Shown: in pieces, positions 1 to 64,000 of the stretch
Layout: each line of letters begins with the position of its first letter
Position numbering within the stretch: the first letter of the stretch is position 1
DNA from: Antedon mediterranea
Taxonomy: Eukaryota; Echinodermata; Crinoidea; Comatulida; Antedonidae
Assembly (NCBI RefSeq): GCF_964355755.1
Contig: NC_092675.1
Span: forward strand, 10,677,312 to 10,741,311
Length of the DNA stretch: 64,000 nucleotides
Direction of reading: 5' to 3'
Notes under the pieces: generated by a model
What the model was told of the DNA's origin: nothing
Seen by the model: the letters and a program-made list of their open reading frames with translations, nothing else
The model's database searches: none
Position numbers and translations under genes: made by a program

Positions 1-3000
1 AAATGGCAGCTAGACGGCATGGACCGGGGCAAGTGGTATTTTTCTGAAATGACTAGACCCTACTCGCCCCAACCCATGTATCGTCATCGCGGTCCATGCC
101 GTTTATAACGTAAGTATTGCCCTATAAATCATGCGGTTATACATAATACAAAACCACCTGATCATAAACAATAAAATACAATTAGCAATAACAATTTTAG
201 TAAAAAAAAAAAGTGTCCACGGCCGCTTATATTACGGGACTAATGGTCGCTACCAAATGCACTAATTAGCTGGAAGAACAAACGCCTTTTGAATTGAAAC
301 GGGAGGAGGTGGCGGCTCACGGCGGAGGTTTTCAACTGTATAAATTGCGATTCGGCGATCCGATCCAATGATGTAAAAAAAATGTTTTTCAGCATGCAGA
401 GCGCAGCATGCAGTTCTCTTATCTTATCGATAGAGGGCGGCCAGGCTATTGAGACGTTTTTACATTTTTATAAACAGCGCAAAATTTGAAATAATATAGG
501 GGCCTTGGCTAGGCCAATCTGAGTTTTGAATATGAATTATTCACAAACCCAATCATTAAAAGGTAGGCCAGGTTGAATTTTATACACCAGTGATTTGCTG
601 TATATTATTATAAAGGTTACTACAAAGTCTGGCACGCATTACTATACTGTATCTGTAGGTTCTCTCTAGGCCTAGTTAATCCCGGCCTAGGGAGGGGACT
701 AGGCCTAGGCTTTACCAGCCAGTTTAAAAACAATTCACCCGTTGCGCGGCTCTGTGGCCTAGCTAGGACTGGGGAATTCGGGACGATTTGGCCCACTTTT
801 GGTTGGACGATTCGGCTCACTTTTGTTGGGCCGAAACGTCTCACTTAGACCAAATTCATATAGGCCTAGGCTAGGCCTACATTTTTTTGGGTTTTTTATT
901 TCAAGGTATTTAACAATCCGTATTTATTGATATTGGCAATAATGTTGATATATAGCCTAGGCTAGGCCTACTAGGCCTAACTAATAGATAAAATAAATTA
1001 CTAGGCCTAAATAAATTATTATATTTAATTTATTACTTTGAAAACTTTGTTTATTTTGTGCATTCGCCAAGGCTGTGGTCAACAGAGAGCGTAACTTGTT
1101 TACATTGTTTGCGTGACTAAAAAAATGATCATTTTCGACAATGCCCATTCTCTCTGAAAATAAAGTTTGGGGAAAAAAGTTTATTTATGCTTATAAAATG
1201 CATATCAAAGCCGATAAATATAAGTCTGCCGAATCCTCTCAGGGCCGAATCGTCCCGCTATCGGACTAGGTCCTAGTGGTGGGTTACCATGAAATGAGCT
1301 ATTTCAAGTTCAGTGTGAAAGTACAACTACAGTACTCAGTAGCATTGTCTGGCCTGGCTGGACTAAAGAATTTACTTATTTTATTTCAACCGGTATCGGG
1401 TAACCTATTTTATGATTTGTTTTTCTGATTTTGTTACTTTCCAAAATTCTGCTGGTCATTTTACAGTTTGAAGCTGTGTAAATATCAGTTTAATACCTTT
1501 AGCTTCTTTCTTTGATTTACGTATCATAAACACATGCAATTCATTACCTTATCACATTGTTTCAAGCTTAACACTTTCAAACAAAAATATGAATCACACA
1601 AACACTATGAGAGGAGGCAGCCTATACGAGCAATTACTCTTTGCTTCCTTATTTCATTTAAGATAAGCACCATTTTGTCAATGTTAACTTACACGTGCGT
1701 AGTCCGATCCATTTTGACGTTCTCGTATAACGCAATTTAAAGTTGAAAAGTGAATGAAATTTGATGGAATTGCTAAAGAAACACACTAATCGGGCAAAAT
1801 TAGTGCGCACTGACGTTTAACGCATAGTGTGCGTGCAAAAACTAGCCTAGGTAGGCTTAGTTTTGTAGGCCCGGCTGGTACATCCATAACGTACGAACAT
1901 CATACGCAAGCTATAGGCCTAGCCTGACGTATAGTTGCTGCATTTATTATCTTTTTGTTTTTGACGGACTCCGTTGATACAAATTGGGGGAAACCCAGTA
2001 TTTTTGCCGAAAAGTTAGAAGTCTTCTATTTGTTTTGGCCTCACGATCAATCGAAAAGTGGGTGAATTACAGAAGAAAAACAAAAATATCATCCGCGCGC
2101 AATGCATGTTCAAGGGATTTATAGTGGGCCGCTAAAATTATTAGAATCGCCTTATTTTTCACATTTTTAACCATTTAAAGACGAAAACAGTTAATAGGAC
2201 CATATAGTATTTATTTTTACTTTAATGTAGTTTGTGACCTTAAATTAGATTTAAACAAGAAATATTTCTTACAAAAAACGCTGCTCGACATTTTAAATTT
2301 AATCATTGTTCTTTCTTCAGATATATTTATGATTAATTATTAAAAAGATGTCCTTTAAAAAAATACATACAAATCAAAGATAGTTCTTTAATTATGATTC
2401 ACATGCCCATTTAAAAATAGTCAATTTTGAACTTTTTTGTGCTGTGTGTGTGTGTGACCTCAACCTGTTGGCATGCAACTTAATACCCTCTAGAGACAAC
2501 GTGACTTCACAACGGTACAACAAGTTAGGAAAATTCTTCCCAGTCTGTTGATTTGCGTCAACCAATCAAAGGCCGAGAATCCAAAATTGTTCAACCGGGA
2601 GCCCTCATAGACTCTATTTTCCCAGACGTTTTTTAGGTCCAGCAGCTGGGATCTATAAATTATAGTCGAGTTTACAAAGTCGCCAAACTGTCGGCCTTAG
2701 ATACAACTGCTGCTTGCTTTAGCTTCTGAATGAGTAGTCTTCATGGGACGTACCTGGCTAGAGCCGCAGCATGAAAACGTATGGAATGGGTCTTTAAGTA
2801 ATATTAACAGTAATAATAATGGTGATCCCAAATAATAATTAATAGGCCTAGCCTAGCTAGACTTATTATATTTAGGAAAAGCCGGAGCCGGACATTAAAA
2901 ATAAAAACAAAGTGCAGGTCTGTGTTTTGTCTTCGGTTACCTTTTACATATGTTGAAGTCACTATCAGAATGTTTTGTTTAAATAGCGCGACGACCTCAA

Positions 3001-3260
3001 AGTTCTGCTACATCTTTGGATCTGCCGTTAGTTACATAAACTGTTACAGCTACTGTAGGCCTTTGACTTTATACGGTAAATATTGTAATCCTAATAATAT
3101 GTTTAATGATAATGATACAACCAGATTGGTTGTATTGCCATGTGCCTGTTGCAAAATTTGTATCTGGAAAACTTCGAGGAAAAACCACTGGAAACAACCT
3201 TCTACGGCCCGTTTTTATTAATTTATAGATTATACAGAGTATGTGTTTTTTTTTATTTAG
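1..3260. other. Upstream of CNTLN exon 1; no exon supported
   Basis: Contains many TAGGCCTAGGC-type motifs, a short (TG)n run at about 2441-2457 and a block (2128-2250) repeated at 50524-50634. The missing first CNTLN exon or exons, and probably the promoter, should be here or further left. I could not find an ATG exon ending in phase 1 with a convincing donor. Confidence 0.4.
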
Positions 3261-3322
3261 ATGAAATTGGAAGGTTACAAGTTACAAACCAAGCACTTAA
3301 TGAAGAGTTAACACAACTACAG
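3261..3322 (+). CDS. CNTLN: CNTLN exon 1 in window
   Basis: Reads [20 protein letters not shown] after a two-base partial codon. A strong polypyrimidine acceptor (ttttttttatttag) precedes it and GTAGGA follows. It matches the coiled-coil stretch just before the ADKEFVW block in human centlein. Confidence 0.85.
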
Positions 3323-6286
3323 GTAGGAATTACATTAAATACTGCAGCCAACTCTCCCAATAATCGCAGGAGTCTTCCAATATTTTGTGTCATCTCCTAT
3401 TTTCCCGCAAAATTAAAATACAATTTCTCTCGATTGTTTAGATATTATTATAAAAAATATCCTCATATTACAACATACACTAATTTATAATTTATACTAC
3501 AGTATCCCAGGTTAGATAGAGATAGTTAAATGGGTTCATAAGATAAATAAATTCATACATTGATGAATAATTACTATTAAAGATGCCAAAATATTTTTCA
3601 TTTTAATAGCGGCCTCTATGGTTTAATGTATTTTTAAAAATGTTATCGCATCCTTTATAGTTTGGACACCTCCCGATATTTAATTTGTTCAAGTTTAGAC
3701 ATCTAGTGTACATATTTAAAATGAAAGCAAGCGTAATGAATAATATTTGCTAGTATATCAATACAATTGAATATAAATCAATGAAATAAAAATAGGCAAA
3801 AAGGGTACAGCAGGCGAATAAAAATGAGTACAATTCAATGTCAATAAATCTATGTTTGTATTTTTGTTGAATTTACACTACAGGCTGACAAGGAGTTTGT
3901 GTGGTCATTATGGAGACGGATGCAGGTTGTAAACCCAAGCATAGCACAAGCTGTTGGAATGGTGGTCCAAAGGTTTACATTAACATTTATGTTTCTATGC
4001 TTAAAGATGTATTGTCCCTTTGACTAATTCCAAAAAAATCATTAAAAAAAAAATATATTTATATATCTTTCTATATTTGCAATATTTTATATCGTAAATA
4101 CAAATTGTAAGTAGTAGTTGTACTAAGGTGACATCGGGTATGAAGCGTCTCACATACGCACAGAGCCAAAATCGCATCTTGGACTTGCACAGTGTATGGA
4201 CTCTAACCTTACGGTTTTCATTAAATATATCATTGCATGCTATCATTCTATATATCTAACTTTCAAACTTTTGCATTCCTCTTTTTTCATTTCATCCTTT
4301 TTATCTTGGTGAAAAGGGAGGATACTACATTTTCCTCCCCTGAGTTTATAGCCTCTCTACTCGAACACAAATAAGATCACAAATAAGATAGTTTAACAAG
4401 AAAATTTTAATCATGTATTTTACCGCCATTTTTCATTTTTACATTTTAATTAACATCGTATCTAAAATTTTAAATGAAAACAAATATTGTTAATACTGAA
4501 TTCAAGCATCTTATTATGTAAATATACCTGTATTTTAACTACTTTAAACACTTACTTTTAATGGTCACAAATGTATGTATATAATATATTCACCAATGAG
4601 AATTTAAATAAACGTGAGATGAACTCACACAAGACAAAAAAAATATATATGTATTTCGAAAAAAATGGGGTCATTTTGAAGTATCATAATAGTTATTAAC
4701 TTTCACCCAAAATTTTTCGAAAAAAAAATCATTTAAAGGGGAATTCTGGGTTTAAAATTGCTTTTAAATATCGTTTATTTATTAAATAAAAAATATTATA
4801 ACAATATAGACATGTCAGAATGAAGAAGTAATAACGAGAAATTAAAAAAATTCATGGAAAGTCTGTTTTTCAGCAGCTTAGGGAAGCTCATTAATATTCA
4901 TGAGATATTCACAAAATCACGTCATCAGTGGATTCCAAACTCGCGACGTCAAGCTTGTACGTTGTGTTCTCTCTCCCCTGTCAACCACCCAATCATTGTG
5001 AAATACATTTTTTGTAGATTTTCTAAGCTAGGCCTAAAGTGTAATAATAACAGTAGTAGCATATATTTATTTGACATTTAATGAAATACAAAATTTAGTA
5101 CAGATTACGGAGTCATAAATTATACTATTTTTATACCTCGAATAGTACAGATCGTATATCGGCTTCACGTACTAGGCTAGGCCTAGCCTAAATCATTTTA
5201 TTCATGGGTGAGAGCCATTTCTGACTAGGGATTCCATGCCACGATGGCTACGTTGAAACATTGGGGCCATCATGGGCCTAGCTAGCCTATTACTAAACGA
5301 TTGGCCCATAAATAACAAAACTCAGTGGATTCCAAACCCATCCTATCAACCAAACTCCTAAACAATCTAAACCTAAAACGTTCTACAAAAATCGGCTGTA
5401 AATATTGAGGCAAAACAAGGTCCGATCGCCGTCCGCACGTATGGTGTCCCGATCGTCTAATAAGTAGGCCTAAAATAGGCCTAGTTTACTCTCCAAAAAA
5501 GCCTGCATCAAGCAAGTAGACCGGTAGTAGGAAGGAGACCTAGCCGATCCGGCCCAGTTAAAAATTGAGCTAGCTAGTGTAGTAGACCCTATGCGAATTG
5601 ATACTACCAGGCCTGTTACTATAGGCGACACTTGTTAAAATTAGCAATACTTATGTTTACAAATATTCCAACTCTCTCATTCGAGCTATATTATCTATAC
5701 CATTCCGGTAGGTCGAGTCGACCTTCAATCAAATACTGTACATCGTTCATGTTGTGATTATAGACGGGGTATACTCGACCCGACCAGTTTGGTATTGTAT
5801 ACTGTATCTGCTTATCACGTGACGATGCCAGGCATGGGCAGAGAGAGCACGTGTATCGTCGTCTCTCGCTCTCCTCGCTCAGCAGGAATGTATACGTTAC
5901 GCTTCATTGATTTTGAAGGCTTTCCCTAAGTGCGAAAATCGGCAAACGTAAAGTGCAAACATATCTAATTTTTCATTGTTTTGATGGATTTTCATAGAAA
6001 ATTGACTTTATAAATGGGAAGACCGACTAAAATTACATCAGATACGTATAATTTTACAAAAGTAATTGATATGGTTAATGATAACGAGTCGTCGGAAGAT
6101 TGAACATTTCACGAATTTCCTATTCTGTAACCACAGTGTGATTTTGCCGTAGCTGCACTTGTAATCTGGCCTCATTTCACAGCCTTCGTTCTGCTTCACT
6201 GGGCGCTTATATAAATTGAAACGTTTACCGTTCAAGAGACAAACAAATATATTTTACATTTTTTACTATTCATTTTAAACCCGGAA

Positions 6287-6318
<32 letters not shown>

Positions 6319-9300
6319 CAAAAATAACTTTGACTTTCATAATGCAAAACGCTTGTTAGGCTACTCTGTATGCATAATCATAAAACTTCCTCGCAATCTG
6401 TTTGAAAACACCTTCTCAACCATGACAAGTTGTAAACAATCCTAATTAGCATCATGCATAATGCATACTTGTGGTTTGAAATCTTTGTTTACTTTTGTTC
6501 GCGACGATTTTCCAGATGAAATGTAATCAAATTAAATTACCTGTTAATTACGTAAACTGGTTGTTTTTGGCTCAAATTTTCGACTTAATTTAAAGAGAAT
6601 AACTTTAATATTACTTTGATATGGCCAATTTAAATTTAGAATATTTTGACCTTCATTTTTTGTTTTAAGGGACAATACATCTTTAATTTAATCATTGGCT
6701 TGTTATTGTCAAGTGTTCAGTTATTTTTCTTAATTTTTTGTTTGTCGCATATTTTTTCTACAGAAGTTAATAACTTGATTAAAACAGCAAAATGGCCTAT
6801 TCAAAGTCTTTTTTCTTTCATGTTTTCGGCGCACAATACTGCAAGTGCAATTTTTTATGCAAGTTGAATTTAGTTATGCTTGTTCTTGCATCTTCATTTT
6901 GCTAGGCGTGACACAAGACTGATCATGTTCAAAAGTCAACCTGTAATGTGCGCCGTCTCTATATATCCTCCTAAATTGTAGCGCTGCTACTGGAAAGAAT
7001 AAGATAGTCTTCCTCATTTTAGCAGCAAATTAATTAAATAAAAGTAATTGTGTTATAATAAAGTAATTTCATTCATGGAACTATGAAATGTTTTATTTTA
7101 TTTTTATCTGCTTCACCTAATAAAATTATTTGTACAATTAATTGCACCCATTAACATTCATTATTTATTGCTTTATTTAATTTGGTGAAAGGAGAAACGT
7201 TCTATTTTCACTCGGCTTTACCTCATGAAATGAAGATGTCAAACATTTATTGCTTTATTATTGTTTTTAAAGGGAAAAAGAAAAGTCGGAAATGAAAGAT
7301 CAAAAAGTTCTTCAAATTTTGCAAGTAAAGGATGATCAAATTGCAGAAAACAATAAGGTAAAATATGTAAATTTGTTATTTTTCTCACGGTCTGTCTCCG
7401 TAAATCATTCATACATGAACTCAAATTGTAATTGGTTTCTTAAGAAATATTTAAAGAAACATTAAAACCGTTTAAAAAACAACAAATATAAGTATTAACA
7501 AATACAAGTTTTTTACATTCTTGGTCAACATGGAATATGATGTACAAAAGTCCAAGGACTTTATCTTTGGAACTCATTGTTGTGATAGCACTATATGTAA
7601 TAATGATTTGTTTTAACTTGAATAGTTTTAAATATTCCAGACGTCTGTACTTATACAATCAGACCTTGATTTATTAAAATATAAGGAAAGCTCCTAATTG
7701 CTCTCCTCAAAGTTTCAAGGAGAGCATTTTGTTTAAAATTTCCCCATAGGCGATTGAAAATTCTTTTTTAATTCTTTGCATATCAATGGATGTAAGACAT
7801 AGAAAATATCTGTCTAAATTTGAAATAAATCCATTGAAAAAAATGTTTATTATTAGGGAGGTCTCGCAACCTTATGAATACGATAATGAAAACGGATATG
7901 TCACACATTTGTGAAACTTTTGAGCTGATCCCCATTTCATATTCGTAAAGCGTATTCGTGTTGACGTATATAACCAGTCATATTCGTAACTACAAAACGA
8001 GTATAGTTTTTGATCTATTTTGCATTTGAATCAGGAATGATTCATGATTATAATATAATTATAGATTATTGAAAGTAATTTACTAAAATGCTAGGTCAAT
8101 TTTGATAAATAGTAGTTTTTAAAGTCCTCACTCGCTTTGATGTTACGCTAGGCCTCGGCAGCAAAACACCAAGCAACACGTACATGTGCTTCGCTCAAAT
8201 TTACCGCAGTCATATTTTTTATGGCGCCCTCAATATTTCGTTGCCATGCAAAACAGATTTTTACTGGCTTACGAAAACGAATACGTGTGCGTGACGTATC
8301 CGTTTTCGTTATCGTATTCGTAAGATTGCAAAACCTCTCTATTGTGACATAGTTTTTGTTTTTTTTAGATTATTGCAGAACTTCAAGAGAAATTGGGTAA
8401 AAGTAGTTCAAGGTAGGGTGGTATTTCTAAACTTATTCCTCTACAGCTAAACAATTTAGAAAATAATAAAGAAAATTTAGGAAAAACTAAATACAAACAA
8501 AATTACTTGATCTGTCTATTTTATTAGTAATGAAAATGCAATTTAAATACATTTTGTCATCAGATCAATTTCAGATTCAGCAAATAAAGAGAAAGTAGAG
8601 GAACTACAAATCAGGAACAAAGAACTTCAACTCAGGAAGGAAGAGACAGAGAGGCTGGTAGGTGTGCAACTCTAATATCGCAATAGATACTTTCCTCTGA
8701 TTTTCCTATTTATTTATTAGGTGATCTTAAAAGATCACCTATGGATATTGTATAAAATCTTTTATTTATTTCTTTGTGTACATATTTTTGTGTACCAATT
8801 ATCAAAGAAAATCTCAATTTTCATAATAACTTTTCCATAATAAACCTAGTCATACGTGTGCGCTTATGTCAACACAGAACTCAACTGAAGGGAACTAGTT
8901 GCGCAAGAGCACTTATGTCAACTTTTGAGCAACTGAACAGAACTAGATGTGCGAGTGGTTATGTCGACACTGGAACTGATTGTAAATAGTTGTGTGCAGT
9001 TACCATAATGTGTGCGCAACGCGATTCATAGTTGTAAGGAACTAGTATGTGTGAGCGCTTATATGGAAACATCAAACTGATTGCTACTACTGGTCACGGT
9101 TAACTTTACTGCACACGTGACACGATTCAAGTTTTCACTTGCGCTCAGTTCCTTTTAACTCGAAAAAATGTGTGCCTTTCAGTTGCAGGCAGTTGATGTT
9201 TTGCTCTTCATACCCTACATGATAAATTGCTTTTATTTCCATAAACTCTAAATGAAACTTAGCAAATCGTGGACTCTGCAATTTGTGTATAAACATACCT

Positions 9301-12300
9301 ACAGTAAAATATTTTGAATCTCTTATGAGAGAACTCCTCAGAATGAACAGTGACCACCAATTGTTTAAACTTAATTAGGGAATTCATGTACATATTTGAC
9401 ATGCAAAATTGTTATGACGTTATCATTTGACCACGCTGGTGGCATTGTAGTCGTTTTATTTAAATCAAGACAAGTTTTAATGTACCCTTGTTTTTCTCAA
9501 CTTTCCTCTAAATTGTGTGTTTTGCAAATTTTGGCTCTGACGATTCACCTGTGTCTGTATAGTTTGTTTTGAGCTACAAAAATGAATCAATGTGCCAAGT
9601 ACCACAAGTTAATGATGACTGGTCACACTGTGGTTAAAAAGTTATCTGTGTTTGTATAATAACTTGTATTGTTTATTACAGCTGGAAGAAGAAATAACAA
9701 AGAGTAAAAGTCGAGAAAAATGTCTCCAAGAACAACTTCAGAGAATAGCAAATGAGAAATCTGGTAATTACCAAAAAATGATAAATAGTATGTAGTTCAC
9801 TGGCCCAAGTACAATAATAGATAATAATATACATTTAAAATTGAGTAGTAGTAACAGTAAAATAATTAGTTCTCTTTTTATATACGAAAAAGGCAAACCA
9901 GGTTATTGATTACTTTTTCTTTTTTTTTTTTGTTCATTAGTAAAATAAACTTGTTATTTGTTGTTTGATTAAAATAATAAGGTTTTAAAAAAGACTGTCT
10001 AATTTCTTTCTACAGTACTCTAGTATATTTATTTGTACATACCAACCATAGAAAAGTTTCCAAAATGTTGTAATTTACTGTGAAAATGGTGGTTTTATAT
10101 TCTCAAATCATATATAAAATGTGTTCTTTTTGCTTCAATCCACTAGGCCTATGTTGTGAATAGATACAATTTAGCTATGAGAATCCATATCTACACAAAA
10201 TGACAATTTTCATTTCAGAGTTGGAAATTAATGTTGAATCTTTATCTCAACGCATCATCAAAGCTCAAGAAGAGATTGACAAACTTCAGGAGGTTAGAGT
10301 AAAGGTACAGTAAGTGATAATAAACTTTAACTGGTGGTCACATAACCTTTATTAACAGCAACTAAACATTTACAGTGGTTTTAAGATGGTTAGAAAGAAG
10401 CATATACAGAAAGAAGTTTGAGGGAAAAAAACTCTTTTACTCTACTCAAATCTACCTACCTACCTCAAAATTAACTTTATAAATACCAATCGTTAGTAAA
10501 TACATGGAAATACTGTACTCTTCACTGTTTTTAATGCCTATCTATATATAAATTCACATAAGGGCAAAATTTGGTAAAATAAAATGTTTACTCGATGGTA
10601 TATAAAGTTGATTCGTACTTCCGGTACTGATTTTAACCACCTGATGTAACCATGTTTACTAATTAAATTGAATTAGATAATTAGTTATTGACAATTAAAA
10701 CAAGTTTAGGATCAACGATTTGCCCCAAATAGGGATGTTTTCCGATCGTGGAATACACTATGGATATCCATCTTGAAAGATACCCTCACACAATAATACG
10801 AGGATGCTTCGCATACCTATCTCCTTCTACGATAATTTTTGTTGATAGCTGTAAACCGGTTGAACAGCATCATAATGTTGAAGACAGGCTGATTAGAATA
10901 AATCAATATTTTGCTAGATTTATTATACGTTTATACAAATGTATCGATTTGCGATGAAAGGAACATTCCAATATAATTATTTGGTTTAACACAAGTACCT
11001 GTAGGTAAATGTATGGGCCCTTGGGGAATAAACCTAAAACCTTTAGATATAGTATTGCAATACTTTAAATACGTATTAACCATTTTTGGTCGCCATTTGA
11101 ATCGCAAATTTCTTACTGTGAGTGTGGGTACTGTTAGATATATAAACACATGTACAAATCAAACTTATTACTGTGAGTGTGGGTAGACCCTACTGTTAGA
11201 TATATAAACGGACAATCTATATTATAAGTGAGAGAGTTTGTACGTCCGTTTGTTTGTTCGTTATAAAAAAATTTTTTACTGCACGTAACCTTACATATGG
11301 GGTATCAAAATGACCGCAATTGTACCGGGAAGGTTGTAAACTACATTTCAACATCATCCGCCACCTAGGATCCAAGTTAGGGACCAAAATGTGGTCAAAA
11401 CCCCCACTTTCGATGTTTGTTCGTTATACAAATTTCTGTTTCTGCACGTAACCATGCATATGGAGTATCAAAATGATGGCAATTGTACCCGGAAGGTTTT
11501 AAACTACATTAAAAAAATTCCCCCCGACTCCTGGGGTTTTTGTGGGAGGGGGAGGGGGGTGGTGTGGTGGTTTGTGATGTCATTTTTGGTAGGGCTCGGG
11601 GTTGTAGGCTATCGAATTGTAAATTATACTACAAAAGTTTTACAGTATTTGAATTATCCTCAGTAAGGCGTTTGGGGAAATATAGATATAGATATATAAA
11701 TAAATGATAAAGACGCTAGTAAATTACCAACTGAACATTTTATTGCACTACAGGCTGTTTCATGAGTATGAACTCAATCTTCAGGTGCTTGGCTCTGAAT
11801 AATAGTCACAAGTGAATACAAAAAGCTATAATGAAGTTGTAAGGCAAACTGTTTATGTGAACAATAGTATGCTAATTAGCAAGTACAACACATCTCTATT
11901 TCCTGGACAGTCTATTGTTAAACCAAATTCCTATTATCTAAATTACTGATACCTTAATAGAAACTTTCTCCTATGTCTACATGCACTGACTAATTCGTTC
12001 CTATGGTTAAGTGAGCTGGTTTCAGGCTTGCATATGATATAATACTTCTCTTGTAAGCATAGATTACACCGTTTGTTAACATTGGAATATGGTTTAAAAC
12101 TTTACACTTCTTTATTATTTGCCATATAATGTTATACTTTATGTTATCATCTTTTAGCTTCCAGATATACTGGCTAAGTGTTGTGCTGTTTTTGTATTTA
12201 ACATTACAGAATGAACTATTATGTGCGTTATATCTACATTTAAATGTGTTTTCGGTTAGTCCGACATATGTTACAGCTTTATCATCACTATTTGTTGTTA

Positions 12301-15300
12301 CTGTAGCCTGATAAACAACACCACTGGTTAGGCATTTCCCATCTAATGGGCATTCATTTCGACAGTTGCATTGCTTGATGTTATCACAGGGCATATCATT
12401 ACGTAATACATTTTTGTTGTGGGCCGATATTACAGACCCTATATTAGGCATGCAGCAATAGCTGATTTTAATGGTATTTCTATTAAATATTTTTCTTAGC
12501 TCATGGTTATGTGGAAAACATTCATCTACAGTCTTTAAGAACTCGTGCCCTATTTTGGTTTTCACGTTGGTACTGTAAGGCGGGTTGAACCAGATGATAT
12601 TTCTTTTCCTTGTCTTCTTCATGTTTTTTTGCGCGCTGGTATTGGTCGGGTTGTACCTCAGATTGTGGTCGTATCCACTTTCATACAAGGCTTCTTTGTA
12701 CGGTTTCTTTGATTCATTGAAAACAGTTTCATTCGAAGAAATGTTTGATAATCTTTTGTTTATGCCTTCAGGGATGTTCTTAATTATTGATGCTGGATGA
12801 TTACTTTTGCAATGAACGTAGCGTGGTTTGTTGTTTTCCTTCAAGTAAGGCTTATAGCTTCCATCATTGAGATTAACCGTTACATCTAGGTAGTTTATAA
12901 TTTTCTTTCAGTCTCTTGGATTGTCTCATTACAGACATCCATTTCCTGTGTGAACATATAAACGTTCTTTACTGTTACTGTGTTCTACTACTATATTTGA
13001 ACATCATCCGCCATCTAGGATCCAATTTTTGAATTTGTCCTGGGAAGAATTTGTTTTTAGAAAAGAGTCTGGTGCTATGTACTGAGAAGGCTTTAAACTA
13101 ATTTTAAAACTCGCCATGAGGGCGGGTATAATTGCTAGTATGCAAATAAACTGTATTACTGACAGTTGCTTCTCAACGTTTGTATTAATTAATAATTACA
13201 AAAAATATAAACATTGTAGTGTTGTGTCGTTACATGTACTTTAATATTTCAATCGACTATGACAGTGACAGTTTTAAAAAAGTATTAAATAGCAAGTGTT
13301 TTACTGTATTTAGTGGTATATTAATTATAGGCCTGAAAAATATTTCATTACTGAGTGGATAAAGAATATATTTAAAAATTGTTTCTCTTTGTACCCATCC
13401 TCTTCCCCATCCCTTAACCCTAAAGTTACATATTAAACACAAATTGGGTTTGTTTAAATAAATCCAAATACAAATTTTGGACTCATTTTATGACAAGTTT
13501 CTCTTTAGGAAGTAGGCCTAATTCTCAGGGTGCTAATTTTGGTTGACTACATAAATCATCGTGTCTATTTATTCGTTTCTGTAAACGACAATGGATTATA
13601 GTGCTGCGGTACGTACATTTGAAATCGCCAGTTTTAACGCTGAAATTACAGTGTATTCCAGAATCATCTGTGGACACGACCTAGATGGTACGCAAGCCGT
13701 AAGCGTACCATCTAGTTATTCAAATAAAGTTAATTGTATACATATTAAAATGGTTCTTCACTGTTCTTATAGGGTCTTGAAAGAGATGTGCAGCGTTTAG
13801 AAAGACGATTAATCCAGACACAAGATGAGGTATGTATGCTAAATTTAGACTAAAATTACAAAACCTTTTGTGATTAATATTTAGTTACCTATGCTCTTAA
13901 ACTGCACAATTTAATTGAAAAGCACAAATATACAGGTTCTCCTGTGTAAAAATGTACTTCAATGTTATTTTTCTCTGTTTATTTTTAAGGTAAAGGTTAA
14001 GTGTGAAGCTCTATCTCAGTCTGAGTCAATTGTAATGAGACTAAAACAGAAGATAAACAAATCAGACGGAGAACTGCACATTGCAAGGTAAATTATATTG
14101 TACAAAATTGCATTGTTCTTCTGTAACTGCTTATCGGATATATGGAGTGGAGTTGTGGCCTGGTGGTTACGATGCTTGGCTGCCAATCCAAGGGTCCTGG
14201 GTTCAGGTCCTGTCATATGTCAGGATTTTTTTCTAATGACAATTTACAACTCCACTCCCAAAGACTTGTAATAAGACTTTGTTAATGTAGAGCATCGTGT
14301 GTATATGTTTGTCTCGTGAACGGATTGCCACCTTTAAGAAGGATAGTGAATGAATTCGCTTATGGTTATCCTTGGCAATTTGCCTAAATAAATAAAATAA
14401 AATAAAAAATAAAAAAAAATATTATTTATATGAGGCCTGGTATCACAAAAGCGGCATAGAGTCACAAATTCAACTTTTCGAGATATTAAGCCTTGAGGTT
14501 CACAATGGAAAACACGACCTAACTTATCCATTTAGAGAATTAATTTTTTTGTGCAAACGATGATATAATATATCACATGGTCATGAAAAAATATCCATAT
14601 ATGATATGATTATACTGTATGTGTATTGTTTTACATATTGCAGAAGTGAATTAAGTGAAGTTAAAGCATCTCACCAACATGGCTTACAGCACTCGGCTCA
14701 GCAAGCAGAACTGATCAGACAATTACAGGCACTTCAACATGACACACAACAAGGTCATAATTTATTATAGGTTTTGGTTAAATTTTACGAGTAGGTTATT
14801 AGTGAAATTATTTGTTTGTGCAAATCCAAAAATGATGCACTTTTTCCATTACAAACTGTGATTTTTATTTCATTCGCGTGTTAGCTGAACATTTCAATGT
14901 GCATGGTTGCTGATAAATGCGTCATAACTCATTTTCTGAACTCTCGTTGCGTAAAAAGAAGAAACTATTCAAACTACTAATTAGGCTGAAGGCCAAGAAA
15001 CTAGAATTTTTTTCAGGATTTGAAAAATGAAAATATGAATATTCATGTGTATAAACTGATGCTTTTGATTGATGCTAAAGCCTGTTTCAACATAGTAGGA
15101 AACAGGCTTTAGACCCGTAGATAATGTTTCTGCTATTAAAAATAGATATACAACAAAAAGTAATTTTAAATTTACAATATTTCTTACTTCTTTTTTTGTT
15201 ACCAACACAGCCATCACCAGTGATCTTGTTACTTAATCGCATCTCAATGCCTAGTATATCATTACATAAAAATATATTAACACATACTGTTTTATCTTTA

Positions 15301-18300
15301 CAGTTATCAAAAGTCAAGAAGATGTTCACCATATACACACTAGTTCTTATGAAAAGGTATTTATCATGATCATTCTTGTTTGGTTAGCCATTCATTGACT
15401 GAAGTTGACATATGCATTGTCTTGCGTGAGAGAGACCAGTATCTTATGTCTTTTCAAAAAATATTTTTAGTTAATTAATATTTATATATATATATTAATA
15501 TATTAAGATTTATTGTCCCTTTGACTAATTCCAAAAAAAAAAAAAAAAAAGATTTCGAAAAAAGGTGGGTCATTTTGAAGTAACTTAATTTTTGCTCAAC
15601 AAATAACTTTTTTTTTATATCAAAACATATCTCATAATGCAACGCGCTTATTTGGCTACTCTGTATGCATAATCATAAACTTCCTCGCGATCTCTGTGAA
15701 AACACCTTCTCAACCGTGATGAGTTGTACACAATCCTAATGAGCATCATGAATAATGCATACTCATGGTTTGAATCTTTGCTCGCGACGATTTTCCTGTA
15801 TGTAATCAAATTAATTTATCTGTTAATTAAGTAAACTTGTTGTTTTTGGCTTGAATTTTTGACTTAAAATGAATAACTTTAATATTACTTTGATATGGCC
15901 AATTTAAATTTAAAATATTTTGACCTTCATTTTTTGTGTTTCAAGGGACAATACATCTTTAAATAGGCAGTTCTGTAACCCAATGTGAATCCTTTAACAG
16001 ATTCTCCCCTCCTGGGTCAGGGGATCCTGAAGCTCATTATGGGCAGGGTCACTCATGTCCCTAATCAGAATGTAACCCAATGTGAATCCCTTAACAGGTG
16101 CTCTCCTCCCGAGCCAGTGGATCCTGAAGCTCATCATAGGCAGGGTCACTCATGTCTCTAATCAGACTGTAACCCAATATGAATCCCATAACAGGTGCTC
16201 TCCTCCCGGGCCAGGGGGATCCTGAAACTCATCATGGGCAGGGTCACTCATGTTTCTAATCAGACTGTAACCCAATGTGAATCCCTTAACAGGTGCTCTC
16301 CTCCTGGGCCAGGGGGATCCTAAAGCTCATCATGGGCAGGGTCACTCATGTCCCTAATCAGACTGTAACCCAATGTGAAGTAACAGGTGCTCTCCTCCTG
16401 CGCCAGGGGGATCCTAAAGCTCATCATGGGCAGGGTCACTCATGTCCCTAATCAGACTGTAACCCAATGTGAAGTAACAGGTGCTCTCCTCCTGCGCCAG
16501 GGGGATCCTGAAGCTCATCATGGGCCGGGTCACTCATGTCCCTAATCAGACTGTAACCCAATGTGAATCCTTTAACAGGTGCTCTCCTCCCGGGCCAGGG
16601 GGATCCTAAAGCTATCATGGGCAGGGTCACTCATGTCCCTAATCAGACAATCAGAATTTCATTCTCATTGGTTATCCGCACTTGACGTATAACCCCTTGT
16701 TATTGTCTCGATTTCTTTTTTTTTTTTTCGATATTCTTCTTTCTTTTCACGAATTTTGTTTGCAGCGTATCTCTAATTCTGGCCAACAGAAGATTGTATA
16801 ACTTTGACCTGTGGCTGTAGATATGCAGCCAAGCTTTTTGACGATGTCGGAGTTGCGCAGCGTAAGTTACGCGCAATATTATGAATTTCAATGATTGATC
16901 ATAGATTAAAAACCAAAGTCATTTTAAGTCATATCATGCGCAAACTTTCTATGGATTAAAAATGGCATGTTTCACAGAAAGTTATACGCGTACGCGTGTT
17001 TAAAATTTCAAGATGTGAAAAATCAATTTCTAATCAACTTTCTACACACTTCATGTCATTTTAAACATTTCAAAAATTCCCACGCGTGCGCAGTTTTTTA
17101 CGCGCTACATTTACGCGCATGTAGCGCAAAACAAATATTTTTTTGCGTGATTTTTGTTTTTCCAGCCTTCTTTAGTAATTTTATCAACTTTTCAAACAAT
17201 TTTGACATAAAATCATGTCATACGAGCACGTCAAATTGTACAATTCGCACGCGTTTTTGATGAAAAAGTTCAAAAATTTGTGAAATTATGCCTTTTTTCA
17301 AACAGTCATAGATTCTAAACTACGTGGTGAACTTTTTTTAAATTACATATTCTGGAAGTTGATGAGTTATAGATATTGAATCATGCATCGATATGGCTAA
17401 CTGGACATTGTGATGTCATCGTATGGCCACTCGAATATAAAATATAGGATTTTTATCTCTTTCCTCATAGCTCATCACATTTAATAGAGCGCATCTCCAC
17501 TTATCCGTATTCCATTTCCCTCCATTTTTTTTATATTGTCTAGGTCAATCAATTATCATTCGCATGATTTACCATTTATAAAATGTTTATGAAGTCATCA
17601 TGTGCAAAAGCGTCAATAACTTTTTTAAATTGTGAGTATCTAGTGATACTGTATACCTGTGTTTATGTGTGAAAATGAAATGTATTTGTACAGTACTCTA
17701 TGTGTACTCATAGTCAATATTGACTATGGTGTACTTTAGGTAGTTATTGGATAGTTTTTAATTTTAGGTAAAATAGTATAGGCCTAGTTTAAATGTTGTT
17801 AATAATATCTTGAACATTAGCATCTAAAAATTGCTAATACAATGAACTCTTATTTTGCTATTAAATATAGGACCTAAACTGGCTGAAAATATTCCTAAAA
17901 CCAATCAATTAAATTGTGGAAAACCTATCTCAACCAATAATGTTGAGATAGGTGTGAAGTAAAACAAGATTACATATACAAGCTACTCTTCAATCTATCA
18001 ACTAAAAAAGTGACTGGAAATGACGGAATCCCTTGTAAATTGATAAAATTAACAATTAACTATATTTTAGAACCAATAACTTTTATTGTTAACTTATCTG
18101 TAACTACAAGTCGTTTTCCAAAAAAATGGAAAAGTAAAATAAAATTGGAATTATCATCCCTTATTCGTTTAACCATAAATTTTATCCTTATTTAAACTCT
18201 CACTCCTTAATCTATGAAAACTATCTGGCTTGAGACCTAACTTTTCTACTTCATCTGCCCTGATTAATATAACTGAAGACTGGATTTAAAGAAAGCATTT

Positions 18301-21300
18301 GACACTGTGGCAACCATAATATCCTTGTAAAATGTTGTCATATTTTGATGTTGATTTTAATGTTGTAAACTGGTTCAGTAATTAGTATAACTGACTGTAA
18401 CCATATAACAAATGTTTTTGGTGTCTTGTCGGAACGATATAACAGTGTCTGATGAATACCCCAGGAGTCTATCCTTGACCCTGTGTTGTGTTTACTGTAT
18501 ATAAACGATCTTCAAAATGTTGTTAAACATGTTAAACTAAGTATGTATGCAGATGATACTGCTTTGTATTACATATCTAAAGATCCAAAAGATATCACGA
18601 TGCGAAAGCACGATAAAATCTTATGTGAACCTGGCTATTGTTAACAAAATTAACAGTGACCTTGTAAATATAAATAACTGGCTATGTAACAACGAACTAA
18701 GCTTAAATGTAAATAAGACAGAGTTCATGTTTATAGGTTTGCATATAAAATTATCAAAATTATGAAAGAAAAACTTAATTATTAATATAAATGGAATCCC
18801 CCTTCAGAGGGTTTCACACTGTAAACACCTAGGTGTTCAAATTGATGTTGAACTTATTAAAAACAAAGTTCTGCCAGGTTTAGTTCTATCTTAAAAAAGC
18901 TACTTGTTTGTTGCCAAAGCATCTCCAGTCATTGCTATATTAAAGTAACCACCCATTTTGACTACTGTAACATCAAGTGGGGCAGATGCAGTAAAAATCT
19001 CAATCGTAACATTCAAGTGCTTCAAAATAGGGCAGCAAAAATAATCACTAAAAAAAGAAAGTATGATTCGGCTACAGAGCCACTTGAAGTACTTAAATGG
19101 AATAATCTTGAATGTAAACTTACCTACAACTAAAAAGTCTTAATGTATAAAATAACAAGACTCCGACTTATCTATCAAATAAATTTACTCAAAGAAAATC
19201 CTAATATGATACAAGATCTAAAAATGACCTGTGTCTAGTAAAGCCAAATACAGAATATGAAAAGAAAAGTTTTTCTTACCGTGGAGCCAAAATTTGGAAC
19301 GAAATTGATATAAACACAAAAAATGCTCTCTCCTTAAACAATTTCAAAAGATTAATTCCTTCTTAATTAAGCCTGTTTTGTTGTAGTAGAGTTTTATAAT
19401 TGTTAGTTTTTCTGTTTTAATTTTTATCTACTAACTTCTATCTATTCACTGCGGAGCATTATTCCCACCTCTGTGCGTAATATATATTTAAGAAAAACAT
19501 GATATTTTAATAAATTGCTAATTGAGATAATTTTGTAATTATTGGTGTGTGGGCAAAGGGTTAGTCTACAGTTAGGTAAAAAAAAAAATGTAATTTGCAT
19601 ATTGATGACGTCATGTGACGTTAATTACCGGTATTTTGGATTTTGTGTTTTCTATCGAACCAATGATAAAAACTATATTTTCTATAAGAAATTCTTATGA
19701 AATACGTTTTTCCAACTGGATATTGATGAAGATACGTATAACATATAAAAATATATAAAAAAATTGAATTATTTTTATTGTTTTATAAAAATTATGCACA
19801 AATCAAAGTTTTAATGACTTGCAAAAATATTCAGGTTCATCGAAAAAATATAGAGGGTGCTATATATTATAGCCAAATACGATTAAATCATTGTTTTGCC
19901 CATAACCGGTATTACTGTGTATACGTATTTTAACGACGTCTGTTTAACCGGGTATACGCAGTGAAAGGGTTAATATACATTTTTATACTTTTTTTTTTTT
20001 TTGCTCCTTTCAATGTATAATTTTCTTGTTTGTTGATCGGTTTGATAATTGTTGTGATACTGTAGTTGTATTTCTTTCATACAGACCTCGCAGAAGCACA
20101 TATTTTGAGCCTCCATTTCAAAAAGATTTTATTATTATAACAGTAACACAGTTTCAACAACAACAAAACCACAATGGTCACTATTTCTAAGACAAACTAC
20201 AGTATACCACATAAAAATTGTCATAACATTTCTGTCACACTTTCACAGATGTATATTGATGTAAAATCGAAATATGACAAATTGGTATTAAATGAGAAGC
20301 TCATGGAAAAGAAGTTGAAGGAAATGATGATACCTGCTGTATCAACAAATAATGCTGAGACTCAAGTGGACTCAACCGCAACTGGCACTCAGGTGGGCTC
20401 AACAGCATCTAAGACTCAAGTAGGCTCAACCGCAACTGGCACTCAGGTGGGCTCAACAGCATCTAAGACTCAAGTAGGCTCAACCGCACCTGGCACTCAG
20501 GTGGGCTCAACAGCATCTAACACTCGGCAAGCCTCATTCACACCTGAACAAATACCAATAACACCTCACTCTCACCCACAACCATTGGTAGTTGACCATC
20601 ATAGATTATTGTTAGCAGGCGACAGAGTTGAAAGATCCAGTAGACCAAGATATAGGAGTCAAACCTTCAGTGGAATTAGTGTAAATGATATACATTATTC
20701 TGGACTTGATGCAGGAACTACAATGGTAAAGTAATAAATTACATTTGTATTTATTTACTCACTCTAGTGACTTTCTTAGCAAACCCGATGCACAGTGACC
20801 TTGGAAGCTCGCTCAAGTGCTTTATCATAAGTTGTGTACTGCTCCCCAACCCTCCATATGCAATATGGTTGTTGTTGGAGCATATTCCTAAAAAAGGTGG
20901 ATAAAATCTGATTGGATGGTAGCCCCCAGTAATTTGACTACTCAGGCTTGGAAGAGGTAGTTTGCTGGTCAAAGATCAATGATTAAGGGAATCAAGTCCA
21001 TCCTGGATCTAACTGCCTAAAACTTGACTTTCTTCAAGTGTAATTCCACATACTTCCAGGCCTGAGTTGAGGCCCAAAGCGTCTCTAGTGTATTGTTGAT
21101 CACACATAAACATAATAAGTGTGAGGGGTATCAATTGTTAAGATTGATTTTTATCCTTTATACTTAAGTTATGGTTTTCTGTCCAGGATGAACAAATAAG
21201 ACACAACTTAGGAAGAAAGGAAAAAAAAGTGTTAGAAGAAAACTATGAAAGAAAGATGTCTGATCTCAGAAAACTTTTGAAACTGAAGGTAATGGCTGTA

Positions 21301-24300
21301 TTGCTTGTTTGTGTTTTGATTATATTTAAAGTTTTATATTAAAGTTTGATAGTGTAGACAGACCTTTAAGTATAATTGAGAATGTCTCGTTTATTTGCCA
21401 TGCAAACCTTTAAACAATATTGCAAAGTCACAACACAAGTACCCAAATATATACAGGTACTTATAATCTACTTACCACCTAAAGTCTTAGACCATAAGAC
21501 CATCAATCTTTAGTTTCAAACTACAAAAATGTCCTAATTTCAGCTTCTTGTTATCATTCTTTAGAAATTATTTTTCATAATCATGTGCTTACCCCATTCA
21601 TTTTGGTATACAATTTTTTTTTATAGTATACTAGAATTAGTAACCGTCTTCGACAGGTGTGAGTCCTGCTGATTTCAACCGCTCCTAGAAAACTGTAAAA
21701 TAATATGCAAGAATTGCAATTGAAGTCTCATTTATTATGTTTTAATTCCATTTATACTGATGATACTGATATTATTTTAAAAAGGAAGCATTGCACAATG
21801 ATACATTAACTCTACAGTTTCCTTTTTTTTTTGCCATGAAGTTGTTTTTTTCGTATTATAACATACCAATGTATATTTAATTAAGCTAAAATAAAAATAG
21901 ATATTTCATTCTTTAATATCTGGCCAATATAACAACTCAATGACGTTTTTGATAAACATCGTTTAAAAACCATTTAGTCGACCATATAGCCTGCCCCCTC
22001 CAGGACTAAAAAAATCGATCAAAATCCATCTCGATTTAGTCAAGGTCCTGATTTAGTCGGCGATTTAGTTGAAGTTTGGTTTATAAATTTAAAAATGACA
22101 TCATTTTTAAAGTTTTAGCTTTAAAAATTAGCTTTTAGCTTTAGCTAGACTAAAGTCCGATTTAAGAATACGGGCGTTAGCCTTTTTTTATCTTTCTTAA
22201 ATAAATTACCATAGTTACAAATCAGACAGTAAGATATACACTTTGGATCATCGTTGTATAAAACAACTTCATAATAGTCATATCAATATTGAGCGTTTTC
22301 ATTTTTCTACATGATTTACCAACTAATACATCTGTGTTTGTCTTCCAGTTAAGTTTATGATCAATGATACATCCTAAATATGTGTATTCTTCTGCCATAT
22401 TAATTTCTTCTCCATTTTTAACAACTGGAATCAAATGTTTATATTCTTTCAATTACAACTTCTTTAGTTTTAGTTGCATTTAATTTCAGGTTGTTATCCT
22501 CACTCCACTTTAAAAAATCGGTTATCATTTCCCTATAACTATTTTCATCTGCATTGGTATAGCCAGTCAAAACGGTATCGTCAGCATATTTAACTACCAA
22601 ACACATCTTGGACTTGGATCTAAAATATACAGTGAATAGAGAATACAGTACTGGTGAGATTACACACCCCTGTGGTATACCCACATTTACAACTCTCTCT
22701 TTTTAAATATCGTTTAATTTTACAAACTGTGGTCTGGCCATATAGCCATTTTAAAATATTTACATTAATGTTCATATTATTCAACTTTCTATTTCAGGTA
22801 CTACAGTGTTAAATGCACTGGAAAAGTCAACATATAATGATCTGACATATGACCTATTTTTGTCTAAGTGACTATATATTCTGTTTATGTGAACTAACAC
22901 AGCATCTTCCACACTGCGGTTTTCTTGATAAGCAAATTAAAAGGGGTGGTGAAAATGTTTAGTCATGTCAAATAAATGTTCAATTAAAATTTTCTCTTTT
23001 TAAAACATTTTATAACGTTTGATGTGATAGCAATTGGTCTGAAATCCTTCAGTTCCCTTGGTTTTTTTATTTTGGGTAGTGGGGATATCACAAAGGTTTT
23101 CCAGATTTTAGGAACAATACCATCATTTATACTTTGATTTAATAGTTGAGTGAAAACAGGTGCAATCTCAGTACTGCTCACTTCCCTGATAGTAATAAAC
23201 ACCACCAACAGTATTTTCATTTGTATCATTTACAGGCATTATATTATTTAATAGAGTATCGTTTACAGTAGCTTCATCATCAAATCGACAAGAAATCATT
23301 TAAGTTGTCGGAATTAAATAAATCATGATCTTGCTTTCTAGATTTAGCAACATTTTTATACCCTGTTAACATTTGTAATGCCTTCCTAGCTACTCTTGGA
23401 TTATTTTCTTTAAATTTACTTTCAATGTTACTTTTAAATTTATGTTTAGATGCTTTGATGAGTTGATTAATTTCTTTGACTCATACTTCGTTTTTTTTGG
23501 CCATGTGCTTTGCGCTTCTTCTGTAACAAGAATTTGAGCTCACCTGCCGGTTATCCATGGTTTATCATTTGGATACTGAACTTTGCTTACAGTGGGATCA
23601 AGATATGAAGTCTGAGATAACCTGTGTTTTCATATTTTAATCGTTACAGTAAAAAATTTTCCAATCTGTACAGTCCAAGACAGGCTCGAAGTGTCTCAAT
23701 AGTGTCATCATTCCATAGTTTGAACTTATTTACAACTGGCTTAAATTGTTTAAGCCTCTGACGATTTAGGAATTAAGTGTATATTATTATGATACAAGTT
23801 TCCTAATTTAGAGCATATCTTACTTTTATACGAGTCTTTTGTATTGCAATAGCAAAGGTCCTTTTGGATGAAAATAAACAACGGTGAAGTATATCTGTCC
23901 AAATTTACGAGGTAAGTAATATGGTCTGGCACTAACGGTCAACAATTCAACATCTGGTGTACATAATTGTTCTCTCACGGCCCAGTTTTTACACCACTTG
24001 TTATTTATGTAAATACATACACCTCCACCCCTTTGCTTTCCAGATTCTAGAGTTCGGTCACCTCTGATTATTTTGAAGTTATTTAATTCAAGTTGACTGT
24101 CAAGTATATTTTTATGTAACGTTTCTGTTAAACAGATCACAGAAGCATCTCTGTATTCATTCATATATCGTGTACATGCACATAGTTCGTCAAGCTTATT
24201 TGGAAGAGAGCGAACATTTCCAAAAATTATCAATGGTAGAGAAGGTTTTACTTGTCTCCGTCTTAAACGTTTTATAATTCCACCACTCCTACCCCTTTTC

Positions 24301-27300
24301 CTGCGTTTCACTTCCTGGGGATAGGTTTCATAGTCAACAGGTTTACTTGAGTCTAAAATGTATCCAAATGTGATTTGAAGCTATTCTGTACACTTTTGTT
24401 TTGTGATAAAATGTTTTGTCGAAATGCTCAAAATGGTCTAAAACGGTTTCAAATGTGATTTTAAGGTGTTTTTTTAGGCTTCATCGGGCTGTAGCAGGCG
24501 AGTAGACTGACCTCTTATTTTCAATGGGCCTAGCATTGTAAGGACAGGATTTTACAATCACAAGTTCTAATAAGAAATTACATCTAAAATTCATAATTAC
24601 CACACATGTGCTGGTGACGATTAACACAAACAAGTTGAAAATACAGAAAAAAAAGATGAAAATAGACAACTTTTATTCCCAGTTTCGATGATACAATATG
24701 ACTTGTAGGTAGGCCTATAGTATCACTCATGTAAAGTAAACTGATGTAAGCACTGCAAAGTAAAATGAAAATGCCTTACATACTTTTTGATTACAAATTA
24801 GGAAATCCAGAGTAAACAAATCATGATAGGCGTCAAAAGGTAGCCTTAATTATAATTAAGATTCTGTACCAACAATAAGCTGGTAATTAGTAGAATAATG
24901 AAGAATACTACGTTCAGGGCTAGAGTATGTCTAGAATAAAAACGTAGCATAAAGGTTATAGGAATGATCAACTTACTTATAAATAATTCACATTCCCATT
25001 GTTACAATACAGGTGGCATAGCCAATGTACAATTTTGCAAGCTAAGAATAAAAGAAAACGAATAAACGTAGAGCCACAATATACATAAATGTTATAAAGA
25101 TATAACAATGTAGTTCTATAGCTTATATAAATAATCCTAAAAATAGAAGTGAACTGAAGTAATCCACAACCATGTGGCTTTTCTTTTACTTAAAAATTGT
25201 GCCTACCCTATCGAATCGCCTCTCTAAACCGTAATGCTGCCGTTTTTTCTCGGTTCCTGCTTTTATAGTCTTAATGACGCCCCTTGAAAATTCCATATTT
25301 CATAGGTAATTTTTAAAATATTTAATAAGTCATAATTTAATCAATATTTTGTTTACAAACTATAGACCATGACCATCTCCTTGCAAGATTGATGTTGAGT
25401 GCAAAATTCACACCGATCAGAGGTTGTAGTATATTTAGTTAAGTTACGGAATTTTTAATCATTTTGATCTGCCACTGAGATATTTCAATGTATTTCATGT
25501 TTTTTACCAATTATAGAATGAAGAACTAGAAACAATGAGAAAGGTGCATAAAAAGAGGTTTGATCGTTTGAAGATTTTGCAAGAAAACTGTTCCATTCTG
25601 AGAGAACAAATTAGTACTTATGATGAAGAAGAATTGTAAGTAATATCATTTACCCTGAGAACATCTGCCAATATAACCAAGGCTAGAAGCTTTTAAAGCA
25701 CATGAAGTATTTTTTTTAGAGACTTATTATTACTTGTACTTTGTTCAACTCTTCTTGTTACTATAGGAAAACTTTGAATTCTAGAAAACATGTCAAGACA
25801 AGTTCAAAGCAACTTCAACAATTAAACAGTGATACAGTATGGAATGACCTAACTTTTTACAAAGAAAAATATACACAACTCAATAATGAAAGGCAAGACA
25901 CTATTATTGCTTTTTGTATTTTTTTAGGTGTTGCTACCAGCTGAGCTTGCTACCAGCTCAGCACTCAAAATTAAGATGAAATGCCCTGGCAACAAAATGT
26001 CAACGTAAATATAGAATATTATAATCTGAGACAAAATTGTAGGCAAAGGTTTTCCAGTTTTAAATGAATGTATATGTTGTCCTGATTTTGTACAACAAAT
26101 CAGCCCTCTGTCATCCACCACCTTCATATGCAAAAGAGCATAAATAGCATACATGTGTTCAAATAATTTATTTTGATAAAAAGTCACTGCACGTGAAAGT
26201 CTCATTATAAAATAATCTATTGGTCAGTCATGCCCACAGCAATGTGTGTGAATTGTGATTAGCTGCCTGTAGTTGAGCTTTGTCAGTAGTGGGAAAACTT
26301 ACATGATAGAAGATCATATTGTATATCTACATTATCAAACTATTTTGTCAAAAAAAAGTATGATGTCCCCAAATATGGTAGTAATATGACATCATTGTAT
26401 CCATCACATCACATTTTTTGTCATATATAGTTTGATAGTGTAGATGGAGCTTTACTGTGTATGTTGAATGCTGCCGCCTGATGTTTTTTTCAAATCCAAA
26501 ATAATCAGTTGTAGTATGCAGTCAATAACCTTTATTTCCATTAAAACCTGACCATAGAGAGTCACAATTATAGTGTAATGTTTTATAGAACTTCAATTCA
26601 AACTAAATAATACAATATGTTATTGATAGGAAAATGGGATAAAAGTAATTTTATAGGAAATATTATCTTAATTGCTTGTAAAATTGATTTTTTTTATACT
26701 TAGAATTGATATACATGAAGAAATTGATACGCTTCAAGTGCAGACAACAGCTGATGCAAGTACAATTGCTGATTTAAGCAGGTGTCTTGAACAAGAAAGA
26801 CTAAGTGAGTATAATGCATCCAAGGATATTTATTTGTAATTTCATCCTTGATTATTTTACAAATTGTTATTTAGACAACACAACAAAATGGATTTAATAA
26901 TTATTCGAAATTCAACCAAATAATTTTCATAGAGTTACAAGCATGCTTTGAAAAAGAACACAAAAACTTGCAAATTTTCCAGAAGGAACAACGCATATTT
27001 GATGATCAATTAAAAAAGGTAAAGTATTGCCACAGTAGACTATATAAAAGATTGTTTTGTATAGCATAATGACCAAATAACTTTAAAGCTACATGCATGC
27101 ATTTTAAGGGTAGTAGAACATGTCCAACTCAACACCACTGCACTATATATCGGTTTCTTTACCTATATTATATAAAACATCAAAACAATTCAAAGGCAAA
27201 TAAATAATAAATCAAAACACATCTAATTAATTTTATATTATGCATATAGTTACAGAATAAAATGATAGCGGTTTCTTCCACTTATCTAAATTGTTGATAG

Positions 27301-30300
27301 TATATTTTTTCTACAGAATAAACTATTAAAGCAACAACTTCAACAAGAAAGAAATGAAAATAAGAAACTTATATCTGATCAAATACAACTAGAAAGAGAG
27401 GCAAGGTAACAAATTGTCAGGTCATAGTTTGTGGACATGATGATGTCATATCACTACAATATTTGACTATACCATTTGTCAAACTAGTTTGATAGTGTAG
27501 ATAGAGCTTTAGAACAATGGAGGTGTTTTTTTTTTGTATTTTCTCTCTGATCTTTTTCCTGATGATGATTTGTGGGTTTGTATGTGTTGGACGATAAAGC
27601 TCTTTGTTAAATTTTTACCGTATATGTTGGTTGATGCTTCAAATAATATATGGAGTTATACCTGTATGTAAATTTCAGATCTGCCAGAGCTGATTTGTGT
27701 ACTGTAAAGACGGACTTTCTTAGCAAAGAGACAGAGGTACAGCACAATAAACAAGAAATACACAAATTAAAAAGAAAGATGAAACGTAAGAATAAGAAAT
27801 GGAAACAGTATAAGGCAGACAAACATTTGGCAATAAAAACTCCTAAGCAGGTAATGTGTTATATTCTCAATTTTTTTTAATATTGATGTATGTATATCTT
27901 TATATTGAAAATACTTTCAGTACAGTCTGCTATTCTCAAAGTTGAACAGTTAAAGATATATATATATATCCCTGAAAAAATGTTTTAATTATTTTTGTTG
28001 AATATGTTATTTTAATGTCACAATGTCATAGTTATTCACTTTGACCAAATATGGGACCGGGAAAAAAAATTACCTGGAAAAAAAATAGTCAAACTGGAAG
28101 TTTGTCTTTTCACAAGTGAAAACTTTTTTTTTTACGGATTAAGTTTAGTAATTAACTTGATTAAAACTGTGAAATGGACTATTCAAAGTCTTTTTTTATT
28201 TATATTCATTTTTCATATTTTTAGGGGACAATACATCTTTAAAATAAAAATTCTGACTTAAATGGTGAGAATATCGCAAGATTTACTAATGATTATTAGA
28301 TAAAAAAAATTGAATAATATTTTTTTCAAAGTATTATTAAAATTTAAACTCTATATTAGTGAACCTTGACGGAAATAAAATAAGCAGAGCTGGTTGGGTA
28401 TACGAGCAAAAATGTATACAAATTTATTTTGAATATCAGGGTTCGTACAGGTTTGGAAAGTTATGGAAATTCAATTTAGTATTAAGGTCCTGGAAAATAG
28501 AAAACATAAAATGTGAATGAATAAATAAGTGTTAATGTCTGCAAAATGGAAAAGCTATGGACAATTTCAAGAAAGATAGTTCAAACCTAATTAAAGTCAT
28601 GTTTAAACAAGAAAATGATTGAACATATATCTTTTTACTTCCAGCATCAACTTTTCTTGAATAAATCCATCTTAAAAATGAGGAAGGTTTTTCCAGAATT
28701 TGAAGATAACGAATGGGAAGATGTGCAGTCTGATAGGTAAGACAGCAGCTCTATCATGTTTTTGTTTTTGTGATAACGAATGGGAAAATGTGCAGTCTGA
28801 TAGGTAAGACAGCAGCTCTATCATGTTTTGTATTTATGATAACGAATGTGAAGATGTGCATTCTGATATGTAAGACAGCAGCTCTATCATGTTTTGTTTA
28901 ATGATAACGAATAGGAAGATGTGCATTCTGATAGGTAAGACAGCAGCTCTATCATGTTTTGTTTTTATGATACCGAATGGGAAGATGTGCAGTCTGATAG
29001 GTAAGAAAGCAGCTCTGTCATGTTTTGTATTTATGATAACAAAGAGAAGATGTGCATTCTGATAGGTAAGACAGCATCTTTATCATGTTTTGTTTTTATG
29101 ATAACGAATGGGAAGATGTGCAGTCTGATAGGTAAGACAGCATCTCTATCATGTTTTGTATTTATGAAAATGAATGGGAAGATGTGCAGTCTGATAGTAA
29201 GACAGCATCTCTATCATGTTTTGTTTTAATGTTAACGAATGGGAAGATGTGCATTCTGATAGGTAAGATAGCAGCTCTATCATGTTTTGTTTTTATGATA
29301 ACGAATGGGAAGATGTGCATTCTGATAGGTAAGACAGCAGCTCTATCATGTTTTGTTTTAATGATAACGAATGGGAAGATGTGCATTCTGATAGGTAAGA
29401 CAGCATCTTTATCATGTTTTGTTTTTATGATAACGAATGGGAAGATGTGCAGTCTGATAGGTAAGACAGCATCTCTATCATGTGTTGTTTTAATGATAAC
29501 GAATGGGAAGATGTGCAGTCTGATAGGTAAGACAGCATCTCTATCATGTTTTGTATTTATGAAAATGAATGGGAAGATGTGCATTCTGATAGTAAGACAG
29601 CATCTCTATCATGTTTTGTTTTAATGATAACAAATGGGAAGATGTGCATTCTGATAGGTAGGAAAGCAGCTTGATCATGTTTTGTTTTTATGATAACGAA
29701 TAAGAAGATGTGCTGTCTGATAGGTAAGATAGCAGCTCTATCATGTTTTGTTTTTATGATAACGAATAAGAAGATGTGCAGTCTGATAGGTAAGACAGCA
29801 GCTCTATCATGTTTTGTTTTTATGATAACGAATGGGAAGATGTGCTGTCTGATAGGTAAGATAGCAGCTCTATCATGTTTTGTTTTTATGATAACGAATG
29901 GGAAGATGTGCAGTCTGATAGGTAAGACAGCATCTCTATCATGTTTTGTTTTAATGATAACGAATGGGAAGATGTGCAGTCTGATAGGTAAGACAGCAGC
30001 TCTATCATGTTTTGTTTTAATGATAACGAATGGGAAGATGTGCATTCTGATAGGTAAGACAGCAGCTCTATCATGTTTTGTATTTATGATAACAAAGAGA
30101 AGATGTGCATTCTGATAGGTAAGACAGCATCTTTATCATGTTTTGTTTTTATGATAACGAATGGGAAGATGTGCAGTCTGATAGGTAAGACAGCATCTCT
30201 ATCATGTGTTGTTTTAATGATAACGAATGGGAAAATGTGCATTCTGATAGGTAAGACAGCATCTCTATCATGTGTTGTTTTTATTATAACGAATGGGAAA

Positions 30301-33300
30301 ATGTGCATTCTGATAGGTAAGACAGCAGCTCTATCATTTTTGTTTTAATGATAACGAATGGGAAGATGTGCAGTCTGATAGGTAAGATAGCAGCTCTGTC
30401 ATGTTTTGTTTTTATGATAACGAATGGGAAGATGTGCATTCTGATAGGTAAGAAAGCAGCTCTATCATGTTTTGTTTTTATGATAACGAATGGGAAGATG
30501 TCCATTCTGATAGGTAAGACAGCAGCTCTGTCATGTTTTGTATTTATGATAACGAATGGGAAGATGTGCAGTCTGATAGGTAAGACAGCAGCTCTGTCAT
30601 GTTTTGTATTTATGATAACGAATGGGAAGATGTGCTGTCTGATAGGTAAGACAGCAGCTCTATCATGTTTTGTTTTTATGATAACGAATGGGAAGATGTC
30701 CATTCTGATAGGTAAGACAGCAGCTCTGTCATGTTTTGTATTTATGATAACGAATGGGAAGATGTGCAGTCTGATAGGTAAGACAGCAGCTCTGTCATGT
30801 TTTGTATTTATGATAACGAATGGGAAGATGTGCTGTCTGATAGGTAAGACAGCAGCTCTATCATGTTTTGTTTTTATGATAACGAATAAGAAGATGTGCA
30901 GTCTGATAGGTAAGATAGCAGCTCTATCATGTTTTGTTTTTATGATAACGAATGGGAAGATGTGCTGTCTGATATGTAAGATAGCAGCTCTATCATGTTT
31001 TGTTTTTATGATAACGAATGGGAAGATGTGCAGTCTGATAGGTAAGATAGCAGCTCTGTCATGTTTTGTATTTATGATAACGAATGGGAAGATGTGCAGT
31101 CTGATAGGTAAGACAGCAGCTCTGTCATGTTTTGTATTTATGATAACGAATGGGAAGATGTGCAGTCTGATAGGTAAGACAGCAGCTCTATCATGTTTTG
31201 TTTTTATGATAACGAATAAGAAGATGTGCAGTCTGATAGGTAAGATAGCAGCTCTATCATGTTTTGTTTTTATGATAACGAATGGGAAGATGTGCTGTCT
31301 GATATGTAAGACAGCAGCTCTATCATGTTTTGTTTTTATGATAACGAATAAGAAGATGTGCAGTCTGATAGGTAAGATAGCAGCTCTATCATGTTTTGTT
31401 TTTATGATAACGAATGGGAAGATGTGCTGTCTGATATGTAAGACAGCAGCTCTATCATGTTTTGTTTTTATGATAACGAATAAGAAGATGTGCAGTCTGA
31501 TAGGTAAGATAGCAGCTCTATCATGTTTTGTTTTTATGATAACGAATGGGAAGATGTGCTGTCTGATATGTAAGATAGCAGCTCTATCATGTTTTGTTTT
31601 TAGTCGCGTGGAAGCGACTCTATAGTTCACTATGTCGGTCGGTCGGTCTGTCTGTCTGTCGGTCTGTCTGTCTGTCTGTCCGGTATCACTATGCGTTTTA
31701 TCGCTTTATGACCTTATCTTGATATCAGTTTAATCTAGCTAAGTCAATTTTTCACAGAATATTCCTTATGGCCAGGAATCGATGTGGTTATGTTTTCACG
31801 GTGCGCAATAAAAAATTACGCGGTCTACGCACGATTTAACGAAATCACGTTTGTAATCATATCTTAACAACCATGAATCACAATTAAATAAAATTTGGTA
31901 CTCATAAATTTCAGGGCATAAATCATCATATGGCAATACAATTACGTGCGTAGCGCATGTAACGCATGCGTACGCGCGCTTAAAATTTTCAAAATTTATT
32001 TTCGATGAAATAAGAGTACGTTTCAGGCAATTTTAAGCGTTTACAAAATTGCCATGAGTGCACAGATTTTTGCGCGCGCACTGCGCGTTAAATGTTATTG
32101 CGCACTCATTTTGCCCGATTTCTGTTTTCTTGACTTACTTTTCAACTCGAAATTACGTTATACGAGCACGTCAAAAGTGACAGGCTACGCACGTGTAAAT
32201 TAAAAAAATATAAATGTTTTTAAACATTTCAACATTTTTAAACATGTTCAGTAATTTCGGTCAGTATAGTTCACTATGTCGGTCAGTCCGTCTGTCTGTC
32301 GGTCTGTTTGTCTGTCGGTCCGGTATCACTATGCATTGTAGCACGCGACTTAATGGCTGTTGGCCTTGTTATGATAACGAATGGGAAGATGTGCTGTCTG
32401 ATATGTAAGATAGCAGCTCTATCATGTTTTGTATTTATGATAACGAATGGGAAGATGTGCTGTCTGATAGGTAAGACAGCAGCTCTATCATGTTTTGTTT
32501 TTATGATAACGAATGGGAAGATGTGCAGTCTGATAGGTAAGATAGCAGCTCTGTCATGTTTTGTTTTTATGATAACGAATGGGAAGATGTGCTGTCTGAT
32601 AGGTAAGATAGCAGCTCTATCATGTTTTGTTTTTATGATAACGAATGGGAAGATGTGCTGTCTGATATGTAAGATAGCAGCTCTATCATGTTTTGTTTTT
32701 ATGATAACGAATGGGAAGATGTGCTGTCTGATAGGTAAGATAGCAGCTCTATCATGTTTTGTTTTTATGATAACGAATGGGAAGATGTGCTGTCTGATAT
32801 GTAAGATAGCAGCTCTATCATGTTTTGTTTTTATGATAACGAATGGGAAGATGTGCTGTCTGATAGGTAAGATAGCAGCTCTATCATGTTTTGTTTTTAT
32901 GATAACGAATGGGAAGATGTGCTGTCTGATATGTAAGACAGCAGCTCTATCATGTTTTGTTTTTATGATAACGAATGGGAAGATGTGCTGTCTGATAGGT
33001 AAGATAGCAGCTCTATCATGTTTTGTTTTTATGATAACGAATAAGAAGATGTGCAGTCTGATAGGTAAGATAGCAGCTCTATCATGTTTTGTTTTTATGA
33101 TAACGAATAAGAAGATGTGCTGTCTGATAGGTAAGACAGCAGCTCTATCATGTTTTGTTTTTATGATAACGAATGGGAAGATGTGCTGTCTGATATGTAA
33201 GACAGCAGCTCTATCATGTTTTGTTTTTATGATAACGAATGGGAAGATGTGCTGTCTGATAGGTAAGATAGCAGCTCTATCATGTTTTGTTTTTATGATA

Positions 33301-36300
33301 ACGAATAAGAAGATGTGCAGTCTGATAGGTAAGACAGCAGCTCTATCATGTTTTGTTTTTATGATAACGAATGGGAAGATGTGCTGTCTGATATGTAAGA
33401 CAGCAGCTCTATCATGTTTTGTTTTTTTGTGATTTAATTTTGGCTCAATGATGTATGTTTGTTTTATTATTCAGTGATGATGTTGTTAGCAGTAACCCAG
33501 AGAGTTTAGGACAGCAAATAATGCGGTCAGCAAACAAGTTGTCAAGGAGGAATCTGTCAGGTCTAGTAAAATCACCCAAGTCACCGCGAGAGGTAACCAT
33601 ACACATTTTTCATAACCTACTGTAAAACCTTGAAAAGCGAGGCTTTCTTTTAGGATTCTTAGGTGTGCTTTTTTTTTAGATGGGCTTCTTTTTTAAATGA
33701 ATGCTCTAAATTTTGTAAATTGCTACTACGATAATATGATTTTTTAGACATTCTCTACCAATTTTACACATTTGCCAAAAAGCAGATAATTGAAGAAGAT
33801 ACAAGATGCAATCAAAGTACCATTTGCAAAACAACAAATTTGTAGAATAAATATTTGAGGCTTGATTGTTGAGATTATTAAGGGATGTAAGGTCATATTG
33901 ATATAACACGATCATACATTTCTATTCCTTTGACATTATACAGTACATTCAAAAAGAAGCGTTTAGCGTGTGACTGTAATTTAATATGAGTCTATCTGAT
34001 CCTTGTGTAACATTTAATAGGAGAGTTTAAGATCCAAACCTTTTTGCAACTTTAATACAGTAATTGGCCAAATGGTTGTAATTGTATTTTGTCTTGTACT
34101 CCAGTGAGCAGTATCATAAAAAATGTCCATAATAATTATGTACATTATTGTACATTATTGCACATTATAGGTAAATGTGAACTTCACTAGTATTAGATAG
34201 GGATTAGAGAATGACATCAACAATGCCTTGAAATAGTTTGACCTGTAGCAAAAAGTATAGTTGTTATAATTAAGCAAACACATTCCCTCCTTTCATATAG
34301 TTAATTTCTGTTGAAACCTACCTAAGGCGGATGGCTAAGGCATACAAAGGCAAAGAAGCAGAGCATACAATCCAAATATCTGTAGCAACTCAGACTGAAC
34401 GAGGTATACAATACATTTTAATAATTAAATTTGATATGATAACTCTACATTAAATTATATTTTAATATTTAATATATGTTACAATACTGACATCTGTGGA
34501 GCAGTGAGCCCTGAAAATAATCCAATACATGCTACAGTATAGAAGCCATTAGATAGTACTGTAAAACCCCACAATTACCATGGGCGCTTGTCGAATGGCA
34601 TGTGATGCCTACTTCACCAATCAAAAGAGAGAGATACACTCAGGTGTGTTTAAAACAAATTTGTTGAACTAAGTATTAGTACTTTCAAAAATTCCATGTC
34701 AAAATAAGGGTAAAATGAGTGTAGATTTTCTGGGGCTTCTAATGAGACAATGAAGCTCTATAGCTCGTAAGCCAGAATAAATAAAGCTTATTTTTATATG
34801 CAGTTCAAGAAGCAGAAATTAGATTCTTAAAAGAATCTTTGCTTGAAAAGAATGATGAAATAGCATCAATGACAGACAGTGAAGGTAGCAGTTTGAGTAC
34901 CATTGTTACTTCATGTAAGACAAATTGTATTCCTATTTTTTGTGTGAAGATTTAATCAAGTCATTTCTGGTAATGAAGGATTTTTTAATGATAAAAAGGA
35001 CAGAGAAAATGAATCATACAGTACTTTACTTAAAATGAAATAAAAGGTTTTAATTATTTGTCACTGTGACAAATAATTTACCTATTGATTCTGTCAGAAT
35101 TTGTAAATTAGATTGGTACCTCTAATATGGTATCTGGTTTTACTGCACATCCAACCATACACTTTAAGAAATCAGAAGATTCCTCTAGGTTGCTATGTCG
35201 TAGACTATATTGATATTCCTTTCAGCCCCTAAAGTTGAGAGACAACACACAGCAACTTCACCACACTTACCACTACCCAAGTTACAGAAACTTCTTGTGA
35301 AGACATACTGTGGAAAGGCTGGGCTAACAGACCAAAATATTTGTAGTTTGAAGAACCGACTTGCATCCCTTCAACAACAGGTAAAGATGGCATATTATAT
35401 ACAATAGCATTAAAACAGGTATTTGCCATACTTACTCTACTCAATTATTTCTTGAAATTGTACTTTTGTGTTTATTTGTATGAAAGGTATAATAAATCCA
35501 AAGGCGATTTACTGAAAAAATGACAATGCTTTGGGCATCAGTCAATGGAGATACAAAACAAAATAAGCATAAAAAGTAAAAAAAAATGAAATGATAAAGT
35601 AAAACAGCCAGAAAATTTGCAGTGCAAGTCACTATAAAAAAAAATAGGTCTGTCTGTTTCAAAGAAATTGGCTATAATAAGAGGTTTCATGTAAACAGCA
35701 TAAATGGAGGAATTTTAAAAAGGTATACTTTGCGAGTATTGACCGCATGATTTAGGAAGAGATAGCAGGGGACAAAGGCAAAACAGCTGTTAGTATGGTT
35801 CGTTATTCAATCCATGCGATTGGTATATAACACTATATTTTGTGTTGTTAGGTTATAGCAACAAAAAGATCAAAGCGCATTCTTCAACAATCTGTGGAAC
35901 AGTTGACTGCAAAATGTGAGCTACTACAAGCTGATTTGAGCCTATCCAATCAAAGGTTGAAGATAAGCAAAGAAACCATAAAAGTACATATCTCTACTAT
36001 ACATATACACAACATAAAGTATTTTTTTCACAAGTAATGTGGCATGCAAACCACTGTTTATTTACTATTTGTTTACCCTATTACAAAGTATTAGGATTTT
36101 ATGATACCACAAACGATTTTGTATTGAATAAATTTTCATTGAAAAAAGTAGTTTTTCAGAATGAGTGAAAAATAAATTGCCATGTGACCACAGATTTATG
36201 CAAATTACCATTCTTTTCAATAGCCTCCCCCTTTTCCTTTAAAAGATCTTACAGTACACCGTGAAAGGGTTACCACTTTTATACTATCTTGTTTTTTTTT

Positions 36301-39300
36301 TCTTTTTTCTCCAGAGGTTGACACGAGAAGTTGAGCAGAACAATGATGAAGCAGAACTTGTCAGACAACAAGTTGAAATGTGCTGCAAAAGACAAACAAG
36401 CAGCACAAAACAACCCAAGCATACTGACACTGATTGGAAAGAACTGGAATTACGTGCTAAGGTATCTTGCATTCACAATCCTTAAATTAAGAAGCCTGAA
36501 ATGGAGTTTTGCTTGCTTTTCAGGGTCCTGGGTGCAAATCAAAGAAATCTAGATGCTGAGGTCCGGGGATTAAAGGGTTTTCTGTGGCTGCGACACTATT
36601 AGTTCCACATCCCTTAAACTTTTTGATTTTTAGCCAACAGGAAGGGTAACATCTGACTAATTACTCAACACCAGATGCAAAGCTACTCCACAGTAGTTAC
36701 AAACAATTACAATAATGATGTTATTATTAAAATAAAAAATTATTGATATGTAGATTGTGTAATTGTCCTCCTTGTCCTCCTAGAATGCATTGTTGTATTT
36801 TCCTGGGTGGTCAACTATTCCATACATTAATTTGAAATACTGTTTACATTCAGAACCAGTCTATTGAATTATCACAACGGAATGTGGTGGTGAAAACGCT
36901 TAAAAGTGAGATTGAATCACAGGCTCAGCAGATAAAGACTCTTCAAGATAGGCAAGTTACAGGGGTGTCTAGAAAACTCAGATCTAGAAAACTCAGATCT
37001 CAGATATATCTGAGTTGTCTAGATCTAGCTTGTTTGAATACTACAGTATTTTGCTGCAGTATTTTACTTTTTCTTACTAATAATATTAATTATTGTAACT
37101 TGTAGTAGCAGCCTACGACTTAAATCATAAAGAAATACAGTATACACCTTTTGAAATGTAGGCTTAGCATTTAGGCCTAGCCTAGCTAAGCAAACTCAAT
37201 TCAAGGCTCAATGTGTATGTGCTATCGCGATGTATCGCGAAGAGTAGGCCTGGCCCTACTAGTAGGCTAGAAAGTGGTCAACTCGTACCCAAAATAACTC
37301 GTACCTATTCCCAACTTGGCTAACTTGTACCCACACCAACTCGTACATACCTAATTTTTAAGCCTACATTTTAACGGTAACGTGCACTGTATTTTTTTTA
37401 TGATTTAAGCCGTAGGCCACTTCTACATTTTACAATATTAGTAAGAAAACGTAAGTGACAGTAATCAGTTTTAATAATACTCTATTATTTCAAATTACCT
37501 ACCTTCTGAATAATAATTGAATGACCCAATGACCTACCAACCAATCATTTGATGATCTGATATTGATATCTGAGTTTTCTAGACACCCAAGTTACAGTGC
37601 TACATGATGCATTTGATTTATTAGTAAATTAAAAATAGGTGTATTAAGCTTTATGTTTAAAAAATCTTGAAATTAAAATTCCCTCTAAATAAAGATATCA
37701 TTTTAGTGTATAAGGATTTTACTTTACATGGTACACACATTTTTTTCTACCAATGAATTTGGGTTTCAAAAGATTAAAAAATATTAAAATTGAATAGTCA
37801 CTCCACATTCAATCATCTAATTAATTGTGTGGTCTTGGCACATGTCGAACACATACTGTGTACTACTGTTGGCATCTAGTGCTCCAGTGGAGTAGAACAG
37901 TGTGCACCTCATGTTGATTTTCGAAACAACGTTGCAGGGCAAAAATTCTTTTATTTAATATAAGTATTCTTACTTTATGAAATATATTAGGATTAGTCAT
38001 AATGAACGTGATCTAAATCAAAAGAGGTCACTTATGGAAGATTTGAGAGCTAGAGTGAAAGCCTCCACCAATAAAGACAAGTCAGACAATGTCTATCTGG
38101 TAAGTAATCTTTAGTTTCTTCTGAAGCATAATAGATGTTAATACTGTGGCTGGTAACCCAATTAGATCAAATTTACCAAACATCAAACCATATCTATATT
38201 TTCATAAAGATTCAATAAATACAAGCCGTCACCCAATTAGAGTAAATTTACCATCTATAATTGCATAATGTTGTAATCTGATGTAAAACAGGTTTAATTG
38301 CGACAACAATTAATTGAGTGTAGCTGGCTGACGAGCAGTTTGTTTACGCAGAACATAAATAAAGGATAAACAAAATTATTGTAGTTGAACCTTCTTTGTG
38401 TACAGTATAACAGAATCCAAAAGCAACATAAATATAAATTCCAGTCGAGATTCTCTTTGCACAATATGTGGAGAATAATTTTTCCTACTATTAACACAGG
38501 ATATGGAACTGATAGTTTTAAGTATATTTTTCTTGTTGGGAGATAATCATGAAGTTGGACCTTGTATTTAAAAACATCACTTTCTACACACCATGATACT
38601 CCTAAAACTTTTTCAACTGGGAGTTTGTTTTGTTTGTTTATTAATTTTTTCCACACACATCAATATACATTTTACTTAAATATTTAGATATTAAAAAAAG
38701 TATGATGAGTGTGGAAGGTGACCAAATAAGTTGAAAACTTTAGAATTTAGTTTGGATACCCAGACAAGCACACGGGAGAAAAATTATCACTTAAACAATA
38801 ATTACAGATAAATATACGAAAATGATTATACAAATGAAGCGTTTAAGTTAGAAACCATTAATTGTAACAGGAGTCAATCAGATTACAGACCGACCGAGTT
38901 AAGTTGAACGCATCAAAAAATAATATTTAAAAACAAAATAAATAAATAAAACTAAAGATGTATTGTCCCTTGAAACACAAAAAAATGAAGGTCAAAATAT
39001 TCTAAATTTAAAGTGGCCATATCAAAGTAATATTAAAGTTTAAGTCGAAAATTTGAGCCAAAAACAACAAGTTTACGTAATTAACAGGTAAATTAGTTTG
39101 ATTACATTTCATGTGGAAAATCGTCACGAGCGAAAGTAGATTTCAAACCATGAGTATGCATTAATATGTATATGCTAAATTAGGATTGTTTACAACTCGA
39201 ATTAAGAAGGTATTTTCACACAGATCATGAGGAAGTTTTATGATTATGCATACAGAGTAGCCAAACAAGCACGTTTCATTATGGGATATGTTTTGATTGA

Positions 39301-42300
39301 AAACTTTGACTGGAAGTCAAAGTTATTTTTTAAACAAAAAAACGTCTGTATTTCAGTTAATTTTTTTTTTTCCAAAAATTTTTGGTGATAGTTAATAACT
39401 ATTATGATACTTCAAAATGACCCACCTTTTTTCGAAATCTTTTATTTTTTATTTTTTTGGAATTAGTCAAAGGGACAATACATCTTTAAGAAATATAGTA
39501 AAAAATTATAGAATATATTATGTAAATCCAAATATAAATAATTTACAATTCATTTAAAACTCTTTAAATCCAATACAAAAAAATATCAAAAGAAGGAAAG
39601 AGGAGACTACTCACCATACACTGAGACCAAGAGGCTTTTATAATGATATTTAAATGATGAAAGAGAATGTTTATTTTTTAAAGAAGGGGAGATATTTTTC
39701 CATAATTTTGGGCCATTGTACAGAATTGAAGAGCGTCTGAGTTTAGAATTTGATAGATCGCTTAAGAAATTTGTCTGGGAGAATCGTGTATTATATGAGT
39801 GGAGTTCGGATGCGTTAGTAAATAAAGAACAAACATAAGGTGGTAATGTTTTTTTAGTAAGACGAAACATAAAAGTGTTAGTTAATAGTTTATTTAAATC
39901 ATAAATATTTAGAACATTTTAATAATGAAAAAATAATTTAGAATAAGAATTAATTGGTGCCCCTGCACAAATTCTGACAATTCTTTTTGTAGTTTAAAAA
40001 TACGATCAAGTTTAGTACTTGTCCAGGGGAAGAGTGTTTTAAATTATTAATAATACTAACATTTCTAGAAATAATATTACTAACTTTATTTAAATGTGGT
40101 TTCCAAGTTAAATTAGCGTCAATAGTAACACCGAGAAATTTAGTTTCATTGACGCGAGAAATAAGATGATTATCAATAAATAAGTTATCAAAAGTAAGAT
40201 TTCCCTTTGTGCGATTAAAAATAATATAGTTAGTTTTAAAGACAATTTATTTAACTTAAACTTAAGAGAACGTTTATTTTTGTGAGAAAAAAATATGTTA
40301 ATAACATCTGCAAACAAAACAAAATGAAGGAGATTTGAGCAATTTGAAATATTATTTACGTAAATTAAAAATAACAAAGGACCAAGTATGGAGTCTTGGG
40401 GTACACGATATTTACTGTAAGATAATTTAGAATTAAACGAATTGACAGACGTGAAGTGGGTCAGTCTTTATGTTTATATCAAGCACTAACTTCCCTTGTT
40501 CAGATTCTGGAATACTATCAACTATCAATCAAGTATCCAGCGCCTCCAACTGTTGCAAAATACAGCTGCTAGGATTATAACACTAACAGGGACAGGCAAG
40601 TTTTAACACATCACTCCAGTTTTACAGGAGTTGCATTGGCTCCCTATCCGATATAGGAGTATTTTCAAGATACTCCTGATTGCATTCAAGACACTAAATG
40701 GTGAAGGTCCAGATTACCTTCGCGAGCTGCTCATTTGGTACATACCTTCTCGAAGACTTCGATCCGGTGACAAGTTTCTCCTTGTTGAGCCAAGATCTGC
40801 ACGTTCATGGGGGTCTTTTTCTGTTTCAGCTCCTCGTCTGTGGAATCGGTTATCTTTACACATTCGTTCAAGCAAGTCTACTGATGTTTTCAAGAGTGCG
40901 CTTAAGACACATCTGCTGTCGGCTGCTTTTGGCAATTTGTAAGATTTACTTTGTTTAGCTATTTACCCACATCACTGAGAACACCTGTGAGTTATGTACT
41001 GGCTGGTCTATGCACCGTAAATTGCTGGTAAACGGAAGCAGTGATGTGGGTTTGATTGGTCTTGTTTATTTTTTTGGTTTTTGTCAAATTTATCAATTGT
41101 ATTTAGGTTTAAGGTTAAAATGTTTCATTGTTTTTCACAAGCGCCTTGAGCACTTTAGTGGATATGTGCGCTGTATAAATCTTATTATTATTTCCTGTTG
41201 TTTGATATCCATTTATGTAATCTCAATCCAGCTTGTGCATACATATAACTTCGGCTTCAGTGCGAAGAGACCTTAAACCATTGTCAACATAGAAATCGTT
41301 TCGTATGAAGTCAGCTGCTACTTTTCCTTATTGTTTTTCGCCATCATCCGCAGCACGTTTAAGACCAAAGTTCCTGTCTAAATCTCAACAGAATACCCAA
41401 TAAACTATTAGCTTGATTTGGACCTGGTTCAAAGAAGTACCTTTATGTCACTAAACAGTCAAAAACAACTCTAATTTTACCAGGCTTTTTTGGATGATAA
41501 ACCCCAGTGTGAGGCACATAGTTGACTTTACCAACAACTGGATTCTTGTTCTTTGGTACTTCTTCGGCACACTCTCTCAAAACATCTGTCATGAATACAA
41601 AATAATCTTTCTTAAAATCAGGTTCTTTGGAAAATATTTTCATTAAATTACTAAATCTTGTCATCTCGCTTACGTATGTTGTTGCTTATTACATCAAAAA
41701 AAATTCCAAACAGACATCGAAACGCCCAAATTTCTGTCAACAAAATCAGGCTCCATCATCTCCCTTACTTTAGCTGGTCCTCTCCTCCTGCATCTCTTGG
41801 TCTAATAACGCGAGGAACATTATTACCAATAAGCAATGCTACAGGTACATCAGACATGTACAGTATGGCACAACTTCATCAGCTTAAGATGATCCCACTT
41901 ACTCGCAACATCAGGAGTTGCTATCTGTGATCTGTCTGCTGGTATGCTGTCTCTATTATACACTGAAGGAAGGCTAAATGGATGCAAATTGTGCGAATGA
42001 CGAACTCACAACATTTTTTAAGTAGGATGACACTATCGATCTCCATTTACTCTCAATGTAAGTAGGTAACCTTACAATGTTCTGCTGTATAATTAAGCAC
42101 ACCCAAGTCAGGAATTGTTTTTGCGCTGCAACCACTTCATTAACAAAATCTGAGAAGTCCAGAAAATCAACATAGTCCCTTCCATTTATCTTTGGTCAAG
42201 CATCCAACTTTTTTAGGAAAGCCCTCGCTACTACAGAACTGTGAACATACCGATTTCGGAGCTCCGTTCTTGGTTCCAAGTAACAAGTAATTACTAACTA

Positions 42301-45300
42301 AATTCTTTAGTTTATTTAACAAATAAAGTTTCTCATTAAAAGTAACTGGCTTCGTTTCAATTAGTGATAAAAACGCTGCTTCCCATTCAGGAAATTTTAG
42401 AGGATCTCCATCAAATTTCTTTACAAACACAACGAGTCAGTAAGTTGTCGTATAAGATGCATATCACCATATTGTGGCTGTGTCACTTGAATTTTTTCTT
42501 CCATAGGTTCGACATAAGGTAATTGATTCTGGTAAGGATTATTTAAATTAAACTGTATTAACATCAGAATGCATTGGAACTACAGTACTGTCGGCGTCAA
42601 CTGGCGCTGTAAACATTGAAACATCTGCGGAATTAGCATATGTTATTGGAGTAAACCTTGTAGAGGCAATAGATCGTGTTGAAACAGTAGGTAAATTATT
42701 AGTTGTATTAACTGGTACTGAAAACATTGGAAGTGCTGCAGTCCTCACATAACTTAGAGATGTTGACGCAGTAGGCCTAGTAGGAACACAAGTCGATGCA
42801 CATGGATCACTAGGTTTATTCTCATAAGTTGAATTTGCAGGAACTGTGTCCATCTGAGAAGCTTTAGAATTAATATTAAAGTTAGTTGCATGCATTGCAT
42901 TCAAAAAACTAATATTTGGCACTCTGTGGTAACAGTAGTGTTGCGTACATCTGCAAATGGTAATGGCTGGTTAATGTTAGTGGAAATAATATGGGTTGAA
43001 GTGTCTATTGCCGACTTTGCAATGTAAGAAGTGGCAGAGGTATGTACAGTCACACTTGTGGTTGTAGATACACTTGAGGAAGGAATAGTAAATTGAGGTG
43101 ATTCTGCAACAGACTTTGATCTTACCATAACTGCCGATGGTTCACCAACCGCTTTTGGTAGATCATCAAGGAATTTCTGCAACCCAAGAGGAATGAAATC
43201 ATCATCATCACCACTCGGCAATGGCTGTAAATCGTCACTCACAACGTCATTCTCACGCTAGACATCTAGTCTAGCTTCCATCTTTGCTAACTCCTTCTGT
43301 TGCTCAATCAATGTAGTCTGTTGGACGTTGGACTACTGATCGTGAGACCGAGGTTCGAATCCAACTCTCGCCGCATTGCTTGTATCTGTAGGCAAGATAC
43401 TTTACTAATACGTTTGCCTCTCTTCACCCAGGTGTATAAATGGGTACCCGGTTAGATCAAGACACAACTTTGCGCTGATTACTAGCTGCATTATGGGATT
43501 ATGTTTCCATACGTGTTTGATCCAAAATGAATGGGGTAATAATGTCAGTAGCGCAGTGAGCGTCTTTCTTAGATGGATACTTGCGCTTTACAAATTTCCT
43601 TAATTATTATTATTATTTAGTCTCAAACTCAATTTCTAACATCTTCTCCTCCATCTTAAACTTATGTTCTGCAGCTTCACGCTCAACCTTAAGCTATGTT
43701 CCTTAAGTTTGTTCTCCATTCCACTAAATTCTAATTCAGCTTTCAATTCCGCCCATTTGATTTCTTCGACCACTCTTAAGTGCTCCCCTTTTTAACTTGA
43801 CGAAGATCTCCGGGAAACAAAAGAAGCATTAGATGAATGTTTCGACTTCCGAAAACGAATGTCTTGATAAATGAGAGTGATGTGAAGAATGTTGTGATGA
43901 GTGCCTAGAGGAATTACTTCGCACTGAACAACATGCGACAACTCCAACATATTAGTGTATTTTTCTCTTTCAACCACATTCAAAAGTGGACAGAGCTCTG
44001 AGTATACTTCACGCAATATTATCTCCTGATCTACCATGTCACTTATGACACCCTCATTAGGTTCTAAGTCTGTGCAACTGCTTCGTTTCTCTAGAAAAGG
44101 CCTTAACCTTCACATCATGATTATATTCGAGACCCTTCTCGGTTAACTTTCTCTCTCTTTTATCCATAATTACTACTTCATTTTTTGTTACTTTAATTGC
44201 GACAACAATTAATTGAGTGTAGCTGGCTGACGAGCAGTTTGTTTACGCAGAACATAAATAAAGGATAAACAAAATTATTGTAGTTGAACCTTCTTTTATG
44301 TACAGTATAACAGAATCCAAAAGCAACATAAATATAAATCCAAAGCAACATTTAAAGTATAATTCCAAAGCCGCATAAGTATAAATCCATGTAAGTAAAC
44401 TCCAGGTAAATAAAAATGGTGTGCTGGCAACAAAAAAATAAACTGCCCTTACTGGGTGCTCAGCTACAACTAGCTAGTAGAACTAAGAACAAAATAAACT
44501 GACTGCCCAATGCAGTAAACAACTTCCAGATAAAATAATATGCAAATTATCCAATTGAATTAAATACAACTACATCTGCAGTTACAATAGGTATGGAATG
44601 TTATATAGGTACGTACAAATGTTCATTTTAGTATCTATATTGTATTGTATATTGTATTGTATTGTATTGTTTATAAACCACAGTGGAGGTACCTGTGCTA
44701 TCTGCATAGGCTGATCCAAATTTTAAATTTTACAATGCTAAAGCCGAGACTGTAGGTTTACTTCATTTTTAGGCCTTAGGCCCCTCTTATTTTAAAGTAC
44801 TGGATCCGCCACTGCAGTAATCAGAATGGATAATAATAATCTACATTATCGCTTGTCCACAGAAAGACTTGGAAGACAAATTACAGGATGTTTCTGATGC
44901 TTGTGAAAAAAGAAAAGTAGAAGTGAATTCATTACGAAAAAGACTGACGACAGTAACAAAAGAGAAACACACCTATGAAGTAGTGAATCAGCAATTACAA
45001 GATGAATTAAAAACATTTGTAAGTACAGATCTATATATTATGCTTAATTCTGACATAGACGGCACAACACAAAAACTTTTGTACATATCTTCGTATTGAA
45101 AACCGTCCCTATTTGTCTCCAAAATTTTTGCGAAATTTAGATTTTATAACCATTACGATATTGTTCCATAATTGTTGGTTAGAAAAACAAAATTAAGGGA
45201 ATTTAAATCACCATGTAATTTTAAGAGATTGGCACAGTCAAACTTGCTTCCAGGTAGGTCCAATAAACGACTTGTGGGTCACTAAGTATTTGCTTCCCTA

Positions 45301-48122
45301 TTAGAAGTAGGACATTGGTTGCGGCATTCAATGTGGAAATTACGTACGTGCGCATGCACGCACACATGCACGTATGTATATTTGTATGTTTGTATGTATG
45401 TAAGACAATCCAACATACCGTAGCCAATGCCGAAATTTTTTTTATTTTGTATATTTAGTTATTTAAAATGTAATTGTTGTTGTCAAAATGTTTATTAAAA
45501 ATTGTTCATTCCCTACAGAAAGCAGAATTGAGAAAAAAGACTACAGAAAAAAATGAAGCTGACAAGATGGTCGTGGATCTTGAGGCTACAGCTGTAAATC
45601 AATTGCAAAGCATGAGTGAACACATTGAGAAAGTAATAGCTTCAGCTGAAAAGAAAATTGAACAAGAAGTGTTGAAGCATAGTCAGTTAAAGCTAGTGTT
45701 GGAGGTAAGCTATACTCATATCAGTAGCTTATTTAAGAACCTTGACTTGACTTGACCACCGTCAAAGAATGATTGATTGTGCGAACACTATGACTTAGCA
45801 AGCAAGGGTAGTGTGTTTGACAACTGATCATGATATTGTAGGTTCAAATCCAATGGTTTCACAACATTAGGCGCTTTATAAATCCAGGATATTATTATTA
45901 TTATTTAAAAAAAAATCTTTTTAGATGTTAGCTGGTGAATTCTTAAATCGGACAAAAGATGCAAGAGAATTGGCTCATCAAATTAAGAAGTCTTTATGTG
46001 TCAAAGTTAAAATGGATGAATCAATGACAAAAGCTCAATCGATAGCTTCCTCAATTTTGTACCTGACAGCATCAGATGTTGAGGAATTGATGACACTAGA
46101 AGATGCTGAGGAGCATAAAAGATTGGTATTATTATATAACTATACAAATCGTATGCAAACAGTGAGATTATGAATGGTATTTGATGTGGTCAGAATTACA
46201 TGATTTAATCTTTCAAGTGCTTCATTAAAAATGAATCAAAAGTATATATGGAAAATACAAATTCATATTACTTTAAAAATTCAGGAGTAAAAATATAATC
46301 AATTTTTTTTAAAGACAAAAAAAACAAGCCAATTTATAAAAGTAATTAAGCATTTATAAATTAGAAATGTAAATTGGTACTTTTCTGCCATCATGGTATT
46401 CTGTTTTGAAGTGACACTCTACTAAACACTGCATTGGTTGGTTTTATATAACACCGAAATAAATTCCTGTCGTTTAATAGGACGATTGTGGGTCACATGG
46501 CGTGCAATAGATATAGATATTATATTTAATATATTATTAAAAACCAAATTTCACTGTTTAAACAACGTGAATCAATGTTCGTAAAACAAATAATGAATGT
46601 TTTATATTCATGTAATGGTACAAATAATGGCATGAGGTGAATAATAAAAGGTTATATTTCAACGAGGCAAAGCATTCACTATTTGTATAATATTGAATTG
46701 TGTTTTGTAATAATAATAATGTATTTTTAAATACATTAACAATTAAAATTGTTTTTAGGAGAAGGAGCTTATAAAGGAAAGAAGAAAAGATGAGGAATGG
46801 ATGAAACTATTGGAAAGTTTAATCAATTCACAGGTAAGGGTATCCCTTGTCATTTGTGGCACGGACAAGCTAAACCAGTCGCTTGTCGGTAATCCCCGAA
46901 CTGATTTACAGCCTAGAATAGGCAAAATCACATTGACTAAAAAAAAAATAAAAACAATATTTTATCGATTAAATCTAACTTTTATGTATTCTAGAATCCT
47001 ACTGTGTTGGTATATTTTTAATTTTTCAACTAAAACAAGTAAAAAATACATTTTGTAAGGCAACATGGTCAATTTTTCGCCTGTAGAATAGTCTTCGTAT
47101 GCCGCCATTTTCTGAGCGAAATCTGGCTTGTCTACTATGAATCCTCATCCTAACCAATGATAATGACTTTAGTGATATATACAAAAATATTTTCCTTAAC
47201 GACGAACGCTGTATCCGGCGCTGTGATTGGCCAATTGTGCTCACATGGCTTTAAAGCTCACGACTGAACATGCTCACAATGTCGTAGCTGTCAAAATTAC
47301 ACCTAAGTGTACAGTGGTTCGGAGGAGGAAGCAGGACACAATGCGAGAGCAGTGTATACTGAGATTTTGCATGTTACAAGAGTAATATAAAAACAAAAAT
47401 AATTTCGGACTAGAACAATAATAAAACTGTGTCGTCTTGTCCGTTGCTAGGGCGTTCATTCAGCCTCAATGTTCAGCGAGGCCACCGCGGCCCAGTAACG
47501 CGTCGATAAACTTTGAACGCACATTTCTCCGAAACATAATCCAGAGAGTTCCAACACATACATGTTTTAAATTTCACATAACTTTGTAAGTAAAAGTCAG
47601 ATTACAATGATTTTTTTTACCATTATAAAACAGATAATTAGCTGCATAATAATATATTATCTTAAAATTAAATTTTGCGACATGCGACTGATCTACTAGC
47701 TTGTCCCTGCCACATATGATCATCAGATAAACAGCGTCCAGCGAAAGCTCTGTCTACACTATCAAACTTTATGTGACAAACAAAATGTACCCATATATGG
47801 ACACGATGATGTCATATCACTACCATATTTGGGCACATCACACTTTTTGTTTGATATTGTAGAAAGAGCTTTTTAATTGTATTAATTTTTAATTTTTTTA
47901 ACACAATTTGTGTTAAAACACACAACCTTTTCCAAACAATGGCAAATTCTGAGTTTACTAGTAAACAAACAAAAGTTGTCTTTAATTAATACAACTGTTT
48001 TAAAAGAAATAAATTAAATTTATTTTCAGACACCTTTGGCACAAAAGGTCTTCCAGATGCTTATGGACAAGATCATAGAACATGATAAATTACTCTCAAA
48101 AGTTGAAAAAGAAACAACATGA
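3261..48122 (+). CDS. CNTLN: Centlein orthologue, 33 exons (5' end incomplete)
   Basis: Long coiled-coil centrosomal protein. In vertebrates centlein links C-Nap1 and CEP68 at the proximal ends of centrioles and keeps centrosomes together; the role here is by orthology. I assembled 33 exons (listed separately, numbered 1-33 within the window) by AG/GT boundaries and phase. They total 3908 bp and join without a frame break to a TGA at 48120-48122. Several blocks match human centlein as I remember it: [10 protein letters not shown] near the N-terminus, [22 protein letters not shown], the NEWEDV acidic motif, and a C-terminal SIASSIL...LTASDVEEL block. The predicted length of about 1300 residues fits the human protein (about 1400). 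The first exon in the window begins in phase 1 after a strong acceptor, so at least one upstream coding exon is missing. Introns 15 and 27 use GC donors. Most introns carry transposon debris. Confidence 0.93.
3884..3972 (+). CDS. CNTLN: CNTLN exon 2
   Basis: Encodes [20 protein letters not shown] and onward, the most diagnostic centlein block (human [15 protein letters not shown]). It ends in phase 2 (AG|GTTTAC). Confidence 0.95.
4003..6684. mobile_element. MITE of the AAGATGTATTGTCCCTT family, split by later insertions
   Basis: The left end at 4003 (AAAGATGTATTGTCCCTTTG) and right end at 6667-6684 (AAGGGACAATACATCTTT) are the inverted termini also seen in copies at 15505 and 38954. Internal MITE sequence resumes at about 4645-4735 and about 6322-6684. 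The pieces between (about 4031-4645 and about 4737-6285) look like separate insertions. The second has candidate inverted ends, TCTGGGTTTAAAATTG near 4746 and CATTTTAAACCCGGAA near 6270, and a poly-T run at 6292-6318. No coding capacity was recognised. Confidence 0.6.
7273..7357 (+). CDS. CNTLN: CNTLN exon 3
   Basis: Reads [19 protein letters not shown] within one exon, close to human KVLEILQVKD. Phase 2 in, phase 0 out; donor AAG|GTAAAA. Confidence 0.93.
7855..8340. mobile_element. MITE with about 55-bp inverted termini
   Basis: The left end 7855-7910 and right end 8285-8340 are near-perfect inverted repeats. The left reads GAATACGATAATGAAAACGG and the right carries its complement, CCGTTTTCGTTATCGTATTC. 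The element is about 486 bp, without an ORF, and lies in the intron between CNTLN exons 3 and 4, ending only 28 bp before exon 4. Confidence 0.8.
8369..8412 (+). CDS. CNTLN: CNTLN exon 4
   Basis: A 44-bp exon reading [14 protein letters not shown], with a T-rich acceptor and donor AG|GTAGGG. Phases fit both neighbours. Confidence 0.85.
8564..8657 (+). CDS. CNTLN: CNTLN exon 5
   Basis: Coiled-coil exon reading [20 protein letters not shown] and onward. Acceptor ATCAG, donor CTG|GTAGGT. Confidence 0.87.
8658..9681 (+). other. CNTLN intron 5, with palindrome
   Basis: No gene seen. It begins with a perfect 22-bp palindrome at 8719-8740 (half-site AGGTGATCTT), probably the edge of a dispersed foldback repeat. 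The rest is unrecognised AT-rich sequence. Confidence 0.5.
9682..9763 (+). CDS. CNTLN: CNTLN exon 6
   Basis: Reads [19 protein letters not shown] and onward. Acceptor TTATTACAG, donor CTG|GTAATT, ending in phase 1. Confidence 0.88.
10219..10304 (+). CDS. CNTLN: CNTLN exon 7 (two in-frame donors possible)
   Basis: Reads [19 protein letters not shown] and onward. Two phase-0 donors are possible, GAG|GTTAGA after 10292 and AAG|GTACAG after 10304, differing by four residues (VRVK). I took the longer form, and it could be alternatively spliced. Confidence 0.82.
11215..13140 (-). mobile_element. Penelope-like element, 3' part with terminal repeats
   Basis: The element runs on the minus strand. 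Its coding part (entered separately) has the end of the PLE reverse transcriptase followed by a GIY-YIG nuclease. Non-coding flanks share motifs: AACATCATCCGCCA and the CTAGGATCCAA that follows occur at both 11347 and 12999, as expected for PLE terminal repeats. About 158 bp of the left flank is itself duplicated in tandem (11269-11346 resembles 11426-11505). The 5' part, with most of the RT, is missing, so this is a truncated copy in the CNTLN intron between exons 7 and 8. Confidence 0.75.
11990..12844 (-). CDS. Penelope-like element RT tail plus GIY-YIG endonuclease
   Basis: An uninterrupted 284-residue frame; PLE sequence also continues upstream in the same frame to about 12890 ([18 protein letters not shown]). 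The first third has the SNHP...[10 protein letters not shown] motif seen after the RT of Penelope-like elements. A cysteine-rich linker ([14 protein letters not shown]) follows, then a GIY-YIG core: VVYQATV, then [17 protein letters not shown]. In the family this nuclease nicks target DNA for retrotransposition. The open frame suggests a fairly young insertion, but with most of the RT absent it is not an autonomous copy. It is a transposon gene, not a host gene. Confidence 0.8.
13187..13720. repeat. Dispersed repeat with terminal palindrome, copy 1
   Basis: Aligns by eye for about 420-530 bp with 61552-61978 in the same orientation, sharing GACTATGACAGTGACAGTTT, ACCCATCCTCTTCCCCATCC and the end. 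Both end in a short inverted pair around GGTAC...GTACCATCTAGTTA. It abuts the acceptor region of CNTLN exon 8. No protein is supported. Confidence 0.65.
13773..13829 (+). CDS. CNTLN: CNTLN exon 8
   Basis: A 57-bp exon reading [19 protein letters not shown], phase 0 to 0, with acceptor TTCTTATAG and donor GAG|GTATGT. Confidence 0.88.
13990..14087 (+). CDS. CNTLN: CNTLN exon 9
   Basis: Reads [19 protein letters not shown] and onward. Acceptor TTTTTAAG, donor AAG|GTAAAT, ending in phase 2. Confidence 0.87.
14140..14412 (+). mobile_element. tRNA-derived SINE, family 2, copy 1
   Basis: It has a tRNA-like head with an A-box-like stretch (TGGCCTGGTGGTTACGATGC) and a B-box-like GGTTCAGGTCC. An internal ACTCCACTCCC and an AAATAA-type tail follow. 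It shares head and body with 55270-55462. It lies in the intron between exons 9 and 10. Confidence 0.72.
14644..14753 (+). CDS. CNTLN: CNTLN exon 10
   Basis: Contains [18 protein letters not shown], almost identical to human centlein QQAELIQQLQVLNMDTQ. Phase 2 in, phase 1 out. Confidence 0.95.
15304..15356 (+). CDS. CNTLN: CNTLN exon 11
   Basis: Reads [18 protein letters not shown], aligning with human NQEDVHTAESISYQK. Acceptor TTTACAG, donor AAG|GTATTT. Confidence 0.93.
15505..15961. mobile_element. MITE of the AAGATGTATTGTCCCTT family, complete copy
   Basis: The left terminus AAGATTTATTGTCCCTTTGA and right terminus AAGGGACAATACATCTTT are inverted. The body contains ATTTCGAAAAAAGGTGGGTC and CTACTCTGTATGCATAATCA, shared with copies at 4003 and 38954. 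The flanks suggest TA or TTA target sites. No ORF. Confidence 0.82.
15974..16649. repeat. Tandem array, 7 copies of a 94-98 bp unit
   Basis: Units start with TGTAACCCAATG at 15974, 16071, 16168, 16266, 16364, 16458 and 16552, giving periods of 97, 97, 98, 98, 94 and 94. Each contains CAGGTGCTCTCCTCC (or a variant), a GGGGGATCCT block and GGGCAGGGTCACTCATGT. It is clearly more GC-rich than its surroundings. It starts 12 bp after the preceding MITE. Confidence 0.93.
16680..17290. repeat. Dispersed CpG-rich repeat, copy 1
   Basis: Contains GCGTACGCGTGTTTAAAATT, alternating GCGC motifs and TACGAGCACGTCAAA at 17221. The same ordered motifs recur at 31780-32230 (TACGAGCACGTCAAA at 32161). No coding capacity was recognised. 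Confidence 0.6.
17880..19490 (+). mobile_element. Degenerate non-LTR retrotransposon (CR1/Jockey-like RT)
   Basis: Frameshifted RT pieces appear in the right order. [14 protein letters not shown] is at about 18007, an [19 protein letters not shown]-like block at about 18460-18520, and [14 protein letters not shown] (the RT active site region) at about 18545. [20 protein letters not shown] is at about 18700. A C-terminal GAKIWNEID...NNFKR block at about 19285-19350 closes it. Many stops show it is dead. It lies in the intron between CNTLN exons 11 and 12. Confidence 0.8.
20249..20725 (+). CDS. CNTLN: CNTLN exon 12, large exon with coding minisatellite
   Basis: A 477-bp exon in frame 0. It opens [19 protein letters not shown], which continues the human YQKLYNEL alignment from exon 11. 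An acceptor (TTTCACAG) sits exactly before the ATG, so that ATG is internal. Residues about 38-91 of the exon are six 9-residue repeats (TQVxSTAxx). A proline- and arginine-rich linker follows ([11 protein letters not shown]), where the human protein also has a non-coiled Ser/Pro-rich linker. Donor ATG|GTAAAG. Confidence 0.9.
20360..20521 (+). repeat. 27-bp coding minisatellite in CNTLN exon 12
   Basis: Six tandem 27-bp units encode TQV(D/G)STA(T/S/P)(G/K/N). Alternate units are more alike (a 54-bp higher-order period: ATG, ASK, ATG, ASK, APG, ASN). The period is a multiple of three, so copy-number change would keep the frame. Confidence 0.93.
21187..21288 (+). CDS. CNTLN: CNTLN exon 13
   Basis: Reads [19 protein letters not shown] and onward; coiled coil. 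Acceptor CTGTCCAG, donor AAG|GTAATG, phase 0. Confidence 0.88.
22200..24340 (-). mobile_element. Non-LTR retrotransposon with endonuclease and RT, broken ORF
   Basis: Minus strand. An AP-type endonuclease domain lies at about 24311-23826, with [27 protein letters not shown] and [14 protein letters not shown] follows in other frames: [20 protein letters not shown] at about 23110, [16 protein letters not shown] at about 22680, [13 protein letters not shown] at about 22590 and [17 protein letters not shown] at about 22380. The pattern resembles the Rex1/Babar-type LINEs of marine animals, but the clade is a guess. Frameshifts between blocks make it a pseudogene copy. It lies in the intron between CNTLN exons 13 and 14. 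Confidence 0.85.
24341..25516 (+). other. CNTLN intron 13, 3' part, nothing recognised
   Basis: No exon, repeat family or coding similarity was recognised between the LINE and exon 14. Confidence 0.4.
25517..25635 (+). CDS. CNTLN: CNTLN exon 14
   Basis: Reads [19 protein letters not shown] then [13 protein letters not shown], aligning with human NDELRDAHEKRKERLQMLQ. It ends in phase 2 at GAATT|GTAAGT. Confidence 0.94.
25767..25892 (+). CDS. CNTLN: CNTLN exon 15 (GC donor)
   Basis: Contains [19 protein letters not shown], close to human SDAVWNELAYFKRENQEL. The exon must end at GAAAG for the next exon to read on as [12 protein letters not shown]. The intron then starts GCAAGA, a GC-AG intron. 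No GT donor in the neighbourhood preserves the alignment. Confidence 0.9.
26313..26454. mobile_element. Short MITE (CTACACTATCAAACT family), copy 1
   Basis: The left end TCTACATTATCAAACTATTT and right end AGTTTGATAGTGTAGATGGA are inverted. The body carries the CCAAATATGGTAGTAATATG motif shared with copies at 47743 and 53765. Intronic. Confidence 0.75.
26704..26804 (+). CDS. CNTLN: CNTLN exon 16
   Basis: Reads [19 protein letters not shown] then [13 protein letters not shown]; human has LEEELDELKV...IQELNRCVAERR. Phase 2 in, phase 1 out, donor A|GTGAGT. Confidence 0.93.
26933..27018 (+). CDS. CNTLN: CNTLN exon 17
   Basis: Reads [19 protein letters not shown] and onward; coiled coil. Acceptor TTTTCATAG, donor AAG|GTAAAG. 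Confidence 0.9.
27317..27405 (+). CDS. CNTLN: CNTLN exon 18
   Basis: Reads [19 protein letters not shown] and onward. Acceptor TTTTTTCTACAG, donor AAG|GTAACA, ending in phase 2. Confidence 0.9.
27420..27511. mobile_element. Short MITE (CTACACTATCAAACT family), copy 2, left-truncated
   Basis: Only the right half is clear: GGACATGATGATGTCATATC, then AGTTTGATAGTGTAGATAGA at the end. It lies between CNTLN exons 18 and 19. Confidence 0.65.
27679..27850 (+). CDS. CNTLN: CNTLN exon 19
   Basis: A strongly basic coiled-coil exon containing [17 protein letters not shown]. It aligns with the region before HHTVLNHSI in human. Donor CAG|GTAATG, phase 0. Confidence 0.9.
28075..28238. mobile_element. Fragment of the AAGATGTATTGTCCCTT MITE family
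   Basis: Ends in GGGGACAATACATCTTTAAA at 28224-28243 and shares TTGATTAAAAC and ATTCAAAGTCTTTTTT with 6776-6812. The left terminus is missing. Confidence 0.55.
28645..28736 (+). CDS. CNTLN: CNTLN exon 20, source of the 66-bp minisatellite
   Basis: Reads [19 protein letters not shown] then [11 protein letters not shown]. Human has HHTVLNHSIKVMSNVFENL then DGWEDVSESSSDSE, so this acidic WEDV motif is conserved. It ends in phase 2 (GATAG|GTAAGA). Its last 32 bases, 28705-28736, are the first part of the first copy of the tandem unit that fills the following intron. Confidence 0.95.
28705..31602 (+). repeat. 66-bp minisatellite, array A, about 44 units
   Basis: The unit starts GATAACGAATGGGAAGATGT, continues with GCAGTCTGATAG (or GCATT/GCTGT variants), then GTAAGACAGCAGCTCTATCA and TGTTTTGTTTTTAT, 66 bp in all. 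The first unit straddles the exon 20/intron 20 boundary. Every unit therefore repeats the exon end and the GTAAG splice donor. Total 2898 bp. Early units are more varied (some 63-65 bp) and later units are near identical, as expected if the right part expanded recently. Confidence 0.97.
31603..32372. repeat. 770-bp interruption of the minisatellite
   Basis: Both edges carry the same motif: TATAGTTCACTATGTCGGTC then (GTCT)n/(GTCG)n then CCGGTATCACTATGC, at about 31620-31697 and about 32264-32333. The left edge has GTCGCGTGGAAGCGAC and the right has GCACGCGAC. The middle (about 31780-32230) is a second copy of the CpG-rich repeat at 16680-17290. I read it as a transposable repeat or composite inserted within the array. 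Confidence 0.75.
32373..33426 (+). repeat. 66-bp minisatellite, array B, about 16 units
   Basis: Continuation of array A after the interruption, with the same unit. Units with GATAGGTAAG (intact donor) alternate with units with GATATGTAAG (donor changed to AT|GT). It ends about 48 bp before the acceptor of exon 21. Confidence 0.96.
33475..33592 (+). CDS. CNTLN: CNTLN exon 21
   Basis: Completes the exon 20 Ser codon (AG|T) and reads [19 protein letters not shown] and onward into a Ser/Arg-rich stretch ending SPKSPRE. Acceptor TTTTATTATTCAG, donor GAG|GTAACC. Confidence 0.92.
33593..34300 (+). other. CNTLN intron 21, nothing recognised
   Basis: A plain AT-rich intron. A short direct repeat (GTACATTATTG, then GCACATTAT) lies at 34140-34170. 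Confidence 0.4.
34301..34403 (+). CDS. CNTLN: CNTLN exon 22
   Basis: Reads [19 protein letters not shown] and onward to ATQTER. Phase 0 in, phase 1 out (GAG|GTATAC). Confidence 0.88.
34804..34914 (+). CDS. CNTLN: CNTLN exon 23 (two in-frame donors possible)
   Basis: Reads [19 protein letters not shown] and onward. Donors at GAAG|GTAGCA (after 34884) and TCAT|GTAAGA (after 34914) both leave phase 1. The longer form adds ten Ser/Thr-rich residues and has the better donor. Confidence 0.83.
35226..35380 (+). CDS. CNTLN: CNTLN exon 24
   Basis: Reads [19 protein letters not shown] then [12 protein letters not shown], matching human RERIISLQQQ at its end. Acceptor CCTTTCAG, donor CAG|GTAAAG. Confidence 0.92.
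35485..35690. repeat. Dispersed repeat (CCAAAGGCGATTTACTG family), copy 1
   Basis: AATAAATCCAAAGGC...TTTACTG and the following TGGAGATACAAAA recur at 52379-52500 (same orientation) and inverted at 61374-61440. Nothing coding. Confidence 0.6.
35852..35983 (+). CDS. CNTLN: CNTLN exon 25
   Basis: Reads [19 protein letters not shown] and onward to [13 protein letters not shown]; human has SDQRFQTSRQTIK. Phase 0. Confidence 0.94.
36315..36461 (+). CDS. CNTLN: CNTLN exon 26
   Basis: Reads [19 protein letters not shown] and onward to [10 protein letters not shown]-rich acceptor TTTTTTCTCCAG, donor AAG|GTATCT. Confidence 0.92.
36854..36951 (+). CDS. CNTLN: CNTLN exon 27 (GC donor)
   Basis: Reads [19 protein letters not shown] then TLQD; human has NVKTLKFELLAKEEHIKE. 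The frame joins exon 28 only if the exon ends GATAG before GCAAGT, a consensus GC donor. Using the nearby GT would put a stop (GAT TAG) at the start of exon 28. Confidence 0.92.
36963..37588. mobile_element. 626-bp TIR element with 9-bp target duplication
   Basis: The left end GGGTGTCTAGAAAACTCAGA and right end TCTGAGTTTTCTAGACACCC are perfect inverted repeats. Both sides are flanked by AAGTTACAG (36954-36962 and 37589-37597). A 9-bp duplication points to a MULE- or hAT-like transposase acting in trans. The body has repeated AACTCGTACC motifs at about 37276-37346 and no ORF. The left duplication begins at the third base of the intron after exon 27. Confidence 0.92.
37991..38099 (+). CDS. CNTLN: CNTLN exon 28
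   Basis: Reads [19 protein letters not shown] and onward; human has RDITMKRHLIEDLKFRQKV. Phase 2 in, phase 0 out, donor CTG|GTAAGT. Confidence 0.95.
38291..38440 (-). repeat. BEL/Pao 3' LTR, truncated
   Basis: About 150 bp nearly identical to 44191-44340 (shared TTTAATTGCGACAACAATTA, GTAGCTGGCTGACGAGCAGT). On its upstream side it is fused directly to pol sequence, so the rest of this LTR and the 3' half of pol were lost together. Confidence 0.85.
38954..39489. mobile_element. MITE of the AAGATGTATTGTCCCTT family, complete copy inside BEL/Pao
   Basis: Left terminus TAAAGATGTATTGTCCCTTG; right terminus CAAAGGGACAATACATCTTT. The body matches the 15505 copy in inverse orientation (CATACAGAGTAGCCAAAC, GAAGTATCATAATAG reversed). 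TA-type flanks. No ORF. Confidence 0.85.
39500..40490 (-). mobile_element. LINE fragment (RT plus C-terminal tail)
   Basis: On the minus strand, a degraded [20 protein letters not shown] is followed by [19 protein letters not shown] (RT active-site region with the double Asp lost) at about 40300. The C-terminal tail [20 protein letters not shown] and [13 protein letters not shown] is at about 39800-39610. It is inserted within BEL/Pao and is not functional. Confidence 0.8.
40495..41197 (+). mobile_element. CR1/L2-like LINE, 3' end
   Basis: The C-terminal RT tail on the plus strand reads [47 protein letters not shown], then [20 protein letters not shown] and [11 protein letters not shown] 3' UTR follows, ending CGCTGTATAAATCTTATTAT. 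A standard 5'-truncated insertion, next to another LINE in opposite orientation, both within BEL/Pao. Confidence 0.87.
43320..43617 (+). mobile_element. tRNA-derived SINE, family 1, inserted in BEL/Pao gag
   Basis: The head TTGGACTACTGATCGTGAGA with a B box GGTTCGAATCC looks tRNA-derived. The body has AGGCAAGATACTTTACTAAT and the tail ends in (ATT)n. It is flanked by TAGTCT at 43314-43319 and 43618-43623. Removing it rejoins the gag coding sequence (...LEFET to [19 protein letters not shown]). Confidence 0.88.
44191..44586 (-). repeat. BEL/Pao 5' LTR
   Basis: Minus-strand sequence from a TGTAACTGCAG start at 44586 to the GTTGTCGCAATTAAA end shared with 38291. The gag ATG follows after about 25 bp. 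The start is less certain than the inner end, because the other LTR lacks this part. Confidence 0.65.
44640..44672. repeat. (GTATT)n simple repeat
   Basis: Tandem TATTGTATTG units next to the BEL/Pao 5' LTR, 190 bp upstream of exon 29. Confidence 0.7.
44863..45018 (+). CDS. CNTLN: CNTLN exon 29
   Basis: Reads [19 protein letters not shown] then [17 protein letters not shown]; human has SLKQRLNVAVKEKSQYE. Acceptor TTGTCCACAG, donor TTT|GTAAGT. Confidence 0.96.
45519..45704 (+). CDS. CNTLN: CNTLN exon 30
   Basis: Reads [19 protein letters not shown] then [20 protein letters not shown]. Human has ETAASKQLQELALQSEQVLEGA. Phase 0 both sides. Confidence 0.95.
45750..45906 (+). mobile_element. SINE family 1, partial copy
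   Basis: B-box-like GGTTCAAATCC at 45841 and the tail GCGCTTTATAAATCCAGGAT then (ATT)n, as in 54480-54740. The head is diverged. It lies just before CNTLN exon 31. Confidence 0.65.
45925..46125 (+). CDS. CNTLN: CNTLN exon 31
   Basis: Reads [19 protein letters not shown] then [18 protein letters not shown]. Human has LAASILNISRSDLEEILDTED, the conserved C-terminal block. It ends [10 protein letters not shown] before GTATTA. Confidence 0.96.
46759..46833 (+). CDS. CNTLN: CNTLN exon 32
   Basis: Reads [19 protein letters not shown] then SLINSQ; human has DAENDKEWMLYIQKLLEGQ. Phase 0 both sides. Confidence 0.94.
46834..48029 (+). other. CNTLN intron 32
   Basis: Contains one short MITE (47743-47873). 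The remainder, including a somewhat GC-richer stretch near 47440-47520, shows no gene I can support. Confidence 0.4.
47743..47873. mobile_element. Short MITE (CTACACTATCAAACT family), best copy
   Basis: 131 bp with inverted ends AAAGCTCTGTCTACACTATC and GATATTGTAGAAAGAGCTTT. The body is itself palindrome-like (GATGATGTCATATC, ATATGGACAC/CCATATTTGG). No ORF. Confidence 0.82.
48030..48122 (+). CDS. CNTLN: CNTLN last exon (33)
   Basis: Reads [19 protein letters not shown], then ends KVEKETT and TGA. Acceptor TTATTTTCAG. In human the frame also ends soon after the WMLYIQKLLEGQ block. Confidence 0.9.
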   Translation, partial: TPLAQKVFQMLMDKIIEHDKLLSKVEKETT

Positions 48123-48144
48123 ACATGGAATACAGTGTATTTTA

Positions 48145-48847
48145 GGGTGCAAGTCAAGTCGGCCCCACGTCAACTCGGCCCCAAGTCAACTCGGCCTCAA
48201 GTCAACTCGGCCAAGAACTAATCGGTCAACTCGGCCACAATAAAGTATGGGACGCAAAAAGTGCTTAATATTATTATGATTCTTACTATCGACGCTTTAA
48301 AAAAAATGAAGAAATAAAAAATATAATATAATTAAATAATATCATATGAATAGAAGTACCCGCGTGTTACAAAAACACGTGCAGGTACCGCATTTTAATA
48401 AATCGAAGATAGAGACCTATACATTTCACCATTTGGCCATAGAAAAAATGATCGTAGGCGCGGCCTAGGCTACATCGTTTTTGTCTATGATTTGCGTTTT
48501 TAAAAAAGGGGATCCCCGGTCAGCGAAAACATGTAGCAGTTGTAGATATCGAAAAAGCTGCCAAACGCGCAGGGAGGCTCAGCTACGAATTGTTTTCAAT
48601 TGTGCAATTTGAAATTTTATTAACGTAAATAAAGGAAAGTTGGTGAAATCATTCCTCTTTTTTTTTGCTAAATATATTATTGTCTAAATATTAATATTCA
48701 TTAAAAGTCAGAATTATTCATAGTTAAACAATTGTGAAGAAACATTATTTTATCAATCCCCTTCATTTGCGTTCCATACTTTAACGGGGCCGAGTTGACC
48801 GATTATTTTTTGGCCGAGTTGACTTGGGGCCGACTTGGATCGAAATC
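48145..48847. mobile_element. 703-bp hAT-like non-autonomous element in the CNTLN 3' UTR
   Basis: Perfect 8-bp duplications GTATTTTA flank it (48137-48144 and 48848-48855). The ends are inverted over about 100 bp: left AAGTCGGCCCCACGTCAACT, right ending in GGGGCCGACTTGG. They are built of repeated GTCAACTCGGCC motifs and both include AAAGTATGG(G/A)ACGCAAA. No ORF. It starts 22 bp after the stop codon of CNTLN. Confidence 0.9.
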
Positions 48848-48855
48848 GTATTTTA

Positions 48856-50930
48856 ATGCATGTGAATATTTTTATCATTTTTTATATTTTTTTTATTACG
48901 GTAGATCAAAATAAAAGTGATATTAGAATATAATGTATCATATTGCAATGATTGATTGCTCATTAATGTGTATCAAATTCATAACAGCCTGGCCACTAAT
49001 GGCAACCTTAACGACACTATCCCTACAATTGTTGACATTTTGTAAAAATAATGCATATGTGTTACTTTAAGAACATTAAACCAGGTAATTCCTTGTCTTC
49101 CTTTGAGAAAAAGGAGATAAACAATGCACGGTCATTCCGTGTCAAATCAATGAACACCAATGCGCCCTCATGGGCTGGCGATGTTTGTTCGTTGTTGCTT
49201 TGCCATGTTGAATTGAATCATTATTATTGAGAGTTATTAAATATGTTATTCGCATTACATCGGTCTGTAGAGTTTTGGCATATAAACCTTCAACCTTATT
49301 GGCATGGTGGTAGCCCATGATATTTGGTTATTAGTTGTTGAACCTAGGCCTAGCCTAGACCATAATCTACGTGATCGCACAGAGGCGTACGACCAGTCAG
49401 CACATATAGCTGGTACGATGGCGAACATTAAAACAGAGCTCCTAAACAGTGGAGCCTAACTAAAACTGAGACAATAAACTCAGAGTCATGGCGGCAGAAC
49501 ATTATTTATACACTTTCGTTGGATGAAAATTTTGCTCCATGGACCATGTTTTGTTCGTTAGTGATATGATCTCCGTTGCTGTAGCGACAGCCCTTTTGGT
49601 CCGAAATTAGATACTCATCTCATGGCTCATCACCATTGAAAGTTATATTTTTCCATGTACCAGGTAAAACTTCTCTTTGACGGCCTCGTAGTCGAACGAC
49701 TCGATGTTGATATTCTAGCAGGCACTCTTTCTGGAAAATGACATCGTCCAGCGAAGGTGGCCATAGGCAACTCTTACACGTACGGTTCCAAGGGCACAAC
49801 TAAGACTCATGATAATGAACCTTGAACCTCGTAGTATATTTATCTACCTCCTACCTGGCCAGAGCTAGATTCACAGCATTGACGGAAAGATTTGGATTCA
49901 AAACAATACCACATTCCTCCAGGTTCTTCTGTCAATTGTAATAATGCACTCATAACCTACCGTCAACAACAGTCCATTACCATCCACAACCCAATCCATA
50001 CTCCATTCATTCCAGGTTCACCTGATCATACCATTCCTTCAACAATTCGACAAAGATTTAAATGAAGAGTTCTATGTTTTTTGACCCGCATATCAAATGC
50101 TATAATGGTGCAGCCTGTCCCTTCCAAGCCGTTGTTAACATGGACCCAGTTTAGCCACCACAGCGAAAGGGCAGACTTCCACAGTACTTGCGAGACAAGT
50201 TAGTTGAGCTTCAGCTTTAGATAGTTAAAAAGAAAAAAAATTGGGGCGACACTTTTACATGTGGATCATTACCCTAAAAAATTGATTTTACACGGAATGA
50301 CCCACTACCTAAGTATCTCGCGTCGAATGTCCTCTCATGGACAGTATTGTAGGCTGAGCTGGTAAAGAGCGGTGTTGATGTATGCCTGACGTCACGTTGC
50401 TGAATTGCTTTTCCTTTTTTGGTTTTGGTTCTTCTTTTCGTTTACCCTTTGACGATCGATCAAAAGTGCATGCATCACATCACAATATGAAAATTTCATG
50501 TACGATTCTGGTATTTTTATAGTGAGTTGTTTAAATTATTAGAATTGACTTATTTTTCACATTTTAACCGTTTAAAGACGAAAAAATATATTTATTTTTA
50601 CATAAAATGTAGTGCGTGACCTTAAATTAGGACAAATTTTGTAATGGTTTACCGGTCTGGTGACATCCGTAAGTGTCTTATTCAACCTTGTATTATGACC
50701 AGGCCATCCACCGCCATCGGTCATGTCGTGGAAGGATCCCAATACACTTGACCAGTTTCGACCTTAAACAGGCCTACTAAATTTCTTTGGTACATTTCTA
50801 CCTAAACATAGTTACATTGTAATACTTGCCTAATAAATCCTCTCTTGCGAAGTTGTTTAATTGACTTTTAAATTAAATATTACACCAACTAGGAATTAAA
50901 TTGTCCGACAAAGTATCAGATATTGTATTT
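48856..50930. other. Intergenic region between the two convergent genes
   Basis: No ORF or family recognised. 50524-50634 resembles 2128-2250 (shared CTTATTTTTCACATTTT and GTGACCTTAAATTAG), a dispersed repeat. A (TTGACC/TCATGG)-containing, somewhat GC-richer block at 49370-50220 could be degraded transposon sequence, but no protein motif is readable. Confidence 0.4.
48910..48915 (+). terminator. Candidate CNTLN poly(A) signal
   Basis: AATAAA is the first canonical signal downstream of the stop outside the inserted element. AATAAA also occurs inside the element near 48238, so an earlier end is possible. Confidence 0.45.
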
Positions 50931-50931
50931 C

Positions 50932-50937
50932 TTTATT
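50932..50937 (-). terminator. Candidate CCDC171 poly(A) signal
   Basis: AATAAA on the minus strand. Closer AATAAA copies occur at 51270-51275 and 51274-51279. The sequence cannot decide between them. Confidence 0.35.
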
Positions 50938-51544
50938 TCAATTAACAACAAAAAAACACTATAAAAACATACAGTATTTTACACTCATTAAAAAAATATA
51001 AAAGAAAATCCTGAGTGACCGCACCCAAGTGTGTCACATGTTTTTAATACTAGACATACTGTAGAAATAATTTCATCTGTAGGAAGTACTTTTTATGCTG
51101 TTTAGGTGAAGATTTTCCTGTTTAAACATTAGTGTGATAAATTAATTATTACAACACTACAAATGTTCAAAACAAAAAAGGGTGAGGGGGGATGATCGAT
51201 AAGTTATGAAATTATTATTATATTATTATTATAAAATATGTACTTTCCTATATTATGTTAATCAATCTATTTATTTATTTGGTCAGGTAGATTATATAAA
51301 CAGAATTTAGAATACTTAACACACACACTTCTTTTACTTTACAAAATATAATGATGCAATATTATATTATTGCTTGTCCTGTTTTCCTCTCTGGTGAAGA
51401 TGCGAGCAAACTAAAGTATAAAAAAGAATGTGTTGCTTTACAATTCTTACATTTCTTAAAATACATGAGCTTGTACAACCAAGGGGTTTTCCTCCATGGT
51501 ACAATTATGTTCAGTTTACAAAATAATGAAATTGAAGTATGAAC

Positions 51545-63608
<12,064 letters not shown>

Positions 63609-63800
63609 CTAAAAATAAATAAAAAATTACAAGTAGTCAAATACTATATACTGAAACAAAACTCATATTTCATTAAAATGTTTTTATTTATTATTCCACT
63701 GTAAACTAAAATTGATAACTTTTACTGATTTACTGATTTGGGTTAATATCATTTGTTTAACACCATTCAGAAGCAAACTCTGCAAATTAGATCTAGAGTT

Positions 63801-63981
63801 AAGCGTGGTTCCCACTAGCGACGCAACACAAGGACGTAACGCAACGCAAGTGAATTGACCAATCACAAGCGATGGCTTATTCGCTTGTGATTGCTAACTG
63901 TCTATAACTTCGCTTGTCATTCGTTAAAACGCTTGCGTTGCGTTTACGTCCTTGCGTTACGTTCTAGTGGGAACCAAGCTT
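63801..63981. mobile_element. Palindromic MITE of about 180 bp
   Basis: The left half GGTTCCCACTAGCGACGCAA and right half CTAGTGGGAACCAAGCTT are inverted over about 50 bp per arm, including AAGGACGTAACGCAACGCAA and its complement. The short loop contains AATCACAAGCGA and TCGCTTGTGATT, also inverted. No ORF. It lies in the CCDC171 intron at the window edge. Confidence 0.82.
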
Positions 63982-64000
63982 CAGATCTGATAACCTCACC

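What the first reader, a model, noticed from the sequence alone, without database searches (positions are those of the whole stretch)
28705..33426. Minisatellite made from an exon end plus its own splice donor
The 66-bp unit begins inside the last 32 bases of CNTLN exon 20 (GATAACGAATGGGAAGATGT... encoding [10 protein letters not shown]) and runs across the GTAAGA donor into the intron. About 60 tandem copies follow, so the intron holds dozens of copies of the same exon/intron junction in the sense direction. Each intact copy is a potential 5' splice site and U1 binding site competing with the real one. In the exon frame each copy meets TAA at the donor (AGG TAA), so use of any later donor would truncate centlein. 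I know of no described case of a splice-junction minisatellite of this size. It may be a curiosity of replication slippage or may affect splicing or premature polyadenylation (U1 shielding).
Basis: partly seen in the sequence, partly recalled or inferred. Interest (0 to 1): 0.88.

Follow-up and report, generated by a model that had tools for sequence, protein, structure and literature searches.

The report
Splice-donor minisatellite, one of several
The end of one exon and its splice site have been copied 60 times in a row into the neighbouring intron, and the same has happened in several other genes of this animal, which makes them natural tests of how cells pick one splice site among dozens of near-identical ones.

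Summary
Sixty head-to-tail copies of a 66-bp unit (32 nt of exon end plus 34 nt of intron) start inside an exon and cross its donor. All 60 copies keep GT; 46 of 60 keep the exact native donor TAG|GTAAGA.

"No described case" is wrong: such arrays are known from lancelets as "mirages". What is new is scale and recurrence. In the same genome I found the structure at exon ends identified by homology: a dynein heavy chain (82 copies), DHX8, SUGCT, TDP2, an SLC35A-type transporter, and two consecutive exons of DDX54. In 6 of 6 genes the protein resumes in an exon beyond the array (for DDX54, the first), as if only the exon-side donor is used.

Donor-motif arrays are not clearly commoner than arrays of a reversed control motif, and decoy donors vary like the rest of the unit. 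I read them as neutral by-products of a minisatellite-rich genome, tolerated because exon definition picks the first donor. Against this, 5 of 7 measured host introns would be only 77-224 nt without their arrays, where last-donor use is predicted. RNA would settle it. The host animal is unidentified; the name CNTLN is untested.

The parts
28645..28736 (+).
   Evidence: Acceptor TTCCAG, open frame continuing into the next exon
28737..28742 (+). Native donor GTAAGA (9-mer TAG|GTAAGA)
28705..31602 (+). Array block A, copies 1-44; copy 1 overlaps the last 32 nt of the exon
31603..32372 (.). 770-bp insertion with GTCTGTC-rich stretches near both ends; probable mobile element
   Evidence: identity not tested
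32373..33426 (+). Array block B, copies 45-60
33427..33474 (+). Remaining 48 nt of the intron, ending ...TTATTCAG
33475..33592 (+). Next exon, 118 nt, followed by GTAACC

Best explanation
A mirage-type minisatellite. A short stretch spanning the exon end and its donor was duplicated in tandem (its edges share a GAT: exon GAA-GAT-AACG, intron TTGT-GAT-TTAA) and grew by slippage or unequal exchange to 60 copies, so that an intron that would otherwise be about 82 nt is now 4,738 nt. It is tolerated because the spliceosome defines the exon from its upstream acceptor to the nearest downstream donor, copy 1; all later copies stay intronic and drift as neutral DNA. It belongs to a wider set that arises because this genome makes many minisatellites, some of which happen to straddle exon ends. 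SHOWN: array anatomy; donor integrity; the same structure at homology-identified exons of six other genes; resumption of the protein beyond the (first) array in those six; no clear excess of donor-motif arrays against one control motif; no donor-specific constraint. INFERRED: the duplication mechanism, use of copy 1 in RNA, and exon definition as the reason.
For: Anatomy; the 3-unit block 28-30 recurs as 31-33. Other genes: arrays start at the ends of exons that match PF04142, PF02515 and PF00270 above the Pfam cut-off, and PF12777 and PF22669 below it, and PDB sequences of TDP2 (1.4e-10), DHX8 (9.8e-20), axonemal dynein heavy chain 3 (2.3e-14), SUGCT (1.9e-18) and DDX54 (2.4e-18, second array exon). 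Downstream exons resume the same protein in 6 of 6 genes (continuity judged by recall of these families, apart from SLC35A). For SLC35A an independent profile search puts one exon at model 187-251, ending at the array, and the next at 250-315 beyond it. Over 9 arrays 236 of 271 copies keep the native 9-mer, and the donor window is not unusual within the unit (26-100% of circular windows are as low or lower; two arrays have no variation and say nothing). Three-donor loci at 78-108 nt steps: 8 on the whole of C1 against 11 reversed-motif loci in its first 38.6 Mb; single sites 56,100 against 69,145. Minigenes with two identical donors and long flanking introns used the upstream donor exclusively (PMC9225289, passages).
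Against: No RNA data. Without arrays 5 of the 7 introns that I could measure would be short (77, 82, 113, 195, 224 nt; the others 709 and 813; derived by hand); PMC9225289 reports that short introns favour the downstream donor, so a two-copy ancestor should often have mis-spliced. At the widest step the donor motif gave more matches than the control (1621 v 1143), and an acceptor + donor + donor pattern gave 110 v 17, though most of its listed rows are one array on C3. A pooled test gave lower variation in donors (Mann-Whitney p 0.017, Fisher p 0.033), but three arrays had a wrong left edge there and most arrays were found through their donor motif. One control motif, few loci. The shared GAT is only 3 bp.
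Confidence: 0.75

Rival explanations
1. The decoy donors compete with the real one and tune gene output: some transcripts use a later donor, gain a stop codon and are destroyed (NMD), so copy number sets expression.
For: 46 of 60 donors here and 236 of 271 over 9 arrays are identical to the native one; extra sequence reaches a stop within the first extra unit in 6 of 9 arrays.
Against: No donor-specific conservation or erosion; similar density of control-motif arrays; in lancelet mirages splicing is reported as undisturbed.
Confidence: 0.1
2. The array is a U1 snRNP landing platform that suppresses premature polyadenylation in a long intron.
For: Dozens of sites with full U1 complementarity in sense orientation (duplex -9.4 kcal/mol for 46 of 60).
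Against: Without the array the intron would be about 82 nt, so there would be little to protect; donor windows are not conserved above their surroundings.
Confidence: 0.04
3. Copy number or the array itself is an assembly artefact.
For: Raw reads could not be seen; tandem arrays are prone to mis-assembly.
Against: 36 distinct units of 60 and a unique 770-bp insertion inside the array; the same structure in unrelated genes.
Confidence: 0.04
4. Copies act as recursive-splicing (ratchet) points, since TAG|GTAAG joins an AG to a GT.
For: Every native-type copy reads AG|GT.
Against: No pyrimidine tract directly upstream of the AG (GAAGATGTGCAGTCTGATAG); not tested further.
Confidence: 0.03

Closest known systems
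Lancelet 'mirage' minisatellites (Adh3, globins BflGb6 and BflGb9, PGBD5, troponin C)
   Same: [quoted passage not shown] BflGb6 150-160 bp), repeat turnover, splicing reported as undisturbed (passages of PMC3087553 and PMC3902484)
   Different: Here 5-82 copies per array, against 6 and 3 repeat units reported for two BflGb6 haplotypes; recurrence in several unrelated genes of one genome with exons identified by homology; host not shown to be a lancelet (GC 33% in the window, 35% in the fetched loci; no GFP match, weak evidence)
Intron gain by tandem duplication across a boundary (potato RdRp, PMC4974935, abstract only)
   Same: Tandem duplication across an intron-exon boundary
   Different: There a new intron is reported; here the existing intron is lengthened
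Competing identical 5' splice sites in minigenes (PMC9225289, abstract and passages)
   Same: Identical donors compete in cis; the upstream one is used under exon definition
   Different: Two engineered sites there; up to 82 natural ones here, and no RNA measured

Membership tests
Mirage minisatellite (lancelet type) | Tandem unit spans an exon-intron boundary | tested here: met
   Unit = last 32 nt of the exon + 34 nt of intron
Mirage minisatellite (lancelet type) | Minisatellite-sized unit (published examples 10-160 bp) | tested here: met
   66 bp here; 20-78 bp in the other eight arrays
Mirage minisatellite (lancelet type) | Many, not all, copies keep the AG/GT signal | tested here: met
   46 of 60 have the native 9-mer; 11 have T at -1, 2 have ATA|GTAAGA, 1 has TAG|GTAGGA
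Mirage minisatellite (lancelet type) | Copies homogenised within the array, edges less so | tested here: inconclusive
   Mean identity 0.92 in units 2-20, 0.93 in 21-40, 0.96 in 41-60: only the exon-side part is more diverged
Mirage minisatellite (lancelet type) | Normal mRNA splicing despite the array | not testable with these tools
   No RNA; protein continuity in 6 of 6 other genes is indirect support
Mirage minisatellite (lancelet type) | Length polymorphism or somatic instability | not testable with these tools
   Only one assembly is held
Mirage minisatellite (lancelet type) | Host is a cephalochordate (only hosts reported in the passages seen) | tested here: inconclusive
   No GFP-family match, while a multi-exon family was found exon by exon in the same genome; GC 33-35%; lancelet GC of about 41% and lancelet GFPs are recalled
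U1 platform against premature polyadenylation | Donor sites conserved above their surroundings (my criterion) | tested here: not met
   Donor windows are not unusual within units

The most novel reading that the evidence does not exclude
The first donor wins even where the intron started out short (77-224 nt without the array in 5 of 7 measured cases), which the intron-proximity rule does not predict. If RNA confirms copy-1 use in young arrays within short introns, this animal commits to the first-transcribed donor whatever the intron length, and tandem arrays at exon ends are a regular route by which short introns become kilobases long.
Probability: 0.25. Interest if true: 0.8.

Novelty: new member of a known kind. 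Interest (0 to 1): 0.55.

Why it matters
How the spliceosome chooses among equal 5' splice sites has been studied with engineered pairs of sites (PMC9225289). This genome supplies ready-made series of 5 to 82 near-identical donors in well-known genes, with introns of different original length, so first-donor, last-donor and distance rules make different predictions that one long-read RNA experiment can separate. It also shows a concrete route by which short introns could grow to kilobases.

Tried and rejected
Host identity: no match for COX1 (perhaps no mitochondrial contig is held), GFP or chitin_bind_4; for the last two nothing rang in the 14 control genomes either, so these are weak negatives. 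A search for genome notes with 18 pseudomolecules gave 41 papers, 38 listed; none of the abstract starts shown gives 354 Mb. Left open.

The acceptor + donor + donor pattern seemed to find an SLC6 mirage at C4:7390714; its first motif lies inside the exon, so I rejected it. L022-L025 from the same search show no array.

Of 20 loci found by three-donor patterns (10, 7 more, 3 more; each listing stops after about 100 rows, so 19 of 20 lie on C1), 19 were fetched; C1:2719048 was not (its listed letters are the 66-bp satellite unit of L004/L005). Six of 20 are at homology-identified exon ends (L007, L009, L010, L012, L015, L016), one is probable (L019), the other 13 are satellites, a mini-exon array or unrecognised. 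Of 7 such motifs outside the array in the window, about 3 look like real donors by my reading, so a third of arrays at real donors is no excess.

Naming the window gene by Pfam failed (proteins 7 and 10). My first unit segmentation found 37 copies and was replaced. The first pooled donor test gave three arrays a wrong left edge and was redone; for TDP2 one search counts 28 native donors by alignment, one search counts 27 by string search, and I use the latter.

Literature: searches (15 of 15 listed; 15 of 24; 5 of 5; 2 of 2; 15 of 87) showed, in the titles and abstract starts listed, no boundary-spanning minisatellite outside lancelets; only openly licensed PubMed Central papers are covered, and the potato case is a single duplication.
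Full report
WHAT IS THERE. Block A (28705-31602) holds 44 copies and block B (32373-33426) 16 copies of one 66-bp unit; 51 of 60 are exactly 66 bp. A 770-bp insertion (31603-32372) separates them. Copy 1 is partly real exon: the exon runs from 28645 to 28736 and its last 32 nt are the exonic part of the unit. The next exon is 33475-33592; the two join in one open frame. The exonic part of the 59 intronic copies is no longer held to the coding sequence: 13 of its first 29 columns vary, including TGG-to-TAA-type changes and one-base deletions.

DONORS. 46 of 60 copies have the native 9-mer TAG|GTAAGA (duplex with the U1 5' end -9.4 kcal/mol), 11 have TAT|GTAAGA (-4.3), 2 have ATA|GTAAGA (-4.5), 1 has TAG|GTAGGA (-9.1). 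59 of 60 keep GTAAG, 60 of 60 keep GT. Read-through past copy 1 stops at once (...SDR*).

HISTORY OF THE ARRAY. There are 36 distinct units among 60; units 28-30 recur as 31-33, and two-unit alternation is frequent at the end of block A and in block B. Mean identity is 92% in units 2-20, 93% in 21-40 and 96% in 41-60. This is ordinary repeat turnover. The left edge (GAA-GAT-AACG) and the right edge (TTGT-GAT-TTAA) share GAT, and copy 1 ends in the TTTGT-GAT form seen at the right edge, unlike most other copies. This fits a start by tandem duplication at a 3-bp match; it is inference.

IT IS NOT ALONE. The unit itself was found only at this locus. But genome-wide patterns of three donors (AGGTRAG) at 47-77, 78-108 and 109-139 nt steps list 20 loci, 19 of them on contig C1 because the listings stop after about 100 rows. 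I fetched 19 of 20. At six the array begins at the end of an exon identified by sequence search: SLC35A type (PF04142, E 1.5e-21), SUGCT (PF02515 E 7.3e-10 and PDB 1.9e-18), DHX8 (PDB 9.8e-20), axonemal dynein heavy chain (PDB 2.3e-14 to DNAH3; a slightly better hit, 9fqr_Xx at 5.3e-15, bears another molecule name), TDP2 (PDB 1.4e-10), DDX54 (PF00270, E 1.8e-19). The following DDX54 exon (PDB DDX54, 2.4e-18) carries a second array, found in passing. L019 on C2 is a probable further case without homology support. Copies: DNAH 82 of 68 bp, TDP2 29 of 31 bp, DHX8 23 of 37 bp, SUGCT 23 of 20 bp, DDX54 5 of 78 bp and 22 of 55 bp, SLC35A 10 of 25 bp, L019 17 of 41 bp. With the window array that is 9 arrays and 271 copies, 236 with the native donor 9-mer.

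WHICH DONOR IS USED. Beyond the array (for DDX54, beyond its first array) the next exon resumes the same protein in 6 of 6 genes, for example DHX8 ...LTEPP|GDILMFLTGQEEID and dynein ...YDKVAK|VVGPKQEKL. That these are the right continuations rests on my recall of the families, except for SLC35A, where the profile ends at position 251 before the array and resumes at 250 after it. The exon beyond the second DDX54 array was not found in the fetched stretch, and L019 and the window gene were not tested by homology. So a working protein needs copy 1. In the phases that I assigned, using a later donor would reach a stop within the first extra unit in 6 of 9 arrays and shift the frame in 2 of 9 (DNAH, SLC35A); only DDX54's first array, 78 nt and open, would add in-frame repeats.

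WHY TOLERATED. PMC9225289 (abstract and passages) reports that with two identical donors and long flanking introns the upstream one is used exclusively, and that short introns favour the downstream one. The present intron is long (4,738 nt), which fits. But without arrays 5 of 7 measured introns would be 77 (DHX8), 82 (window gene), 113 (DNAH), 195 (DDX54, first) and 224 nt (TDP2); SUGCT and SLC35A would be 709 and 813 (one intronic part of a unit plus what follows the array, added by hand). A young two-copy array in an 80-nt intron should therefore often have mis-spliced. Either growth was abrupt, or the introns were once longer, or this animal prefers the first donor anyway. I count this as the open and most interesting point.

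SELECTED OR NEUTRAL. Donor-motif arrays are not clearly in excess: 10 loci in 19.4 Mb against 2 reversed-motif loci in 3.6 Mb; at the middle step 8 loci on the 41.4 Mb of C1 against 11 in its first 38.6 Mb. Total matches are 2306 v 2787, 1921 v 2577 and, the other way, 1621 v 1143; an acceptor + donor + donor pattern gave 110 v 17, most listed rows being one array on C3. Match totals mostly reflect a few long arrays. Single sites number 56,100 v 69,145. The donor window is not special within units; an earlier pooled test gave p 0.017 and 0.033 for lower donor variation, but with wrong left edges in three arrays and with arrays mostly found through their donors. So I see neither attraction to donors nor selection on decoys, within the limits of one control motif and few loci.

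PREVALENCE, EXTRAPOLATED. Four homology-identified arrays lie in the first 19.4 Mb of C1, which scales to about 70 in 354 Mb for donors matching AGGTRAG at the 47-77 nt step; the true figure could be several-fold off.

KNOWN KIND. Boundary-spanning minisatellites called mirages are published in lancelets: Adh3 and globins (PMC3087553, passages), PGBD5 with mention of troponin C (PMC3902484, one passage), with reports that splicing is undisturbed. The original 2002 paper is not held. The listings show none outside lancelets, within an open-licence library and partly capped lists. Whether this host is a lancelet is unresolved: 33% GC in the window, 35% in the fetched loci and no GFP match speak weakly against it (lancelet values recalled). 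The genome has 354.4 Mb in 18 contigs.

VERDICT. Observation confirmed, 'no described case' refuted, mechanism most likely neutral tolerance. The value lies in the series of natural multi-donor introns.

Noticed in passing
L020 (G000 C1:2121000-2124500): About 18 copies of a 132-bp unit that can hold a whole 27-nt mini-exon (NITEPQEP) between a clean acceptor (...TTATTAG) and a clean donor (GTAAGTT); 12 stretches match acceptor plus donor, 11 of them 27 nt long and open in one frame. May be a gene with tandem mini-exons.
   Followed up: partly
L026 (G000 C3:38923700-38926000) and C3:38919536 onward: 57-bp array of dozens of copies whose unit carries both an acceptor (TTTCACAG) and a donor (AAAG|GTAAGG) around 31 nt, near the end of contig C3; acceptor-plus-donor arrays also in L030, L031, L032.
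   Followed up: partly
L016 (G000 C1:41228900-41231200) and L038: Two consecutive exons of the DDX54 gene each have their own donor array (78 bp x 5, all copies identical; 55 bp x 22).
   Followed up: yes
window 31603-32372: 770-bp insertion within the array with GTCTGTC-rich stretches near both ends and a short inverted pair (AGTCGCGTG / CACGCGACT); looks like a non-autonomous mobile element.
   Followed up: no
window 20358-20525: 27/54-bp repeat inside a long open frame (TQVGSTAS repeats), apparently a coding minisatellite.
   Followed up: partly
window 15973-16648: 98-bp x 7 G+C-rich array; no exon end recognised.
   Followed up: no
L004, L005 and G000 C1:2719048: Dispersed 66-bp satellite (AGGYAAGTCTGCTCATAG...) in long arrays at several places on C1; not exon-derived as far as seen.
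   Followed up: no
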